NCBI RefSeq assembly: GCF_001886815.1
Contig: NZ_CP018099.1
Location: 2,602,501-2,666,500, forward strand
Source of the DNA: Caldithrix abyssi DSM 13497
GTDB taxonomy: Bacteria; Calditrichota; Calditrichia; Calditrichales; Calditrichaceae
DNA: 64,000 bases
Direction of reading: 5' to 3'
The notes beneath the pieces are model-generated. The model saw nothing but the letters and a program-made list of their open reading frames with translations. It ran no database searches and had not been told where the DNA came from. Shown here piece by piece: positions 1-64,000 of the stretch (its first letter is position 1; each line of letters opens with the position of its first letter). The position numbers and the translations under genes are program-made.

Positions 1-219
1 CAGCGTCCAGTCAATTTCGTTGCGGCGCGCAAAACGAACGGTATTTAAAAGGGTAATAAAAGCGATGGTCGCCAGACTGGTGGCGATGGCCTCGCTGTGC
101 GGTAAGCGAAAAACGACGTTCAGAGCTGGCACTAAAATAATGCCTCCGCCCAGGCCTAATACCGAACTGATGCCCCCCACGAGCATGCCAACGATCAGGA
201 CAGTAATTAAAAGCGTCAA
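1..219 (-). CDS. TauE/SafE family sulfite exporter-like permease (N-terminal part, cut by window edge)
   Basis: Translating the minus strand from a TTG codon at 219 gives 73 codons open to the window edge. They begin with a hydrophobic helix and a Gly-rich stretch 'GGISSVLGLGGGIILVPAL', followed by 'ATSLATIAF', the N-terminal signature of the TauE/SafE (DUF81) permeases, which move sulfite or other organosulfur anions across the inner membrane. The TTG start is chosen because an in-frame TGA lies just upstream and AGGAATTGAG provides a ribosome binding site. It follows the sensor kinase stop by 22 bases, so it is probably the last known gene of that operon. The substrate cannot be told from the sequence. 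Confidence 0.8.
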   Translation of the reverse strand, partial: MTLLITVLIVGMLVGGISSVLGLGGGIILVPALNVVFRLPHSEAIATSLATIAFITLLNTVRFARRNEIDWTL

Positions 220-241
220 AACTCAATTCCTTTTACTTAGC

Positions 242-2320
242 TTAAAGAGCTGGCAGATAGATATGAAACGTACTTCCCTTTCCCGGAGCGCTTTCCACAT
301 CGATTTGCCCGCCGTGCTCCTTAATGATCTGGTAAACAATGGAAAGTCCGAGGCCGGTTCCCTGGCTTTTGGTCGTAAAAAAGGGATTAAAAATCAATTC
401 AAGGACATCGGGCGGTATGCCCACACCGGTGTCGGAAATGGAAATTTTGATGAATTTATCCGAAAGCAAATTGGGATTTCGTTTGCGCCTATCTAAAATG
501 GGCTGCGTGTTAAGAGCGTTTTGAGCTTCAATTCTCAAAACGCCGCCGTCTGGCATGGCATCGATGGCGTTAATAAAGAGATTTAACAAAACCTGTTGAA
601 TCTGGTTGGGATCAACAAATACATCGGCCAGATCCTCCGCGTAAAAGGTTTCCACTTTAATCCGTTTTTCTCTGAAACGCGTTTGGATCAGGGGAAAGAC
701 CTCGTTGATCACCTTTTTGATGGAACACTGCTTAGGATCCGGACGGACGGGACGGGCATAAGAAAAGAAAGCTTTCAATAACTTTTCCAGCCGATTTACC
801 TGACGTAAAATGCGCGACAGGTACTCCAGCTTAGAGGGCTCATCTTGCAGTTCATCTTCCAGCGACTGGGCCATGGCCTTGATTCCCGCCAGAGGATTGC
901 GTATTTCGTGGGCGATTCCGGCGCTTAAAACGCCCAGCGAGGCCATGCGATCCATGCGAATGATTTCGGCCTGGATTCGTTTGGTTTGCGTAATTTCCGA
1001 AAAGACCATGATGTATTCTGTTTTTTTCTTGTTCTGGTCATAGGGATAAATGGAAAGACCGATGTAAACATTGGACAACAAGGTGCGTTCCAGTTCAATT
1101 TCCTGACGAATAATGGGCAGGGGATTTTCTTTGATTAAAGCTAAAATTTCACGAATGTTTTTTTCGTTCAGGATGTCTTTTAAGTAGCGGATCTTTTTTA
1201 ACGGTGCCTTGACATTCAAAATTTGTACGGCGCTCGGATTGAGAAATTTGATCCGCTGTTCATTGTCAAAAACAACCACGCCAAAATGCACCGCTTTTAA
1301 TATGTTCTGGATTAATTCAAATTTTTCAAATTGATCCTGGCTGAAAAGATTGATCGGCAAATGCTTAAAATGCTCGTGGCTGTCGCTTTGAATTAAATAT
1401 TGCTCCAGATTAAAAGCCAGCCGCTGAGCGGCAATCATAGCAAAGGAAAGGTCATTTTCGGAAAATGACTCACGATAAATTTTATTGATCAAAATAAGCG
1501 CTCCGAAGGGGCGGTGAAAAAGATTGATGGGCGCAAATAGCAGGCTGATAATCTTGAAGCCAAGATATTCTTCCAGTTCCTGGATCAGCGGATCAACCAG
1601 GTCTGTCTTTTCGAAGACCAGGGTTTTGTTTTGCTTTAAGAGCCAGTGCGTATGACTTTTTTCCAGAGAAAAATAGACCAATCTTTCCAGTTTGTTGGGA
1701 CGCGACCGCTCCTGCAGCAGGAGTCTGTTTTCTTCTTCCTCATAAAAGCCAAAATAAGCGGTTTCCACGGCCAGCGTCAGTTCGATTTTTTTAAGCAGGG
1801 GCGACTGCAAAAACTGCTTTACTTCTTCAAAATTATCATATTCATGGATGCGGTCAATATCCAGAAGCTCGTCGATATAGCTGATTAATTTTTGTTCGCC
1901 TTCTAATAATTCTTTGTAGGTCTCGATCCTTCGATGGATGAGAGAAAGCCTGATTCCGGCTCTGGCCAGGGTGATCAGGCTGAACTTATCCACCGGATCG
2001 ATTAATATCTGGGAATTGGGATAGCGATAGATCTGGTGTTTTAATGATTCCTGCTTGGGGTTAAGTACGTAAAGAAAGGTTTTATCTTTTAAATTTCTGT
2101 GTTCTACCAGATGCTCAATGTCTTTAAAACGGGCTTTTAAATCATGAGCAAAATCGACTAAAATCAGGTCGAACGATTCATGAAAAAAATTAACCTCCAA
2201 TCTTTGATCGATATTGAGCGGCAGAATTCTTGGACAAATTTCTTTTAAGATGTTCTTAAAAATCTGAAAACGCTCGGTGTTTCTGGTAACAATGGCAATA
2301 CTGCTTGACTGTTCTTCCAT
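242..2320 (-). CDS. Sensor histidine kinase with GAF and PAS domains (NtrB/AtoS-like)
   Basis: A 692-residue cytoplasmic kinase with no clear membrane segment. The N-terminal ~120 residues resemble a receiver-like fold, then come a GAF-like region (~150-310), a PAS domain (~335-440), the dimerisation helix with phospho-acceptor His471 in 'AHEIRNPLAG', and a C-terminal HATPase domain with N box 'NLFINAIDAMPDGG', G1 'DTGVGIP' and G2 'GTGLGLSIV'. The H-box type is that of NtrB-like kinases, which usually signal to sigma54 activators. No response regulator is adjacent; the gene starts 3 bases after the Crp-like gene stop, so the two are probably cotranscribed. Signal and partner are unknown. The sigma54 activator in this window has a GAF rather than a receiver domain, so it is not an obvious partner. 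Confidence 0.93.
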   Translation of the reverse strand: MEEQSSSIAIVTRNTERFQIFKNILKEICPRILPLNIDQRLEVNFFHESFDLILVDFAHDLKARFKDIEHLVEHRNLKDKTFLYVLNPKQESLKHQIYRYPNSQILIDPVDKFSLITLARAGIRLSLIHRRIETYKELLEGEQKLISYIDELLDIDRIHEYDNFEEVKQFLQSPLLKKIELTLAVETAYFGFYEEEENRLLLQERSRPNKLERLVYFSLEKSHTHWLLKQNKTLVFEKTDLVDPLIQELEEYLGFKIISLLFAPINLFHRPFGALILINKIYRESFSENDLSFAMIAAQRLAFNLEQYLIQSDSHEHFKHLPINLFSQDQFEKFELIQNILKAVHFGVVVFDNEQRIKFLNPSAVQILNVKAPLKKIRYLKDILNEKNIREILALIKENPLPIIRQEIELERTLLSNVYIGLSIYPYDQNKKKTEYIMVFSEITQTKRIQAEIIRMDRMASLGVLSAGIAHEIRNPLAGIKAMAQSLEDELQDEPSKLEYLSRILRQVNRLEKLLKAFFSYARPVRPDPKQCSIKKVINEVFPLIQTRFREKRIKVETFYAEDLADVFVDPNQIQQVLLNLFINAIDAMPDGGVLRIEAQNALNTQPILDRRKRNPNLLSDKFIKISISDTGVGIPPDVLELIFNPFFTTKSQGTGLGLSIVYQIIKEHGGQIDVESAPGKGSTFHIYLPAL

Positions 2321-2323
2321 TTT

Positions 2324-3001
2324 TTAAGAAAAATCTTCCCGAAATTTGTCATAATCCAGAATGATCAGCTTGCTGCCTTCTTTTTTAACATAACCTAACT
2401 GTCCCAACGATTTAATAACGCGCGAAATGGTTTCGCGACTGGTTCCGGCCATGTTTGCCAGGTCCTGCTGCGGCGGTAATTGAGGTATTTCTACCTGGCC
2501 CTGTTTAATAATTCCGGAATCATCGGCGATACGCAACAAAGTGGATGCCACTTTGCCCATGGCGTTTTGCAGAGATAGACTTTTAATCTGCTCATCGCTG
2601 CGGCGCAGGCGGTGCGCAAGCTCTTTTAAAAGATTTATGGCGACCTGAGGATAATCGTGTAAAATGCGTAAAAAGTTTTCCCGATGAATGAGCAGTAATT
2701 CTGTGTCTTCCAGCGTAACGGCATTGGCGCTGCGCGTTTGCCCGTCCAGGATGGACATTTCTCCAAAAAAATCACCGTCAACCAGAATCGACAGAATGAC
2801 CTCGCGCCCCTCGTCACTAATGCGCGAAATTTTAACGCGACCGCTGAGGATAATGAACATGGTGGACCCGACTTCTTCTTCGATCAGGACCATATTATCT
2901 TTTTTGTAGGTTTGTCTAACCATCATGCGTGCAATATCATTCAAAGCGTCGTCGTCTAATTCAGAAAACAATGGAATCGTCTTAAGATCGTGAATATCCA
3001 T
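2324..3001 (-). CDS. Crp/Fnr family transcriptional regulator
   Basis: A 225-residue regulator. Residues ~1-125 form a cyclic-nucleotide-binding beta-roll with the phosphate-cassette-like stretch 'GEMSILDGQTRSANAV', followed by a dimer helix and a C-terminal winged helix whose recognition helix is 'GTSRETISRVIKSLGQLG'. The protein contains no cysteine at all, so an FNR-type Fe-S cluster is excluded. The Arg-Ser-Ala of the cassette leaves cNMP binding possible. GGAGGAG precedes the ATG. It sits 9 bases after the SPOR gene and 3 bases before the kinase gene, suggesting one regulatory operon. Targets are unknown. Confidence 0.93.
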   Translation of the reverse strand: MDIHDLKTIPLFSELDDDALNDIARMMVRQTYKKDNMVLIEEEVGSTMFIILSGRVKISRISDEGREVILSILVDGDFFGEMSILDGQTRSANAVTLEDTELLLIHRENFLRILHDYPQVAINLLKELAHRLRRSDEQIKSLSLQNAMGKVASTLLRIADDSGIIKQGQVEIPQLPPQQDLANMAGTSRETISRVIKSLGQLGYVKKEGSKLIILDYDKFREDFS

Positions 3002-3009
3002 ACTCCTCC

Positions 3010-3657
3010 CTATTCTTTGATGATACGATATTCAATACCAAGTTGTTTTTTCAGCTGCTTTGCTAACTGGTCAGTATCGGCGAAAGTGGCGCCCCCCTTT
3101 ACCCAAACACAGTAAAAATTTTTGTTATTTATTTTACGTACGACAATTTGACTGTCGATTCTTTTCTGCGAAAGTTCCTTCTGCCGCTTGCGTGCGTTGT
3201 TCATGGAGCTGAACGCCCCGAACTGGATGACATATTTGGCATCATCTGTTTTGTAAGAAGGGGGATTCGACGCCTTTTCCTGCGGCGTCTCTTTTATAAA
3301 GGAGGCATAACCTTCTGCTTTGAGATAAAGACCAAGGGCGAAATAGTAATCGTGTGATTTTTGCGCGGCAAGACGCTTTAACCGGCCACTGCTCTTTTCA
3401 TAAATCATCTGATAATTTTTTACAGCCCGTGCACCGTCTTTAATAAAAAGCGTTTTGAAAAATAAATATTCAAGACTATTTTTTGGCTCAGGGGAAACCT
3501 GTTCAAGTTTTTGTTTTAAAGCAGCGTACTGTCCGCTTTGATACAGCTTCAACCATTGCTGCCAGTTTTCGTCGGCAAAAAGAGCAACGCTTAAAGTAAG
3601 GATGATCAGAATGCCTGAAGTAAACAGACGTGTTTGTTCTTTAATTAAAAGTTTCAT
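3010..3657 (-). CDS. SPOR-domain envelope protein
   Basis: A 215-residue protein with an N-terminal hydrophobic segment (~13-27, signal peptide or anchor ending near 'ALFADEN'), a helical middle region with a TPR-like start ('WQQWLKLYQSGQYAALKQ'), and a C-terminal SPOR domain (~140-215) starting 'KYVIQFGAFSSMNNARKRQ'. SPOR domains bind septal peptidoglycan stripped of stem peptides, so a role at the division site or cell wall is expected. Its ATG overlaps the stop of the LapA-like gene by 4 bases (ATGA), indicating translational coupling. Confidence 0.85.
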   Translation of the reverse strand: MKLLIKEQTRLFTSGILIILTLSVALFADENWQQWLKLYQSGQYAALKQKLEQVSPEPKNSLEYLFFKTLFIKDGARAVKNYQMIYEKSSGRLKRLAAQKSHDYYFALGLYLKAEGYASFIKETPQEKASNPPSYKTDDAKYVIQFGAFSSMNNARKRQKELSQKRIDSQIVVRKINNKNFYCVWVKGGATFADTDQLAKQLKKQLGIEYRIIKE

Positions 3658-4010
3658 GGATTAAAACCACTGTTTGATCTATCAGGATCATCAGGCAGTT
3701 TCCGTAGATCGGCGGCCTGTTCCTGTTCTTTAACTTGCTTTTCCAGTTCTTCTATCTTTTTAAGCAGCTTTTTATTCTCTCTTTTAGCTGAAGATACACG
3801 CGCTTTATGTTTGATCACTTGCCAGGTCATAATCACGGTGCCAAGCAGTAATCCCAACAAGGTGGAAACAAAAATGACCGTTACAAGATTGATGTGTTCA
3901 TACGTTCGGCCGAAAAAATCAATGGTTACGCTCTGGTCAAGGTTTTCCGCAAAAAACCACAGTAAAACGGCGCCGATTATAATCCAGAAAAATGTCAGAA
4001 TGATTTTCAT
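3654..4010 (-). CDS. LapA-like (DUF1049) inner-membrane protein
   Basis: A 118-residue protein from the ATG at 4010. Two membrane helices ('ILTFFWIIIGAVLLWFFAEN' and 'LVTVIFVSTLLGLLLGTVIM') are separated by a short loop 'QSVTIDFFGRTYEHI', then a basic coiled coil (~75-105). This is the layout of the LapA/DUF1049 family (E. coli LapA works with LapB in controlling LPS synthesis). A longer reading from 4139 would add 43 basic residues with no family support and is rejected. It is first of a probable five-gene minus-strand operon running to the TauE-like permease. An LPS role here is inference; no lapB is adjacent, though the next gene has a short TPR-like start. Confidence 0.75.
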   Translation of the reverse strand: MKIILTFFWIIIGAVLLWFFAENLDQSVTIDFFGRTYEHINLVTVIFVSTLLGLLLGTVIMTWQVIKHKARVSSAKRENKKLLKKIEELEKQVKEQEQAADLRKLPDDPDRSNSGFNP

Positions 4011-4287
4011 CGTGATTTTTCTTTCTAATTGCTTCAAAAAACAGTTATGAATAAAATAAACATATTCTGATAAAAATACAACATTTAACCGTATTTTAAC
4101 TTTTTTGCGTCTGCAGGCGGTGCAGAGGAATGCCTTCACTAAAATGCATTTCCCTTGCGTATTGATGTCTGCAAAAATAGGCGACGACGCAGCAAAAGTT
4201 ATTTCATTTTTCTTTTACGCAAACGAAAAAATTTCATGATTTTATTTGTCTCTCTTCGCATACCGCTAAAATACAGTCTGTTGTTTT

Positions 4288-4326
4288 AAAAGGAATATGG
4301 GTTTTGGGAATTCCCATATTCCTTTT
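4288..4326. terminator. Bidirectional terminator hairpin
   Basis: Perfect 14-base arms AAAAGGAATATGGG (4288-4301) and CCCATATTCCTTTT (4313-4326) around an 11-base loop. The A/T ends give a U-tract in both directions. It lies 29 bases past the stop of the superoxide reductase gene, which it most likely terminates. Confidence 0.8.
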
Positions 4327-4354
4327 GTGAGTAAAAACGTTTTTTAGTGCGCGA

Positions 4355-4747
4355 CTACTCTACTTCTACCTCCCGGCTGCTTTCCCATAGGCCGTGAATA
4401 TTGCACAAAGCCATGGCGAACAGGGTGCCAGATTCGTTTAAACTGAGCGAGACGGTTACTTCAGGATTGGCGTACACCGGGCCCTTGTTGGGTCCGCTGG
4501 TGCTTTCCCCATGGCCCCAGAACTCAAAATGTCCCACCTGATGCGTAAAGTTACTGCCTTTGGGTTTAAAGAAGACCGAAATCCAGCTAATATGATGTTC
4601 GGTAGTGTTGGGATGGGCGATTTCTTTGCCCAGGCCGACTTTAATTTCAAATGCTTCGCCTGCTTTTACTTTTTCCGGAGCTTCAATGACCGGCGCATGT
4701 TTTTCTTTTTTCCAGTCGGCAGATTGTAATTGATCGGCTAATTTCAT
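4355..4747 (-). CDS. Superoxide reductase (neelaredoxin-type desulfoferrodoxin)
   Basis: A 130-residue class II superoxide reductase, which reduces superoxide to hydrogen peroxide without releasing oxygen, typical of anaerobes. The Fe(His4Cys) centre ligands are visible with family spacing: His17 in 'EKHAPVI', His45 and His51 in 'HPNTTEHHI', and Cys115 and His118 in 'CNIHG'. There is no N-terminal desulforedoxin domain, so it is the one-iron form. GGAGG lies 5 bases before the ATG. It appears monocistronic, with its own terminator. The peroxide it makes would suit the Sec-peroxiredoxin at 39975-40703, but that link is inference. Confidence 0.95.
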   Translation of the reverse strand: MKLADQLQSADWKKEKHAPVIEAPEKVKAGEAFEIKVGLGKEIAHPNTTEHHISWISVFFKPKGSNFTHQVGHFEFWGHGESTSGPNKGPVYANPEVTVSLSLNESGTLFAMALCNIHGLWESSREVEVE

Positions 4748-5168
4748 GGCGCCTCCTTTTGTTTGTTTACTTTTTTTGATGCGTTTTTAATTTGATCTTA
4801 ATTAATGAAATATGCCTACAATTTTAATTTGATGCAAAAATCATTTTTAGGTTATAAACTTTTTTCAAAAGATCTGGCGCTCCATGGCGGGATGCGAAAA
4901 TTTTTGTGCCGCTGGATTGGTTGAATAGTTGATTAGTTGAATGGTTGAATGGTTGAAATGGTTGAATAGTTAGTCTGTCATTTCAATTCTGTTTCTGCAA
5001 ATGAGGAGAAACCATGCCACCGCAGGAAGCGGGAGTCCACGCTCAGCTTTCCTCCTCCAAGAATTTAGAGGTAAAAAGGCAAGGACTATTCCAGGAAGTC
5101 CCAGCCACTATTTGTGTAGGGGGGAAGGATTTCCATGAAAAATGTTACTAAAAACACCTTGCCTGTCG
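4748..5168. other. 421-base intergenic region with a dispersed repeat
   Basis: There is no convincing gene. The part next to the superoxide reductase start is AT-rich and probably holds its promoter (no clear -35/-10 pair picked). The centre holds the TTGAATGGTTGAAT-type repeat described separately. The part next to 5168 has no recognisable element. Confidence 0.6.
4915..5003 (+). repeat. Dispersed TTGAATGG repeat, copy 1
   Basis: Several imperfect copies of GGTTGAATGGTTGAAT/TAGTTGAT stand in tandem, followed by 'TAGTCTGTCATTTCAA' and 'TCTGTTTCTGCAAATG'. The same arrangement recurs at 47277-47336 with near identity, and the TTGAATGG part recurs inverted at 36390-36458 and briefly at 61211-61228. 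Confidence 0.8.
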
Positions 5169-6251
5169 TTAATGCACACATGGCCTGTTAAACACATATT
5201 CCACCTCTCGTTTTAAAAAGATGTCCGGCAACTCCGGAAAACCGGCGATGTGCGTTGTAAACCAGTTCACCAGCTCTTTTTTGTACCTGAAGTATTCTTC
5301 TTTCTCCAGATTCCCAAATAGCAGCAGGGAATCGTTTGCCGCCGAATGTTCCTGAACGTCAGCCACGGGGATGGCCGCATCGCAGGAAAAATCGATGCGC
5401 TCAAGATAAATGTTCCGTCTTTTTTTACTGCGCAGCGATGTGAAACAAATGCGCCGGTTGGTAATGTCATAAATAACGCTCCACTGCGTCCGCAAATCGG
5501 AGCCGACCGCCGATAGAAGGTCAAAACCAAAATCCAGCAGATTGCTGTATTTTTCGTTAAGGAAGCCCTGGACTCCGGAAGCGGCAATGGCAACGATATC
5601 CGCAATACTGGTCCACCGCTGCGGGATCGGCTTTTGCCCGCCGAAGCCCCGGTACTCCCCCAGCGCGCTTATCGATTTTTCATAAGGCCAATTGCTGCAC
5701 ACCGGCACAACGACCTCTTTGCCCTGCCGAACCATCATTTGGCCGTTTAAAAATTCAATCACAGCCACGCGCCCCTCTGCGTCGCAAATCAAATAGTGCA
5801 CCGGCGTTGCTACCGGAACAATGGCCACCTTGCGGCTGTTGGCGATCACTTCTTCCGAGGTGGCAGAAACATCCAGTTGATACTGAATCCACTCCAATTG
5901 ATTCAAAACAGGCTTGCCGTCCGTTTGGGGATAGACCGTTTCCGGCAATGCCATCTGGGCGATGACCAGCCCTTTTTCGTTCATCCCGCCCATGGGCGCG
6001 TCGATGCCTGCCTGATTAAAGGTGACGCTGCCGTATTGCGCCGTCCATCGTGCCGGCTGGTGCGCCGCATCTGTCATGGCCTGTTTTTCCAGCCCTCTTT
6101 TATTGATGACCACCAGGCCCATGCCCAGATCATAGTCGAAATTCCGTCCGAAAATAATCTGCGCCGAGTCCTGCAGCACAAATGTGGTGCAGCCTAACGC
6201 GTGACCAATGCTCCCGAGTATCAGAATGCAAAAAACAATAATTGCTCTCAT
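5169..6251 (-). CDS. Linear amide C-N hydrolase, choloylglycine hydrolase / penicillin V acylase family
   Basis: A 360-residue exported Ntn hydrolase. A 20-residue signal peptide 'MRAIIVFCILILGSIGHALG' is directly followed by Cys21 in 'CTTFVL', so cleavage exposes the catalytic N-terminal cysteine. 'FGRNFDYDLG' and 'MGGMNEKGLVIAQM' match the family's conserved N-terminal strands. These enzymes hydrolyse linear amides such as bile-salt conjugates, penicillin V or acyl-homoserine lactones; the substrate here is unknown. AAGGATAAT precedes the ATG. It lies 161 bases from the CPBP gene and may have its own promoter. Confidence 0.88.
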   Translation of the reverse strand: MRAIIVFCILILGSIGHALGCTTFVLQDSAQIIFGRNFDYDLGMGLVVINKRGLEKQAMTDAAHQPARWTAQYGSVTFNQAGIDAPMGGMNEKGLVIAQMALPETVYPQTDGKPVLNQLEWIQYQLDVSATSEEVIANSRKVAIVPVATPVHYLICDAEGRVAVIEFLNGQMMVRQGKEVVVPVCSNWPYEKSISALGEYRGFGGQKPIPQRWTSIADIVAIAASGVQGFLNEKYSNLLDFGFDLLSAVGSDLRTQWSVIYDITNRRICFTSLRSKKRRNIYLERIDFSCDAAIPVADVQEHSAANDSLLLFGNLEKEEYFRYKKELVNWFTTHIAGFPELPDIFLKREVEYVFNRPCVH

Positions 6252-6412
6252 AATTATCCTTTTGATTTATTAGTGTCCCGTTCAGCCCGTTGTTGCCAGC
6301 GCCCTACTCTTAATCCTCCCCAGACAATTTTTCTGTCATCTAAAAACGATGGCAACAACAACCGTAATCGAAAATAAAGCCGAATCATTTTATCATTCAC
6401 GCGTTTAGACTC

Positions 6413-7153
6413 TTAACATCCCCCCCATATCACATGCCAGACCACATCCGCCCAGAAGTGAATGCCCACCGCGGCTAAAAAGCCGTATTTTCTGAAATAG
6501 TAAGCGGCAGCCACAGAAAGCGTGCCATTGAGCAGCAGAATTTCTATCAGCAGCGCCGGTGGAATCTGGTTGAATTGTTTCAGAGAAAAGAGCATCATCA
6601 CAGACGGAAGATGCGCCGCGGCAAAGGCAAAAGCAGAAAGAGCGGTCACCACCCAGAAAACTTGAGACTGCCATTTCCTTTTCAGCAGAATGGATGAAAT
6701 CAGCCAGGTCCAGAACGATATGAAGAACAGCCGAAAGATGATCTCCTCGCCAATGCTGGCAACAATAGAAGCCACCAGAGAAGTGGGAAAAGGCGGATGG
6801 GGAAGATGTCCCAGTGAATGGAATTGGGACAGGATCGTATCGGCTCCGATGAAAAATAGTCCCAGCGCAGAGCCAACGAGCGCCGGTATTAAAAAGTGTT
6901 GTCGGTTGGAAACCTGCTCATCCAGGGTTTCGGTAAAGCCCAGTTTGCGGGATAAAGTCAATCCGACCAATCCCAATCCGCCATACAGAACAAGCATCAT
7001 CAGCGCCGTCACCACGGCGATAATGGATTTCGGCGCAGGCAGTTGATAAGGCGGCAGGAATGAACCCTGAGGTAAAAAAACATTCAATGCACTGAACAGG
7101 CTTAACACAATGACCAGCCCGAGATAGATTTTGTGCGATGGGGATAATTTCAT
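6413..7153 (-). CDS. CPBP family intramembrane glutamic endopeptidase
   Basis: A 246-residue protein with about six to seven membrane helices. The CPBP (Abi/CAAX-like) motifs are present in order: 'GEEIIFR' with Glu136, Glu137 and Arg141; 'FAFAAAHLPS' for the second motif; and 'HFWADVVWH' for the last. The family comprises Rce1-like CAAX proteases, bacteriocin-immunity proteins and many uncharacterised members. The nearest upstream gene is the BamA-like barrel, 279 bases away across a dispersed repeat, so cotranscription is doubtful. Substrate unknown. Confidence 0.88.
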   Translation of the reverse strand: MKLSPSHKIYLGLVIVLSLFSALNVFLPQGSFLPPYQLPAPKSIIAVVTALMMLVLYGGLGLVGLTLSRKLGFTETLDEQVSNRQHFLIPALVGSALGLFFIGADTILSQFHSLGHLPHPPFPTSLVASIVASIGEEIIFRLFFISFWTWLISSILLKRKWQSQVFWVVTALSAFAFAAAHLPSVMMLFSLKQFNQIPPALLIEILLLNGTLSVAAAYYFRKYGFLAAVGIHFWADVVWHVIWGGC

Positions 7154-7270
7154 TCTTCTCTCTCTTTTTTCAAATCAAACCTTAAAACAATCCTAACATG
7201 TATCCAATTCTTTAAGAAAAATGCCTGGCGATGAGTACGCCAGTTCAAAAAAAATGGATGAGTCCGGTAT

Positions 7271-7390
7271 AAAAAGGTTTTATTATCGAATTTCATTTAA
7301 ATGGGACTATTGTTTTTATTTAAATTACATAAAATATATTCGTGTCCATTCGTGAAATTCGTGGTTTTTATACTGAACTCATGGATGTTC
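7271..7390 (+). repeat. About 115-bp dispersed repeat, copy 1
   Basis: Near-identical to 24945-25060: both run from AAAAAGGT and TATTATCGAAT through 'ATGGGACTATT', 'TTAAATTACATAAAATATAT' and 'TCGTGTCC', to 'TCGTGAAATTCGTGGTTT' and 'ATACTGAACTCAT'. Both copies lie between transcription units. No ORF or terminal inverted repeat was seen. Confidence 0.8.
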
Positions 7391-7432
7391 CGCGCTTTTT
7401 CAGCAAGTTTTGACAAACGATCATCTTGTTCT

Positions 7433-8659
7433 TCAAAAAGCTTCAGATATTTGAAAATAGGGGTTTATGCCCCAACGGCTGACGCCCACATCCACGCGCA
7501 AATGAATTTTCTCCTGCGGACTGATCAAGTATCGTATGCCGAAACCAAAGCTGTATTTTAATGTCTTCAATTCATAATTCTGCAAATTGTTGACGACGTC
7601 GCCCAGCGCGCCAAAAACGACACCGGCAAATCTTTTATGGACAGGGTAGCGGTATTCAATCTGGCTCAAAAACATTTTTTTGTCGCGGAACCGGCTGCCG
7701 TTTATACCTCGCATGGACTCTAACAGAACATATTTATTAAAAGGAATTTCACCGTCCACCGACTTGCCTAAAAACTGTACGGCGATGATATGCGATTCGG
7801 CCGGGCTGAAATAGTATCGAAGATCAGCCATATAGGAATTGTAGTGGAACGCGCTTCCCAACCCTTTGCGATAAAAGGCGGCGTTAAATTGCAGCCAGGC
7901 GCCCGACGTGGGGTAGAAAATATTGTCACGGCTGTCCCACTCGATCACCGGGCCGATGCCGCAAATAGCGCCGCCATTAATCCCCTTTAAATCGTCCCGA
8001 TCCAGTAAACCGCCGGTCTCAATTTTCAGCACGTTGGTTTTCTGGGCGTTAAACCAGAATCCCAGGCGCAGTTGATTATAAACCCGACGAGTTAGGCCAG
8101 CGTAAAAGACGAAATCTTCGGTGGTGAAATTTACGGCTTCCTCTTTTGAATTGCGGTTCCCCATGCCGTAAAAGGTGTCCGGAAATTTTTGATAGGCTAT
8201 CATTGCTCGCAATTGCCATTTGTAGCTGTCAAAATAAAACTCCGGTTCCAATTTAATAGCAAACTGATTTTTTAAGGTGTAAATAACCTGCGTGTGAAAG
8301 CAGTTGGGACGATCATCCTCTGACTGGCTCTCGTCGCGCATGGTAACGGTCGCCCCGCCGCCAAAGATTACAGAAGTCTCGGGCATGTATAAAACAACCG
8401 GGAAGCCCACGTAAGAAAAGGCGCTTCCGTAGGAAATGCGCTCGCCCGCGGCAGCTGTTTGAACCGAATCCGATTTTATCATCTCTGATTGATTCCTTTC
8501 ATAAGAGGCAGCCTGTCTGGTTCGGGCGTCTGTCTTCACATTCCGGGCGCCTGCGGAAAATGCCTTGAATGGAAGCGTCAAAAATAAGATAGAAATGACT
8601 GCCACATATCTCATGCGACCCGAAGACAATATTCGTTGCAAATTAATTCGTTGTTTCAT
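7433..8659 (-). CDS. Outer-membrane beta-barrel protein, BamA/TamA-type (bacterial surface antigen) family
   Basis: A 408-residue protein with an N-terminal signal peptide (hydrophobic 'YVAVISILFLTLPFKAFSAG') and a body of alternating amphipathic strands. The C-terminal part resembles the Omp85 barrel: 'EWDSRDNIFYPTSGAWLQF' and 'GFGIRYLISPQEKIHLRVDV' are typical strand signatures, and the last residue is Phe. No POTRA domains are evident, so it is probably not BamA itself but a short surface-antigen-like barrel. It lies 33 bases downstream of the serine hydrolase gene, probably in the same operon. Function unknown. Confidence 0.78.
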   Translation of the reverse strand: MKQRINLQRILSSGRMRYVAVISILFLTLPFKAFSAGARNVKTDARTRQAASYERNQSEMIKSDSVQTAAAGERISYGSAFSYVGFPVVLYMPETSVIFGGGATVTMRDESQSEDDRPNCFHTQVIYTLKNQFAIKLEPEFYFDSYKWQLRAMIAYQKFPDTFYGMGNRNSKEEAVNFTTEDFVFYAGLTRRVYNQLRLGFWFNAQKTNVLKIETGGLLDRDDLKGINGGAICGIGPVIEWDSRDNIFYPTSGAWLQFNAAFYRKGLGSAFHYNSYMADLRYYFSPAESHIIAVQFLGKSVDGEIPFNKYVLLESMRGINGSRFRDKKMFLSQIEYRYPVHKRFAGVVFGALGDVVNNLQNYELKTLKYSFGFGIRYLISPQEKIHLRVDVGVSRWGINPYFQISEAF

Positions 8660-8692
8660 CTTAAATTCTATTCCTTGTTTTACATTGGAATC

Positions 8693-10222
8693 TCATCTGC
8701 TTTTCTTTTGCCCTGGGAACAGGGCGGATAAACCGGAAACCAGGGCGCAACAAAACAAGACATATCCCAGCCAGCTGGCGGCAACAGGGAACAGCGAAGA
8801 AATGACCAGGTAGTCCTGCGCGGCAGCCCAGAACAATAAGGAGATCAGAACGATGAACAATCCACTCTGGATCAAGCGCACAACCCGCACGTTTGCGCAC
8901 CACAAGGTAAACCTGCGCCGGCCGGAAACCAGCCCCTTTACCAATCGTTCTGCCTGCCATAAAACAATAAAGAAAAGCAGCCCGATCAAAGTCCACACGA
9001 TCTTTTGTCCCCAAATTATTTTCCCCATTCCAGGCGCAGAGACGCCGCTCCAATGCGCCCAATCGCTCAAAACATAAGCAAAAGCCGGCCAACTGCGCTG
9101 GCTGTTGGTTAATATCACTATGCCGTCGCCGGTTTCGGGAACAGAATGAAAATGCGTCATCCAGCCGTGGCCCTGCCCGCCGTGCCACACCGCCTTTTTT
9201 CCATCAGCCAGGATTTCGATAAAATGACCGAATCCGTAAGCGTCGGCTACCAGACCGAACAGCCCGGGAATTTTTGTTTGCGGCGCGTACAGCCGCTGAA
9301 AATATTTCTGGAGTCCATTAGACTTTTCTGGATTTAAAGTTGCTTTCATTCCGGCGCAGACAAAACGGGCGATGTCTCCTGCCGTAGCAAATAGTCCACC
9401 GGAAGCTTTTACCGGATAGACATAAGGCGGCACCGGTCGGCCTTGCAGATCATATCCTGTGGGAATCTGTGAGCGCCAGGCCTCATTCCAGGCAAAGTCC
9501 GCCTGGCGCATGCCCAGCGGTTGCAGCGCTTCATCACTCATGTATTCCGCAAACGTCTGTCCGCTCACCTCTTCAATGAGCAATTCCAGTAAATTGAAGC
9601 CCGTATTCGAATAAGCAAAACTACTGCCGGGCGCCCTTTCCAGCCGCGCTTCCCTGCTTAAAAACTCCCGCAACAAAGGCATGGGGCTGCCCGGCGCGTA
9701 CTCCACGGCCGGACCAATGCTGCCCAGCGGCATTCCGGCTGTGTGACTCAACAGGCGGCGCACGGTGACCGCTTCTTCATTAAATTCCGTATCGGGCAAC
9801 TTCCAATCGCCCAGGTAATTTTGAAGCGGCGCATCCAGATCGATCCGCCCCTGCTCTACCAGTTTGATGACACCCAGCGCGGTAAGGGATTTTGAAATGG
9901 ATTCCACCCGGCACGGCGTATCGACCGTTATCTTTCTGCCTTCTGCAAGGTCGGCGTAGCCATAAGCCTTTTGCCAGACGATCTCGCCCTTGTGAATAAG
10001 CGCCAGGCAAACGCCGGGGATGGAATACTCCTGCATAATCGCCGGGATACGCTCATCCAGCTGCCCCGTGAATTGCGGCAACGGCGCAGCTGGCGCGACA
10101 TCCATCGGTGAATAAAACCGGGCGGCAGAGAACACCAGGAACACAGCAATTGTCAGCGAGACAATGAATTGAAACCAGGAGGTTTTCAGAAGATTAACGA
10201 AAATGCGGTCTTTTACGCTCAT
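8693..10222 (-). CDS. Membrane-anchored serine hydrolase, class C beta-lactamase/DD-peptidase fold
   Basis: A 509-residue protein. An N-terminal anchor (~15-35) precedes a beta-lactamase-type domain with the SxxK nucleophile Ser108-Ile-Ser-Lys111 in 'VESISKS', the YxN motif in 'FAYSNTGFN' (~residue 203) and the HGG triad element in 'WHGGQGHG' (~residue 345). The C-terminal ~110 residues contain three to four membrane helices, a layout shared with many uncharacterised 'beta-lactamase family' peptidases and esterases. The substrate may be D-amino peptides or esters; true beta-lactamase activity should not be assumed. The start overlaps the preceding small membrane protein gene by 29 bases. Confidence 0.88.
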   Translation of the reverse strand: MSVKDRIFVNLLKTSWFQFIVSLTIAVFLVFSAARFYSPMDVAPAAPLPQFTGQLDERIPAIMQEYSIPGVCLALIHKGEIVWQKAYGYADLAEGRKITVDTPCRVESISKSLTALGVIKLVEQGRIDLDAPLQNYLGDWKLPDTEFNEEAVTVRRLLSHTAGMPLGSIGPAVEYAPGSPMPLLREFLSREARLERAPGSSFAYSNTGFNLLELLIEEVSGQTFAEYMSDEALQPLGMRQADFAWNEAWRSQIPTGYDLQGRPVPPYVYPVKASGGLFATAGDIARFVCAGMKATLNPEKSNGLQKYFQRLYAPQTKIPGLFGLVADAYGFGHFIEILADGKKAVWHGGQGHGWMTHFHSVPETGDGIVILTNSQRSWPAFAYVLSDWAHWSGVSAPGMGKIIWGQKIVWTLIGLLFFIVLWQAERLVKGLVSGRRRFTLWCANVRVVRLIQSGLFIVLISLLFWAAAQDYLVISSLFPVAASWLGYVLFCCALVSGLSALFPGQKKSR

Positions 10223-10499
10223 TCCATTCCGTTTCTTTCAATGTGCTGGTTTTTCGCGTTTTAAAAAACAGGCTCACCGTTATCAACAGCGCAGACAGCG
10301 ACGGCGCAATGAAGGAAGCTAAAACAAAATTAAGACGGAACGGAACGGGATGCTGTCTGATCTGTTGTAACTGCATTTCTACGCTTCCGTCTAAGGCGGA
10401 ATTCGCCATGAAAACCGGCCACAGAAAAATGACGATGGTAAAAATCAGGCCGGTAACTACCAGACTTTTTCTCAGTGATTTTTTCGGTAATTCCAACAT
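10194..10499 (-). CDS. Small membrane protein, unknown function
   Basis: A 101-residue protein with two membrane helices: 'SLVVTGLIFTIVIFLWPVFM' and 'LNFVLASFIAPSLSALLITV'. I do not recognise the family. It starts 8 bases after the deaminase stop and overlaps the serine hydrolase start by 29 bases, so it is read as part of that operon. The long overlap leaves a small chance that the hydrolase starts further downstream; the hydrolase's own Met at 10222 precedes a good anchor helix. Confidence 0.6.
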   Translation of the reverse strand: MLELPKKSLRKSLVVTGLIFTIVIFLWPVFMANSALDGSVEMQLQQIRQHPVPFRLNFVLASFIAPSLSALLITVSLFFKTRKTSTLKETEWNERKRPHFR

Positions 10500-10507
10500 G
10501 TTTTCAC

Positions 10508-10888
10508 CTATTGTTCGTATTGAAATGGCAACAACTCAGCAATCTTTATGGTGTGCGGCTGCTTGTCCTTCAGGATGATCACCTGCGCATCCGGCGAGTA
10601 ATCGGCGATCATCTCCCGGCACATGCCGCAGGGCGACACGATGCGCCCGGTTTCATCCACGGTCACGATGGTTTCGATGTCCGTATCCCCGGCCGTGGCC
10701 GCCGCGCCAATGGCCACCGCTTCGCCGCAGATGGTGATGCGTCCCACGTACACTTCCACATGCACGCCGCTGAACACCTTGCCGGACTTTGTCCTGAGCG
10801 CAGCAGCGATGTGATGCCGCCCTTCAACAAAGCGTTTTTTGATGAGCGAACGGGCGGTTTCGATTAATTCTAAATCTTCGTTGGTCAT
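10508..10888 (-). CDS. Cytidine deaminase-fold zinc hydrolase, blasticidin-S-deaminase-like
   Basis: A 126-residue protein from the ATG at 10888, chosen over an ATG at 10900 because GGAG (10895-10898) sits 6 bases before it and overlaps the earlier ATG. The zinc site reads 'TICGEAVAIGAA' (Cys ligand and catalytic Glu) and 'SPCGMCREM' (two Cys ligands). The usual 'CAERxA' of housekeeping Cdd is altered, and the run 'SPCGxCR' plus a late 'ELLP' recalls blasticidin-S deaminase rather than Cdd. It may act on cytidine or a modified nucleoside. It is first of a probable four-gene minus-strand operon. Confidence 0.82.
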   Translation of the reverse strand: MTNEDLELIETARSLIKKRFVEGRHHIAAALRTKSGKVFSGVHVEVYVGRITICGEAVAIGAAATAGDTDIETIVTVDETGRIVSPCGMCREMIADYSPDAQVIILKDKQPHTIKIAELLPFQYEQ

Positions 10889-11000
10889 TGTTGGCTCCAT
10901 AGCTTATAATTTTCACTTCTCCGAAATAGTAATTTACTAATTGATAAGGGGCAGCCCTATCCCCGCCAGCAGATTAAATTGTATTGGCGAGGATGGATCA

Positions 11001-13127
11001 CTACTCCTCCTTCCGTTTCGCCGTGACGGCGCCTTCGGGCTGTCTTAAGAGTAAGGCGGTCACCTTCCCTTTTTCATCCAGGGTAAAACGAATGCTTACC
11101 GTTGAGTAGTCTTTGAGCACGAATTCATCGCCCAGCGCCGGCTTCAGGGGGTAAGGCGGTTGTCCCGGCACGATTAGCTTGAGCACATTTCCCGCCAGAT
11201 CGATCCGTATCTCGCGGCCGGCCAGATCGTAGGCGCCTACAAAGCGCTTTAAATATCCGGCGTCGAACAATCGGGCGGAGGGCTTTTTGCGGAAGACAAT
11301 ATTAGCCACCGCCGGTTCAAAGGGCACTTCCACCGCGGCCACGTTGCCCTTCAGATCGGTCCGGAACTGCAGCTTTTTGTTTTCGAAAGCGTCGTCTTCG
11401 CCTTTGAGGGCATTGAAAACCTCATAGTGCCAGTGTTCCAGCGGGGTAACGATGTCGTTAAACACGAACTCCAGATGATCTTTCACCAGCCGCACGGTCA
11501 GGGTGCCATAGCCGGGATGTTCGTAATCGCCGACATATTCCTCCAGCCGATGCGCCGGCTGGGTGCCTTTTTTCCGCTCCGCATATTTGGTCGCTTTGGC
11601 TTCCCTGTCCGCTTCTTTTCCCTTGTCGCGTTTTGCCAGTCCCTCCTTGTTCCAGTCGATAGGCTTAAGGTTGAAGATACGATCCGCCGCATGCTGGGTG
11701 AGAATTGCCGGCAATTCCGCGCCGGATTTGTTGGCCAGCACCACCATGCCGATGCCGTCATCGGGAAAGAGCATCACCATGGCGGTAAAGCCGTCGATGT
11801 TGCCGCCGTGGTGCAGGCGCCGGTGGCCGCGGTAGGTGTCGGCAAACCAGCCCAGGGCGTAGTCGGCCGGGGAAATCTGCGGGTGTTTGGCCGTGGCGCC
11901 GGTGGTCATGTGCGGGGTGTGAATATCGGCCAGGGTGGCGCTGTTAATCATTTGCCGCCCTTTGTAAACGCCGTTATTCAGATGCACCATCAGCCAGTGG
12001 CTCATATCCGTAATGTTGGAATTGATGGACCCGGCCGGTCCGATCAGGTCGATTTGCCGAAAGGGAATTCGTTTCAACTGGTTCTCTTCTTCCGTATAGG
12101 GCAAAGCAAAATCGGCGCTCTTCTGCGATTGCTGAACGGAAAAATTGGTGGCCTTCATTTCTAGCGGTTGCAGTATCCGCTGCCGCACCGCCTCTTCCCA
12201 GGTCTGACCGGTCAGAGATTCCGTGAGATAACCGGCGGTCAGGAACATCAGGTTATTGTATTGGAATTTGGCCCGCAGGTCGGCATTAGCCTCCAGGTAT
12301 CGCAGGCGGCGAACGACTTCTTTGCGTGTGAGTTTATGATTATTATACCACAACATATCGTGGCGCGGCAGTCCCGAGCGGTGGGTCACCAGATCGCGCG
12401 GCGTAAGGCGCTGCGAAAGGAACGGATCTTGCAGCTCGAATTCCGGCAAAAATCGGCGCAGCGGCTGATCCCACTCCAGTTTGCCGTCATCCACCAACTG
12501 CCCCAGCACAAAAGTGGTAAAAGCCTTGGTGCTGGAACCGATGGCAAACAGGGTTTGGGACGTCACCGGCAGTTTTTTGTCCAGGTCGCGATAGCCGAAG
12601 CCCCCTTGAAACACGACCTGATCATCGCAGACAATGGCCATGGCCAGGCCGGGAACCTGCCAATCCTTGATGGCCCGGGCGATGAAGGCGTCGAAACCGC
12701 GCAGGGTCGCTTTTGTCCGGGCAGCCTTTGTGGCGGCGCGACTCAGTGAAAAGGGGAAACTTTGCCCTGACTGGCTAAATTGTCCACTTATCCGCTGGCC
12801 GTCCTCGGATAGCTTTCCCTGGAAAGAAGCGTTGCCGGGCACGCCGGGCAGCTTAAAGCGCACTTCTCTGCTGTTAATTTCGATTTCGTCCAGGGGTAAA
12901 TCTTTGGCGCCCTGCAAGGGAATGGAAATATCGCCGCTCAGGAGGCCATCTTCAACCACAAAAAAGTCGATGTCGATTTCCAGCGCCTGCCCCGGCAGTT
13001 CAATCTGCCCTTCCCAATGGCCGGCAATACTCTTTACATCCTGCGCAAGCATTAGATTAAAACCCAGGAAGATCAGCGCCAATAAGGTTGCCAATTGTAC
13101 AGGGCGACCGCCTAACTGTTCTTTCAT
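11001..13127 (-). CDS. Secreted serine hydrolase, class C beta-lactamase family with C-terminal DUF3471-like domain
   Basis: A 708-residue exported protein. A signal peptide (~1-29, ending 'LMLAQ') is followed by a ~100-residue beta-rich domain 'SIAGHWEGQIELPG', and then the beta-lactamase fold with SxxK Ser198-Ser-Thr-Lys201 in 'IGSSTKAF', YxN in 'QYNNLMF' and 'HHGGNIDG'. The C-terminal ~180 residues form two short beta domains of the kind appended to peptidase/esterase members. The ATG overlaps the subtilase stop by 4 bases and has AAGGAG 8 bases upstream. It is the last gene of the seven-gene envelope operon. Substrate unknown. Confidence 0.9.
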   Translation of the reverse strand: MKEQLGGRPVQLATLLALIFLGFNLMLAQDVKSIAGHWEGQIELPGQALEIDIDFFVVEDGLLSGDISIPLQGAKDLPLDEIEINSREVRFKLPGVPGNASFQGKLSEDGQRISGQFSQSGQSFPFSLSRAATKAARTKATLRGFDAFIARAIKDWQVPGLAMAIVCDDQVVFQGGFGYRDLDKKLPVTSQTLFAIGSSTKAFTTFVLGQLVDDGKLEWDQPLRRFLPEFELQDPFLSQRLTPRDLVTHRSGLPRHDMLWYNNHKLTRKEVVRRLRYLEANADLRAKFQYNNLMFLTAGYLTESLTGQTWEEAVRQRILQPLEMKATNFSVQQSQKSADFALPYTEEENQLKRIPFRQIDLIGPAGSINSNITDMSHWLMVHLNNGVYKGRQMINSATLADIHTPHMTTGATAKHPQISPADYALGWFADTYRGHRRLHHGGNIDGFTAMVMLFPDDGIGMVVLANKSGAELPAILTQHAADRIFNLKPIDWNKEGLAKRDKGKEADREAKATKYAERKKGTQPAHRLEEYVGDYEHPGYGTLTVRLVKDHLEFVFNDIVTPLEHWHYEVFNALKGEDDAFENKKLQFRTDLKGNVAAVEVPFEPAVANIVFRKKPSARLFDAGYLKRFVGAYDLAGREIRIDLAGNVLKLIVPGQPPYPLKPALGDEFVLKDYSTVSIRFTLDEKGKVTALLLRQPEGAVTAKRKEE

Positions 13128-14515
13128 TTTTCATACTCCTTTTCATTAATGGTTTTCTTTACCAGTTCGATAAAACCAACCGGATTGACCACCGGTCCAG
13201 TCGTCGTGTGAATGGCTGTTTCGATTAGCAAGGTCTTTATTTTCTGCGGGCTGATTTCAGGATTAACCTGAAAGGCCAGCGCGGCCAATCCGGCCAGATA
13301 GGGCGCCGCCCAGCTTCTCCCGCCTTCTCGGTCATAAAAATACACCTCCGCGCCCTTGTGGCTGGCAAAGGTTTTATTACCTGTCGGGATGCGAATTACA
13401 TCATCCGGAAAACTGTATTTCCCGGCCTGATAATTATCAACTGAATCCGGGTCAGCGCTTTCTTTCAGCGTCAAGGTGCCGAAATGCCAATCGCTGGTAT
13501 CGCAGGTCACCACCAGAATGCCCTTTTCCTGCGCTTCCCGCAGCACGGCCTGCCATTCCGCATAGCGCTTCTTGCTTGCGAAACGACCGTCAGAAATACT
13601 GACCACGCGGATGGTTTCTTCTTCGGGCAAATGTTCATTCAAATCAAAGATCATGCGCAGGGCGCGGATATATCCGCTGTTGTCTTTTTTCCACATGGGC
13701 ACGGCGAAATAGGATAGGGTCGCTTCCGGCGCCACGCCGATATCTTTTCCAACGGCAACGGAAGCAATGGGCGAACCGTGCATCTGCGGCGGAAAGCCGG
13801 CCAGCCCCGTGGCGTCGTAACGCGCCAGACGACCGGCGTATTCTTCGTGTTCCATAAGCAACGGCTGATCGATAACGGCCAGTCCCACGCCGCGGCCTGT
13901 AATACCCTGGGCGTGTAAAGCCCGGATGCCCAGACCGGGATTTTTGCCTTCTTCCAGCAAACGGCGCGGATCGAAGCCGGCCGGCAGGCTGTCCGCGCCC
14001 GGCCACTCGGTCTCGGAGTCGAAAGGTAACGATTCCAGCATTGGCAATTCCGTTCTTAGATCCAGCTGTTTTAACGAAACGTTTTGCAAGCCGTCAAAAT
14101 GATTCAGCTTTCTTAGATCGCCGTTGTTTCTTAACAGCAGCTTTCTATTCTGCCCGATATCCATCGTCTTATTATTCAGCGTTACATCCAAAAGGGTGAA
14201 AACCGCCCCGGGCTCGCTGCGATATTTTCCAAAAGTGAATGTCATAGCGGGGTAGATGAGTTCCAGTAAATCCCTGCCTCCGTCTTTGCGCCAATGTTCT
14301 CGTAATGGAAGGCCTAACACGCTTTGCACTTCATGCGGCTCCGTCAGTTTATAAGTGAATAGGCCTGATTGTATGGCTGTTTCAATTTTATCGACAGCAT
14401 TTTCTTCTTTTACTGGATGTGACGCTTGCGCATAGGGCCCCTTCGCCGCAAAGAGAAGCGCTAAAAAAAATATGGATGCCAGATTGTTTTTGATGGTTGC
14501 CCAATTCATCTTCAT
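13124..14515 (-). CDS. Exported subtilisin-like (S8) serine peptidase
   Basis: A 463-residue protein with a signal peptide (~1-30). Residues ~30-190 are a family-unrecognised N-terminal region, followed by an S8 domain with Asp216 in 'GLAVIDQP', His246 in 'MHGSPIASVAVG' and Ser401 in 'GGRSWAAPYLAGLAALA'. The serine motif departs from the usual GTSMAAPH (Arg-Ser-Trp), and the oxyanion-hole 'GN' is not evident at 'VVTCDTSDWHFG', so activity may be altered. A late 'NPEISPQKIKTLLIETA' is the usual post-Ser helix. It is translationally coupled to the serine hydrolase (ATGA) and lies 18 bases after the lipoprotein gene. Confidence 0.85.
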   Translation of the reverse strand: MKMNWATIKNNLASIFFLALLFAAKGPYAQASHPVKEENAVDKIETAIQSGLFTYKLTEPHEVQSVLGLPLREHWRKDGGRDLLELIYPAMTFTFGKYRSEPGAVFTLLDVTLNNKTMDIGQNRKLLLRNNGDLRKLNHFDGLQNVSLKQLDLRTELPMLESLPFDSETEWPGADSLPAGFDPRRLLEEGKNPGLGIRALHAQGITGRGVGLAVIDQPLLMEHEEYAGRLARYDATGLAGFPPQMHGSPIASVAVGKDIGVAPEATLSYFAVPMWKKDNSGYIRALRMIFDLNEHLPEEETIRVVSISDGRFASKKRYAEWQAVLREAQEKGILVVTCDTSDWHFGTLTLKESADPDSVDNYQAGKYSFPDDVIRIPTGNKTFASHKGAEVYFYDREGGRSWAAPYLAGLAALAFQVNPEISPQKIKTLLIETAIHTTTGPVVNPVGFIELVKKTINEKEYEK

Positions 14516-14533
14516 GTCCCTGTTTTTTAATCT

Positions 14534-15229
14534 TTATTGAAAGATGATTCCAAACTTCATGTAGCTCTGTCCGCCCTGACCTTCGGCCGGATGAAAAATA
14601 TCTTCGTAGATGCGACTGCCGCGATACAAAACCAGATAAATGCCAAGCCGGTAGTGCTTTGCCGCCGGAAACGGATAGCAGGCAACACCCAGCGTCGGGC
14701 CGTAATCCCAACTGGCAAAGGTGTAGTCCGGAAGCGAGCCGCGGTCGGTAACCGATCGGGAAATTGTCCAGCCCAAAGAAGCCCCGGCTTTTAGGATAAG
14801 GCGGGCCTGGCCGTCTTTTCCTTTAAAAAACGGAATATTGCAGGTCAGCGGCAGACGCAACTGACTGAAGCGCACCTGGCGCTGGCCGGCCTGGGCAAAA
14901 GTAGGCAGCTCGTAGGTGATGCTCTGATCAAATGTCAGATAATCCAGACCGCTTTCAAAGGTTAGCGTCTTGAATTTAATTATCCTGTGTATGCCTAGGT
15001 TAAACCGCGTTTTCGTGGCGCCGGTGATAGCGTCCACTTCGGATGCGCCGTCAACGCCCTGCAGCGTGTTGTTTTCCACCAGTCCGCCGGCGGTCAAACC
15101 AAGCAGATAGCTGTTTTCCGTCGAAGCCACCTCTTTAAGAAGCGCGCCTGCGCTACGGCAGCCGTACAATCCTGCCCATAACATGACAGCCACGATGATG
15201 GGCAGAAAGGTTTTTAATGTAGAATTCAC
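14534..15229 (-). CDS. Lipoprotein with beta-barrel-like repeats, unknown function
   Basis: A 231-residue protein from a GTG at 15229 that has AAGGAG nine bases upstream; a longer reading from 15277 would overlap the next gene and lacks such a site. The N-terminus is a lipoprotein signal with lipobox 'GLYGC'. The rest is a series of amphipathic strands ('FNLGIHRIIKFKTLTFESGLDY', 'SYMKFGIIFQ' at the end) like a small outer-membrane barrel or porin-like protein. I do not recognise a family. It lies 13 bases after the DUF6544-like gene. Confidence 0.65.
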   Translation of the reverse strand: MNSTLKTFLPIIVAVMLWAGLYGCRSAGALLKEVASTENSYLLGLTAGGLVENNTLQGVDGASEVDAITGATKTRFNLGIHRIIKFKTLTFESGLDYLTFDQSITYELPTFAQAGQRQVRFSQLRLPLTCNIPFFKGKDGQARLILKAGASLGWTISRSVTDRGSLPDYTFASWDYGPTLGVACYPFPAAKHYRLGIYLVLYRGSRIYEDIFHPAEGQGGQSYMKFGIIFQ

Positions 15230-15242
15230 TTTATTTAACTCC

Positions 15243-16052
15243 TTAATAAGGCACGGGCACGTTGTAATCGATCTCATAAATTTCTGGTTTGTACCAGCAA
15301 AAATCGCCTTCTTCCAGCTTCCAGAACACCTCGCTTTTTGCGGGGATGTTAATGCCGTGATAGGCGCGGTATTCGACGATGCGTATTTCCCAGTCTTTTA
15401 ACTCGAATTTGCCATCTTTTTCCATGTAGCGTCTGGCGGTAATACGTTCCACCTGATTCTTTTCGTTAAAGTGAAACAGCGCCGAAGCGGACAAATCTTT
15501 TAGCGTAATGGTGGCCATGGCGGTGCGCTCATCCAGTTCTTCCCATTGAATAAAATCGTTGAGAAAAACAGAAGGAAACCACACGCCCTCGGCTAAAAAG
15601 CGCAGGATTTCGCCCTGATCCACTTCAGGCCCTTCGGCATAAGCCACCCTGATCAAACCGAGTAACTTCACCGTCAAATCGCCTTTACCGTCCAGAAAGC
15701 GGTCGGTGGCAGTGATAATGTTGACCTTTCCCTGCCAGAAAAATTCCATGGAATCCACGTTAAAATACTGCACGGCCTTCATGGTTTTAAAATCCTGATC
15801 CGGTTTCAAACGGAAATCGCCGCCCTGTTTCAGGCGCACGGTTTTAATCTTTTCCTTGCCGACAATGCCGCTGTAGCGCAGGTAGTTCCGCACCGTTTGC
15901 GGCAAATTTTGCAAATCCTTTTCCGATATTCTTTCGAGATCGCTAATTTGCACATGGCTGAACATTTTACTTACTGTTTTATTCATGGCGGCACATCCCA
16001 CGGTTAGTGTGACGGTTAATAACAATACGGTCGTTTTTTTTCTTAACTTCAT
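15243..16052 (-). CDS. Lipoprotein of the DUF6544/DUF6920-like family
   Basis: A 269-residue protein with a lipoprotein signal (lipobox 'TVGC' at ~17-20). The body ('LPQTVRNYLRYSGIVGKEKI', 'AEGVWFPSVFL', 'ITARRYMEKDGKFELKDWEI', 'GINIPAKSEVFWKLEEGDF') matches my recollection of the DUF6544/DUF6920 family, whose members have no established function. GGAG lies 6 bases before the ATG. It is fourth in the seven-gene envelope operon, 18 bases after the HExxH protein gene. Confidence 0.7.
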   Translation of the reverse strand: MKLRKKTTVLLLTVTLTVGCAAMNKTVSKMFSHVQISDLERISEKDLQNLPQTVRNYLRYSGIVGKEKIKTVRLKQGGDFRLKPDQDFKTMKAVQYFNVDSMEFFWQGKVNIITATDRFLDGKGDLTVKLLGLIRVAYAEGPEVDQGEILRFLAEGVWFPSVFLNDFIQWEELDERTAMATITLKDLSASALFHFNEKNQVERITARRYMEKDGKFELKDWEIRIVEYRAYHGINIPAKSEVFWKLEEGDFCWYKPEIYEIDYNVPVPY

Positions 16053-16070
16053 TTTGATCTCCTGTGCTTT

Positions 16071-17150
16071 TTAAAAGCCAGAACTTAATAATTCATCCAG
16101 CGATAGATTGGTGGTCATTATTTTCGTTTTCCAGTCCGGATCAATTCTGTCCAGCAAACGGGCCTGCGCCATGCCGGCCAGGTAAAAACGAAAATCGCTG
16201 CCCTGCTCGCCGAGACTGTTCTGCAAGCGGCTGAACTCCATCTGCCAGTGCGGCAGTCCTTTTCGGTATGGAACGGCTTCCGAGCGGTAGTCCCCTTCTG
16301 CCGCCAATTCATAAAAGCGAATTTCAGCGTATTTGGCCAGACCTTCCAGCCACTCCAGTTCTCTCTCAAAGTCAAGCAAATCAGCCGTAATCTGATATTT
16401 TTCTCTTCGTTCCTGGCGAATACGGATGAATTCTCTGATGGATTCTTTCATGCTCTCCCGGTCGTCTGTTGAAAGCGCTTCCCAAAGCAAAAAGCCTTCT
16501 TTATTCCACAGGTCAATGAAATCCTGGTTCTGATACGGATATTTCTGTTCTACCCGGTACAGGGACTGGATTTTTCCAAAGCGGGAAGGATTGCGCACGG
16601 CCTGATAGGCATGAAACATCTCATGAAGCAGCGAGACCACATACTGATCCGGCGCAATTCTTGCCAAAAAATAGGGAAAGAGTTGCGCGATTCCCGGTGG
16701 AAATTCCTGACGAATGCCATTCAGAAACTCGAAGTTCATCTGGTTTAACGTGCCCAGCATGCCGGCCCATTGTTTGTCCAGTAAAACGGCGAACGCTTTT
16801 GGTTCTCTCAATTTACGACGCAGGTAGGGCCTGCCCATGAAATCATCGGCGCTGATCGTTTCCCAGCCGGCGTCCGCCCGATCCATCCCCGTCAAAAACT
16901 CGTAGCAATTATTAAAAACCACGATCGGAATGTTAACCGAATCCAATCCGGGCCAGACTTTACTGCCGAACTGCTTTTTTAAATGCAGCGTTTCCTGCAG
17001 ATACGCTTTTTGAACAGGGCTTAACAGACTGTCGCAACTGGCCTGTTTTCGGTTCGTTAAGGCTTGTTTGTTTAACATCCAGAGAATAAGCAGGCCTGAA
17101 ACCAGTACGGTTAGCAGAATCATAAAGAATCGTTTAAAAAATTTTTTCAT
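16071..17150 (-). CDS. Membrane-anchored HExxH protein, probable zinc metallopeptidase
   Basis: A 359-residue protein with an N-terminal anchor 'FFMILLTVLVSGLLILWML'. Around residue 190 it carries 'SLLHEMFHAYQ', a full HExxH zinc motif in a hydrophobic helix. About 85 residues later 'EWLEGLAKYAEIR' supplies a candidate third ligand Glu, the gluzincin arrangement. I do not recognise a named family. It lies in the peptidase-rich operon between a 4-TM protein and the DUF6544-like lipoprotein. Catalytic activity is inferred from the motif only. Confidence 0.7.
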   Translation of the reverse strand: MKKFFKRFFMILLTVLVSGLLILWMLNKQALTNRKQASCDSLLSPVQKAYLQETLHLKKQFGSKVWPGLDSVNIPIVVFNNCYEFLTGMDRADAGWETISADDFMGRPYLRRKLREPKAFAVLLDKQWAGMLGTLNQMNFEFLNGIRQEFPPGIAQLFPYFLARIAPDQYVVSLLHEMFHAYQAVRNPSRFGKIQSLYRVEQKYPYQNQDFIDLWNKEGFLLWEALSTDDRESMKESIREFIRIRQERREKYQITADLLDFERELEWLEGLAKYAEIRFYELAAEGDYRSEAVPYRKGLPHWQMEFSRLQNSLGEQGSDFRFYLAGMAQARLLDRIDPDWKTKIMTTNLSLDELLSSGF

Positions 17151-17185
17151 ATCCCATTCCTTTTTTTTAAATCAATCCAGGCAAT

Positions 17186-17596
17186 TCAATTATACAAAAA
17201 GAAGGCCATGGCAATGCACAGGGCCGAATAGATGAGCACGGCGACGTTCAGTTGACGCATGCGCCTGCGGTCGTTTAGAATCCTGACCACAAACTCCCGA
17301 AACTGGCTGTAACGGAACAACACCATGTAGATTTTGATGGCCGTGACAGACACCAGCGCGGCGATAATCCAGCTGTAAGCGATTTCAAACGAAAATACCG
17401 CATACCAGGTGTAAGCAATGAGCGCCAGCCCCAAAACTCCCACGGCATAGAGCCACTTTGGTTTTTCTTCACGGTAAGCGCTGTTAAGTTCCCATTCTTT
17501 CCAGCGGTTGCCCATGACCGCCATTAAAACACGCGAGCCGATGCCCAGCGCCGCCCAGAACAGGCACAGGATTTGAAAATAGTTTAATTGTTTCAT
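17186..17596 (-). CDS. Four-helix membrane protein, unknown function
   Basis: A 136-residue protein with about four membrane helices (near residues 5-27, 48-68, 74-94 and 113-133) and basic loops. No family recognised. GGAG lies 7 bases before the ATG. It is 35 bases upstream of the HExxH gene and 72 bases downstream of the M1-like gene, within the seven-gene operon. Confidence 0.65.
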   Translation of the reverse strand: MKQLNYFQILCLFWAALGIGSRVLMAVMGNRWKEWELNSAYREEKPKWLYAVGVLGLALIAYTWYAVFSFEIAYSWIIAALVSVTAIKIYMVLFRYSQFREFVVRILNDRRRMRQLNVAVLIYSALCIAMAFFLYN

Positions 17597-17668
17597 TTGT
17601 CCGCTCCGTTTTTGTTATTTGTATTTATTTTTGTTTTCGAAATATCTCTCGCAGAAACACACATTAAC

Positions 17669-19192
17669 TCATGGCGTTACGGTCTTCTTTTTTGCCAGCA
17701 GCCACCGGTTGGGATCAAGAATAACGCGCTTTGGTTTTTTATCCGTTTTAAAGACTCTTTTCACGACTTTGCCGGTTAATAGAATCTTTTCCAGACGCAT
17801 GTCGTTCTCTGTTTCCAGTCCCACCTCAAGCGGCAGGTAACGCGGCGGATCGGATTGCTCCAGGATGACCGTTGTGATAAACCGATCGCCGCTTTTGCCA
17901 ACATCATAGCGCATCGCAACGGCAGGCGCGCCCTTTTGCTGCAACCAGTCTTTCCGCCACCACTGCAGCGACTGCCCACTCCCCTCCTCCATCGTCTTGA
18001 TGAACTCCTGCATGGAAAAGGTGCGGAAACGGTACCGGTCGAACAACAGGCGCATGCTATTACGAAAAACCTCATCCCCAACCACAAAACGAATTAAATG
18101 CATTAGCCAGGGATACTTGCCGTGCACGATTTTTTGCGGCGTGGCGCCGTTGAGTTTATGGTAGGCAACATCTTCCGACGGTTTGCTGTTCAGATACTGC
18201 TCACGAAAATAGCGGAATATGGACGGAATCGGTTTGCCGAATGCTTCGTCGTATAAAAATTCGGCATAGTCGCCGAAACCTTCCGTCCACTGGAAGGCGC
18301 CGGGACCGGAACCGCGTAAGGTGTAAAACCACCACAGCAGCGCGGTCTCGTGGGCGTCATGTCCGGTTGTGGTGAACTCTTTTTCCAGATACCGCGGACT
18401 GTAGCCAATAAAACCGGGGAAAGCGCGTCGGGCGTTTATGCCTTCAATGGTTACAAAGCTGAATTGATCAAAACCGTACGGGCCGTAGTAGTCGGCATAA
18501 AAGGCCAGAATTTCCGCGCTGGATTTTAAAATCTGTTCCGCAAAATGCTGGCTTTCCGGATACAAAAAGGTGTGCATCGGAATGTTGTTAATGGTTCGCT
18601 GCGTGTGAATCCATCGCCGGTCAGCCAGCACGGAAAAACAGACCGTGGGATGGCCGGTCTCAAAAACGTAAGTCGTTTTATCGCCGCCGCTTAAAACGTG
18701 CGCCATCTTTCCCGGGGCTATGGCCGAAAATCCGTCGGGCAGCACAATGGTGGTGGCAACCGTTGCCCAGTCGTCATAAACAATCGGATAAAAACGATCC
18801 GACCAGAGCAGAAACAGGCTGCTGTCCGTTACCACAGCCCGGCCTTCGTCATTACTATTTCCCGTTAAGCCATTTAGCTTAAAAGTTAAGATTAAATCAC
18901 GCGCCGGCTGTTCAACGGTCACCACTATCCGGCCGCGCTTCCGCTCAACCGCGACCGCGGAGGCTGCCGCGCTAACTTTAACCGAATCGTAGGCATTATT
19001 CAGTCCGAACACAAAGTGGCGCTCAAGCTGCGCATTGTCGATTTGGATGGCAGCCGTCAGGTTTACGGTGCGGCTCGGAAAGTCAGGCACAATGTGCAGG
19101 TCATAGTGGATGACATCGGCGGCATGGCCCGTTCCCATGCTCCATGCAAGCTGGAAAATTAATCCAATGATCAAATGTTTGAATTCTTTCAT
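17669..19192 (-). CDS. Exported M1 aminopeptidase-like protein with degenerate zinc site
   Basis: A 507-residue protein from the ATG at 19192, preferred over 19216 because AGGAG lies nine bases before it. A signal peptide (~1-24) is followed by an M1-like beta domain and a catalytic-like domain with 'YGFDQFSFVTIEG', His281-Glu282 in 'GHDAHETALLWW', and Glu304 in 'FQWTEGFGDYAEF', matching the M1 'HExxHxW' and 'WLNEGFA' motifs. The second zinc His is replaced by Leu285, so normal M1 activity is doubtful. A C-terminal strand domain follows ('DPPRYLPLEVGL'). First gene of the seven-gene envelope operon. It could be a binding protein or pseudo-enzyme. Confidence 0.78.
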   Translation of the reverse strand: MKEFKHLIIGLIFQLAWSMGTGHAADVIHYDLHIVPDFPSRTVNLTAAIQIDNAQLERHFVFGLNNAYDSVKVSAAASAVAVERKRGRIVVTVEQPARDLILTFKLNGLTGNSNDEGRAVVTDSSLFLLWSDRFYPIVYDDWATVATTIVLPDGFSAIAPGKMAHVLSGGDKTTYVFETGHPTVCFSVLADRRWIHTQRTINNIPMHTFLYPESQHFAEQILKSSAEILAFYADYYGPYGFDQFSFVTIEGINARRAFPGFIGYSPRYLEKEFTTTGHDAHETALLWWFYTLRGSGPGAFQWTEGFGDYAEFLYDEAFGKPIPSIFRYFREQYLNSKPSEDVAYHKLNGATPQKIVHGKYPWLMHLIRFVVGDEVFRNSMRLLFDRYRFRTFSMQEFIKTMEEGSGQSLQWWRKDWLQQKGAPAVAMRYDVGKSGDRFITTVILEQSDPPRYLPLEVGLETENDMRLEKILLTGKVVKRVFKTDKKPKRVILDPNRWLLAKKKTVTP

Positions 19193-19388
19193 TGTCGTAT
19201 TCTCCTGAACTCTCATTTCATTCTCAAATCAACCGAATTTTTTGACTGTACGAAAGCGGAAATAAATTGTTGCCTGCAGTAAGTTAAATTTTAAAACGTC
19301 TGCCTTTCTGAGCAGGCAAAGAATCTGGAAAATAGTTTAGTCTGGTTATCAGCTTTCTTTTAAATGTTTCCATTGCAAGATTCCTTAT

Positions 19389-19673
19389 TTACAAAAAGTT
19401 TTTTTCCATCCAAACCGTATGGTTCACCAAACCAAATTCCTTTAAATCTGAGACAAGGCGCTCGCCCAGAACGCGGTATTCTGTTTCTGTTGTGTCCGGG
19501 TCGTAGCGCAGGTGAACGCTGTAATCGGTTTCCAATCCCGCCTGTTGGTATATTTTAACCGAGGCTGTTTTTACTTTCGCCTTTACCTCTGCCTGCCAGT
19601 TTTTTAGAAATCTTTCCAGATCGTCCCGGTTATTTCCCGTTGTGCGTATTTCAATAATTTCCAGGCGCGTCAT
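19389..19673 (-). CDS. Small hypothetical protein
   Basis: A 94-residue protein, 'MTRLEIIEIRTTGNNRDDL...', with alternating strands and helices, no Cys and no signal or membrane segment. The pattern (two strand-helix-strand halves) suggests a small ferredoxin-like fold, but I recognise no family. It lies alone between the envelope operon and the repeat array, divergent from the sigma54 activator gene. Confidence 0.55.
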   Translation of the reverse strand: MTRLEIIEIRTTGNNRDDLERFLKNWQAEVKAKVKTASVKIYQQAGLETDYSVHLRYDPDTTETEYRVLGERLVSDLKEFGLVNHTVWMEKNFL

Positions 19674-19785
19674 TCTGTCCTTTCATTTTTTTAATGTTCT
19701 GCTTTTATTTACAGGCTAAAACCGTGCCGTTTTTGTAACTTCTTAAAAAACAGCTTTTTATAATTTTGTTCGAAAGAGGGCTCAC

Positions 19786-19843
19786 CAAATATGATAATAC
19801 AAATTGACAAATATGGTAGTCATGGTCATTTTTACCGTATTTG
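19786..19843. promoter_or_regulatory. Cluster of CAAATAYGRTA motifs (operator-like)
   Basis: Three copies: CAAATATGATA at 19786-19796 (+), CAAATATGGTA at 19808-19818 (+) and the inverted CAAATACGGTA at 19833-19843. The last two form an inverted repeat. A fourth copy at 20187-20197 overlaps the proposed promoter of the sigma54 activator. No protein is known to bind this motif; an upstream activating or autoregulatory site is inferred. Confidence 0.45.
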
Positions 19844-19876
19844 ATAATATCATGTTTTGTTAAAAATCCGTGTTCA

Positions 19877-20172
19877 AAAAATAGGACACGGATAGCGCGG
19901 ATGAAACGGATGGACACGGATTAGTTATTAAAAAATATCCGCACAAATCCGTGTAATCTGTCTAATCCGTGTTCGAAAAGGATAGCACACAGATAACGCG
20001 GATGAAACGGATAAACACGGATTAGTTATTAAAAAATATCCGCACAAATCCGTGCCATCCGTCAAATCTGTGTTCAAAAAATTGCACACAGATAACGCGG
20101 ATGAAACGGATGGACACGGATTATTTATTAAAAAAATATCCGCGTAAATCCGTGCAATCCGTGTTCAAAAAA
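19877..20172 (+). repeat. Tandem array of three ~100-bp units rich in ATCCGTG
   Basis: Three imperfect units repeat with a spacing of 101 and 99 bases, measured on the anchor GCGGATGAAACGGA (19897, 19998, 20097). Within each unit ACACGGATT and AATCCGTG face each other across an AT-rich loop, so each unit can fold into a hairpin. Short ORFs in this stretch are an effect of the repeat. Confidence 0.9.
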
Positions 20173-20182
20173 ATAATTATAA

Positions 20183-20211
20183 TTGACAAATACGGTAATA
20201 TCATACATATT
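20183..20211 (+). promoter_or_regulatory. Possible sigma70 promoter of the sigma54 activator gene
   Basis: TTGACA (20183-20188), a 17-base spacer and CATATT (20206-20211; four of six matches to TATAAT) lie 38 bases before the chosen ATG. The CAAATACGGTA motif falls inside the spacer. Confidence 0.4.
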
Positions 20212-20248
20212 TACATATCAGAAAACACAACCATTACGGAAATCTGTC

Positions 20249-21775
20249 ATGGATAAAAATCAATTCTTCCGGGAGGCCACACTGCGCATCTGCGGCAATC
20301 TCGAAATTGAACAAGCCCTACATTCCGTGTTGCAATTTTTGCGAGAAGAAATGCCTGTGGACCGCATGTCGCTTCAGCTCTACGAAAAAAGATTAAAAGC
20401 TGTGCGCACCATTGCCATGGCTTCGCCGGATGGAGCAAAGGAAGTGGATTTTCTCACCCCCCTGTCCCGTGAAGCGCAACATCAGATTGAAGAAAGAATA
20501 CGTCTTCAGCAGGCACAGCCACACCTTTATCTGGTCAACGATCATACTCCGCGCATTTACCAGGAAATGTTTCGCTTCCACGGCATCGCGGCAAGTTCGT
20601 TCATCGTTCTGCCGCTGAATGTGGGGGAACGGTACGTTGGTTCCCTGACTCTGATTTCGGAAAATGAAGTATTCTCTCAGGAACAGGTGGACTGGATCGC
20701 TTTGCTAAAAGAGCCCTTTGTCATCGCGCTCTCCAATACGCTACGCTATCACGAGGTGGTGCGCCTCAAAAACCTGCTTAAAGACGACAACCGCTACCTG
20801 TTTCAGGAAATCCGCCACCTCACCGGCGACGAGATCATCGGCGCCAATTTTGGATTGAAAGAGGTGATGAACCAGGTGCAGCGTGTGGCGGCGCTGGACA
20901 GTCCGGTATTGTTGTTGGGCGAAACCGGCGCAGGCAAGGATGTGATCGCCAATGCCATTCACTACTCTTCGACGCGCAAGGACGGGCCTTTTGTAAAAGT
21001 CAATTGCGGCGCCATTCCCGATTCGCTGATCGACAGCGAACTGTTCGGACACGAAAAAGGCGCCTTTACCGGTGCGCTAACTCAGAAGCGGGGCCGCTTT
21101 GAGCGAGCCGACAAAGGCACGATTTTTCTGGATGAAATCGGCGAACTGCCGCTGCAGGCGCAATCGCGTTTGCTGCGTGTGTTACAGCATAAAGAGATTG
21201 AACGTGTGGGCGGCAGCAAAACCATCCATCTGGACATCCGCTTTATCGCCGCCACCAACCGCGATCTGCAGGAGATGGTGCGCAACAACCAGTTTCGCGA
21301 AGACCTGTTTTTCCGGCTCAGCGTGTTTCCCATCCGCATTCCTCCCCTGCGCGAGCGCGTAGCCGATATTCCGGCGCTGGCCCAGTATTTTATCAGCAAG
21401 AAATCCAGAGAGCTCAAACTACCGGGCACGCCCCACCTAGCCGCCGACGCCGTGGACAGACTGACTGCTTACCACTGGCCGGGCAATGTGCGCGAGCTGG
21501 AAAACGTGGTGGAGAGAGCTTTAATCCTTAATCCCGAAGGCCCGCTGCGTTTTGACGATTTGCTGCAAACGTCGGTTCACACTCCCGCGGCACATGCTGC
21601 GGATGAAGAATGGAGAACGCTGGACGCCATGACCGCCGACTACATTCGCCGGGTGCTGTCTAAAACCAATGGCCGGATCAACGGCAAAGGCGGCGCGGCG
21701 GAGATTCTGGGCATTCATCCCAATACCCTGCGCCACCGCATGCGAAAATTAGGGATTGTTTTTGGCAGAAAATGA
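20249..21775 (+). CDS. Sigma54-dependent transcriptional activator with GAF sensor domain
   Basis: A 508-residue NtrC-family enhancer-binding protein from the ATG at 20249; an upstream in-frame TTG at 20183 coincides with the promoter -35 and is rejected. Residues ~10-165 form a GAF domain. The AAA+ domain follows, with Walker A 'GETGAGKD' (224-231), the sigma54 contact loop 'GAFTGA' (271-276) and 'IFLDEIGEL'. A Fis-type helix-turn-helix closes the protein ('GGAAEILGIHPNTLRHRMRKLG'). The order resembles FhlA/NorR-type regulators that sense a small molecule directly. It stands alone, flanked by repeat units on both sides; its ligand and targets are unknown. Confidence 0.93.
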   Translation: MDKNQFFREATLRICGNLEIEQALHSVLQFLREEMPVDRMSLQLYEKRLKAVRTIAMASPDGAKEVDFLTPLSREAQHQIEERIRLQQAQPHLYLVNDHTPRIYQEMFRFHGIAASSFIVLPLNVGERYVGSLTLISENEVFSQEQVDWIALLKEPFVIALSNTLRYHEVVRLKNLLKDDNRYLFQEIRHLTGDEIIGANFGLKEVMNQVQRVAALDSPVLLLGETGAGKDVIANAIHYSSTRKDGPFVKVNCGAIPDSLIDSELFGHEKGAFTGALTQKRGRFERADKGTIFLDEIGELPLQAQSRLLRVLQHKEIERVGGSKTIHLDIRFIAATNRDLQEMVRNNQFREDLFFRLSVFPIRIPPLRERVADIPALAQYFISKKSRELKLPGTPHLAADAVDRLTAYHWPGNVRELENVVERALILNPEGPLRFDDLLQTSVHTPAAHAADEEWRTLDAMTADYIRRVLSKTNGRINGKGGAAEILGIHPNTLRHRMRKLGIVFGRK

Positions 21776-21810
21776 GAGATTGTTTCAAAGATAAAAGCGG
21801 ATCAGAGGAA

Positions 21811-21880
21811 TAGGACACGGATAACGCGGATGAAACGGATAAACACGGATTAGTTATTAAAACACTATCAGTGTAAATCC
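21811..21880 (+). repeat. Partial fourth copy of the ~100-bp ATCCGTG repeat
   Basis: 'GGACACGGATAACGCGGATG', 'AAACGGATAAACACGGATTA' and 'GTTATTAAAA' match the first half of the array units at 19877-20172; the second arm has decayed. It starts 36 bases after the sigma54 activator stop, so the gene is bracketed by the same repeat. Confidence 0.8.
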
Positions 21881-22023
21881 TTAATCAAAATAACTGTACA
21901 CAGCTACATTTAATTCAGAAAAAAATTCATCATGCAAATCGATTAAAACCACTTCGACGGTTAGTTTTCTTTTTTCACAAGGCAATTTTTTTTATATTCA
22001 ACAAAACAAAAACGTGGAAAGTT

Positions 22024-23850
22024 ATGACAGCAAAATCAAATAAAATTCAAATACTTCCGGAAAATCTGGCCAACAAAATCGCCGCGGGCGAAGTGGTAGA
22101 GCGTCCGGCTTCGGTGGTAAAAGAACTCATCGAAAACGCCATCGACGCAGAAGCAACGGCCATTCGCATCTTTATTGAAGAGGGCGGCAAGAAACTGATT
22201 CAGGTAATTGACAACGGCATTGGAATGAGCGAAGAAGACCTGCCCCTGGCCTTTGAGCGCCACGCCACCAGCAAAATTCGTTCGCAGGACGACCTGGATC
22301 GTATTGAAACGCTCGGCTTTCGCGGCGAAGCCCTGCCGAGCATTGCTTCGGTTTCGCAGGTGGAGGTTAAAACGCGTCGCGCCGAAGACAAAATGGGCAC
22401 CATTTTTATCTTGAACGGCGGTAAAGAGGGGCGCATAAAAAAAACGGCGGCCAATGTTGGAACGAGCGTCAGCATTCGCAATCTATTTTTCAACACACCG
22501 GCCCGTCGCCAGTTTTTGCGCTCGGTAAACGCCGAAGTGCAGCAAATCCTGAACGTGGTAAAACGTTTTTTCCTGGCCTATCCGAACATCGCCTTTGAAC
22601 TAACCATTGACGGTCGCGAAATCTACAATTTAAAACAAAGCGACATAGGCGAGCGCGTCAAACAGGTTTTGGGCGCCAGCATCTTTCGCGGGCTGCTCAA
22701 AGTTTCAGCCAGCCTGGGCGGCATTGAATTGCACGGCTTTGTCAGTCGACCGGATGTGGTGCGCAAGTCGCGCGGCATGCAGTTTTTGTTTTTAAACGGC
22801 CGCCCCATCCAGGACCGCGCTTTGAACCATGCCATTTATCAGGCTTACGGCAACCTAATCGGCAGCGGCGAATATCCCATCTACTGCCTGTACTTGGAAA
22901 TGGATGCGGGGCTGGTGGATGTAAACGTCCACCCCACCAAAATGGAAGTGCGTTTTTCTAATGAAAGAAGCATTTACTATTTTGTGATCAGCACCGTGCG
23001 CAAAGTTTTGAGCGACGAAGGAGTCATCCCTGAATTTTCCACCACGCCCGAAGGCAGCGCCTTAAAACAGGTTATCGATAAAGCCGATGAGCCGCGGCAA
23101 ATTATTAAAGAGATGCGCCACAAAAAGCGCTACATGGGCCGCTACGGCGCGGGCGCGCAGTTGAGCCTGACTTATTTTGAGGCGGAAACGCCATCTGACC
23201 AGAGCGGTAAAACCGACAAAAACGAAACGCAAAATGAGATGCTTCCTCCTTCGCCCGGTACGCAGTCCCCTTTTGCCGGCGACGTTCAGTTCTGGCAGCT
23301 GCATAATCGCTACATCATTTCAGAGATCAAAAGCGGCATGGTGATCATCGATCAGCATGTGGCGCACGAACGCATCATCTTTGAACGAATTCTAAAAGTC
23401 TTGCAAAAAGAGGGACTGGGCGCCGGCCAGAAATTACTCTTCCCACAAAAACTCACCTTGAATTACGATGACTTCATGGTTTTTAAAGAGATCCATGAAG
23501 TTCTGAACAAAATTGGCTTCAGCATTAAGGTATTCAGCGGAACGACCATTGTGATAGAAGCCATGCCCGCCGACGTAAAAGTCGGCCGCGAATCGCAAAT
23601 ACTGCTGGATATTATCGATTACTACAGGAACGAACCGCTGCACGATTTTGACCATCTGCACAAAGTAGCCGCGGCCTACGCCTGTAAAAACGCCGTTAAA
23701 TCGGGCGAAAAACTGACTCAGGCCGAAATGCAAAACCTGGTGGATCAGCTTTTCGCCTGCGAAACACCCTTCTTTTGCCCCCACGGGCGGCCGGTCATTG
23801 TGACCATCGACCTGGAAGAACTGGATCGCAAATTTAAACGGATCACGTAA
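22024..23850 (+). CDS. mutL: DNA mismatch repair protein MutL
   Basis: A 608-residue MutL. The N-terminal GHKL ATPase shows 'IAAGEVVERPASVVKELIENAIDA' (given here as a landmark over ~residues 17-40), 'DNGIGM', 'RHATSKI' and 'GFRGEALPSI'. The C-terminal dimerisation domain contains the endonuclease metal motif DQH-V-xx-E-xxxx-E in 'DQHVAHERIIFE', then 'ACKNAVKSGE' and 'CPHGRP'. It is therefore the endonuclease-bearing type that nicks the nascent strand, unlike E. coli MutL. GGAAAG precedes the ATG. It is followed 2 bases later by miaA, the usual neighbour. Confidence 0.98.
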   Translation: MTAKSNKIQILPENLANKIAAGEVVERPASVVKELIENAIDAEATAIRIFIEEGGKKLIQVIDNGIGMSEEDLPLAFERHATSKIRSQDDLDRIETLGFRGEALPSIASVSQVEVKTRRAEDKMGTIFILNGGKEGRIKKTAANVGTSVSIRNLFFNTPARRQFLRSVNAEVQQILNVVKRFFLAYPNIAFELTIDGREIYNLKQSDIGERVKQVLGASIFRGLLKVSASLGGIELHGFVSRPDVVRKSRGMQFLFLNGRPIQDRALNHAIYQAYGNLIGSGEYPIYCLYLEMDAGLVDVNVHPTKMEVRFSNERSIYYFVISTVRKVLSDEGVIPEFSTTPEGSALKQVIDKADEPRQIIKEMRHKKRYMGRYGAGAQLSLTYFEAETPSDQSGKTDKNETQNEMLPPSPGTQSPFAGDVQFWQLHNRYIISEIKSGMVIIDQHVAHERIIFERILKVLQKEGLGAGQKLLFPQKLTLNYDDFMVFKEIHEVLNKIGFSIKVFSGTTIVIEAMPADVKVGRESQILLDIIDYYRNEPLHDFDHLHKVAAAYACKNAVKSGEKLTQAEMQNLVDQLFACETPFFCPHGRPVIVTIDLEELDRKFKRIT

Positions 23851-23852
23851 GC

Positions 23853-24770
23853 ATGAAGCGCGTTGTTCATTTTATCGTCGGGCCTACGGCCATCGGCAAA
23901 ACCTTTCTTTCAGCGCTGCTTGCAGAAAAAATAAAGGTAGAAATTATCTCGGCCGATTCGCGTCAGATTTACCGTTTTATGGATATAGGAACGGCCAAGC
24001 CGGAAGCGGAGTTTCGGCGGCGGGTTACCCACCATTTTATCGATATCTGCGATCCGGATGAATACTACAGCGCCGGGCTTTTCGGAAAGGATGCCCGAGC
24101 AGCGATTCAGGATATCTTTGTCAGAGGAAGCGTCCCGCTGGTGGTTGGCGGCTCCGGTTTTTACATTAAAGCGCTGGTTGACGGCATTTTTGAACTGGAT
24201 GCTAAAGATGAAAAAATTCGACAGCAGCTCAATGAACGTCTTGAACGTGATGGTTTAAGAGCGCTGTACGACGATTTAAAAAAGATCGATCCTGTTTACG
24301 CCGCCAAAATCAGCCCGAATGATCGGCAGCGCATTTTACGCAGCCTGGAAGTGTATTTTGTAACCGGCAAACCGTTTTCTTACTTCCATCAACAAAAACC
24401 GGAAGCGGCGGATTTTAAGCCCGCTTTCTGGGGGCTGGATATGGAGCGCAAGGCCCTTTATCAGCGCATCAATGAACGCGTGGACCAGATGCTGGCAGAA
24501 GGACTGATCGATGAAGTTAAAACGCTGCTGGGAAAAGGTTACAGCCCACAATTAAATGCTCTGAAAACCGTTGGCTACAAAGAAACCATCGCCTATCTTC
24601 AGAATCGGTTATCTTATGAAGAGATGGTGGAACAGATTAAACGCAATACGCGGCGCTACGCCAAACGGCAGCTCACCTGGTTTCGCGCCGATCAACGCAT
24701 CCAATGGACGCGCGTTGATTCGCCAGAGACGTTCAGGGAATTAGCGAAAAAAATCGCGGATGCTTTATAA
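23853..24770 (+). CDS. miaA: tRNA dimethylallyltransferase MiaA
   Basis: A 305-residue enzyme that adds a dimethylallyl group to N6 of adenosine-37 in tRNAs reading UNN codons. The P-loop 'GPTAIGKT' (~residues 10-17) and the conserved 'SADSRQIYRFMDIGTAKP' are clear, as are 'HHFIDICDPDEYYSAG' and the late 'TRRYAKRQLTWFR'. Length is normal for the family. It lies 2 bases after mutL, so the two are cotranscribed. Confidence 0.98.
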   Translation: MKRVVHFIVGPTAIGKTFLSALLAEKIKVEIISADSRQIYRFMDIGTAKPEAEFRRRVTHHFIDICDPDEYYSAGLFGKDARAAIQDIFVRGSVPLVVGGSGFYIKALVDGIFELDAKDEKIRQQLNERLERDGLRALYDDLKKIDPVYAAKISPNDRQRILRSLEVYFVTGKPFSYFHQQKPEAADFKPAFWGLDMERKALYQRINERVDQMLAEGLIDEVKTLLGKGYSPQLNALKTVGYKETIAYLQNRLSYEEMVEQIKRNTRRYAKRQLTWFRADQRIQWTRVDSPETFRELAKKIADAL

Positions 24771-25247
24771 TGGTCCTAACTGGTTTTGATATGGTATGAT
24801 AATTACTTCTCAGGCCATTTTTCTGCATAACTGCAAAATAATGTATTTCTCACTTTGTTAGAACACATCAATATAAAAACTTTATTTTAAGTTTGAGAAT
24901 AAGAACGATTAGAAATAGTTTAATTTTATTTATGACTACACTCTAAAAAGGTATTATTATCGAATTCCATTAAATGGGACTATTATGATTTAAATTACAT
25001 AAAATATATTCGTGTCCTTCGTGAAATTCGTGGTTTATATACTGAACTCATTTATGTTCGAAGATTTTTTACCCCAAAAATTCAGATACATTCATGGCAT
25101 TTTATCTAATTCTTTGTTATGTAAAAAATCCTCCTTTGTACTCAACGAAATAATATTCACATAGTGTATCAAATAAAATTTTAAGCATAAATTTTAAATA
25201 CATTTAAACTATTGTAATAATTAAATCGACTAAAAAATAAAAACTTC
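24771..25247. other. AT-rich intergenic region upstream of the surface-protein block
   Basis: No gene was found. It contains the second copy of the ~115-bp dispersed repeat (24945-25060). The stretch after 25060 is strongly AT-rich and leads into the promoter at 25248. Confidence 0.6.
24945..25060 (+). repeat. About 115-bp dispersed repeat, copy 2
   Basis: Near-identical to 7271-7390 with small indels (for example 'CGTGTCC-TTCGTG' lacks the AT present in copy 1). It ends with the same 'ATACTGAACTCAT' block. Confidence 0.8.
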
Positions 25248-25276
25248 TTGACATTTAAAATATCTCTTATTATTTT
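25248..25276 (+). promoter_or_regulatory. Sigma70-type promoter for the FG-GAP secreted protein
   Basis: A perfect TTGACA (25248-25253), a 17-base spacer and TATTTT (25271-25276), in an AT-rich setting. The start of transcription would fall near 25283, leaving a ~120-base leader before the ATG at 25404. Confidence 0.55.
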
Positions 25277-25403
25277 TAAAAAAAGATTATAAAAATAAGT
25301 TAAATAAATGATTTTATTTAAAATTTTTATTAATCACCTGCGAAAACTTTCCTTTTTATTTATTTATAACCAACCAAATACCAACAAACTTACAGGGGGT
25401 CTT

Positions 25404-27110
25404 ATGAACAAATTATTTACCATTCTAACTCTATCCATTCTTATGTTAGCGTTTGCCTTTCCAGCATTTGCCCAGAACGGCGAAATTATTGCAGATGGCT
25501 ATGCAAAGATTTTTGAGCGAAATGCTTTCGAAAATGCAACGCACTGGCCAATTGTAGCCGATGAAGTACATGCTGGCTTCGATCTGGACAAAGATCAGAA
25601 TCTTGAATTTATTGTGGTAGCGGATAACTCATGTCCTAACGGACCAAGTGGCGCTGGCTGGGGAGATGGACATTCCCTTTTTATTTATGAATGGAATCCG
25701 ACTTCAGGTAATTTTGAATTGATGTGGAGCTGGGCAGATACCAGCCTAAAAACAGGAGGCGCAAGCTTTCCGACAATGGCCGTAACCGATCTTGATGGGG
25801 ATGGCGATCAAGAAATTACATTAGGCATGCCAAGCGGCAGCGACTACCCCGCTCCGGATGTAAGCCCTACCGTTATTTATATTTTTGAGTTTGGGCAGAA
25901 TACCTATCCAACAGAACCAACAGCCATCTGGACGGCAGAATCTGGCCCCGGCTCTAATACACGTCCATCTGCCATGGCTGCTGACGATATTGATGGCGAC
26001 GGTGTAGAAGAAGTGGCCGTTGCTTTCAGGGCCTTTAGTGATGCCAGTACTAATGATGCATTGATGATATTCTCTTTAGACGGCGGGTTTGCCGGTGAGT
26101 TTACACAGTTTAAAATTGAAATGATTGATACCACTGGTGATTGGGGAAGCGTTTATTCTGCAGATATTACCGATATTGACAACGACGGAAATTTGGAAGC
26201 CTATTTCTCGACTGACAACCATACTTTTTACGAGGCCACTGGCGCTGATCAATATCAATTATATTATATGGATACTCCCACTCTGGACGCTTGGACGATT
26301 CAGGCGGTGGTGCAGGCAGACGTTGATGGCGATGGAACGAATGAATTACTGTGGGGACATACCTCTGGCGCTTTAAGAATGTTGCGTGGCGTAGCGGATC
26401 TGGCATCGATGAATTCTTCGAATGAGGTAGAAATAGCTATGGTGAACCCAGCCGGTTGCCGAGGACTTACTGCTGGAGATTATGACGGCGACGGTAAGGT
26501 TGATATATTTATGGGTGGCAACTATTCAGGCGCTGTTGACCGAATTGAATATAATGGTAGCGGCGACATTGCGGACTCTGCAAGTTATACTTATGAGCGC
26601 GTTTTTCAGGATACCATACCCAGCGGCGGTACAAGAGTTTATTCGGTCTCCTTCCCCGGCGATAATTTCTGTATTAAACAAGGGGGAACGACAAGCAATG
26701 ATTTAAACGGAAATGGAGAACCTGAGCTCTTAATTGCTTACGAAGATGGTGATTCCTTGCAAAACTGGATTGTAATGATTGAAGGAAATGGCGTAACAGG
26801 ATTTGAACTGAATCCCGGTCAAAAGGTTCTTAAAACATATACTTTAAAACAAAACTATCCTAATCCATTTAATCCAAGCACAACGATTTCATTTACGATA
26901 CCTTCTACAGAAAAAATAACATTAAAAATTTACGATATGATGGGAAGAGAAGTAAAAACCTTAATCAACGAAATAATGCCTTCTGGGACGCACGTAGTTA
27001 CCTGGGACGGTACTGATAACAAAGGTACTCCTATGGCAAGCGGCGTATATTTGTATATTTTAAAAGCCGGGAACCATACACTTTCTAAAAAGATGACATT
27101 AATGAAATAA
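25404..27110 (+). CDS. Secreted FG-GAP/VCBS-repeat protein with C-terminal sorting domain
   Basis: A 568-residue protein from the ATG at 25404 (GGGGG just upstream; the longer reading from 25308 adds an AT-rich, non-signal tail). Signal peptide ~1-22 ends 'FPAFAQ'. The body has at least six Ca-binding-like loops: 'DLDKDQNLEF', 'DLDGDGDQEI', 'DIDGDGVEEV', 'DIDNDGNLEA', 'DVDGDGTNEL' and 'DYDGDGKVDI', the pattern of FG-GAP/VCBS propeller blades. The last ~85 residues form an Ig-like sorting domain starting 'YPNPFNPSTTISF' and ending 'KKMTLMK', the FCB-group (type IX-like) secretion signal. Likely cell-surface or extracellular; ligand unknown. Confidence 0.88.
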   Translation: MNKLFTILTLSILMLAFAFPAFAQNGEIIADGYAKIFERNAFENATHWPIVADEVHAGFDLDKDQNLEFIVVADNSCPNGPSGAGWGDGHSLFIYEWNPTSGNFELMWSWADTSLKTGGASFPTMAVTDLDGDGDQEITLGMPSGSDYPAPDVSPTVIYIFEFGQNTYPTEPTAIWTAESGPGSNTRPSAMAADDIDGDGVEEVAVAFRAFSDASTNDALMIFSLDGGFAGEFTQFKIEMIDTTGDWGSVYSADITDIDNDGNLEAYFSTDNHTFYEATGADQYQLYYMDTPTLDAWTIQAVVQADVDGDGTNELLWGHTSGALRMLRGVADLASMNSSNEVEIAMVNPAGCRGLTAGDYDGDGKVDIFMGGNYSGAVDRIEYNGSGDIADSASYTYERVFQDTIPSGGTRVYSVSFPGDNFCIKQGGTTSNDLNGNGEPELLIAYEDGDSLQNWIVMIEGNGVTGFELNPGQKVLKTYTLKQNYPNPFNPSTTISFTIPSTEKITLKIYDMMGREVKTLINEIMPSGTHVVTWDGTDNKGTPMASGVYLYILKAGNHTLSKKMTLMK

Positions 27111-27130
27111 ACTTTTATTCAATTAAAAAA

Positions 27131-27156
27131 GGGAGAATCTTTCTCCCTTTTTTTTT
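27131..27156 (+). terminator. Rho-independent terminator of the FG-GAP gene
   Basis: GGGAGAA (27131-27137), loop TCT, TTCTCCC (27141-27147) followed by nine further T, 20 bases after the stop codon. Confidence 0.9.
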
Positions 27157-27331
27157 AAAAAATTGGTGATTTTACTCTAATTAAATTAGGCGGAAAGCCT
27201 GTATTCCCCATAAAATTGAATTGGCAGCGAATAAAGTAGATTATGAAGGTTTTATTCAGAAGTAAAATTAAAACAATTAGATCTATAATCATAGAAAATT
27301 TCCATTTTAGGTAGACTAAAAAAGACCAAAT

Positions 27332-27353
27332 GCTTTGTCCGATGAAACAAAGC
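27332..27353 (+). other. Small leader hairpin before the TonB receptor gene
   Basis: GCTTTGT (27332-27338) pairs with ACAAAGC (27347-27353) across an 8-base loop, 38 bases before the ATG at 27391. It has no T-tract, so it is not a terminator; a 5' leader structure is possible. The rest of 27157-27390 shows nothing clear. Confidence 0.3.
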
Positions 27354-27390
27354 TTAAAAAATCATTTTAAATTTTCTGGAGGAGTAATTC

Positions 27391-30240
27391 ATGCATAAAA
27401 AGTTAATCAGAATACTCTTTCTTATAATTGCGCTCGCAGGCTATCTTTTTTCGGGTACAACCGGAAAGATAGCAGGAAGAGTCGTTGATAAAAATACCGG
27501 CGAACCTCTATCTGGTTGTAATATAATAATAAAAGGTACACAAATGGGGGGCGCAACAGATATTGATGGCTATTATGTCATACTCAATATCCCTCCTGGA
27601 GTATATACGTTACAAGCTATTTATGTTGGGTATGTTACACAAGAGATTCAAAATGTAACTGTAAAAGTCGATTTAACCACCAAAATAAACTTCAAGCTAT
27701 CTGAAGCAAGTTTTGAAGGGGAAGAAATTATAGTTATTGCAGAAAGACCACTCATACAACAAGATGCTACAGCTACGGCATCTGTAGTTGGAGCAAAAGA
27801 GATAGAGATGGCCCCTATAGAATCCTTCGAACAAATTGCGCAAACCAAGGCGGGAGTTAACGTTGGCCCCGAAGGTTCATTGCACTTTAGAGGCGGTCGT
27901 AGTAGCGAAGTTGCCTATATTATTGATGGAATTACCGTTACAGATGCCATCCATGGCGGCACATCAGCTATAGATATTTCAACCAATGCCATTCAGGAAT
28001 TATCATTAATTACCGGGTCATTTAGCGCAGAATATGGGCAGGCCATGTCAGGAATCGTAAACATTGTTACCAAAGAGGGGGGCAATAACTTTAGTGGGAA
28101 TCTTTCCTTTCAAACCGGCGATATTGTTACCAGTTCTTCAAATAGTAAATATTTTCTTTCGGAAATTAATAATATCGATCCCTTTAATACCTCTGAAATA
28201 GAGGCCAGCCTATCTGGCCCTATCTTAAGGAACAGGCTATCATTTAATGTTTCAGCGAGATATTTCGATGACAAAGGATATCTTTACGGACAACGAATTC
28301 ACACCCCTACCGATATCGCAGATTCCATACAAACGGGAGATGGCGCCTTTGTCTCCCTTAATTCAAACAAAAAATATAATATTCAAAACAAATTAAAATG
28401 GAAAGTTACGAATTCAATAAATTTTTATTTAACGACCATTTACGAAAACCGGAAATATCAGGAGTACAATCATACGCGCAGTAAAGTACCTGACGGCATT
28501 CCATGGCAATATAAAACGGCTTTGCAATTTATAGGAAAAATAACTCATCAATTCTCCAAATTTGCCTATTATTCCGTTGCTTTAGGTTATCTGGATAAAG
28601 ACTACAAACGCTATCTTGACAAAGACATTTATTCCCTTAAATATGTCTGGAATGGTTACAGCGCGGGACAATATTTTTATCCAGGAGGTACCGATAATTT
28701 TAGACAATTTAGTAATCAAAAACAATATACGATTAAATTTGACTTAACTTCACAATTGTTTAAGAATCATGAAATAAAAACAGGAGTTGAATTAAAACGT
28801 CTCTCTTTATTCAATCATTCCTATTACCTTAGTGTAGATCGTCGAGCAGAGCCATTTGTGGATTCCAATAACAATGGTGTTTGGGATGTTGGCGAGCCAT
28901 TTACGGATATTGACCGCAACGGTAACTGGAATGATGCTCGTGACGATAATGGAGATGGAATCCCTGGCAATACCATCATTTTAGAGGGATACACAAATGA
29001 CAAATGGAATCGTAAGCCTACCGAATTTGCCTTTTATATTCAGGATAAAATGGAATTTAAAGACATGGTTGTAAACCTGGGTATTCGGTTCGATTACTTT
29101 GATCCCAATGGTCGGGTATTACGTGACCCAACCGATCCCGATATCACGAACCCTATTAAAAATGAAAATATCTGGAAAGATTACGGTACAGACGGGATTC
29201 CCAACACCAATGATCCGGATGGCACCGAAAACAATGGGATTAAAGATCCTGGCGAGCCTGAAGTGACGCTTGCGGAACGGCAAACCTACTGGTACAAAAA
29301 AGCCGATCCTACGTATCAAATAAGTCCCAGGATCGCTTTTGCCTTCCCCATTTCTTCCAACGGGAAATTATTTTTCTCTTATGGCCATTTTTTCCAGCTT
29401 CCGCCTTACACCTATTTATACCAGGATTATGAAAACAAGGTTAAGCCAGGATTGATTCAAACAAGTATGGGAAATCCAGGGCTAAAACCACAAAAAACGA
29501 TTAGTTACGAAATAGGTGTTGAGCAACAAATAACGCGGGATATGGTTGCTTTTTTTAAAATTTATCAACGTGATATGCGAAATATCATAGGACAGGACAT
29601 TGTTATTTTACCTAATACAGATGCTTATGGTATCTTTGTAAATCGGGATTATGGTCGCGTAAGAGGCATTAATTTTAGTTTGGAAAAACGTTTTACTTCT
29701 TTCTTTTCGGCCGCTATCGATTACACCTATCAGATTGCGGAAGGCAACGAATCCAACCCCACCCAACGCGTTAGAAATTATCGATTAAAAATAGAGAATT
29801 TGAAAAAAATTGTTCCTTTAGATTGGGATCAACCTCACACTTTGCGACTCAATGGAAGTATAGGTCAGCCGAATAACTGGATGATTAGTATGATCGGCCG
29901 CATAGAATCGGGCTATCCTTACACTCCCCAGGGAGCTAATGAAATTGTAAGAATTGCAGAAGAAAATAGCGCCCGGAAAATTCCCATCATTAATTTCGAT
30001 TTATATGCAAAAAAATCCTTTGCAATTAACATGGGTAATAATAGTTTTATCTTTTCTGTTTATGGTAAAATATACAACTTATTTGATCGTCTAAATGAAA
30101 AATACGTTTGGGATGCTACAGGAAGAGCTACTTACGGTTTAGGTTTATATGGTGGAGAATTTGACCCAGACTGGCAAAGACGCCCCCATTGGTTTTATAA
30201 ACCGCGTCAAATTTTTCTCGGAATTGAGTATAGCTTTTAA
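27391..30240 (+). CDS. TonB-dependent receptor with N-terminal carboxypeptidase-regulatory-like domain
   Basis: A 949-residue outer-membrane receptor. Signal peptide ~1-22; a CarboxypepD_reg-like beta-sandwich ('GKIAGRVVDKNTGEPLSGCN', ~25-105); a plug domain with 'HFRGGRSSEVAYIIDGI' and 'AEYGQAMSGIVNIVTKEGG'; then a long beta-barrel ending in the aromatic strand 'IFLGIEYSF'. Two predicted extracellular stretches (~490-530 and ~590-620) are rich in Asp/Asn/Gly with EF-hand-like loops 'DSNNNGVWDVGEP', 'DIDRNGNW' and 'DDNGDGIPGN'. GGAGGAG precedes the ATG. It is followed after 14 bases by a secreted protein and then a PorV-like barrel. Confidence 0.9.
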   Translation: MHKKLIRILFLIIALAGYLFSGTTGKIAGRVVDKNTGEPLSGCNIIIKGTQMGGATDIDGYYVILNIPPGVYTLQAIYVGYVTQEIQNVTVKVDLTTKINFKLSEASFEGEEIIVIAERPLIQQDATATASVVGAKEIEMAPIESFEQIAQTKAGVNVGPEGSLHFRGGRSSEVAYIIDGITVTDAIHGGTSAIDISTNAIQELSLITGSFSAEYGQAMSGIVNIVTKEGGNNFSGNLSFQTGDIVTSSSNSKYFLSEINNIDPFNTSEIEASLSGPILRNRLSFNVSARYFDDKGYLYGQRIHTPTDIADSIQTGDGAFVSLNSNKKYNIQNKLKWKVTNSINFYLTTIYENRKYQEYNHTRSKVPDGIPWQYKTALQFIGKITHQFSKFAYYSVALGYLDKDYKRYLDKDIYSLKYVWNGYSAGQYFYPGGTDNFRQFSNQKQYTIKFDLTSQLFKNHEIKTGVELKRLSLFNHSYYLSVDRRAEPFVDSNNNGVWDVGEPFTDIDRNGNWNDARDDNGDGIPGNTIILEGYTNDKWNRKPTEFAFYIQDKMEFKDMVVNLGIRFDYFDPNGRVLRDPTDPDITNPIKNENIWKDYGTDGIPNTNDPDGTENNGIKDPGEPEVTLAERQTYWYKKADPTYQISPRIAFAFPISSNGKLFFSYGHFFQLPPYTYLYQDYENKVKPGLIQTSMGNPGLKPQKTISYEIGVEQQITRDMVAFFKIYQRDMRNIIGQDIVILPNTDAYGIFVNRDYGRVRGINFSLEKRFTSFFSAAIDYTYQIAEGNESNPTQRVRNYRLKIENLKKIVPLDWDQPHTLRLNGSIGQPNNWMISMIGRIESGYPYTPQGANEIVRIAEENSARKIPIINFDLYAKKSFAINMGNNSFIFSVYGKIYNLFDRLNEKYVWDATGRATYGLGLYGGEFDPDWQRRPHWFYKPRQIFLGIEYSF

Positions 30241-30254
30241 TTTGGGAGGAATTC

Positions 30255-33047
30255 ATGAAGCTCAGCATAAAAATTTTCAACATGTTTTCATATGTGTTGA
30301 TCTATCTTATCTTAACATGCTTAAATATTCAAAGTTTTGCGCAAACCCCGCCTAAAAAAATGAAATATTGGACCCAGGAGGAGTGGGATAAGTGGGAAAA
30401 ATGGAATCACCGTGTTCAGTTGCTTAAATCAACAGGGGCGGCAGATCGACGTGAAGGGGTTATGGATGGGAATAAGATACGTACTGTTTTTTATAATTAT
30501 GGATCAGTTGGTCGCCCCAATACAGAACCTTCTATTGAATGGCCAAAAGAAAGCGGACACGGATACGCTTATGAATTTGGGCCAATCATTGGCGCATTAG
30601 TGGTAGACATACATGGCGATACCATTCCCATAATTTCGGAGGCGCTCATTGATGGCGGAGATCGTTCTCCCAGCGGAAAAGTTTGGGGTTGGCAACCTTT
30701 GCCTCAATACTTAAACACTAATTCGCCAACTCCTGCAATGAGTAACAATCCTGATTCATGGCCGCTCACAGTCTCCACAACCAATCCATTTTTCAATCCT
30801 GATTTTACTTCAGACCTTGACAAATTTTTATGGCCCGGGATTGATGGCCTCGGTAAAATTTCTGCAGACCTCGAAGCGTTTTGGGTGATGGATGATCGAG
30901 ATAACGATGAATTCGAATATTATCCTTTTATAAATGATTCCTCGCGTCGAGGCCTTGGAATTCAATTAAATTGTCGGTTAATGCAATTTTCCGCATCACT
31001 CGCCGAAGATATCATCTTTTATATAATTGAAATTGAAAATGTAAGCGATAAACGGTTGGATAAAGTGGTTGCCGGCATGTTCGGTGATCCACATATTGGC
31101 GGCCCTGGCGACTTTAGCGATGATTATGCAGGGTTTGATAAAGATTATAATATGGTCTATTCTTACGATAAGCCAGGCTCAAGTAATGACTATGGCATAC
31201 CTTATGAAGAATTAGGATGGCTTGGTTTTAAGTTTCTTGAGAGTCCAAAAGATTCGCTTGGAAATCAACTGGGTTTAACCAGTATGGCTGCTCCTATATA
31301 TGGCACTGCCGGCGGTACGCCTGCTTTTGATGATGTGATGTGGGATTTACTTAAACCCGGAACATTTACAGACATCGCTCAAGAAAAAGACAACGTATTC
31401 CTTTTTGGAAGTGGTTATTTTTCTCTCGATCCTGGAGAAAAGGTGAGATTCTCAATAGCAATTATTATGGGCAAAGGCCGGGACGATCTGTATTCGAATG
31501 CTGATATTGCACAAGAGATTTATGATTTAAATTATAAGTTTACCAAGGCTCCGGATCCTCCCATTGTAACGGCCGTGCCTGGCGATGGCGAGGTTACCCT
31601 GTATTGGGATACAAGTTCTGAACAATCTTTTGATGAGTTTTTCCAGGCATACGACTTTCAAGGCTACAAAATATATAAAAGTACAGATAAAGGACAAACC
31701 TGGGGACCTATAATTACAGATGCCTTTGGTAAGGAGATTGGGTTTAAACCTCTTGCTCAGTTTGACAAGATTGATGATGTGAGCGGTTTATTCCCATATG
31801 ATAAAGATGGTGTGAAGTTTTATTTAGGTAATAATTCTGGCTTAGTTCATACTTTTACGGATAAAAACGTCATTAATGGAGTAACTTATTATTATGCTGT
31901 TACTGCGTATGATTCTGGATATCCCTCTAAAGGTGTTTTGCCAGTCGAATCGGGTAAATTTCCAGGACAGAACATGGTGAGTGTAATGCCCACACCAAGA
32001 GTTCCTGGATTCGAAAATGCACAGGTAAACGTTAATCACATTGAAGGTATTTCTACCGCTACGCTTAAATTTAATGTGCTGGATCCACAAAAAATAGTTA
32101 ATAATACTTATGATATAATAGTAAATGCCGGGGAAAATATAACCACCTCTGTTTCTATTATTAATGCTGCTACCGGCGATACTGTTATAAACAATTTTAA
32201 TCAATTAAATGGCCAACCGATTCTGTTCGATGGATTAATCGGTTTTATTTATGATGAACCAGGAATTTTTATTGTCGATTCTTTATCTGGATGGCTTGAA
32301 AATAGTAAAAGCAACTTAAGTTTAGATATTAGCCTTTATAGCGGCGGAGTACGCATACCCAAGGATATGGAGGTCCGGTTTTTCTCTTACGTAGCGGATA
32401 CCTCTGTGCTTGTCAGTCCAAAGCCTATAAATTTTCAAGTATGGAACGTTACCGATAATGAACAAATGGAAGTTATATTTTTTGACAGGAATGGCAACGA
32501 TATTGTGGATATCGGCGATCGCCTTGTTCCTATCATTTATGTAAATGATAGGCCGAAAGGTGTTTGGCAGGTTGCTTTTAATGCTCCGGCTGGACAGGAT
32601 ACCATTTTACCGCAACCCGGTGATATTATTAAAATCTTTGTCTCAAAACCTTTTACTAACGATGATTCATATCAACTTCAAACCTTGGCAAGTACGGTAA
32701 ATAAAGAGAAAGCAAAAAAAGATTTTCTGCAAAATGTTGCCGTTATTCCTAATCCTTATATTGTAACATCAAGCTTTGAAGTAGCGCCGCCAACAGTATT
32801 TAGCGCAGGGCGTGGAGAACGTCGTGTCTATTTTACCAATTTACCGCCAAAGTGCACCATTCGGATTTACACTCTAAATGGGGAATTAATACGTGAAATT
32901 CACCATGAAAGCACTTTATTCAACAGCATGGAGCCCTGGGATTTGCTCTCAGAAGAAGGGCTTGAGATTTCTTATGGGATTTATATCTATCACGTTGATG
33001 CCGGTGAATATGGTAAAAAAATTGGCAAACTTGCAATTATTAAATAG
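30255..33047 (+). CDS. Large secreted protein with fibronectin III-like domain and C-terminal sorting-like domain
   Basis: A 930-residue protein with a signal peptide (~1-28, ending 'NIQSFAQ'). The N-terminal ~430 residues are of unrecognised type. A fibronectin III-like domain begins near 'PDPPIVTAVPGDGEVTLYWD' and contains 'YKIYKSTDKGQTW'. The final ~100 residues ('VIPNPYIVTSSFE', 'TIRIYTLNGELIREIHHE', 'GIYIYHVDAGEYGKKIGKLAIIK' as landmarks) resemble the sorting domains of FCB-group secreted proteins. GGGAGG lies 5 bases before the ATG. Its place between the TonB receptor and the PorV-like gene suggests a surface complex. Function unknown. Confidence 0.75.
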   Translation: MKLSIKIFNMFSYVLIYLILTCLNIQSFAQTPPKKMKYWTQEEWDKWEKWNHRVQLLKSTGAADRREGVMDGNKIRTVFYNYGSVGRPNTEPSIEWPKESGHGYAYEFGPIIGALVVDIHGDTIPIISEALIDGGDRSPSGKVWGWQPLPQYLNTNSPTPAMSNNPDSWPLTVSTTNPFFNPDFTSDLDKFLWPGIDGLGKISADLEAFWVMDDRDNDEFEYYPFINDSSRRGLGIQLNCRLMQFSASLAEDIIFYIIEIENVSDKRLDKVVAGMFGDPHIGGPGDFSDDYAGFDKDYNMVYSYDKPGSSNDYGIPYEELGWLGFKFLESPKDSLGNQLGLTSMAAPIYGTAGGTPAFDDVMWDLLKPGTFTDIAQEKDNVFLFGSGYFSLDPGEKVRFSIAIIMGKGRDDLYSNADIAQEIYDLNYKFTKAPDPPIVTAVPGDGEVTLYWDTSSEQSFDEFFQAYDFQGYKIYKSTDKGQTWGPIITDAFGKEIGFKPLAQFDKIDDVSGLFPYDKDGVKFYLGNNSGLVHTFTDKNVINGVTYYYAVTAYDSGYPSKGVLPVESGKFPGQNMVSVMPTPRVPGFENAQVNVNHIEGISTATLKFNVLDPQKIVNNTYDIIVNAGENITTSVSIINAATGDTVINNFNQLNGQPILFDGLIGFIYDEPGIFIVDSLSGWLENSKSNLSLDISLYSGGVRIPKDMEVRFFSYVADTSVLVSPKPINFQVWNVTDNEQMEVIFFDRNGNDIVDIGDRLVPIIYVNDRPKGVWQVAFNAPAGQDTILPQPGDIIKIFVSKPFTNDDSYQLQTLASTVNKEKAKKDFLQNVAVIPNPYIVTSSFEVAPPTVFSAGRGERRVYFTNLPPKCTIRIYTLNGELIREIHHESTLFNSMEPWDLLSEEGLEISYGIYIYHVDAGEYGKKIGKLAIIK

Positions 33048-33059
33048 GTGGGAGTCGCT

Positions 33060-34082
33060 ATGAATGTTATAAAATATATTATCGTAATCCTGCTTTCATT
33101 TTTTATATTAAAAATAAGCGTGGCAGGAGAAATTACAAAAAAGGGTACCACTGCAGCCCAGTTTTTAAAAATTGGGATAGGCGCCCGAGCTTCTGCTATG
33201 GGTGAAAGTCATGTTGCTGACGTTAATGATGTTTCTGCTATTTTCTGGAATCCGGCCGGTATGGCACGCATTTCAAACAATGAACTTATGTTGATCCGTA
33301 CAAACTGGCTGGCCGATATTAAATATGACTTTGCTGGTATTGTTGTGCCCATGCAAAATTTGGGTACGTTCGGTTTATTTTATGCTGGCCTAACCATGGG
33401 AGATATGATCGTACGAACCGAATATGAACCCGAAGGCACCGGCGAATTATTTTCAGCAAGTAGTATTGCAATGGGAATTAGCTACGCCCGCAATATGACC
33501 GAACGTTTTGCCTTTGGAGTTACTGCCAAATATGTTCACGAACAAATCTGGCATGAAACCGCCTCTACGGTTGCTTTTGATCTCGGTATTACCTACCAAA
33601 CTACCCTTCCCAGGCTCAGGTTGGGTATGGCCATCTCCAATTATGGCGGCAAGATGAGAATGGACGGTAAAGACCTTCTCACCTTTAAAGACGTTGATCC
33701 AAACTTAAAAGGAAATAACGAAAATATCATCGCAAAATTAAACACTGAAAAATTTGACCTCCCCATAAGCTTTCGAGTTGGATTCGCTTATGATGTTATT
33801 AAATCTGATTTCCATACCGTTATATTTAGTATCGATGGCGTCTCGCCCAATGATTTTAATGAATATCTCAACATTGGTGCTGAATATGGTTTGCGAAAAT
33901 CCGTCTTTTTAAGAGCAGGATATAAAGGAATCGGCGTACAGGATTTTGAAGGCGGGTTGTCTCTGGGAGGCGGTATCCATTATAAAATACACGGCGCCTT
34001 TAATCTAATCCTCGATTATGCCTATGTGGACTATGGCAGATTAAATAATGTTCAACGCTTCTCAATTGCCATTGATTTTTAA
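33060..34082 (+). CDS. PorV/PorQ family (UPF0164) outer-membrane protein
   Basis: A 340-residue protein from the ATG at 33060 (GGGAG five bases before; a GTG at 33048 falls before that site and is rejected). Signal peptide ~1-24, then 'AAQFLKIGIGARASAMGESH' and 'SAIFWNPAGMARI', the hallmarks of the PorV/PorQ FadL-like barrel family. PorV acts in the type IX secretion system as the shuttle or attachment partner for sorting-domain cargo. It is 12 bases after the secreted-protein gene and ends the three-gene cassette; a cargo-specific partner role is inference. Confidence 0.85.
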   Translation: MNVIKYIIVILLSFFILKISVAGEITKKGTTAAQFLKIGIGARASAMGESHVADVNDVSAIFWNPAGMARISNNELMLIRTNWLADIKYDFAGIVVPMQNLGTFGLFYAGLTMGDMIVRTEYEPEGTGELFSASSIAMGISYARNMTERFAFGVTAKYVHEQIWHETASTVAFDLGITYQTTLPRLRLGMAISNYGGKMRMDGKDLLTFKDVDPNLKGNNENIIAKLNTEKFDLPISFRVGFAYDVIKSDFHTVIFSIDGVSPNDFNEYLNIGAEYGLRKSVFLRAGYKGIGVQDFEGGLSLGGGIHYKIHGAFNLILDYAYVDYGRLNNVQRFSIAIDF

Positions 34083-34090
34083 TTATAAAG

Positions 34091-34125
34091 AAAAAGGCTG
34101 TCTTTTAATGGCAGCCTTTTCTTAT
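34091..34125 (+). terminator. Terminator of the TonB-receptor/PorV cassette
   Basis: AAAAAGGCTG ... CAGCCTTTT arms around a short AT loop (34091-34120), followed by CTTATT, 8 bases after the PorV-family stop. Confidence 0.8.
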
Positions 34126-34158
34126 TAATTTTCACTGTACAATTCAATTGGATAGAAT

Positions 34159-35319
34159 ATGATTAATTCCGAAAATCTTTACCAGTTATGGCAATATCTT
34201 CACCAAAATCCGGAGTTATCCTTTAAAGAACATCATACCACGCAATTTATTGCCAGAACGTTGAAAAACTGGGGAATCACCTTTCGGCGCTTTAAAAACC
34301 TGGAGACTGGCGGCTATGCAGACGTGGGCTCCGGCGGCCCTGTGGTTGCCTACAGAGCGGAGATCGACGCCCTGCCCATTGAAGAGAATCCGGCCCATTC
34401 CGTTATTTCCCACAACCGCGGTGTAATGCACGCCTGTGGACATGACTATCATACGACGATCGGCCTCGGTCTATTAAAATATTTCTCCGAAAAACCGCAA
34501 AAAACGGGCGGCAGATTACGCGTCATATTTCAGCCTGGCGAAGAAGCGGCTCCAGGCGGCGCTGAAAAAGTATTGGCGGAAAACATCTGGCAGGATGTGA
34601 AGGGCATTTTAACCGTTCACACCCAGCCTCAGACGCCCGTTGGTACTTTTTCATTGTTCAGGGGAGCGGTGCAGGCTTCCTCAACCTCGGTTAAAATTTT
34701 ACTCAAAGGCCCTGGCGGACATACGTCCAGACCTTTTGAATCCGTGGATTTAATCAACGTTGCAGGCCAATACATTACTCAATTACAATCGTATGTGAAA
34801 CAAAAAACAGATGTCAGGGATGCTGTGGCCTTTGCTTTCGGCTCCATTAACGGCGGCGAAACACACAATATCATCCCGGATAAAATATTTTTATGGGGAA
34901 CTTTACGGACTCTTGACAACGAAGTTCTGGCCAGATGCCTCAAGCATATCCAACATTTTTCCAGCTCCTTTGCAAAATTGTTTGATATTCAGATAGACGT
35001 TCAATTTCCCACCATCTGCCCGGCAGTTATTAATGATGCAAACCTTGTGCGTAAATTCTATGATTTTATGCAAGAACAAAATCTGGAACAACAGATACAA
35101 ATGCCCGAAAAACCTTCGATGGGCTCCGATGATTTCTCTTTTTATTTAAAAAAAGCGCCGGGCTTGTACCTTATTATGGGCGGCGGCGGAAAGGGAGCCC
35201 TGCACAGTCCAGACCTGGAAATGGATCAGGCTTTAATTGATTCCGCCCTCGAGGTATTATCGGGCTTTATTTCCTATTTATTTAAAGAAACACCGATTAA
35301 GACAGAGAAAAAAACATGA
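34159..35319 (+). CDS. M20 family amidohydrolase (hippurate hydrolase/IAA-amino-acid hydrolase-like)
   Basis: A 386-residue zinc amidohydrolase. Visible motifs are 'HQNPELSFKEHHT', 'YRAEIDALPIEE', the metal-site 'MHACGHDYHTTIGL' with Cys and His ligands, 'FQPGEEAAPGGAE' with the catalytic Glu, and the late 'MGSDDFSFYL'. The family cleaves N-acyl amino acids or diaminopimelate derivatives; no signal peptide, so it is cytoplasmic. The stop overlaps the racemase start by 4 bases, which hints at related substrates. Confidence 0.93.
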   Translation: MINSENLYQLWQYLHQNPELSFKEHHTTQFIARTLKNWGITFRRFKNLETGGYADVGSGGPVVAYRAEIDALPIEENPAHSVISHNRGVMHACGHDYHTTIGLGLLKYFSEKPQKTGGRLRVIFQPGEEAAPGGAEKVLAENIWQDVKGILTVHTQPQTPVGTFSLFRGAVQASSTSVKILLKGPGGHTSRPFESVDLINVAGQYITQLQSYVKQKTDVRDAVAFAFGSINGGETHNIIPDKIFLWGTLRTLDNEVLARCLKHIQHFSSSFAKLFDIQIDVQFPTICPAVINDANLVRKFYDFMQEQNLEQQIQMPEKPSMGSDDFSFYLKKAPGLYLIMGGGGKGALHSPDLEMDQALIDSALEVLSGFISYLFKETPIKTEKKT

Positions 35320-36221
35320 GCAGACTCCGAATCGTCGTCACGGACTCCGGACTGGGCGGAATGGATGTTGCCGCCCGTTTTTTTGCGGCGTTGCGTTCAA
35401 TGGAAGCCAGGCCAAACGTTGATCTCCTTTTCGTCAACGCCTTGCCCGAGGCTCAAAAAGGCTACAATAAAATGTCCGATAAGGCCGAGAAAATACGTGT
35501 GTTTAATCAGGTACTTCACAGCATCCAGAAACATTTTGCACCACACATCATAGCCATTGCCTGCAACACGCTGTCGGTTATTGTCTCAGAGACCGATTTC
35601 TACAAACAATATGCTCAACGGATTATGAATATTGTTGAAATATTTGCCGCTGATTTTTTAAACAAGATGAAAAATATCAAAAACACATCGGCCATCATTT
35701 TTGCCACAGAAACGACTATAAAAAATGCCAATTATCAAAACCTATTGTTCCGGGCAGGATTTCAAAATGATCACGTCATCCCTATTTCGTGCTACAAACT
35801 TGCATCAGAAATAGAGCTTGATTCTCAAAGTCGCAATACTTCTATGTTAGTAAAAAAATATGTCGCACAGGCTGTTGCCCAGGCTATTTATCCAAACAAT
35901 AAATTTGTTGTGATATTGGGCTGCACGCATTATGGTTACGTCCGCCATCTATTTGCAAGATATTTTTCTGAAATAGGGCTTAATAACATCGAGTTTTTTA
36001 ATCCCAACCGGTCACTGGTGGAAGCCCTGCTAAAAAAAATCGCTGCTGTGCAACAAGAGCACGCCGCTCCTCTTCAGCGCGACCACCATACTTTCCGGGT
36101 GATTTCGAAAGCTCAAATATTACCGTCCGAGGTTAAATCGATTGCCACGCTTATTGAGCCCATCTCCGCTGAGGCGGCCGCTGCTCTCCGACAATATGAG
36201 TTTAAAAAGGATCTGTTTTAG
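35316..36221 (+). CDS. Glutamate racemase-like protein (Asp/Glu racemase family)
   Basis: A 301-residue protein of the two-cysteine racemase fold. 'VTDSGLGGMDVAA' matches the MurI N-terminus 'DSGxGG'; the two catalytic Cys lie in 'IACNTLSV' and 'ILGCTHYGYV'. It may be the cell-wall MurI or a relative with other amino acid substrates; the N-terminus is less conserved than in typical MurI ('F' is replaced in 'DSGVGG'). Translationally coupled to the M20 hydrolase (ATGA), an unusual setting for murI. Confidence 0.8.
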   Translation: MSRLRIVVTDSGLGGMDVAARFFAALRSMEARPNVDLLFVNALPEAQKGYNKMSDKAEKIRVFNQVLHSIQKHFAPHIIAIACNTLSVIVSETDFYKQYAQRIMNIVEIFAADFLNKMKNIKNTSAIIFATETTIKNANYQNLLFRAGFQNDHVIPISCYKLASEIELDSQSRNTSMLVKKYVAQAVAQAIYPNNKFVVILGCTHYGYVRHLFARYFSEIGLNNIEFFNPNRSLVEALLKKIAAVQQEHAAPLQRDHHTFRVISKAQILPSEVKSIATLIEPISAEAAAALRQYEFKKDLF

Positions 36222-36540
36222 AAAGCGGGAAAACGGATGTAGCTTGCCAGCAATCAAAGCAATTTCTGTAGGTTTTTAAGCAACCTTATAGAACACAGAG
36301 AAGTCACATAGGGTTTAAAATTAGAAATCCCATAATGGCCCTCACACCCTGCACCCCGCCTGGGCTGGAATCGGAATAACGGCCGACGACCATTCAACCA
36401 TTCAACCATTCAACCATTCAACTAATCAACTATTCAACTAATCAACCAATTAACTATTCTCCTACCCCTTTACTCCCCCATTCTTTTTTTAGCAGAGTTT
36501 CATTTTTATGCTTAATTTTATCCCGAAAGGAGAAAACGTG
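36222..36540. other. Intergenic region with dispersed repeats
   Basis: No gene. 36288-36312 is a short GAACACAGAGAAGTCACATA stretch (reverse of CTTTGTGACTTCTCTGTG, see 47450-47492), and 36390-36458 is an inverted copy of the TTGAATGG repeat. AAAGGAG at 36526-36532 is the ndk ribosome binding site. Confidence 0.6.
36390..36458 (-). repeat. Dispersed TTGAATGG repeat, copy 3 (inverted)
   Basis: CCATTCAACCATTCAACCATT and following CAACTAATCAACTATTCAAC: on the minus strand this reads as the same GTTGAATAGTTGATTAGTTGAATGG pattern as at 4915-5003, given here in part. Confidence 0.8.
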
Positions 36541-36957
36541 ATGAACAAAACTCTGGCAATTATTAAACCCGACGGGGTGGCTAATGGCCTGATCGGCGAA
36601 ATCATCAAACGCATTGAACAGGAAGGTCTTAAGATCATCGGCATGCGCATGACGCAGCTCGACCGGCGGCAGGCCGAAGGCTTCTATTACGTCCATCGTT
36701 CCAGGCCCTTTTTCCACAGTCTGATCGAATACATGACTTCCGGGCCGGTGGTGTTGATGGTTCTCAAAGGCCCCAACGCCATCGATCGCTGGCGCACATT
36801 AATGGGCGCGACCGATCCCCGCAAGGCAGATCCGGGCACCATTCGCGCCGAAATGGGATTGAACATCGAGCGCAATGTGGTGCATGGATCCGATTCTGGC
36901 GATTCCGCCATGTATGAAATCAATTATTTTTTTAAAGGAAGCGATTTAGTCGAATAA
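36541..36957 (+). CDS. ndk: Nucleoside diphosphate kinase
   Basis: A 138-residue enzyme that transfers phosphate from ATP to other NDPs through a phospho-histidine. The active site is His115 in 'RNVVHGSDSGDSA'; 'LAIIKPDGV' at the start and 'GATDPRKADPGTIR' are also diagnostic. The ATG at 36541 follows AAAGGAG by 8 bases; a GTG one codon earlier is also possible. It lies 11 bases upstream of selB and is probably cotranscribed. Confidence 0.98.
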   Translation: MNKTLAIIKPDGVANGLIGEIIKRIEQEGLKIIGMRMTQLDRRQAEGFYYVHRSRPFFHSLIEYMTSGPVVLMVLKGPNAIDRWRTLMGATDPRKADPGTIRAEMGLNIERNVVHGSDSGDSAMYEINYFFKGSDLVE

Positions 36958-36968
36958 AAGGAAAAGGC

Positions 36969-38882
36969 ATGAAAAGACACATCATCATCGGCACGGCCGG
37001 ACACATCGATCACGGCAAAACAGCCTTAATCAAAGCCTTGACCGATATCGATACCGATGTTTTAAAAGAAGAAAAGGAGCGCGGTATCACCATCGAGCTG
37101 GGCTTTGCTTACTGGAAAGACAACATTACCATCATCGACGTTCCCGGTCATGAGCGTTTTGTAAAAACCATGGTGGCCGGCGTGAGCACGGTTGATCTTT
37201 TTCTGCTGGTCATCGCCGCCGATGACGGCATCATGCCCCAGACCAGAGAGCATTTAGACATCCTTAAATTTTTTGGCGTTAAAAACGGGCTGGTGGCGCT
37301 GAATAAAATTGATCTGGTAGATGATGAATGGCGCGAATTAATATTGCTGGAAATAGAAGAATTTTTGCGCGCCAACGGCTACGACAACACGCCTATCATT
37401 CCGGTTTCCGCCGTCACCGGACAGGGCGTGGATGAATTAAGAAACATACTCACTCAAAAAATAGAACAATGCGCCGAACGCGCCAGCACGCGGCCCTTTC
37501 GCCTGAACGTTGACCGCAGCTTCAGCGTGCATGGTTCGGGCACGGTGGTTACCGGTACGGTTTTATCCGACGCCATCAGTGTTGACGACAATGTGGTTAT
37601 CCTTCCGGAAGGCAGGCTCAGTAAAATACGCGGCATTCAGGTTCATCAAAAAGACGTAACCAGCGCGCTGGTCGGACAACGGGCGGCCATCAATTTGAGC
37701 AATGTTTCCAGAGAAGAAGTGGAGCGCGGCAAAACGTTAACGCGTCCGAATACACTGGAGCCGGTTCGGGAATTTCTGGCCGTTCTTCACACCTCGTCGC
37801 AAATTCCCATGAAAATCAAAAAACATCAGGAAGTGCGCGTCTATCTGGGTACGGCCGAAATACTGGGCCGTATTGCCTGGTTCGAAGAGAACCCCAGCCT
37901 GGAGGCGGAACAGACCTACCATGTGCGCATCCGTCTGGAAGAAGCCGGTGTTTGCGCGCCCGGCGATGCGGTGCTGATTCGCACCACTTCTCCATTTTTC
38001 ACCATTGCCGGCGGACGCGTTCTTTTCCTCAATCCTCCGCCCATGGGCAGAATGCGCCACCGCTGGCAGGAAATATTTAAAACCTTACGTAACGGTCAGC
38101 TTAAAGAGCGGATTAAAATCTTTTTTGAATATCAGGGATTTAGCGCCGTGAATTTGTCCAATCTTGCCACACAATTTTTTGAAAAAAAGGAAACTCTTGA
38201 AAGCGCGCTGACGGCCTTAATAAAAGAGAATTTTTTGCTTTCCATTGAACAGCAGAACGAAAAGCATTTTGTGGCCATTCCAGCTCTGGACGAAGCGCAG
38301 GATCGCCTGCTGTCGGCCATTCATTCCCGTTTAACGAATAGCAGTAAAGCGCTAAACGGTTTCAATAAAAGCGAGCTTAAATCCATGTTAAAACCGCCCT
38401 GCGCCAATGATCTGTTTTTCGATCGTTTGCTGCAGCGTATGGTCAACCGCAAGGCGCTGGTAGCCATCGACGATTTGTATCTCACGCCGGAGCTGGCCAA
38501 TATGGAAGCCAGGCAGAAGCAGGCCGCAAAAGCCCTGGAGGTCATTTGTGATGCCGGCTTTCAGGCATTGACCTTCCAGCAAATTGCAGAGGCGCTGAGC
38601 CTAGCGCCAGACGCCCTAAAACCCTTGCTTTCCAATCTGGTCAAACAGGGTAAAATTCACTCGCTGGCCGGCAGCTACTATCTGCACGATGAATTCTTGC
38701 AAAAAATTTTGGCTTATTTAAAAAAGTCCTTTGCCGAAAAAAGAGAACTGGATATTGCCAGTTTTAAAAATTTCACCGGATTGACTCGCAAGGTGCTCAT
38801 TCCGCTGCTGGAATATCTGGATCAAAAACAGTTTACCATAAGGCAGGGAGATGTACGCATTAAGGGGCCCATGCTCAATTGA
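36969..38882 (+). CDS. selB: Selenocysteine-specific translation elongation factor SelB
   Basis: A 637-residue GTPase that brings Sec-tRNA to UGA codons marked by a SECIS hairpin. The EF-Tu-like G domain shows 'GHIDHGKTALIKAL' (G1), 'ERGITIELGFAYW' (G2), 'DVPGHERFV' (G3) and 'ALNKIDLVD' (G4). The 'ELGFA' and 'DVPGHE' forms are SelB-typical rather than EF-Tu. Domains 2-3 follow, and from ~390 to the end are winged-helix repeats that bind the SECIS RNA. Length is normal. It is the only Sec-machinery gene here; selA, selC and selD must be elsewhere. Two UGA-containing genes downstream (39975-40703 and 47553-48725, minus strand) are likely clients. Confidence 0.95.
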   Translation: MKRHIIIGTAGHIDHGKTALIKALTDIDTDVLKEEKERGITIELGFAYWKDNITIIDVPGHERFVKTMVAGVSTVDLFLLVIAADDGIMPQTREHLDILKFFGVKNGLVALNKIDLVDDEWRELILLEIEEFLRANGYDNTPIIPVSAVTGQGVDELRNILTQKIEQCAERASTRPFRLNVDRSFSVHGSGTVVTGTVLSDAISVDDNVVILPEGRLSKIRGIQVHQKDVTSALVGQRAAINLSNVSREEVERGKTLTRPNTLEPVREFLAVLHTSSQIPMKIKKHQEVRVYLGTAEILGRIAWFEENPSLEAEQTYHVRIRLEEAGVCAPGDAVLIRTTSPFFTIAGGRVLFLNPPPMGRMRHRWQEIFKTLRNGQLKERIKIFFEYQGFSAVNLSNLATQFFEKKETLESALTALIKENFLLSIEQQNEKHFVAIPALDEAQDRLLSAIHSRLTNSSKALNGFNKSELKSMLKPPCANDLFFDRLLQRMVNRKALVAIDDLYLTPELANMEARQKQAAKALEVICDAGFQALTFQQIAEALSLAPDALKPLLSNLVKQGKIHSLAGSYYLHDEFLQKILAYLKKSFAEKRELDIASFKNFTGLTRKVLIPLLEYLDQKQFTIRQGDVRIKGPMLN

Positions 38883-39718
38883 AAACAATAATCTTTAAAA
38901 AATATTTGAAAAATTTGTCGTTAATGTTTTTAACCTTTTGTGCTATTTGCTGGCTGACCGCGCCCTATCTCTGGCAAATCATCACTTCCCTGAAGCCGAC
39001 GGCCGAACTGTCCCAACTGCCGCCTTTTTTCCCTTCCAGGATCGACTGGAGTCACTACCGCGTTGTGTTAAGCAGCAGCGATTTTCAACGTTTTATTTTA
39101 AACAGTTTGATCGTAGCCTCGCTGACCAGCCTGCTGGCCTTTGCCGCCGGCTCTTTAACCTCTTTTGCCACCGCTTTTTTTAATTTCAGAAAAAAGGCGC
39201 TGCTTTTGAGTTCCATTCTGGCCATTTCCATGTATCCGCCCATCGCCATCGTCAGTCCGCTGTTTTTAATGATCAAAGCGGCTAATCTGCGCGATACGTA
39301 CTGGGCGCTGATCTTACCATACAGCTCGTTCGCCCTGCCTTTTATGGTATGGACGCTGCACAATTTTTTCAAACAGGTGCCGGCAGAGATTTTAGAAGCC
39401 GCGCGCCTGGATGGTTGCACCAATTTCCAGCTTTATCGCCGCGTTGTGCTTCCCCTTTCCCGTCCGGCTATTTTTACCACCAGCATTCTGGTCTTTATCT
39501 TTGCCTGGAATGAATTCGTCTTTGCCCTCACCTTTACGGCCACGCCCAAATCGCAGACCATTCCCGTGGGCATTGCCCTCTTTCCCGGCATTTACGAAAT
39601 TCCCTGGGGCGACATTGCCGCGGCCAGTATTGTGGTCACCCTGCCGCTGATTCTGCTGGTCTTTATCTTTGAAAAACAGATTATCTCCGGCCTGACGGCT
39701 GGATCGGTTAAATATTGA
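38879..39718 (+). CDS. Sugar-type ABC transporter permease (MalG/UgpE family)
   Basis: A 279-residue inner-membrane permease with about six helices and the EAA loop 'EILEAARLDGCTNFQLYRRVVLPLSRPA' (residues ~178-205 as a landmark), which contacts the ATPase. The start is a TTG overlapping the selB stop by 4 bases (TTGA); the first ATG would remove half of helix 1. Family members work as the second permease of MalFG-type importers for carbohydrates. No partner permease, binding protein or ATPase lies in the window, and the gene ends at a terminator, so it must combine with subunits encoded elsewhere or be a relic. Confidence 0.88.
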   Translation: MKTIIFKKYLKNLSLMFLTFCAICWLTAPYLWQIITSLKPTAELSQLPPFFPSRIDWSHYRVVLSSSDFQRFILNSLIVASLTSLLAFAAGSLTSFATAFFNFRKKALLLSSILAISMYPPIAIVSPLFLMIKAANLRDTYWALILPYSSFALPFMVWTLHNFFKQVPAEILEAARLDGCTNFQLYRRVVLPLSRPAIFTTSILVFIFAWNEFVFALTFTATPKSQTIPVGIALFPGIYEIPWGDIAAASIVVTLPLILLVFIFEKQIISGLTAGSVKY

Positions 39719-39854
39719 ATAAATATCAACCAATATAAGGTTTAAATAATTACTCCGTTTTAATGGGTAGATAGACCTCTGTTCAAATTCTTTTGCACTC
39801 GTAAAAGCAGATACTTTAGCATGGGAGGACTTTTATCAAAGCCTGTTAAAACAA

Positions 39855-39890
39855 AAATAACCCCGGATGTTCATGCAACCGGGGTTATTT
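39855..39890. terminator. Bidirectional terminator between convergent permease and peroxiredoxin genes
   Basis: Perfect 12-base arms AAATAACCCCGG (39855-39866) and CCGGGGTTATTT (39879-39890) around a 12-base loop. It sits between the permease stop (39718) and the peroxiredoxin stop (39975) and can serve both. Confidence 0.85.
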
Positions 39891-39974
39891 ATCATGATTC
39901 GAAACCTAAGAAGAAAGACGGTAAAATACGATTTCTAATTTAACCGTTCTAAACTGCTTATTCAAAGGTTTCGA

Positions 39975-40703
39975 CTAATACTTTCCGATGTAATCTTTTC
40001 CCGTACCAATTAGTTTGTCGCCTGGTTTCCAGCCGGCAGGCGCCGCTTTACCAGGATTTTTAGCCACTTCTTGCATGGCCTTAATCTGCCTGATTAACTC
40101 ATCCACATTGCGGCCAACCGGGCCGGTAAGCACTTCCACCGCCATGATAATTCCATCCGGATTGATGATAAACCGCCCGCGCTGATTCAAACCGGACTTT
40201 TCCTGCCACACGCCATAAGCTCTGGAAACAGCGCCGCTGGGATCACCGCAAATCGGATATTCAACATTTTTGACGGTTGGGGAAGTTTTTTTCCACATCC
40301 AGTGCGTAAAATGAGTGTCTGTACTGATGGCAATAACTTCTACATTTAATTTTTTTAATTCATCGTACTTAGCTGCAACTGCAGCCAATTCGGTAGGTCA
40401 GACAAAGGTGAAAGCAGCGGGGAAAAAGCACAAAATGCGCCATTTACCCTGATAGTCCGAAAGTTTAACGGTTTTAATTTCATTCCCGACAACGCCCGTT
40501 AATTCAAAATCAATAGCGCGCTGCCCAGGTAACGGGATGGGATTGACCTTTAACGCGCTCTCCTTTACCACGTCCTTTTTTACGGTTACAGTGGCTTTTT
40601 CATCTGGCGACTGCCCACACGGGCCTAAAACCTGCGCCTTGCTTTGAAAGGGAATCATAAGAATGCCCATCAGTAGAAAGGCGACAAACAACACCTTACT
40701 CAT
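39975..40703 (-). CDS. Exported selenocysteine-containing peroxiredoxin (AhpC/Prx1-like), UGA-interrupted
   Basis: One 243-codon frame interrupted only by TGA at 40398-40400 (codon 102). The flanking residues read 'FFPAAFTFV-U-PTELAAVAAKY', so the UGA replaces the peroxidatic Cys of the AhpC/Prx1 signature 'DFTFVCPTEL'. N-terminal signal peptide ~1-23 ('MSKVLFVAFLLMGILM...SKAQ') makes it periplasmic. A hairpin at 40369-40388 fits a bacterial SECIS, and selB is nearby. The usual resolving Cys of 'VCPAxWxPG' is Ala in 'KAAPAGWKPG', so it is a one-Sec type; Cys in 'YPICGDPSG' is unusual. GGAGG precedes the ATG. It would detoxify peroxides. Annotators would split it into two ORFs. Confidence 0.92.
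40369..40388 (-). promoter_or_regulatory. Bacterial SECIS-like hairpin of the peroxiredoxin
   Basis: On the mRNA, TTGGCTGC and GCAGCTAA pair (8 base pairs including one G-U) around the loop AGTT. The loop starts 18 bases after the UGA and has G at its second position, matching the bacterial SECIS rules (loop 16-37 bases from UGA, G among the first two loop bases). Confidence 0.75.
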
Positions 40704-41010
40704 TTTGGTTCCTCCATTTTTGGGTACATGTTAGAAAAATACATTCATTTGATGAAGTTTAATTCTAAAAGGTACAAAAAGTTCAAAATTATTTTTTTCA
40801 GAGAATATCTGCGCAATTTGCGTAAAAAAATTAATTGCGGCTCGCTGCCTTGGTTAATGGATGGAATCTTACCTATAAAACACCGCGCAGGTTGTTCTGA
40901 AAATTGCTTTAAGAGTTGTTTAAGGATTTTCCGTTAAACTACAAAATTAAAAGTCGGCGGCCTCAACAACCGCCGACTGCAAAGAATTTTCTTAAAATGT
41001 TTTAAAGATT
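40704..41010. other. Intergenic region between cytochrome and peroxiredoxin genes
   Basis: It holds the cytochrome terminator (40940-40978) and, next to 40703, the peroxiredoxin ribosome binding site. A 69-codon plus-strand ORF here is Lys/Arg-rich without features and is not called. No strong promoter pair was picked. Confidence 0.5.
40940..40978 (-). terminator. Terminator of the octaheme cytochrome operon
   Basis: Perfect arms AGTCGGCGG (40952-40960) and CCGCCGACT (40970-40978); on the minus strand the hairpin is followed by TTTAATTTTGT. It lies 33 bases past the cytochrome stop. Confidence 0.88.
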
Positions 41011-42264
41011 CTATTTTTGGGAATGTCTGGCGCGTAATTCTTTGGCTTTTTCTTTGATTTCCGTTAAATCGCGCACCATTTCACTCCAGCCGTACCACAA
41101 TGAGTAGTCCGGATTGTTATGGAATGCGCCCTGGAATAAACGCATACGATGTTTAAGGTGCATTTCGAACAGAGTCTGTTCGATTGTGGTTGGCGCGTCA
41201 TGGAAGGTTAACAGATCCGGGAAATTGCTGGCATAGCCTTCAGGTTTTTCGAGGATTCCGTCTTTGTACAAATCGGCTACAATGCGGATGGCTTCGGCCA
41301 GCAGTTTATCGCCTTCGCGAATCAGGTTGTCGCCTTTTTCCAGCTCGGCTTTGGCAAAGTTTTCGGAATGGCACTGGGAGCAAACTTTGATCATCTTATT
41401 CCGTTCTTTATCAAAGGCTTCTTTGCTCAAACGGGCAACATCCGCTTTGGCCACCACATCCAGTCTGGCGGTTGGCTTACCTTCCGGGCTTAATACGCCC
41501 AGCGCCTGCAGAATGGTTACGCGGTCTTTCCACCACTCTTCATCTTCGCCAGGGTAAGGCCCAAGCCCATCGGTACGAACCGCTAAAAAGCCCCAGGCCG
41601 TGCGCACTTCATGATTGCCTTCGGCCATGTGACAGGTTTGACAGGTCGGCGCAGAAGCAGATTCATCAATTTGTCCGGTTTGTTTTAATAAGGCACGAAC
41701 GCCATGTTTGGATGAGGAATACATTTCCCATTGCGGATGATCGAAGCCCATGTGGCAGGTCTGGCAAGCCTGAGGCTGCTGGGCTTCTTTTTTAGAAAAT
41801 GTGTGACGCGTATGACAGGCATCGCACGAGGCCACTCCAAAGCCGGCGCCCTCTTTTTTCAACTGTCTGATCTCTTCTTCCGTTTTAATACCCAGTTTAT
41901 GACAGCCGCCGCAACCTTTCATTCCTTCCGTAAGGGTCATCGGTTGATAGTGGATGGAAGGCATAGCCTTCATCGCCGCCCAGGCCAGGGCATGTTTGCC
42001 CTTTTTAAATTGCGTTACCTGATCTTCGTGGCAGTTGGCGCAGGTTTCGGGAGTGGGAATATCCACATTGGCCACATCGCTGGCCGAGCTGTGTCCGTCA
42101 CCGTGACAGGTGGCGCAACCGACCTCGTTTTTCGAGTGTTTACTGATTTCCCAGTCGGTTACAATACCAGGCGTAATATTCTGGTGACAGGTTACACACG
42201 TCTGCTCGGCAAATGCCAGTGTAAAGCCGAATAACAGCAGAAAAATTGAGTAGGTAATTCTCAT
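41011..42264 (-). CDS. Periplasmic octaheme c-type cytochrome, hydroxylamine oxidoreductase-like
   Basis: A 417-residue exported protein (signal peptide ~1-19, 'FTLAFA') with exactly eight CxxCH haem motifs: CVTCH, CATCH, CANCH, CGGCH, CDACH, CQTCH, CQTCH and CSQCH. The spacing and the C-terminal helical region without haem sites fit the HAO-like octaheme family, including the reductive epsilon-HAO forms that reduce nitrite or hydroxylamine to ammonium. I cannot see a clear cross-linking Tyr, which would favour reduction over oxidation. It is last in the operon with PepSY membrane and 4-TM proteins that could pass quinol electrons to it. It needs CcmF-type maturation. Confidence 0.85.
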   Translation of the reverse strand: MRITYSIFLLLFGFTLAFAEQTCVTCHQNITPGIVTDWEISKHSKNEVGCATCHGDGHSSASDVANVDIPTPETCANCHEDQVTQFKKGKHALAWAAMKAMPSIHYQPMTLTEGMKGCGGCHKLGIKTEEEIRQLKKEGAGFGVASCDACHTRHTFSKKEAQQPQACQTCHMGFDHPQWEMYSSSKHGVRALLKQTGQIDESASAPTCQTCHMAEGNHEVRTAWGFLAVRTDGLGPYPGEDEEWWKDRVTILQALGVLSPEGKPTARLDVVAKADVARLSKEAFDKERNKMIKVCSQCHSENFAKAELEKGDNLIREGDKLLAEAIRIVADLYKDGILEKPEGYASNFPDLLTFHDAPTTIEQTLFEMHLKHRMRLFQGAFHNNPDYSLWYGWSEMVRDLTEIKEKAKELRARHSQK

Positions 42265-42320
42265 AACACCTCCAATTTTGGTTTAACAATAACTCGTTTT
42301 ATCAAAAAAATTTTGGTTTT

Positions 42321-42677
42321 TCAATCCCCCTTTCCTGTTTCTGATTTATTCTTAAAATAGGCCTGAATCTTGTCATTTTGCCACCAGAAAATCACAAATA
42401 CAAAAAACAGAATAACCAGTCCCATGATGATTAATAAGCGAATATAAGGAAGATCCATTGCAAGTCGAAAACGAATAAACATGGCAGTAACACGCAGCCA
42501 CTCTCCAATCGCCAGCAAAAGCAATACCTGCCACAGTCCAGGCACCCATGCCCGACGAATGAATAACGTTCCTAACAGCAAAACAACCGCCAATGCCGGG
42601 TAAAGTCCCTGAAATCGCATTACATGGGCAGCAAATAATAAGTCAGCAAAAATCATCGGCAAAAATCGCAAAAACAT
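42321..42677 (-). CDS. Four-helix membrane protein next to the octaheme cytochrome
   Basis: A 118-residue protein from the ATG at 42677, where GGAGG lies within the end of the preceding gene; the longer frame from 42800 overlaps that gene heavily and is rejected. Four hydrophobic helices cover most of it ('FLPMIFADLLFAAHV', 'LYPALAVVLLLGTLFI', 'LWQVLLLLAIGEWLRV', 'LLIIMGLVILFFVFVIFWW'). No family recognised. The gap to the PepSY gene is 4 bases. It may be a membrane anchor or electron-transfer partner of the cytochrome (inference). Confidence 0.7.
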   Translation of the reverse strand: MFLRFLPMIFADLLFAAHVMRFQGLYPALAVVLLLGTLFIRRAWVPGLWQVLLLLAIGEWLRVTAMFIRFRLAMDLPYIRLLIIMGLVILFFVFVIFWWQNDKIQAYFKNKSETGKGD

Positions 42678-42681
42678 TACC

Positions 42682-44295
42682 TTACACCTCCACCATTTTC
42701 TTCTGTCGATTAAAATTTTTTGATAATAAGTTGTTGGGCCGGGCAACCAACAGCGTTCTTTTTTTTCTGAACTTTCTAAAGGCCCAGTCGTACAGCCCAC
42801 TAAAGGAAATTAAGAGGAACAGGATAGAACCCAGCGGGATAATCAGAATGTACAAACTACCTACCACGGATTTAAAAATTCTGCCATTGTGTAATTCGAA
42901 CATAAAGTTCCACAAACTTAAAGAATTGATGTCAATCATGGACTCCGGCACGCGCCAAATATTTACGACTTTTCCCTCCATGTTACATATTCCCTGCTCA
43001 TGGGCTGTAATCCATTCCGAGCCGTCATTTAGCTGGAAGTAGCCGGTGACCATTATGTCGGCAGGTCGAACGGTGGATACATTGTTTGGAATCTGGCCGG
43101 TGATTAGATCAACCGCCTGATCGGTTTGCGGATTGTAATCAAAAATACCGTTAAAAGAGGCGATGCGATAATGGCCATTGGGTAAACATTCAAAGTAGGT
43201 TGGCCCCATTACAAAGATGGGTACGTTCAAATTAATCTTTTTGAATTCCTGGCGCAGGTCGCCTGGCCCTGCCCACAATCCCTCGCTGGTGGCGATAATA
43301 AGCCGATCGCGAAAGGGATCATAAAGCGCATTCTGAATTTTACGTTCCCAGGGATTCTGGCTCAATTTACCGGGGTAATAAGTGGCGGGCACATCTTTCT
43401 CTGCAATGGCCGCCAGAAAAGGCGGTCGCATAAAAAGCCCGGTACTACCCAACAAAATGAAGAACACCACAACCAGCGCGCCTATTTTGATGTGCCACTT
43501 ATTCCAGCTTCGCAGGCGTGCGATCGTCCGGGTTTTAAACGTTGAATTGGCCCGTTTTCGATTGCGCCAGGGAGAGAACCAGACGTAAAAGCCGGTTACA
43601 CTGGCAAAGATAATCACCAAACCGATAAAATCCATTAACAGCTTACCGGCAAGCCCCCACGCCTTACCGTCATGGATATCAAAAAACAGTTGAACCATGG
43701 TCACGCTTTTTTCTGTTTCTTCTCGCAAGGGGGTTGCTATGGAAAATTGTAGCGCGCTTTTTGTTAAATCCGCTCTAAAAACATTGGATTCGCCAAATAC
43801 CAGCAGGGTGTCGTCTATTTTCAGGATTTTCTTCAATTTTTCCGGTTTTCCTGGTAATTCAATTTTTTGCCAGTTTAGACGGCTGAGCGACGCCATGAAT
43901 AAACCGCCATCCGTGGCGGCGATTAACAGTGAATCATTTCCATGTGTAAGAAAGATCATGTGGTTGGTCTTTTTATAATAATCGGCCTGCGGAAAACCCT
44001 GCCCCACGTAATGCACTTTCCGCGCATCATCAACCTGCCATACGCCTTTTTTCCCATAAATAAACATGTCCGTATCATTAACGTGAACCGCGCCGATAAT
44101 ACTGCTTCGGTTCCAGTTTTTGATGTGATAATGGGAAGGAACAAGCCACGAAGGAACGTTAAAGCCGGCAAACACCTCCGGATGGTTTAAAATGATCCCG
44201 GAGATACTCATCCAGATCAAAAACGGAATCAAAATTAAACCAAACACTTTGTGAATCCATCGTGACTTGATATATATTAAATTCTTAAATTTCAT
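42682..44295 (-). CDS. PepSY-associated transmembrane protein
   Basis: A 537-residue protein from the ATG at 44295, which overlaps the hemerythrin stop (ATGA); an upstream in-frame TTG is rejected. The first helix 'VFGLILIPFLIWMSISGIIL' follows 'SRWIHK', the PepSY-TM signature, with further helices near residues 220, 265 and 500. The two long loops look like periplasmic beta-propeller-type segments ('DSLLIAATDGGLFMASL', 'DRLIIATSEGLWAGPG'). PepSY-TM proteins often move electrons or act in metal-haem systems. Context suggests a quinol-side partner of the octaheme cytochrome, which is inference. Confidence 0.78.
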   Translation of the reverse strand: MKFKNLIYIKSRWIHKVFGLILIPFLIWMSISGIILNHPEVFAGFNVPSWLVPSHYHIKNWNRSSIIGAVHVNDTDMFIYGKKGVWQVDDARKVHYVGQGFPQADYYKKTNHMIFLTHGNDSLLIAATDGGLFMASLSRLNWQKIELPGKPEKLKKILKIDDTLLVFGESNVFRADLTKSALQFSIATPLREETEKSVTMVQLFFDIHDGKAWGLAGKLLMDFIGLVIIFASVTGFYVWFSPWRNRKRANSTFKTRTIARLRSWNKWHIKIGALVVVFFILLGSTGLFMRPPFLAAIAEKDVPATYYPGKLSQNPWERKIQNALYDPFRDRLIIATSEGLWAGPGDLRQEFKKINLNVPIFVMGPTYFECLPNGHYRIASFNGIFDYNPQTDQAVDLITGQIPNNVSTVRPADIMVTGYFQLNDGSEWITAHEQGICNMEGKVVNIWRVPESMIDINSLSLWNFMFELHNGRIFKSVVGSLYILIIPLGSILFLLISFSGLYDWAFRKFRKKRTLLVARPNNLLSKNFNRQKKMVEV

Positions 44296-44789
44296 TGCTC
44301 CGATCCATTTTTTCTTTTCCAAAATTCATTTGGCCAGCTTAAATCAATCGGTTTATGAACCTCGTGTAATTTTCCGCCTAATTGTTTCGCTTCAACCCTG
44401 GTAAGCATCTTTTCAAACGCCGGAAATAATTCTCTTTCTTCAAAACGAATATGCGTCTTTAATTTCTCGGAAAATTGCTGGATGAGGTTCCGTATTTCCT
44501 GCTCGGATTTCATCTTGTTCAATTTTTTCATCATCTCAGCAAATATTTGATGATCGCCCTGCATCTGTTGTAAATAATCCTTTAAGTCCCTGAGATATTC
44601 AGGAACCATCAAATATTTTTCTTCCAGGTCAATATGAATCAGAAGCGCGGTTTGCCAGACGTGCAAAAGATATCGTTTTATCTCTTCCACGGACGCGTCA
44701 AATTGCATGCCCTGCTCCAGCCGAAAGACCAGAACAAGGCCGTTATGATGCTCCCACGATAAGGTTTCAAGGGCGTAACTGCGCTTCAT
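44292..44789 (-). CDS. Hemerythrin-like domain protein
   Basis: A 165-residue four-helix protein with the di-iron hemerythrin (HHE) pattern: 'LSWEHHNGLVL', 'IHIDLEEKYL', 'QGDHQIFAEM' and 'THIRFEERELFPAFE' supply the His and Glu ligands. Such proteins bind oxygen or NO or repair NO-damaged Fe-S clusters. GGAG lies before the ATG. It is between DUF1858/DUF2249 and PepSY genes in the Rrf2-led operon, so an NO-related role is favoured. Confidence 0.9.
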   Translation of the reverse strand: MKRSYALETLSWEHHNGLVLVFRLEQGMQFDASVEEIKRYLLHVWQTALLIHIDLEEKYLMVPEYLRDLKDYLQQMQGDHQIFAEMMKKLNKMKSEQEIRNLIQQFSEKLKTHIRFEERELFPAFEKMLTRVEAKQLGGKLHEVHKPIDLSWPNEFWKRKNGSEQ

Positions 44790-44803
44790 TCTTTCTCCGA
44801 TAC

Positions 44804-45337
44804 CTATTTTCCGATATAGGTTAAATGTGAATCAGGTTTCCCTTCTTCTACCTGATGATGAACACGATAACCGGCCTCAACCATCTTTTCGATTAATGGA
44901 ATGGGTTTAAAATTAGTCTTTAACAAAATATACTGTCCGGCCGGCAGCGTATTCATGGTTTGCATTACATCGCTTAAGGGATGCACGCCACGGTTGAGCA
45001 TTTCCACGCCATCAATAACTTTGGCTGGCTGACCGTTAATCCATTCCGGCGCATCGTTTACTGCAGGCGCTTCGGCCATGGCGCTCTCTTCTTCATTCGG
45101 CGCGATAGGTTCCTGCCCCACTTCGGTGCGTAAAATGTTTACCAGATGATAAACATCCACTCCACCAACCTGGGCCACTTTTTCTAACGTGGCAATTTTT
45201 AAAACGGTTTTGCGTAAAATCGGATTGCTCAGATTTTTGTAGACCGGCGAAACCGTTTTTATGATATCTTCCAATTGAGGATAAGCTTCAAACACTTCCC
45301 CCAATTTAACATGACGATTTATATCCAAAACATTCAT
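44804..45337 (-). CDS. DUF1858-DUF2249 two-domain protein
   Basis: A 177-residue protein. Residues ~1-75 ('LGEVFEAYPQLEDIIKTVSP', 'LEKVAQVGGVDVYHLVNIL') match DUF1858, the ScdA/RIC N-terminal-like domain. Residues ~105-177 ('VIDGVEMLNRGVHPLSDVMQ', 'GYRVHHQVEEGKPDSHLTYI') match DUF2249. These domains keep company with hemerythrin and DUF438 proteins in nitrite/NO gene clusters of anaerobes. GGGAG precedes the ATG; 14-18 bases separate it from both neighbours. No catalytic residues are known. Confidence 0.85.
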   Translation of the reverse strand: MNVLDINRHVKLGEVFEAYPQLEDIIKTVSPVYKNLSNPILRKTVLKIATLEKVAQVGGVDVYHLVNILRTEVGQEPIAPNEEESAMAEAPAVNDAPEWINGQPAKVIDGVEMLNRGVHPLSDVMQTMNTLPAGQYILLKTNFKPIPLIEKMVEAGYRVHHQVEEGKPDSHLTYIGK

Positions 45338-45355
45338 AATGACTCCCTTTTAAAA

Positions 45356-46594
45356 TTATTCTTCATCGTACTGCAACAAACGACGTTCCCCCTCAAGGGC
45401 GCGTAAGTCGGTCAGGTCTTGCGTGACTTCCAGTGTTCCCAGATACGTTCCCTGATCATTCCTTATGGCATAATAAGAGATGTAGATGAAACGACCGCCA
45501 AAATTGATCCAGAAGCGCGCCACATCCTGTTTTCCTTCTTTAAAATCTTTAATTATCTGGTTGACAATATTTACGCTTTTGGGAGGATGGCAGTACTGCA
45601 CTTTGCGGCCCAGAATGGTGCGCGAGCGGTCGAAAATACGATCTTTTCCAGGACTGAAATAGCGTACGGTATCTTCCGCGTCAACAAATGTTAAATCTAC
45701 CGGAAGCGTTTTGAAGATGTTTATCAATTGTTCAAGCGTAAAGCTGCCGGTGGGTAAATGAATTTTATCGTCGCTGGCTTTGATCTTTTCTACATTCTCA
45801 ACCAGTCCGCCTTCCGGAACCCATTCAAATTCAGGGTAATAAAGACAAAAACCGATTTCCGGACTTTGCAAGTAGATATCGTACCAGTCCTGCTCGGTTA
45901 ACAAGTCCATTGCCGTGGGAAAGAGAATTTTTTCTTCCTTGTAAATCATCTCTTCCACGGATTCGATGGCTGGTTCAATGGCCAGCCGGGCAAAAGCGAT
46001 CATTTCCTTTTGAGAAATGTTTTCTGCCTCATTTAAGGCCTGGATAACCGATTTTAAATAGCTGCGCGTTTCATCATGTTTGGTCCACATTACGGTGGAA
46101 GGACCGTGCAAGTTGTTCTTTTCGAAGAAAGGAAAGAGCAAGTTTTCTTTACGACGATAGTGTTTATCCACATCCATCAATTCATTGAGTAAAAAACGAA
46201 TCTTCATTAATACATCCGCGCTCTCTTCTTCGGATACTTTTTCCAGCTCGGCGATCTTCTTTCTGATGTGCGCCGTTCGCTGCAATAACGCCTGGTTTTC
46301 CTGCAAAAAGGTGTGCAGCGGATGACCGGGAACGGCATCTGGCGTTTCGGTTAGGTCCAGATGCTTTTTGAGCACTTTGGTGTGCACGTCGCACAGCTTG
46401 GTGATGCTCTCCCGGGAGATACCCTCTTCCATTAACTGAATTTCCATTAAAAAAACATCGGAATAATCGGCTTCTTGCAATACACTTTCCAGTTGCCTTC
46501 TAACCTTCTCCTCATCTCTTCCTTCATGGAGTTGACGAATCAAGTTTTTCATAACCTCGATTCGTTCCTGTCTATTGTTGATTAATTCGCTCAT
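45356..46594 (-). CDS. DUF438 protein with hemerythrin-like and PAS domains
   Basis: A 412-residue protein: DUF438 N-terminal helices (~15-80, 'VFLMEIQLMEEGISRESITKLC'), a hemerythrin-like segment (~110-240; 'VDKHYRRKENLLFPFFE', 'WTKHDETRSYL', 'MIYKEEKILFPTA'), and a PAS domain at the C-terminus (~290-405; 'LTFVDAEDTVRYFSPGKDRIF', 'GRKVQYCHPP'). DUF438 proteins are thought to sense or handle O2/NO; a PAS haem or ligand site is possible. GGAG lies before the ATG. Second gene of the Rrf2 operon. Confidence 0.9.
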   Translation of the reverse strand: MSELINNRQERIEVMKNLIRQLHEGRDEEKVRRQLESVLQEADYSDVFLMEIQLMEEGISRESITKLCDVHTKVLKKHLDLTETPDAVPGHPLHTFLQENQALLQRTAHIRKKIAELEKVSEEESADVLMKIRFLLNELMDVDKHYRRKENLLFPFFEKNNLHGPSTVMWTKHDETRSYLKSVIQALNEAENISQKEMIAFARLAIEPAIESVEEMIYKEEKILFPTAMDLLTEQDWYDIYLQSPEIGFCLYYPEFEWVPEGGLVENVEKIKASDDKIHLPTGSFTLEQLINIFKTLPVDLTFVDAEDTVRYFSPGKDRIFDRSRTILGRKVQYCHPPKSVNIVNQIIKDFKEGKQDVARFWINFGGRFIYISYYAIRNDQGTYLGTLEVTQDLTDLRALEGERRLLQYDEE

Positions 46595-46644
46595 CTTTTT
46601 TCTCCAAATTTCTATTTATTCGTAGCATTTTTATTTAAAAATTT

Positions 46645-47058
46645 TTAAATCTTGTGCGTGGCAAATTTTTCCAGATCTGCTAGCGTGGTATTGTACAAAA
46701 ATTCTTTTAATTCACTCTGGATTTTAGACCAGAAATGATGCATGGGACAGGGATTATCATTCGAACAATTGGGAAATCCAAGAATGCAACGATCGTAGTC
46801 TTCCAGCCCTTCAACCACGCCGACCACTTCGTACAGGTAAATTTTCTCTAATTCCCGCCCCAGTTGATAGCCGCCGTGTTTACCCTGCAGCACCTGCACC
46901 AGTCCGGCCTGAGCCAGCTTACTCATCAGACGCCCCAGGTATTTATATGGAATGCCAAGCTCTTTGTGCAATACATTTACCGAAAAACGCTGATCCTTGT
47001 TTACCGCCAGATACGTCATTACCCTAATGGCATGTTCTGTTGTTTTTTGTAGCCTCAT
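46645..47058 (-). CDS. Rrf2 family Fe-S regulator (NsrR/IscR-like)
   Basis: A 137-residue winged-helix repressor: 'EHAIRVMTYLAVN', recognition region 'SVNVLHKELGIPYKYLGRLMSKL' and wing 'VQVLQGKHGGYQLGR'. Three cysteines in 'RCILGFPNCSNDNPCPMHHFW' (C-x6-C-x5-C) suit a [2Fe-2S] or [4Fe-4S] cluster as in NsrR and IscR. Being first in an operon of NO-linked proteins favours an NO or nitrite sensor over Fe-S homeostasis. A palindrome at its own start suggests autoregulation. Confidence 0.9.
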   Translation of the reverse strand: MRLQKTTEHAIRVMTYLAVNKDQRFSVNVLHKELGIPYKYLGRLMSKLAQAGLVQVLQGKHGGYQLGRELEKIYLYEVVGVVEGLEDYDRCILGFPNCSNDNPCPMHHFWSKIQSELKEFLYNTTLADLEKFATHKI

Positions 47059-47069
47059 ACTCTATCTCC

Positions 47070-47083
47070 TACCTTTCGGTAGT
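47070..47083 (-). promoter_or_regulatory. Candidate Rrf2 operator palindrome
   Basis: CTACC-GAAA-GGTAG, a perfect 5-base inverted repeat, overlaps the GGAG ribosome binding site of the Rrf2 gene. A second TACCGAAA lies upstream on the same strand near 47120-47127. Operator function is inferred from position; a small RNA hairpin is the alternative. Confidence 0.45.
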
Positions 47084-47084
47084 A

Positions 47085-47112
47085 AATTAAAGTTTATTTT
47101 TTCACAATGCAA
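47085..47112 (-). promoter_or_regulatory. Weak promoter candidate for the Rrf2 operon
   Basis: TTGCAT (47107-47112), 16-base spacer, TAATTT (47085-47090) on the minus strand, immediately upstream of the palindrome. Confidence 0.35.
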
Positions 47113-47276
47113 GTTTTTCGGTATCTTTTTCAGTAAATTTCGGCAAAAACAGCGTTTTATTTAGCGCTGTCTTCTCGATTTCGCTTCGCTGCTGATTATA
47201 AGTAGCGTCTTACCTCCCCTTTTTTAAAAGGTTAGTGATTTTTTGTTTTCAAACATCCACCGTACCCCGGTTGTTT

Positions 47277-47336
47277 GGTTGATTAGTTGAATGGTTGAAT
47301 AGTTAGTCTGTCATTTCAAATCTGTTTCTGCAAATG
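47277..47336 (+). repeat. Dispersed TTGAATGG repeat, copy 2
   Basis: 'GGTTGATTAGTTGAATGGTT' followed by 'GAATAGTTAGTCTGTCATTT' and 'CAAATCTGTTTCTGCAAATG', nearly the same as the end of copy 1 at 4915-5003. Confidence 0.85.
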
Positions 47337-47552
47337 TGGTGAATTCCTACCTTGGAAATAATATTCCACGCTCAGCCTGCCCCACTGCCAGACTTTTATT
47401 CTGGGAGTGGTGAATCGAGGCGGCGAGGGCTATTGAAACTATTTTTAACATTCTTTGTGCCCTTTGTGACTTCTCTGTGCGCCCTGTGGTTGTTTAAATT
47501 CCTGCGAAGATGTTTTTGGTTGCGGCTGTGCTGCTTTGGAGAATTACCGTGA

Positions 47553-48725
47553 TCATATTAGGCCAGCCCTCTGCCTGAATTTCTCCAGATTTCGCTTAAA
47601 GAGTTTATCCTTTGGATTTAATTCAATGGCTTTCTCTTCCGCTTTAATGGCTTCCTGGTGTTTGCCCTGCAGACTGAGGATTTCGGCCAGCGTATCCAGA
47701 ATATTGGCCTTATCCAGCGGATCGTCTGCCAGCTCCAGCGCTTTTTTCGCCAGCGCCGCCGCTTCATCCAGATTTATCTTATTTTCAAAGCACCACCAGG
47801 CAAAAGAATTCAATTGATCCGGATTCTCCTGCCAGCCGGGCGGCATGGCAGCCTTCTTTTTTTCGACGGCTTTTTTTGCGTCTTTTTCCACATAAAGGCA
47901 ATGCAAAAGCTCAACTTCTTTTTTACTACGTTCACGCAAAAGATCTGGCGTTCGATTGATCATTTGAGTCAGTTTTGTAAGATAGCTCAGCAATTCCCTA
48001 TCATCAGGCGATTTTGCTAAGAGGCGCGACATGTTAAACAAGATTTGCGCCCGGCTTTTTTCGTCCTTTAAACCCGCCATTAAATGATCGGCGGCAGCTT
48101 TAACCGAATCAAGCGGAAATTGATCGGAGCGGTATCCAGAATAAACAATCCGAAAAATCTGTCTATCCAGCTCCACATCTGGCTTTTGGGCAAAATTTTT
48201 AGCTTTTTTCAAATAATCATAAGCGGTTATCAGCTCGTTCCGGGCAAAATAATAATCGGCCAGAATTCTGGCCAGCTCGGCATCAGGTTTTCGGGCAAAT
48301 CGTTCTTCTTTAACTGAGATGGGATTGAGGTCGGAGAGAGCAAGGGCCATTTTCTGGGAAAAATATTGTTTTCCATATCCCATAAAAACAAACAGAGGTT
48401 CTTCACTGGCATTGACCAGATAGAATGTCGGATAGCCCCTGATATTGTATTTTTTCGCTAACTCAACGCCTTCGCCCTTTTCACAATCGACCTGCAGTAA
48501 AACCACATTGCTTAAAATTTTTCGGATTTCGCTGTCTTCTTTCGCTGCACGAGCGAATTGCTTACAGCTCGGTCACCAGTCCGTCATAAAATCGATTAAA
48601 AGCGGTCGGTTCAATTTTTTAGCCAGTTGCAACGCTTCGCTCAACGTTTGAGCATTCATGGGCTCAGGCTCGCGCGTGGCGCATGCTAAAAAGAATATCA
48701 AAAACAACCAGAGCGCTTTTTTCAT
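47553..48725 (-). CDS. Selenocysteine-containing thioredoxin-like lipoprotein with C-terminal TPR region, UGA-interrupted
   Basis: One 391-codon frame from the ATG at 48725 (GGAGG four bases upstream), interrupted only by TGA at 48573-48575 (codon 51). A lipoprotein signal (lipobox 'FLAC', Cys15) precedes a thioredoxin fold whose redox motif reads 'DFMTDW-U-PSCKQF', i.e. U51-Pro-Ser-C54 in place of CxxC. 'VDCEKGEGVELAKKYNIRGYPTFYLV' (~residues 82-107) has the cis-Pro. The C-terminal half is helical with TPR-like repeats ('ANILDTLAEILSLQGKHQEA'). A hairpin at 48541-48557 fits a SECIS. An envelope disulfide reductase or peroxidase partner is likely; automated calls would lose the first 73 residues, including the active site. 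Confidence 0.92.
48541..48557 (-). promoter_or_regulatory. Bacterial SECIS-like hairpin of the thioredoxin-like gene
   Basis: On the mRNA TTCGCT and AGCGAA pair (6 base pairs) around loop CGTGC. The loop begins 22 bases after the UGA and has G as its second base, as expected for a bacterial SECIS. Confidence 0.72.
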
Positions 48726-48950
48726 TTTTCCTCCATAAAATCGTAAACCAACTTCTATCCAATAAAAGTAAACGATGTTCTTTTTATTTTCCAGATTCTG
48801 AAATATTTTTCATTTTTATCAAGCCCATTAAAGTGCGGCGAATAATAATTCCCTTTTTCGGTTTTTACATTTCTTTTACAATATTCCAGAATAATTTATT
48901 TCTATTTTATGTTTTGAGTTATGCATTTAATTTAAAATTGGAGAAATTCT

Positions 48951-49952
48951 ATGAAGAATACCTTGACACTCAAGCAAATCAATCAACAGTTGGCGCCATT
49001 TGCCCAGCCTTCGACCAAAAAGTCCCTGTGGGAATTGTTCGTCACTTTAACTTCCTATCTGGGTTTGTGGACGCTGATGGTTTATTTATTAAAGCAAAAT
49101 GTTTCGTATGTTTACATTTTGCCTTTGACCGTACTGGGCGGCCTGTTTATGGTGCGCACCTTTATCATTTTTCATGACGCCTGTCATGGTTCGTTTTGTA
49201 AAACGCGCACTGCTAACAAATGGATTGGCAGAATTACCGGTCTTTTAACTTTTACGCCGTTTGAAGAATGGCGTCAGGCGCACAACATGCACCACGCTTC
49301 TTCCGGCGATCTGGATCGGCGCGGCGTTGGGGACGTGTGGACCATGACCGTTGACGAATACAAACAGGCTTCAAAACTGAAACGTCTGGCCTATCGTCTT
49401 TATCGCCATCCGCTGGTCATGTTTGGCCTGGGGCCTTTTTTCCTCTTTCTGGTTTCTAATCGCCTGCCGGGCAAAGACTCTAAAAAGGAAGCCAGAAGGG
49501 GCGTATGGTTGACCAATCTGGCCGCGGTAATTATGGTAACCGGCATTAGCTTACTGATCGGATTCAAAACCTATCTGATGATTCAGATACCTGTGATGTT
49601 TGTCGGCGGGCTAGCTGGCATCTGGCTTTTTTATGTTCAGCATCAATTTGAAAACACTTACTGGAGCCATAACGATGAATGGAATGTAGTAGAAGCCTCC
49701 ATTAAAGGCAGTTCCTACTATCAATTACCAGCCATTTTACACTGGTTCTCCGGCAATATTGGCTACCACCATATTCACCACTTACGATCCGGCATTCCCT
49801 TTTACAATCTGCCGGCCTGTCAAAAACAGATTGATCTTTTTAGAGAGGTTGAACCGTTAACCATTTCTAAAAGTCTTAAAAGCGTTAAGCTCCATTTGTG
49901 GGATGAGCGACAGAAGAAATTGATCGGCTTTAAAGATTTGAAAGCCGCATAA
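48951..49952 (+). CDS. Fatty acid desaturase (membrane di-iron, acyl-lipid type)
   Basis: A 333-residue membrane enzyme that inserts a cis double bond in acyl chains, needing O2. The three His boxes are clear: 'HDACH' (75-79), 'HNMHH' (111-115) and 'YHHIHH' near residue 265 followed by 'LRSGIPFYNL'. About four membrane helices lie between them. GGAG precedes the ATG. It stands alone and ends at a strong terminator. An O2-using enzyme beside anaerobic respiration genes suggests tolerance of oxygen. Confidence 0.95.
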   Translation: MKNTLTLKQINQQLAPFAQPSTKKSLWELFVTLTSYLGLWTLMVYLLKQNVSYVYILPLTVLGGLFMVRTFIIFHDACHGSFCKTRTANKWIGRITGLLTFTPFEEWRQAHNMHHASSGDLDRRGVGDVWTMTVDEYKQASKLKRLAYRLYRHPLVMFGLGPFFLFLVSNRLPGKDSKKEARRGVWLTNLAAVIMVTGISLLIGFKTYLMIQIPVMFVGGLAGIWLFYVQHQFENTYWSHNDEWNVVEASIKGSSYYQLPAILHWFSGNIGYHHIHHLRSGIPFYNLPACQKQIDLFREVEPLTISKSLKSVKLHLWDERQKKLIGFKDLKAA

Positions 49953-49955
49953 CCA

Positions 49956-49992
49956 AAAAGGGGCTGTTCCAATCGGAACAGCCCCTTTTTTA
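49956..49992 (+). terminator. Terminator of the desaturase gene
   Basis: AAAAAGGGGCTGTTCC (49956-49971), loop AATC, GGAACAGCCCCTTTTT (49976-49991): a 16-base-pair stem, 4 bases after the stop. A-rich on the 5' side, it may also stop minus-strand transcripts from copB. Confidence 0.93.
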
Positions 49993-50056
49993 ATTGAATG
50001 GGTTTATGGTAGGATTGATATATGGAGGCGTCTATTCTTGCAAAACTTCCCGTTCC

Positions 50057-52216
50057 TTACTTGATCTTCAGCATTCTGGCATTGATGGCTACCACAATGG
50101 TGCTTAAGGACATCAGCACAGCGCCCATGGCCGGACTGAGGATAATTCCTGAAGAATATAGTACGCCTGCCGCCAGCGGAATGGCGAAGGCATTGTAACC
50201 GGTTGCCCAGGCCAGGTTCTGAATCATTTTTCTGTAAGTGGCCTTGGCCAGGCTGATAATAGCCACCACATCAAGGGGATTGCTGTTTACCAGAACCACG
50301 TCTGCTGTTTCAACGGCAACGTCCGTTCCGGCGCCGATGGCAATACCCACATCGGCAGTGGCCAGCGCCGGCGCATCATTTACGCCGTCGCCTGTCATGG
50401 CAACGATGAGTCCCTGTGCCTGCACTTCTTTAACTTTTAAGGCCTTTTGATCCGGCAGCACTTCGGCAAAATATTGATCCAGGCCCAATTCTTCACTGAC
50501 CCAACGCGCCACCTGTTTATTATCGCCGGTTAGCATCATGGTTTTGATACCCATTTTCTTTAAAGAACGGATGGCTTCAAAAGATTCCGGTCTAATTTCG
50601 TCGGCCAGGGCAATCGCTCCATGAAGCCTGTCATTAATCAAAACAAAAACGACTGTTTTGCCCTGCTCAAACAATTCCGAAACGGTATCATTATTAATCG
50701 TAATATTTTCTTGTTTAAGATAGCCAGGACTGACAACCATTACTTTTCGACCGTCAACCATGCCGTAGGCGCCTTTGCCCGGAATGGCTTTAAAATCCTG
50801 AACCGGTAATTTTTTAGCTGCCTTATTGCTGATTGCTTTGGCAATGGGATGTTCTGAATGGCTTTCCACGCTGCCGGCTAAATCAACCAATTCATCTATT
50901 TGAATACTTTCATCAAATACGACCACGTCGGTAACGCCAAACTCGCCTTTTGTTAAGGTGCCGGTTTTATCAAAAATGATAGCTTGCAGATTGCGCGCCC
51001 GTTCGAAGGCAGCGCGATTGCGAATCAATAATCCGCGAGACGCAGAGATAGCGGTCGAAACAGCCACCACCAGAGGCACGGCCAATCCCAGCGCATGGGG
51101 GCAGGTAATGACCATCACCGTAACCGTTCGCTCAAGCGCAAACGACAAATCCTGATGCATGATCACCATCCAGACAAAGAAGGTTAATCCGCCGGCAAAA
51201 ATGGCGATGAGCGTTAGCCAGAAGGCGGCTCGATTAGCCAGGTCCTGCGTTTTAGACTTACTTTCCTGTGCCTCTTTTACCAGGTCGATCACCTGCGACA
51301 GGAACGAATCTTTGCCGGTACGGTGCACTTCGATAACCAGAGAACCTTCTCCGTTGATCGAACCGCCAATAACCTTGTCCGCTTCACCTTTATAAACAGG
51401 CTTGGACTCTCCGGTCAACATCGATTCGTTCACCGAGCTTTCTCCGCTGATCACCACGCCGTCGGCGGGGATTTTTTCACCGGGTTTGACCAGCACACGA
51501 TCGCCCTTAATCAATTCATTCAAAGGCACGTCAATCACTTTATCTTCGCCGACCAGTTTGTGCGCTTCGGAGGGCATCAATTTGGCCAGTTCTTCCAGAG
51601 CTTTAGAAGCGCCCATCACCGATTTCATTTCAATCCAGTGGCCTAAAAGCATAATGTCAATTAAAGTAGCCAGCTCCCAGAAGAATATCTTTCCGGCCAA
51701 CCCAAAAACCACCATCGCGCTGTAAAAATAGGCAACGGTTATGGCTAATGAGATCAGCGTCATCATTCCCGGGATCTTCTTCCGTAATTCCTGCACCATG
51801 CCTTTTAAAAAGGGCCAGCCGCCATAAAAATAAATAGCCGAGGCCAGTACAAAACTCACCACTAAATCGCCCGTAAAGCGCAGCGAGAATCCCAAAAATT
51901 TCTGAATCATCGGTGACAGTAGTAGAACCGGAACGGTTAAGGCCAGACTGATCCAGAAGCGTTTTCGAAAATCCGCCACCATCATTTGGTGATGATCGTG
52001 ATGATCGTGTTTTTGCCCCCTGGCGGCGTGGTCGTGCTCGTGCCCTGCACTTTGGGTATGGCCAGCGTGATCACCTTCATCAGATTGGTGCACGTGGTGA
52101 TGTTGGTCGGTATGTTTTGATGCATGTTCAGAGTGTTCATGCTCACTGTGATGATGTCCATGTTCATCCGCATCATGCTTCATGCCGTTTTCGTCGTGAT
52201 GTTTTTTATTATTCAT
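50057..52216 (-). CDS. copB: CopB-type copper-exporting P-type ATPase
   Basis: A 719-residue P1B ATPase. The first ~75 residues are a His-rich cytoplasmic tail ('[20 protein letters not shown]') in place of a CxxC domain. The membrane metal motif is 'CPH' in '[11 protein letters not shown]', typical of the P1B-3 (CopB, Cu2+/Ag+) type. Phosphorylation site 'DKTGTLTKG', 'SEHPIAKAI', '[10 protein letters not shown]' and '[13 protein letters not shown]' are intact, so it is a working pump. It lies 33 bases after the SHOCT gene and may be cotranscribed with it. It exports copper or silver from the cytoplasm. Confidence 0.95.
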
Positions 52217-52249
52217 CGGTTCCCCCTTTCATTTAAGGGCTTTATATTT

Positions 52250-52456
52250 TTATTTAAGATCGTCTTTCATCCGATCAAATTCTGACTTACTAATTTCGCC
52301 TCTGGCATAGCGTTCTTTCAAAATTTCCAGCGGCGTTTTAACCGATTCATCCGGTCTGGAAGAATTTCTTTGAACGATCTGGTAAACCAGCCATACAGCC
52401 AGCGCCACAAAGATTAATGTGTACACCCAACCAAATCCCATACCATGTTCCATCAT
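52250..52456 (-). CDS. Small SHOCT-domain membrane protein
   Basis: A 68-residue protein: one membrane helix ('VYTLIFVALAVWLVYQIV') and a C-terminal SHOCT motif 'PLEILKERYARGEISKSEFDRMKDDL'-type segment (~residues 42-66). Such proteins are common partners of copper genes. GGAG lies 7 bases before the first of two Met codons. It heads the copB transcript. Confidence 0.85.
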   Translation of the reverse strand: MMEHGMGFGWVYTLIFVALAVWLVYQIVQRNSSRPDESVKTPLEILKERYARGEISKSEFDRMKDDLK

Positions 52457-53084
52457 TTTAAAGCTCCTTTCTTTCGGAGTTATTTTTTGCCGCAGATCGT
52501 TCCTTTTTCATTCAAGTGGGCTGCTTTTTTTACTGATCTTTCGATTCTGCAGCCTGTCATCAATCAACGTTCTGCGTTACTTATTAAAAAGCACATTCCG
52601 TGCCAGAATTAACAGAGTCTTTATTCTATTGTAATTTAATCACTTACAAAATAAAATTGATTTTAGATTGCTTTGTTTTTGATGAATATTCTACAACTTA
52701 CTGAAGAATAGTGTACAAAACCGAAAATTCTTGTGAGCCAATTGTGATGTTTACCTAACACCTTAATGAACCCTTTACATTCCGGTTGTAACCAACTGGA
52801 GTTCCACCGCTCCAACCGGCGCGGAGCGTAACAAGATGGTTAAAGCCGAACGGGACGAGTGGATCATGGAAAGCGCAAGACAAAAAACAAAAATGGGAGG
52901 TATTCATTATCAAAAAATGGTTCGCGTTTCCGATGGTATGTTAAAAGTTAAATAATTGCAATAATCGCCGTTCGTCATTTTTATATTGATGGCGGGCCGC
53001 ATCCGGAACTGGGCCAATTTGCAAAATCGGCGATCGAGAGCTATTTGTTTCCATGGCACAATGCCTTACCAACCTTAATAATAA
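52457..53084. other. Intergenic region upstream of the insertion sequence, with possible gene remnant
   Basis: No intact gene. The stretch 52770-52953 (+) stays open for ~60 codons ('VVTNWSSTAPTGAERNKMV...') and ends in TAA, preceded by stops. A second open stretch 52965-53084 runs into the insertion. These may be remnants of a gene broken by the IS, but I recognise no family. The part next to 52456 is AT-rich and may hold the copB promoter. Confidence 0.35.
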
Positions 53085-54372
53085 GGCTCTACTGGGATTT
53101 TTGTGAAAAACAAAAATAATCCTTAGATTGAGTTTATGAAAGATAAAGAATTATTTAAACAGATTTTGGGACTTTCGCATCCCTGGGAAGTTTCTAAAGT
53201 TGACTTAGATATTGCGAATGAGGAAGTAGAAATAGAGATTATCTATAAGTCAAAAAAAGGTTTTTGTCCCGAATGCGAAGTGGAATATGATATTTATGAT
53301 CACCGCGAAAAACGTCGTTGGCGGCATTTGGATACATGCCAAATGAAGACCTATATTGTCTGCAAAGTACCCCGCATTAAATGCAAGGAACATGGAGTAA
53401 AAACGATCAAAGTACCTTGGGCAGAAAAGTCGAGTCGAACGACTTTATTATTTGAACGTTTTGCTATTGAGTTATTACTGGCCTCCAAGAACCAGAGCAA
53501 AACGGCACAATTTTTACGGATCAGCTTTGATATGCTTCATCATATAATGAGCAAAGCAGTGGAACGCGGGCTATCACGCCGAACGGAAGAGGACATTAAA
53601 TATATCGGGATAGATGAGAAGAGTATGAAAAGAGGTCATACTTATGTAAGCGTATTATCCGATAGTGAAAGAAGACGTGTAATAGATGTAAGTGAAGGTC
53701 GCACAACAAGCTCTGCCAGTTCGTTAATAAACAAGGGATTAACAGAGAAACAAAAGGAGGGCCTCAAAGCGGTCAGTATGGATATGTGGAAAGCTTTTAT
53801 TAAAGCTGTTCAAAAGGAGCTTCCCAATGCTTCCATAGTGCATGACAAATTTCATATAATGAAGTATTTAAATGATGGAGTGGATAAAACCAGACGAGAG
53901 GAAGCCCGTAAATTACAAAAATCTAATGATAAAACCTTAGTGAAAAGTAAATATTTATTTTTAAAGAATCTGGAAAATATGACGGACAAGCAATTATCGC
54001 GTTTCAGAAAAATTCAAGAACTTAACCTTATCACTTCCCAGGCTTGGGCGGCCAAAGAGAACTTCAAAGAATTCTTTAGGAGTGAAACAATAAATGATGC
54101 GAAATTTTTTTTTGCGGAATGGTATCAGGATATTAAGGAACGTTCTTTAAATAAAATGATTAAAGTAGCAAAAATGCTCATTGCTCATTCAGATGGCTTA
54201 TTAAACTATATAAGATATCAGATAGATAATTCAGTAGCCGAATGGTTGAACGGCAAGATACAGGAGATAAAAACAGTTGGTAGAGGCTTTAGAAAATTTG
54301 AAAATTTTAGGATAGCAATACTTTTCTTTCTTGGTAAATTAGACCTTTTTCCACAGGAATCCCAGTAGAGCC
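53085..54372 (+). mobile_element. ISL3-family insertion sequence, intact with 8-bp target duplication
   Basis: A 1288-bp element. Terminal inverted repeats: GGCTCTACTGGGATTTTTGT at 53085 and, on the other strand at 54372, GGCTCTACTGGGATTCCTGT (3 mismatches over ~26 bases). AATAATAA stands on both sides (53077-53084 and 54373-54380), a perfect 8-bp target duplication as expected for ISL3. Clean ends and an intact transposase indicate recent insertion. Confidence 0.95.
53136..54368 (+). CDS. ISL3 family transposase
   Basis: A 410-residue transposase. The N-terminal zinc finger has Cys pairs in 'GFCPECEVEYDIYDH' and 'CKVPRIKCKEHG'; the catalytic region shows the DDE-type 'YIGIDEKSMKRGHTYVSVL', 'VSMDMWKAFIKAV' and 'VHDKFHIMKYLNDGVDKTRR', and near the end 'NSVAEWLNGKIQEIKTVGRGFRKFENF' (residues ~365-391) with the last acidic residue. 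The stop codon lies inside the right inverted repeat. Intact and probably active. Confidence 0.95.
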   Translation: MKDKELFKQILGLSHPWEVSKVDLDIANEEVEIEIIYKSKKGFCPECEVEYDIYDHREKRRWRHLDTCQMKTYIVCKVPRIKCKEHGVKTIKVPWAEKSSRTTLLFERFAIELLLASKNQSKTAQFLRISFDMLHHIMSKAVERGLSRRTEEDIKYIGIDEKSMKRGHTYVSVLSDSERRRVIDVSEGRTTSSASSLINKGLTEKQKEGLKAVSMDMWKAFIKAVQKELPNASIVHDKFHIMKYLNDGVDKTRREEARKLQKSNDKTLVKSKYLFLKNLENMTDKQLSRFRKIQELNLITSQAWAAKENFKEFFRSETINDAKFFFAEWYQDIKERSLNKMIKVAKMLIAHSDGLLNYIRYQIDNSVAEWLNGKIQEIKTVGRGFRKFENFRIAILFFLGKLDLFPQESQ

Positions 54373-54387
54373 AATAATAATAAATAA

Positions 54388-54417
54388 GGCGGCCACTTTT
54401 TAAGTAAAGCGACCGCC
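54388..54417 (-). terminator. Probable terminator of ccmF
   Basis: GGCGG (54388-54392) pairs with CCGCC (54413-54417), with an inner CTTT/AAAG stem. On the minus strand it is followed by TTATTTATTATTATT, 90 bases after the ccmF stop. The insertion sequence sits in this U-tract. Confidence 0.6.
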
Positions 54418-54508
54418 TGTTATTTTACTTAATTCACTTTACAGCACATGGCCTATTCAGGCAGCACTCTGGCCTGTGCTCATCTCAAACGCCAAATGAG
54501 TACATCAA

Positions 54509-56731
54509 TCATGTTTGCGCATTGCGTCTTCTTCCTTCTTTAAATCTTCTGTAGCCACCAAGGATGGTGCCAGCAGTTAACAAAATCGTACCCAGCCATA
54601 ACAAAGCCATAAAGCGTTTGATGCTGATTTCTATCAATACCTGCGCGGTTGGCGCTTCTTTCAGTGGCGCTGTACCATGGAACATCAATCTAATCGTTTT
54701 GGCATCGGCATTAAGGGCAGTTAGCTCTATTGTTGTTTTTCCCGTTTCCGCATCTTCCAAAACTGAGGGAATGGCTTCGCCTTGTTGTCCACGTAATATG
54801 ACGCCAGGCTTAAGCTGGATGATTTCTTCCCCTTTTTTAAAGATCACATTGGCAAGCACTTTAATGCCGTGCTCTTCATCATGGTTAGCCATTTCGAAAC
54901 CGGTGAACTGGACTTCGTAATCGTTCCAGGTCTTGATTTCGCCTTTTTCAAGGGTTATTTCTTCATGGGCATGGTTATGCTCATCCCGGGCAATCTGCAG
55001 CGGCGAAATGTAAAGATCGCTGATTATCCCACGCCGAATGGATGGTTCGTGCATCATGCTGTTCGTGTAATTATTCATGTAAATACGCGGGCGCATCTCG
55101 AACGATTCTTCTTCTTTTTCAACCTGAATGATCACGCCGTTTTTACCGTTGGGCTGCTGAAAATCGCCGCTATAGGTAAACGTGAAGTTAAAAACCTGTT
55201 GCGGCTCATTTTGATTTAATACAATACGTTCGCTGTGCGAATATTGAGCCGAAAGGATAATACCGACAAACATCAGGGTCAGGCCAATATGGGTTAAAGG
55301 CGCGGCCAGGCCTTCTTTTTTGGAAGAGTGGCGCAAACGCGTGAAGAACATATCTAAATTAGCAACCAATGCCATGGTCGAAAAGGTAACAAAGATGATA
55401 AAAAGCCAGTTGTCCATCTTCGCCAGCAGTAATGCCGTCAGCGCGACGAGACCGGCCAGACCGGTTAAAATCTGCCTTCTAAAAAAGTCTTTTGTTTCGG
55501 TCTTTCCCCAGCGCACAAAGGGCGCCCAGCTCAGCAGCAAAGCCATTAAAATGCCCAGCGGCAGATTCATTTTATTGTAAAAATCAATCCCGACCTGTGA
55601 AGGTTGACCGAAAATCGAAGTAAGCAGCGGAGACGAAGTGCCCAGCCAGATAAGCATTGCAGAGGTAAGCAGCAGAAACATGGTGAGCACCAGGGCGGTT
55701 TCTTTGTTCAGTTTTTTTACAGGCAGCGGTTGGGAGGGAATTTCGCCGCTGCGCCAGAACATCAGTCCTGCGCCCACCAGTATCACCGCACCCATGAAAA
55801 CGATCAAATAGGAGCTCAGACCCAGATCGGCAAAGGAATGCACCGAAAAATCGGCCAGGACTCCAGAACGTGTCAAAAACGTGGCATATAAAACCATGAC
55901 GTAAGAGAGAATCGCCAGCGTAAGATTGGTTTTTTGCAAGGAGCCGGTTTTCTTTGTAATCAGCAGACCGTGGAACAGCGCGATAATGAACAGCCAGGCG
56001 ATCAGAGAGGAATTTTCCACCGGGTCCCATCCCCAATAGCCGCCCCAGCCTAAAACTTCATAAGCCCAGAAAGCCCCAATAATAATACCGGCGCCCAGGG
56101 TTATGGAGGTAAGCAGCGTCCAGGGCAGCGCCAGCTTTACCCAGGTCTGATAATCATTTTTATGCAGCGCGGCCAGAGCAAGGGCAAGAGGAATTGCGGC
56201 CGCAGCGTATCCCACAAATAAGACCGGCGGATGAATAATCATCCAAAAATTTTGCAGCAAAGGATTAAGACCTGCGCCGTCCGGCGGAACATGTTCCTGC
56301 AGAGCAAAAGGGCTGACCTTTACCAGGATGATTAAAAATCCGGCCATAACCAGGTTTAAATAGAACATGGTCGGATTTTCCAGGCTTCCCAGGCGTTTGT
56401 GTACGATGAAAATCATGATGACCATCATCCATGCCCAGAGCAAAAAGGAGCCTTCCTGCCCGGCCCAGAAGGAAGAAATCAATAACCCAAGCCCAAGGTC
56501 TCTTGATGAGTAGCGATATATATATCCAATTTCAAAATGATGCGTTAATATTAAATAAAGCAATAAAATGCTGGCAAGGCTAACGCCAGCCAACTGCACA
56601 TAAAAAGCTTTACGAGCAATATTTAGCCATTTTACTTTATTTACAGAGCCAGACTGCCCTACTAAGTAAGCGTAAGCCGAAATTAGTGCAGCGATTAAAG
56701 CCATAAAGATCAAAAATTTACCAGGGACCAT
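54509..56731 (-). CDS. ccmF: Cytochrome c maturation protein CcmF (haem lyase subunit)
   Basis: A 740-residue protein with about 14-15 membrane helices. The haem-handling WWD domain is 'WGGYWGWDPVENSS', and 'SFWAGQEGSFLLW', 'MIIHPPVLFVGYAA' with conserved His are typical CcmF. A large periplasmic loop lies in the C-terminal third. It is longer than E. coli CcmF (~650). It attaches haem to apocytochromes in system I. No other ccm genes are in the window; the octaheme cytochrome is a likely client. Located between the copB region and the Cus operon. Confidence 0.93.
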   Translation of the reverse strand: MVPGKFLIFMALIAALISAYAYLVGQSGSVNKVKWLNIARKAFYVQLAGVSLASILLLYLILTHHFEIGYIYRYSSRDLGLGLLISSFWAGQEGSFLLWAWMMVIMIFIVHKRLGSLENPTMFYLNLVMAGFLIILVKVSPFALQEHVPPDGAGLNPLLQNFWMIIHPPVLFVGYAAAAIPLALALAALHKNDYQTWVKLALPWTLLTSITLGAGIIIGAFWAYEVLGWGGYWGWDPVENSSLIAWLFIIALFHGLLITKKTGSLQKTNLTLAILSYVMVLYATFLTRSGVLADFSVHSFADLGLSSYLIVFMGAVILVGAGLMFWRSGEIPSQPLPVKKLNKETALVLTMFLLLTSAMLIWLGTSSPLLTSIFGQPSQVGIDFYNKMNLPLGILMALLLSWAPFVRWGKTETKDFFRRQILTGLAGLVALTALLLAKMDNWLFIIFVTFSTMALVANLDMFFTRLRHSSKKEGLAAPLTHIGLTLMFVGIILSAQYSHSERIVLNQNEPQQVFNFTFTYSGDFQQPNGKNGVIIQVEKEEESFEMRPRIYMNNYTNSMMHEPSIRRGIISDLYISPLQIARDEHNHAHEEITLEKGEIKTWNDYEVQFTGFEMANHDEEHGIKVLANVIFKKGEEIIQLKPGVILRGQQGEAIPSVLEDAETGKTTIELTALNADAKTIRLMFHGTAPLKEAPTAQVLIEISIKRFMALLWLGTILLTAGTILGGYRRFKEGRRRNAQT

Positions 56732-57049
56732 ACCCTCTCCCTTTTGTTTAATGGATGTCTTACATTTAAAATGCTTTGTGAAATATGTTTCAAAGGACGG
56801 TAAACTTCTGCCTTTTTTTTAAAAATTATGTGCCAGTAGCACAAATTTATATTTTATTTAAAGTCCTTTGAAGCGCTATTATTTATGCTGTTATCTTTCT
56901 TATACCTTCCCTTTCTTATCCTCCTATGTTCGTTTTAACTTATGCTGCAGGAGCCCTCACCGCCGACATCATTAAATAATGAACGGCGGAGTGAACCACG
57001 CCCGGAAAGGGGGCTAATCAAAACTCCCTTTTTGGTTTTTAAAGCGATA
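56732..57049. other. Intergenic region between ccmF and the Met-rich gene
   Basis: No gene. It contains a hairpin CCGCCG/CGGCGG with inner TCATT/AATGA (56960-56989) that could end the Cus transcript, though it lacks a U-tract. Upstream of ccmF the sequence is AT-rich. Confidence 0.5.
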
Positions 57050-57508
57050 TTATTTGTTTTCCTGCTCTTCGATCGACTTCATATTTTTAACCATCTCTTC
57101 CATGGATTGCATCATTTTCTGCATGTGTTCTTCCATTTGCTCGATGTGTTTTTTCTTCTGGGGATCGTTCATCATTTTTTGATCCTGCTTCATCGATTCG
57201 ATACCCTGCATCATTTTTTGCATATCTTTGGCGGTTTCGAACATGGCCATAACCGTGCTCATCATGCCCGAATCCATCATCTTTTGCATGTGTTCCGAAT
57301 CGCTGCCGTGCAGGTTTTTTACGATGCCTATGCATTCATGCATAACATTCTGCATCTGATTGCTATTGTCGCCTACCTTCATTCGTTCCTGCGTTACCAT
57401 GCCCTTATGTTCCATTCCTTTAACCTGCGGTTCCTGTGCGTAAGCGGTAATCGAAAACAGGCCGGCGATGACGATGGCGATTGCCAATGACTTGATACTT
57501 GAACTCAT
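57050..57508 (-). CDS. Exported methionine-rich protein, probable copper/silver binding
   Basis: A 152-residue protein with a signal peptide (~1-24, ending 'ITAYAQ') and a body rich in Met, with clusters such as 'EHMQKMMDSGMMSTVMAM' and 'EEHMQKMMQSMEEM'. It has one Cys and several His, and long heptad-like helices. Met-rich periplasmic proteins commonly bind Cu(I)/Ag(I) (CopA/CusF-like role). It ends the Cus operon, 84 bases after the PII-like gene. Family not recognised; metal binding is inferred from composition and context. Confidence 0.7.
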   Translation of the reverse strand: MSSSIKSLAIAIVIAGLFSITAYAQEPQVKGMEHKGMVTQERMKVGDNSNQMQNVMHECIGIVKNLHGSDSEHMQKMMDSGMMSTVMAMFETAKDMQKMMQGIESMKQDQKMMNDPQKKKHIEQMEEHMQKMMQSMEEMVKNMKSIEEQENK

Positions 57509-57592
57509 AGTGGTTCTCCTTTTTTAAATTAATTATTATGAATTATTTTCTTATTACAACATCTTAAATTACTTTACCACGCCTTCCATGGG

Positions 57593-57934
57593 CTAAATGG
57601 CTTCTTTGTTTTCCTTGCCTGTTCTAATTTTTACAGCTTTTTCGACAGGCATTACGTAAATCATGCCATCGCCGGGCATTCCGGTATATGCCGTTTGACG
57701 AATGGTTTCGACAATTTTATTGGCGTCTTCCGATCGGCAAACCGTTTCGAGCTTGGCCACATCGGAATATTTTTTAACGAGGTGAATGGAATAGCGGGCC
57801 TGTTGCGGGTCTACCAGATGGTGTCCCACGCCCATTACATCGATTAAAGTAATATCGGCAACACCCAGATCATACAGGGCTTCGATGACAGCTTCTGCTT
57901 TGGAACTGCGGATAAAGGCTTTTACTTCTTTCAT
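57593..57934 (-). CDS. PII-like signalling protein in the copper efflux operon
   Basis: A 113-residue protein of the PII (GlnB/GlnK) fold. The N-terminal strand 'MKEVKAFIRSSKAEAVIEAL' and the C-terminal nucleotide loop 'TGMPGDGMIYVMPVEKAVKIRTG' match PII. The T-loop ('DVMGVGHHLVDPQQARYSIH') lacks the uridylylated Tyr and holds His-His instead. A PII subgroup genetically linked to heavy-metal RND pumps is known (PII-NG), and the position next to cusA fits it. It may sense nucleotide or metal state and act on the pump. It is separated from cusA by a hairpin. Confidence 0.85.
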   Translation of the reverse strand: MKEVKAFIRSSKAEAVIEALYDLGVADITLIDVMGVGHHLVDPQQARYSIHLVKKYSDVAKLETVCRSEDANKIVETIRQTAYTGMPGDGMIYVMPVEKAVKIRTGKENKEAI

Positions 57935-57958
57935 TTTTATGCTCCTCTTTTGAGAATA

Positions 57959-57983
57959 ACGGGCCGCCTTTTTTGCGGCCCGT
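57959..57983. other. Intra-operon hairpin between cusA and the PII-like gene
   Basis: ACGGGCCGC (57959-57967) and GCGGCCCGT (57975-57983), nine perfect pairs around a T-rich loop, just after the cusA stop. On the minus strand only a short U-tract follows, so it may be a weak terminator or an mRNA-stability element that lowers expression of downstream genes. Confidence 0.6.
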
Positions 57984-57996
57984 TCTATTTTATGAT

Positions 57997-60900
57997 TTAA
58001 AACGTTTCATTTCCATTATTTTCTTCAGCTTCGTCTTTAGCAAATTGTGCGCTCATGCGTTTTAACTCCCGGCTTTTCCACAAAAAGTAGATGGCGGGGA
58101 TGACGATCAACGTTAAAACCGTTGACGAGACCAGGCCGCCGATCATGGGAGCGGCAATGCGCTTCATGGTCTGTGAACCGGTTCCTGTCCCCCACAATAT
58201 GGGCATCAGTCCGAGCATGGTAGTGGCTACGGTCATCAACTTGGGACGTACCCTGTCCACGGCGCCTTCAACAACAATTTGTTTCAGATGATCCAACTTA
58301 CGAATCATGCCTCTCTTTTTCCAGTCATTATAAACATTGTCCAGATAAACCAGCATCACCACGCCCGTTTCGGCCGAAAGACCAGCCAGAGCAATGAAGC
58401 CTACGCCAACCGCCACACTAAAGTTGTAACCCAGGATGTACATAAACCAGATGCCTCCGATCAGAGCAAAAGGCAAAGAGAACATCACAATCATGCTTTC
58501 GGTTACATTCTTAAAGTTGAAGTAGAGCAGCAAAAAGATGATGACCAGGGTAATGGGCACCACAATTTGCAGTCGCTTTTGAGCGCGCTGCATGTATTCG
58601 TACTGTCCGGACCAGACCAGGCTGTAACCTTCAGGAAAATCAACTTTGTCAAAGACGGCCTTTTTGGCGTTTTTCACATAGGTGCCCACATCAATATCTC
58701 GAATATCGACATACAACCAGGCGGTGCGGCGGGCATTTTCGCTTTTGATGACAGGCGGCCCTTTTTTAATCTCAATGTCTGCCAGATATTCAAGCGGAAC
58801 CTGGGCTCCTGTGGGCGTTGGCACCAGTACACGCTTCAGAGCGCTGATGTTGTCTCGCAATTCTCTGTTGTAGCGCACATTTACCGGATATCGCTCCAGT
58901 CCTTCAACGGTGTAAGTTACGTTCATTCCTCCAATGGCTGTGGTGATTACATCCTGCACATCTCCAACCGTTAATCCATATCGCGCGGCTTCCAATCGAT
59001 TAATTTTAAAATCCAGATAGTTGCCGCCTACTGTTTTATCCGGAAAAACGCTCAAAGTTCCCTTTACATCTTTCAAAACATTGGCAATCCGCTCAGCCAG
59101 GTCAGAAAGCGTTTGCAAATCCGGCCCCATAACCTTAACGCCGACGGGCGTTTTAATTCCCGTGGAGAGCATGTCAATCCTGGTTTTAATGGGCATGGTC
59201 CAGGCGTTGGTTAATCCCGGAAACTGAATGGCGGCATCCAGCTCTTTGATTAATTTTTCCATGGTCATGCCAGGGCGCCATTCTTCTTTGGGTTTAAGCA
59301 TAATGGTTGTTTCGATCATGGAAAGCGGCGCCGGATCGGTGGCTGTTTCGGCCCGGCCGATTTTACCAAACACATGGTGCACTTCCGGAAAACTCTTTAT
59401 GATCTTGTCGGTTTGCTGCAGCAGTTCCCTGGCCTTGGTGATGCTAATTCCCGGATCGGTGGTCGGCATGTACAGCAGATCGCCTTCATTCAACGGAGGC
59501 ATGAACTCAGAACCGAGACGTTGTAAGGGCAAGATGGTAATCAGGATAAGTACCACAGCTCCTCCGATGGTTAGCCAGCGAAAACGCAGCACAAAATCGA
59601 TAACCGGTCTGTAAAGTTTGATTAATATTCGACTGATGGGATTTTCTTTTTCAGAGCGAATTCTACCGCGCACGAAAAAGCCCATCAAAACCGGCGTAAT
59701 GGTGATGGCTATGATTGCCGAAGCCGCCATGGCATACGTTTTGGTGTAGGCCAGGGGTTTAAATAGCCGCCCTTCTTGCGCCTGCAGGGTAAAAACCGGC
59801 AGAAACGAAAGCGTTACAATGAGCAGAGAATAAAACAACGCCGGCCCTACCTCTTTGGATGCGGACATGATGATCTGCCAGTGCTCCTTTTTCCCCCTGT
59901 CTCGTTCCAGATGTTTATGTGCGTTTTCGATCATCACAATGGCCGCATCTACCATGGCGCCAATGGCAATAGCAATACCGCCCAGAGACATGATGTTGGC
60001 GTTAATGCCCTGAAAGTACATAATCAGAAAAGAGATTAAAATACCCATGGGCAGGGTGAATACGGCCACAAAAGCGCTACGAAAATGCAAAAGGAAGATG
60101 ATGGATACAAGGGCTACCACGAGTAACTCTTCTACCAGTTTTTCACGCAAATTGTCAATGGCTCTGATGATTAAGCCTGAACGATCATAGGCCGACTTGA
60201 TGGTCACGCCTTCGGGCAGCCCCTTTTCCAGTTCTTTTAACTTCTGTTTTACGCGTTCAATGGTTTTAAGCGCATTTTCGCCCCAGCGCATGACCACAAT
60301 TCCGCCGACGGTTTCGCCCTCGCCGTTCCATTCGGCAAGCCCGCGACGCAGCTCTGCCCCAATGCTGACATTGGCAATGTTTTTGATTAAAATGGGCGTT
60401 CCGTTCTGATCCACGCCCACCGGAATATTTTCCACATCTTCTCTGGATTTAATGTAGCCCAGCCCGCGTACCATAAACTCTGTTTCGCCCATTTCAACCA
60501 GGCGGCCGCCCACGTCGTTGTTACTGCGCTTGATGGCCATCTTTACCTTATTCAAAGGAATGTTGTAAGCCTTTAATTTGTTGGGGTCCACTTCTACCTG
60601 GTATTGTTTTACATAACCGCCAATACTGGCTACTTCTGCCACGCCGGGAACACTGGTCAATTCGTAACGCAGGTACCAGTCCTGCAGCGAACGCAGTTCC
60701 TGCAGATCGTATTTATCTCCGCCATCCAGCACATACTCGTAAACCCAACCCACGCCGGTGGCATCAGGCCCCAATTGCGGAGTCACCCCCGCAGGCAACC
60801 GACTGGAAACGTAATTCAAATATTCCAGTACCCGCGAACGCGCCCAGTAAAGATCGGTACCGTCTTCAAAAATAATGTACACAAAAGAGAGTCCGAAAAA

Positions 60901-61158
60901 CGAATACCCTCGAACAACCTTGGCATAAGGCACCGATAACATGGCGCTGGTCAGCGGATAGGTCACCTGATCTTCCACCACCTGTGGCGCCTGGCCGGGA
61001 TAATCGGTAAAGATAATAACCTGCACATCGCTTAAATCGGGGATGGCGTCCACCGGCGTATTGAATATGGCGTAAATTCCAGCAAAGGCAATAAACGCGG
61101 TAAATATGATTACCAGTAGGCGGTTATTGATCGATGCTTCTATAATTTTTTCTAACAC
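57997..61158 (-). CDS. cusA: CusA-type heavy-metal RND efflux pump
   Basis: A 1053-residue inner-membrane RND transporter. The proton-relay segment 'AIGAMVDAAIVMIENAHKHLE' (near residue 400) matches CusA (Cu+/Ag+) rather than the 'DFGxxVDGAVV' of CzcA. Twelve membrane helices and two large periplasmic loops are evident, with the start 'MLEKIIEASINNRLLV' and 'TPVDAIPDLSDVQVII'. Full length. With CusB upstream and an outer-membrane channel before it, it forms a tripartite pump that ejects Cu+/Ag+ from the periplasm. Confidence 0.96.
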   Translation of the reverse strand: MLEKIIEASINNRLLVIIFTAFIAFAGIYAIFNTPVDAIPDLSDVQVIIFTDYPGQAPQVVEDQVTYPLTSAMLSVPYAKVVRGYSFFGLSFVYIIFEDGTDLYWARSRVLEYLNYVSSRLPAGVTPQLGPDATGVGWVYEYVLDGGDKYDLQELRSLQDWYLRYELTSVPGVAEVASIGGYVKQYQVEVDPNKLKAYNIPLNKVKMAIKRSNNDVGGRLVEMGETEFMVRGLGYIKSREDVENIPVGVDQNGTPILIKNIANVSIGAELRRGLAEWNGEGETVGGIVVMRWGENALKTIERVKQKLKELEKGLPEGVTIKSAYDRSGLIIRAIDNLREKLVEELLVVALVSIIFLLHFRSAFVAVFTLPMGILISFLIMYFQGINANIMSLGGIAIAIGAMVDAAIVMIENAHKHLERDRGKKEHWQIIMSASKEVGPALFYSLLIVTLSFLPVFTLQAQEGRLFKPLAYTKTYAMAASAIIAITITPVLMGFFVRGRIRSEKENPISRILIKLYRPVIDFVLRFRWLTIGGAVVLILITILPLQRLGSEFMPPLNEGDLLYMPTTDPGISITKARELLQQTDKIIKSFPEVHHVFGKIGRAETATDPAPLSMIETTIMLKPKEEWRPGMTMEKLIKELDAAIQFPGLTNAWTMPIKTRIDMLSTGIKTPVGVKVMGPDLQTLSDLAERIANVLKDVKGTLSVFPDKTVGGNYLDFKINRLEAARYGLTVGDVQDVITTAIGGMNVTYTVEGLERYPVNVRYNRELRDNISALKRVLVPTPTGAQVPLEYLADIEIKKGPPVIKSENARRTAWLYVDIRDIDVGTYVKNAKKAVFDKVDFPEGYSLVWSGQYEYMQRAQKRLQIVVPITLVIIFLLLYFNFKNVTESMIVMFSLPFALIGGIWFMYILGYNFSVAVGVGFIALAGLSAETGVVMLVYLDNVYNDWKKRGMIRKLDHLKQIVVEGAVDRVRPKLMTVATTMLGLMPILWGTGTGSQTMKRIAAPMIGGLVSSTVLTLIVIPAIYFLWKSRELKRMSAQFAKDEAEENNGNETF

Positions 61159-61210
61159 GTGTATCTCCTCTGTTCTGTTTGATTATGAGTAAAAGAGAGT
61201 GTAAGAGTGT

Positions 61211-61228
61211 AATGGTTGAATGGTTGAT
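61211..61228 (+). repeat. Short TTGAATGG repeat, copy 4
   Basis: AATGGTTGAATGGTTGA in the cusB-cusA gap; a fragment of the repeat family at 4915-5003. Confidence 0.55.
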
Positions 61229-61272
61229 TTTGCATTTCGCTTCGTCCTCTTAACTCTTAATCCCTTAACTGT

Positions 61273-62829
61273 TTACTGTCCCCTTTTCTCTGCCAACATT
61301 TTCTGGATGGCTTCCTGCAGGCGACTTTCGCTGTCCAGCATGAACTGCGCTGAAGTAACCACCTGTTCGCCCTCCAAAAGACCGGAGATAATGCGCACTT
61401 CGCCCTGGTCATTTTCTTCACCAATTTTCACCTGTCGTGGCTCAAATCGTCCTTCTCCGCGTGCGATAAAGACCAGGTTACGTTTACCGGAGCGAATCAC
61501 CGCCTCGGTCGGCACAACCAGCGCATCCTTAATGGGATCGGCCTTGATGGAAACATTAGCGTACATGCCCGGTTTCAATTCAAAATCCGTGTTCTGGAAT
61601 TCGAGGCGAATTTTGACGTCGCGCGCCTTTTTATCCAGGTAAGGATAAATGTAAGTTATTTTTCCTTGAAACTTTTTTCCGGGCATATAGCTTAATTCCA
61701 CTTCGGCCTGTGCATCTGGCTTAACCCAGGGCAAATCATTATCGTAAATGCTGACCTGAATCCACACTCTGGAAAGATCGGCAATGCGGAAAAGGTCGTT
61801 TCCGGCTTTTATGTAAGTTCCTTCAACCACATTTTTGTGAATTACAAAACCGTCAAATGGCGAGTAGATGGTTGTGGTCTTTTTAACTTCCTGACTGTCT
61901 GTCAGACGCTGGATTTCCGTTTGCGGAATGTCCCAGTATTGAAGCCGTTTTAACGAACTTTTCAAGAGTTCTTCGGCGCTCTGGCGCACTTCGCTGATGT
62001 TGGAACCTTTAACCGCCTGCAAATTTTTTAAGGCCAGCAAATACTCTTCCTGGGTGGTTACCAGTTCGGGAGAATAAATTTCCAGTAATGGTTGCCCCTT
62101 GCGCACCAGTTTGCCGGTGTAATCGGCATACAATTTCTCTACCCAGCCCGAAATCTTGCTATTGATGGTAAACAGCCTACTTTCATCGTACTCGATATAG
62201 CCAACGGTGCGGATGGCATGGTAAAAATCTTTTTTAACCACAGGCGTAAAACGTACGCCCATATTTTGAACCGTAACCGGATCGATGGTGATCGTACCGC
62301 CGCTTCCCAGGCCGGACTCGCCTTCATAAACCGGAATCAAATCCATGCCCATTTTCGATTTGCCGGGACGATCGTAAATTTCTGTAGGATCCATGGGCGC
62401 CCGCCAGTACAAAATCTTGCCTGATTTTTGCGTTGTTTTTTTAGATTTTTCCGTTTTTAAAGGCACCAGATTCATTCCACACTTGGGACATTGGCCCGGT
62501 TCTTCCAGAATGACCTCTGGATGCATGCCGCACGTCCACAATTGCGCTTGTTCACCGTCGCCGGATTGATCATGAGCCCCGGCGTCATGATCTTCATTCA
62601 TATTCATCTGCTGCCCGGCGCTTTTTTTAACGGGCACCAGGTCCATTCCGCATTTGGGGCATTGGCCGGGTTCTTCGGTTATCACTTCCGGATGCATGGG
62701 ACAGGTGTACAATTGCACTTCTTCTTTTTGTTCCGTTTTATCTTTTTCACCGCTGCAACTGCTCACAGTAGCCCCGATTGAAAAAATTAGTAAAAGTCCA
62801 AATAACGTAATCAGAATGCGTGACTTCAT
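61273..62829 (-). CDS. cusB: CusB-type periplasmic adaptor with heavy-metal-binding domains
   Basis: A 518-residue lipoprotein (lipobox 'TVSSC') with three N-terminal YHMH/HMBD-type heavy-metal-binding modules: 'YTCPMHPEVITEEPGQCPKC', 'WTCGMHPEVILEEPGQCPKC' and a degenerate 'YWRAPMDPTEIYDRPGKSKM'. The adaptor body follows with barrel-sandwich and alpha-hairpin regions ('SGWVEKLYADYTGKLVRKGQ', 'NLVFIARGEGRFEPRQV'). It links CusA to the outer-membrane channel and passes Cu+/Ag+ to the pump. The third module lacks its Cys residues. It lies 12 bases after the channel gene. Confidence 0.94.
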   Translation of the reverse strand: MKSRILITLFGLLLIFSIGATVSSCSGEKDKTEQKEEVQLYTCPMHPEVITEEPGQCPKCGMDLVPVKKSAGQQMNMNEDHDAGAHDQSGDGEQAQLWTCGMHPEVILEEPGQCPKCGMNLVPLKTEKSKKTTQKSGKILYWRAPMDPTEIYDRPGKSKMGMDLIPVYEGESGLGSGGTITIDPVTVQNMGVRFTPVVKKDFYHAIRTVGYIEYDESRLFTINSKISGWVEKLYADYTGKLVRKGQPLLEIYSPELVTTQEEYLLALKNLQAVKGSNISEVRQSAEELLKSSLKRLQYWDIPQTEIQRLTDSQEVKKTTTIYSPFDGFVIHKNVVEGTYIKAGNDLFRIADLSRVWIQVSIYDNDLPWVKPDAQAEVELSYMPGKKFQGKITYIYPYLDKKARDVKIRLEFQNTDFELKPGMYANVSIKADPIKDALVVPTEAVIRSGKRNLVFIARGEGRFEPRQVKIGEENDQGEVRIISGLLEGEQVVTSAQFMLDSESRLQEAIQKMLAEKRGQ

Positions 62830-62841
62830 GTTTCACTCCTT

Positions 62842-64000
62842 CTATTTTATGATTTGTTTTGCGGTTAAGTACTCGATTTGCGCCAATTGCTGATAATATT
62901 CGCTGATCAGTCGATAATATTCTCTTTCGTAATTGAATAATACCATCAGGTTATTCAATAAGGTCAAAAAATCGACCTGATCGTTTTGATAGCTGGCAAT
63001 GGCAGAGTTGAGGGCCTGGCTGGCCTGGGGGATGATGGTTGCCTGATAAAGTTGAATGAGCTCTGCCTTTTTTTGCGCTCTCTGATAGGCGTCATTTAGG
63101 GAGGCGAGCAAACGGTTTTTGATATCATTAAATTGTTCCGTGCTTTCTTTTTTCTGAAAACGACGTGCCTGTAATTGTTTATCTTGTTTTTTCCAGAAAT
63201 AGAGCGGAATTTTCAGGCCAACCACGGCAGAAAGAAAATCATTGCCGCCCAGTCCGGATTGCAGAACCTCTCTTTGTGTATAGGCAAACGTAAATGTAAA
63301 ATCGGGTAATAATTCCTTTTTTGCCAGACGCACGCGCACCGCGCTTTGCTCGGTGTTTTTTTGCCAGGCTTTTAAGATCGGATTGTTTTTAAGCAGCCGG
63401 TTTTTTAGAGTATCGAATGGAATGTCATTCGCTTCGAATGACCAGATCTCTGTTTTTTCTAAAGCTTGATCTTGCGGAAGATTTAAAAGCGCGTTTAGCT
63501 TCGCGTTTAAAGCGGCTCTCTTTTCTTGTAATGAAATTAACCGGTCTTCAAAGCGGGCAAATTCTACTTGCGCTTTCAAAACATCCTGCTGAATGCCGCT
63601 GCCCACGGTGTAGCGCGTCTGGGCAATTTGCGTGAAGTTTTTCAGCACCGTCTGGTTCCTTTCGGTCACCTCAATAGCGCGATCCAGATCGAAAATTTTA
63701 AAATAGGTCTGTTTAACATTGCGAATGATTTGCAATTCAAGTTCGCCCTGTACATCGGTTGCTTTTTGCGCTTCAATTTCTGCCAGTTTTTTCTTAAGTC
63801 CCAGCTTGCCAGGAAAGGGGATGGCCTGACTGAAGGCCAGTTGCTTGCCGCTCATCGGTTCCTGATTAAAGGCGAATGAATTCGACGGCACGTTCATCAG
63901 CCCCAAACTGATCATGGGGTCTGGCAGCGCACCGGCCGGGTCGATGAGCTCTTTGGCCGCCTGTACGTGATGACCGCGAGCCTTAAGCGCCGGATTATTT
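62842..64000 (-). CDS. Outer-membrane efflux channel (TolC/CusC family), cut by window edge
   Basis: At least 386 codons open to the window end; an apparent Met at 63915 is internal, because the frame continues upstream with 'NPALKARGHHVQAAKELIDP' and 'AGALPDPMISLGLMNVP', the conserved OEP start of a CusC/CzcC-type channel. The rest shows two repeats of long helices and barrel strands. It forms the exit duct of the CusCBA pump. Its 5' end is outside the window. Confidence 0.93.
   Translation of the reverse strand, partial: NNPALKARGHHVQAAKELIDPAGALPDPMISLGLMNVPSNSFAFNQEPMSGKQLAFSQAIPFPGKLGLKKKLAEIEAQKATDVQGELELQIIRNVKQTYFKIFDLDRAIEVTERNQTVLKNFTQIAQTRYTVGSGIQQDVLKAQVEFARFEDRLISLQEKRAALNAKLNALLNLPQDQALEKTEIWSFEANDIPFDTLKNRLLKNNPILKAWQKNTEQSAVRVRLAKKELLPDFTFTFAYTQREVLQSGLGGNDFLSAVVGLKIPLYFWKKQDKQLQARRFQKKESTEQFNDIKNRLLASLNDAYQRAQKKAELIQLYQATIIPQASQALNSAIASYQNDQVDFLTLLNNLMVLFNYEREYYRLISEYYQQLAQIEYLTAKQIIK

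Follow-up and report, generated by a model that had tools for sequence, protein, structure and literature searches.

The window, a 64,000-nucleotide stretch of the Caldithrix abyssi genome (a single contig of 4.98 Mb), contains a minus-strand gene predicted by computation to encode an exported, selenocysteine (Sec)-containing protein in which a thioredoxin (Trx) domain precedes a TPR-like tail. The features discussed below are as follows.

48730 to 48734, minus strand: Shine-Dalgarno sequence GGAGG, 4 nt upstream of the ATG (from the sequence)
47553 to 48725, minus strand: Sec-containing Trx-TPR gene, 390 aa, ATG at 48725, stop TGA at 47553-47555
48681 to 48725, minus strand: signal peptide MKKALWLFLIFFLA-C15, lipobox-like (from the sequence and the signal peptides of homologues; cleavage and lipidation inferred)
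48408 to 48650, minus strand: thioredoxin domain, residues 26-106, with Sec51, Cys54, and cis-Pro99 (Pfam, NCBIfam, alignment, AlphaFold2)
48573 to 48575, minus strand: in-frame UGA predicted to encode Sec51 (U-P-S-C); the same codon is TGA in 32 clade genes
48541 to 48557, minus strand: SECIS stem-loop UUCGCU-CGUGC-AGCGAA, starting 15 nt past the UGA, loop at 48551-48547
47568 to 48320, minus strand: TPR-like alpha superhelix, residues 136-386, with clade-invariant W311-C312 (Pfam, alignment, AlphaFold2, Foldseek)
36969 to 38882, plus strand: selB, selenocysteine-specific elongation factor (TIGR00475, 367 bits against a cut-off of 242)
39975 to 40703, minus strand: putative second selenoprotein, an exported peroxiredoxin (TFV-U102), with a SECIS-like hairpin at 40388-40369

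Translated through the TGA, the frame from 48725 to 47553 comprises 391 codons, that is, 390 residues and a terminal stop that is also TGA (47555-47553). The protein begins with MKKALWLFLIFFLAC and continues to LIDFMTDW-U-PSC. The sole TGA inside the frame falls at codon 51 (48575-48573; context LIDFMTDW-U-PSCKQFARA), exactly at the first Cys of the thioredoxin CxxC motif (DW-U-PSC). The ORF returned by standard six-frame calling runs from GTG 48506 to 47553 (317 aa), and its product would lack both active-site residues. Pfam matches to Thioredoxin_7 (5e-14) and Thioredoxin (2e-13) span the TGA (residues 26-109), and TPR_12 is matched near the C terminus (residues 318-369). An AlphaFold2 model based on an alignment of 31 homologues was a single ordered chain (pLDDT 94.6), with the Trx domain followed by a TPR-like superhelix of ~14 helices. 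The N-terminal domain matched DsbD-gamma and a Thermus thioredoxin in Foldseek, and the whole protein matched consensus TPR superhelices and YbbN. U/C51, C54, and cis-Pro99 are invariant; with the cis-Pro, the UxxC/CxxC site, and the Trx fold all present, the criteria for a thioredoxin-fold oxidoreductase are met. The initial annotation had proposed a 391-codon frame from 48725 with a single TGA at 48573-48575 on the first CxxC Cys, a thioredoxin fold with a TPR-like tail, and a standard start at GTG 48506 that misses the active site. All three claims held, as judged, respectively, by translation, by Pfam and AlphaFold2, and by the 317-aa ORF.

The TPR part carries an additional Cys, Cys312 (codon 47790-47792, minus strand), in an (A/W)WCFEN motif whose W311-C312 pair is clade-invariant. 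Cys312 (WWCFEN) is kept in all 31 aligned proteins, Sec and Cys members alike, and the motif is absent from the outgroup Trx-TPR proteins that we read, which have AWFLATH or AWRIFQS instead. A role as an extra redox or structural Cys is possible.

Homologues with TGA at the homologous codon numbered 31, two from Calditrichota and 29 from the phylum of the Krumholzibacteriota records, giving with the C. abyssi gene a main Sec clade of 32 genes. The two Calditrichota members are a full-length relative with 39% identity and a U-GGC site (G022) and a U-PSC copy from the genus of C. abyssi with frame errors further downstream (G001). The nearest congener copy (L015/L045) comes from a MAG, and its frame breaks downstream. 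Record L045 (JAGHBR010000276.1), titled Caldisericaceae bacterium, carries the same contig as G001, which was assigned to the genus of C. abyssi, and this title looks wrong. Of 80 genomes from the phylum of the Krumholzibacteriota records, 39 gave a match at E ≤ 1e-12, and 29 of these encode a Sec gene with TGA exactly at the CxxC position. Four close relatives (L043/L066, L077, L091, and L094) have Cys. tRNA-Sec was detected in 69 of the 80 genomes, and Sec machinery was also found in Cys-bearing genomes (G041, G050-G052), indicating that the Cys forms do not simply track loss of the machinery. One Sec member (L088:1042-2790, G086) has an open frame that extends ~190 codons further past the TPR region, possibly through a fusion or an assembly join. 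A profile search of the phylum of an Ignavibacteriae record returned 39 Trx-TPR matches of 350-420 aa, all with Cys and none with a stop, and a profile search of 395 genomes from the phylum of a Deltaproteobacteria record, run without a positive control, gave no match at E ≤ 1e-30.

A 17-nt hairpin, overlapping the codons for F-A-R-A, follows the UGA. It meets the published criterion for a bacterial SECIS, a stem-loop right after the UGA whose small apical loop includes a G (PMC1088965). Among 28 Sec genes read base by base, all 28 formed six of six pairs between +18..23 and +29..34, counted from the U of the UGA, with a five-base loop of CGUGC or CGUGA. Four further Sec genes had the same hairpin, one with the loop CGUGG, so that it is present in all 32 main-clade genes. 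It was kept in none of six Cys homologues, which formed two to four of the six pairs and had no such loop; the hairpin-encoded residues F-A-R-[AE] are also missing from Cys homologues. Among the compensatory changes were C-G to U-A, G-C to A-U, and C-G to U-A at three different stem pairs. When a seven-pair stem was scored over 27 sequences, 96.8% of cells were paired, compared with 36-55% in slid registers, and double-sided changes were seen at four of the seven pairs. Given the protein and the codon usage of each gene, an average of 12% of genes would be expected to show complete six-pair complementarity, and such complementarity occurred at 0.28% of other in-frame positions of the Sec genes. 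The loop Arg codon was CGT in 28/28 Sec genes; further downstream in the same genes, 34 of 471 Arg codons were CGT. The Sec genes are related and are not independent trials, so multiplied probabilities for the pairing and codon tests would overstate significance. Single minimum-free-energy folds gave a different optimum in L015, L073, L078, and L089, and we therefore relied on the comparative pairing test. Agreement of the hairpin across two phyla is hard to explain without a function of the RNA. We also scanned the window for TGA codons with an open frame of at least 45 codons before and at least 60 after; a SECIS-like hairpin accompanied only two of the 19 cases, the Trx-TPR gene and the exported peroxiredoxin. 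Rfam at its gathering threshold detected nothing in the window.

The genome encodes the machinery required for Sec incorporation: tRNA-Sec (73.6 bits against a cut-off of 47), selA (491 bits), and selB, which lies inside the window ~10 kb from the Trx-TPR gene. A UGA at a redox Cys position, Cys homologues, and tRNA-Sec, SelA, and SelB in the genome together satisfy the sequence-level criteria for a bacterial selenoprotein. In the Calditrichota relative G022, a draft estimated as 92% complete, selA is present and tRNA-Sec scored only 39 bits, below the cut-off. selB and both selenoprotein genes of the C. abyssi window fall within one 12-kb stretch, and selA and tRNA-Sec are far off in the genome (1.97 Mb and 3.17 Mb). 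The C. abyssi genome paper makes no mention of selenium.

The TGA could instead be a true stop arising from a pseudogene or sequencing error, in which case translation from GTG 48506 would yield the 317-aa protein alone, or no product would be made. Ordinary ORF calling does yield GTG 48506, and frames are broken in the copy from the congener MAG. Against this, the TGA occupies the same codon in 32 clade genes and in three genes of another lineage, coding conservation extends on both sides of it, the covarying hairpin is absent from Cys homologues, the genome has selA, selB, and tRNA-Sec, and a product starting at 48506 would be without both active-site residues. Pseudogene, sequencing error, and short GTG start were thus rejected on the conservation of the TGA and hairpin and on the Sec machinery, and the true-stop explanation is all but excluded. 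Computation strongly supports a selenoprotein on the basis of the frame, the UGA at the catalytic Cys, the SECIS, the Sec machinery, and the domains; the presence of selenium in the protein itself is inferred. The selenoprotein call of the initial annotation accordingly held, with TGA in 31 homologues and a conserved hairpin. Its proposed refutation, that no orthologue would have Cys or Sec at this position, met the opposite outcome: 34 other Sec genes (31 in the main clade and three in a separate lineage) and several Cys genes share the layout. Its view that the combination is unfamiliar among well-known selenoproteins held with one refinement: the Sec version is new, and the domain pairing is common with Cys.

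Export appears to be a general feature of the family, and lipoprotein character does not. A lipobox-like Cys follows the hydrophobic core in C. abyssi (FFLAC), G022 (TASC), and G046 (SSC), and the signal peptide of most Krumholzibacteriota members is of the ordinary type, with no Cys. The original description of the product as a lipoprotein was upheld for the export signal; lipidation is only suggested by the lipobox-like motif in these three members. For C. abyssi, lipidation is inferred; it is plausible, with weaker support than our other calls. Export by the Sec pathway is likewise an inference.

There is nothing new in the Trx-TPR architecture as such, Cys versions of which are widespread (Bacteroidota/Ignavibacteriota and others); the novelty is the Sec version. 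The Cys-type proteins (L016, L046, L132-L145) share the layout at ~350-420 aa, with signal peptides in those read, but have Cys in place of Sec, no SECIS hairpin, and no FAR[AE] motif. An inventory of 119 prokaryotic selenoprotein families published in May 2026 (PMC13188914) has no entry for a Trx-TPR family, and the terms TPR, tetratricopeptide, Krumholzibacteria, and Calditrichota do not occur in it. It lists UxxC thioredoxin and thiol:disulfide interchange selenoproteins (PF00085 and PF13098; Table 1), which likewise have a Trx fold, Sec for the first CxxC Cys, and a SECIS just past the UGA. Those families are described by a Trx-type domain alone and none as an exported Trx domain with a TPR superhelix, although descriptions rather than sequences were compared, and some Trx-TPR member may already be filed under these generic entries. 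The family is thus missing from the catalogues that we checked, and its kind, UxxC thioredoxin-fold selenoproteins, is already known. No NCBIfam 20.0 model reached its cut-off for the protein, including the selenoprotein families NF041199 and NF045694. NF041199 (Trx7/PDZ selenoprotein) resembles it in joining a Thioredoxin_7-type domain to an added domain, but has CxxU and PDZ where the Trx-TPR protein has UxxC and TPR (15.9 bits against a cut-off of 300). The best NCBIfam match was the DsbD gamma domain (residues 24-108, 53.4 bits against a cut-off of 330), which also gave close PDB matches (2fwe, 1vrs). Unlike DsbD, the Trx-TPR protein has no membrane or alpha domain, carries a TPR tail, and has Sec for Cys. 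Identity with DsbD was rejected because the score is below the cut-off and the protein has only a gamma-like domain and is not a three-domain membrane protein.

We consider it likely that the gene encodes a genuine selenoprotein that acts as an exported Trx-TPR thiol-disulfide reductase, although no protein-level or 75Se evidence is available. An envelope thiol-disulfide reductase is suggested by the active-site layout, the export signal, and Sec, and a docked partner by the TPR superhelix. In the proposed mechanism, the ribosome would decode the UGA at 48575-48573 as Sec through SelB, tRNA-Sec, and the 17-nt SECIS, and the product would be exported, in C. abyssi probably as a lipoprotein. Its thioredoxin domain, DsbD-gamma/PDI-like with U-P-S-C at the active site, would lead into the TPR superhelix. 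A substrate disulfide would be attacked by the selenolate and the mixed selenyl-sulfide then resolved by Cys54; a partner or client may dock on the TPR tail. The reductase direction, the resolving role of Cys54, and TPR docking are all inferred, and the electron donor is unknown.

Alternatively, the same selenoprotein could be mainly an exported redox-linked holdase (a chaperedoxin) like CnoX/YbbN, in which the TPR would hold unfolding clients and Sec/Cys would form protective mixed selenyl-sulfides. CnoX is a Trx-TPR fusion with holdase and redox-protective functions (PMC8129009), its domain order (N-terminal Trx, C-terminal TPR) is the same, and YbbN structures (3qou, 3qdn) were among the top Foldseek matches. 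However, the EcCnoX site is SXXC and the protein does not catalyze insulin reduction (PMC8129009), whereas both positions here are invariant redox residues, one of them Sec. Superposition on YbbN, which is cytoplasmic and has fewer helices and a shorter TPR, was poor overall (TM 0.23, rmsd 22 Å), and the exported Trx-TPR protein would be away from GroEL. A chaperedoxin role is therefore unlikely, and membership of CnoX/YbbN was rejected given UxxC and a signal peptide against SXXC and a cytoplasmic location.

Gene context did not serve as a guide to function and was rejected as such, the neighbors being neither redox genes nor shared between phyla. ORF clustering of ~20 neighborhoods found no conserved redox partner gene adjoining the homologues; neighbors shared within Krumholzibacteriota were limited to an amidohydrolase and a phosphodiesterase-like gene, with none in common with the C. 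abyssi window. With no redox partner gene nearby, the donor, client, and direction of the reductase that we propose rest on knowledge of the family. A further alternative is an exported metal handler in which the U-x-x-C would act not on disulfides but on copper or some other soft metal, by binding or reducing it. Nearby lie genes for a metal P-type ATPase (50057-52216) and for a CusA-like RND pump and its adaptor (57997-62829), with families assigned by eye. This alternative is very unlikely, as no such association is seen in Krumholzibacteriota neighborhoods, and the conserved cis-Pro99 and Trx fold favor thiol exchange.

A second Sec lineage was found in three genomes of a Planctomycetota-titled phylum (Planctomycetaceae record), with the active site VYIDFYTDW-U-GWC. 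These genes have the loop CGUGA at an identical offset from the UGA and a shorter stem, and tRNA-Sec exceeded the cut-off in two of the three genomes. In a 40-protein tree, the three UGWC proteins grouped with Cys families, away from the main Sec clade; constraining all Sec rows to one clade cost 87 log units (AU p 2e-48), and at least four Sec/Cys changes were needed. The tree has long branches and weak resolution near the Cys members, and they leave open whether Sec was gained or lost. We prefer a reading with two separate gains of Sec. A bolder reading, which we would neither back nor dismiss, is that the family is undescribed and that Sec became fixed on its exported Trx-TPR scaffold on two or more independent occasions, in the main clade (Calditrichota and Krumholzibacteriota) and in the UGWC lineage, with a CGUG loop at the same distance in both and the invariant Arg of FAR[AE] set by the SECIS RNA and not by enzyme function.

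Dozens of genomes spread over three bacterial phyla carry this hidden gene. Standard ORF calling strips the active site in every Sec genome and leaves headless TPR fragments, and so conceals a family that 29 of the 80 genomes sampled from one phylum possess. The known selenoproteins would gain a cell-envelope Sec enzyme joined to a docking module, and the under-studied Calditrichota and Krumholzibacteriota gain a testable selenium-dependent envelope redox activity. The family also offers natural Sec/Cys replacement pairs and a SECIS in which the constraint on sequence is unusually clear.

The exported peroxiredoxin of the window (39975-40703) has a signal peptide, a TFV-UGA-P site, and an 8-bp hairpin (z = -3.2 against shuffles), and ordinary ORF calling splits it into 40398-40703 and 39975-40388. 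It is a possible client of the Trx-TPR protein, on proximity only. Between the two genes, 41011-47058 (minus strand) encodes a multihaem cytochrome, a PepSY-type membrane protein, hemerythrin-like and DUF1858/DUF438-like proteins, and an Rrf2-family regulator. This run, with families named by eye from the sequence, resembles a nitrite/NO stress cluster.
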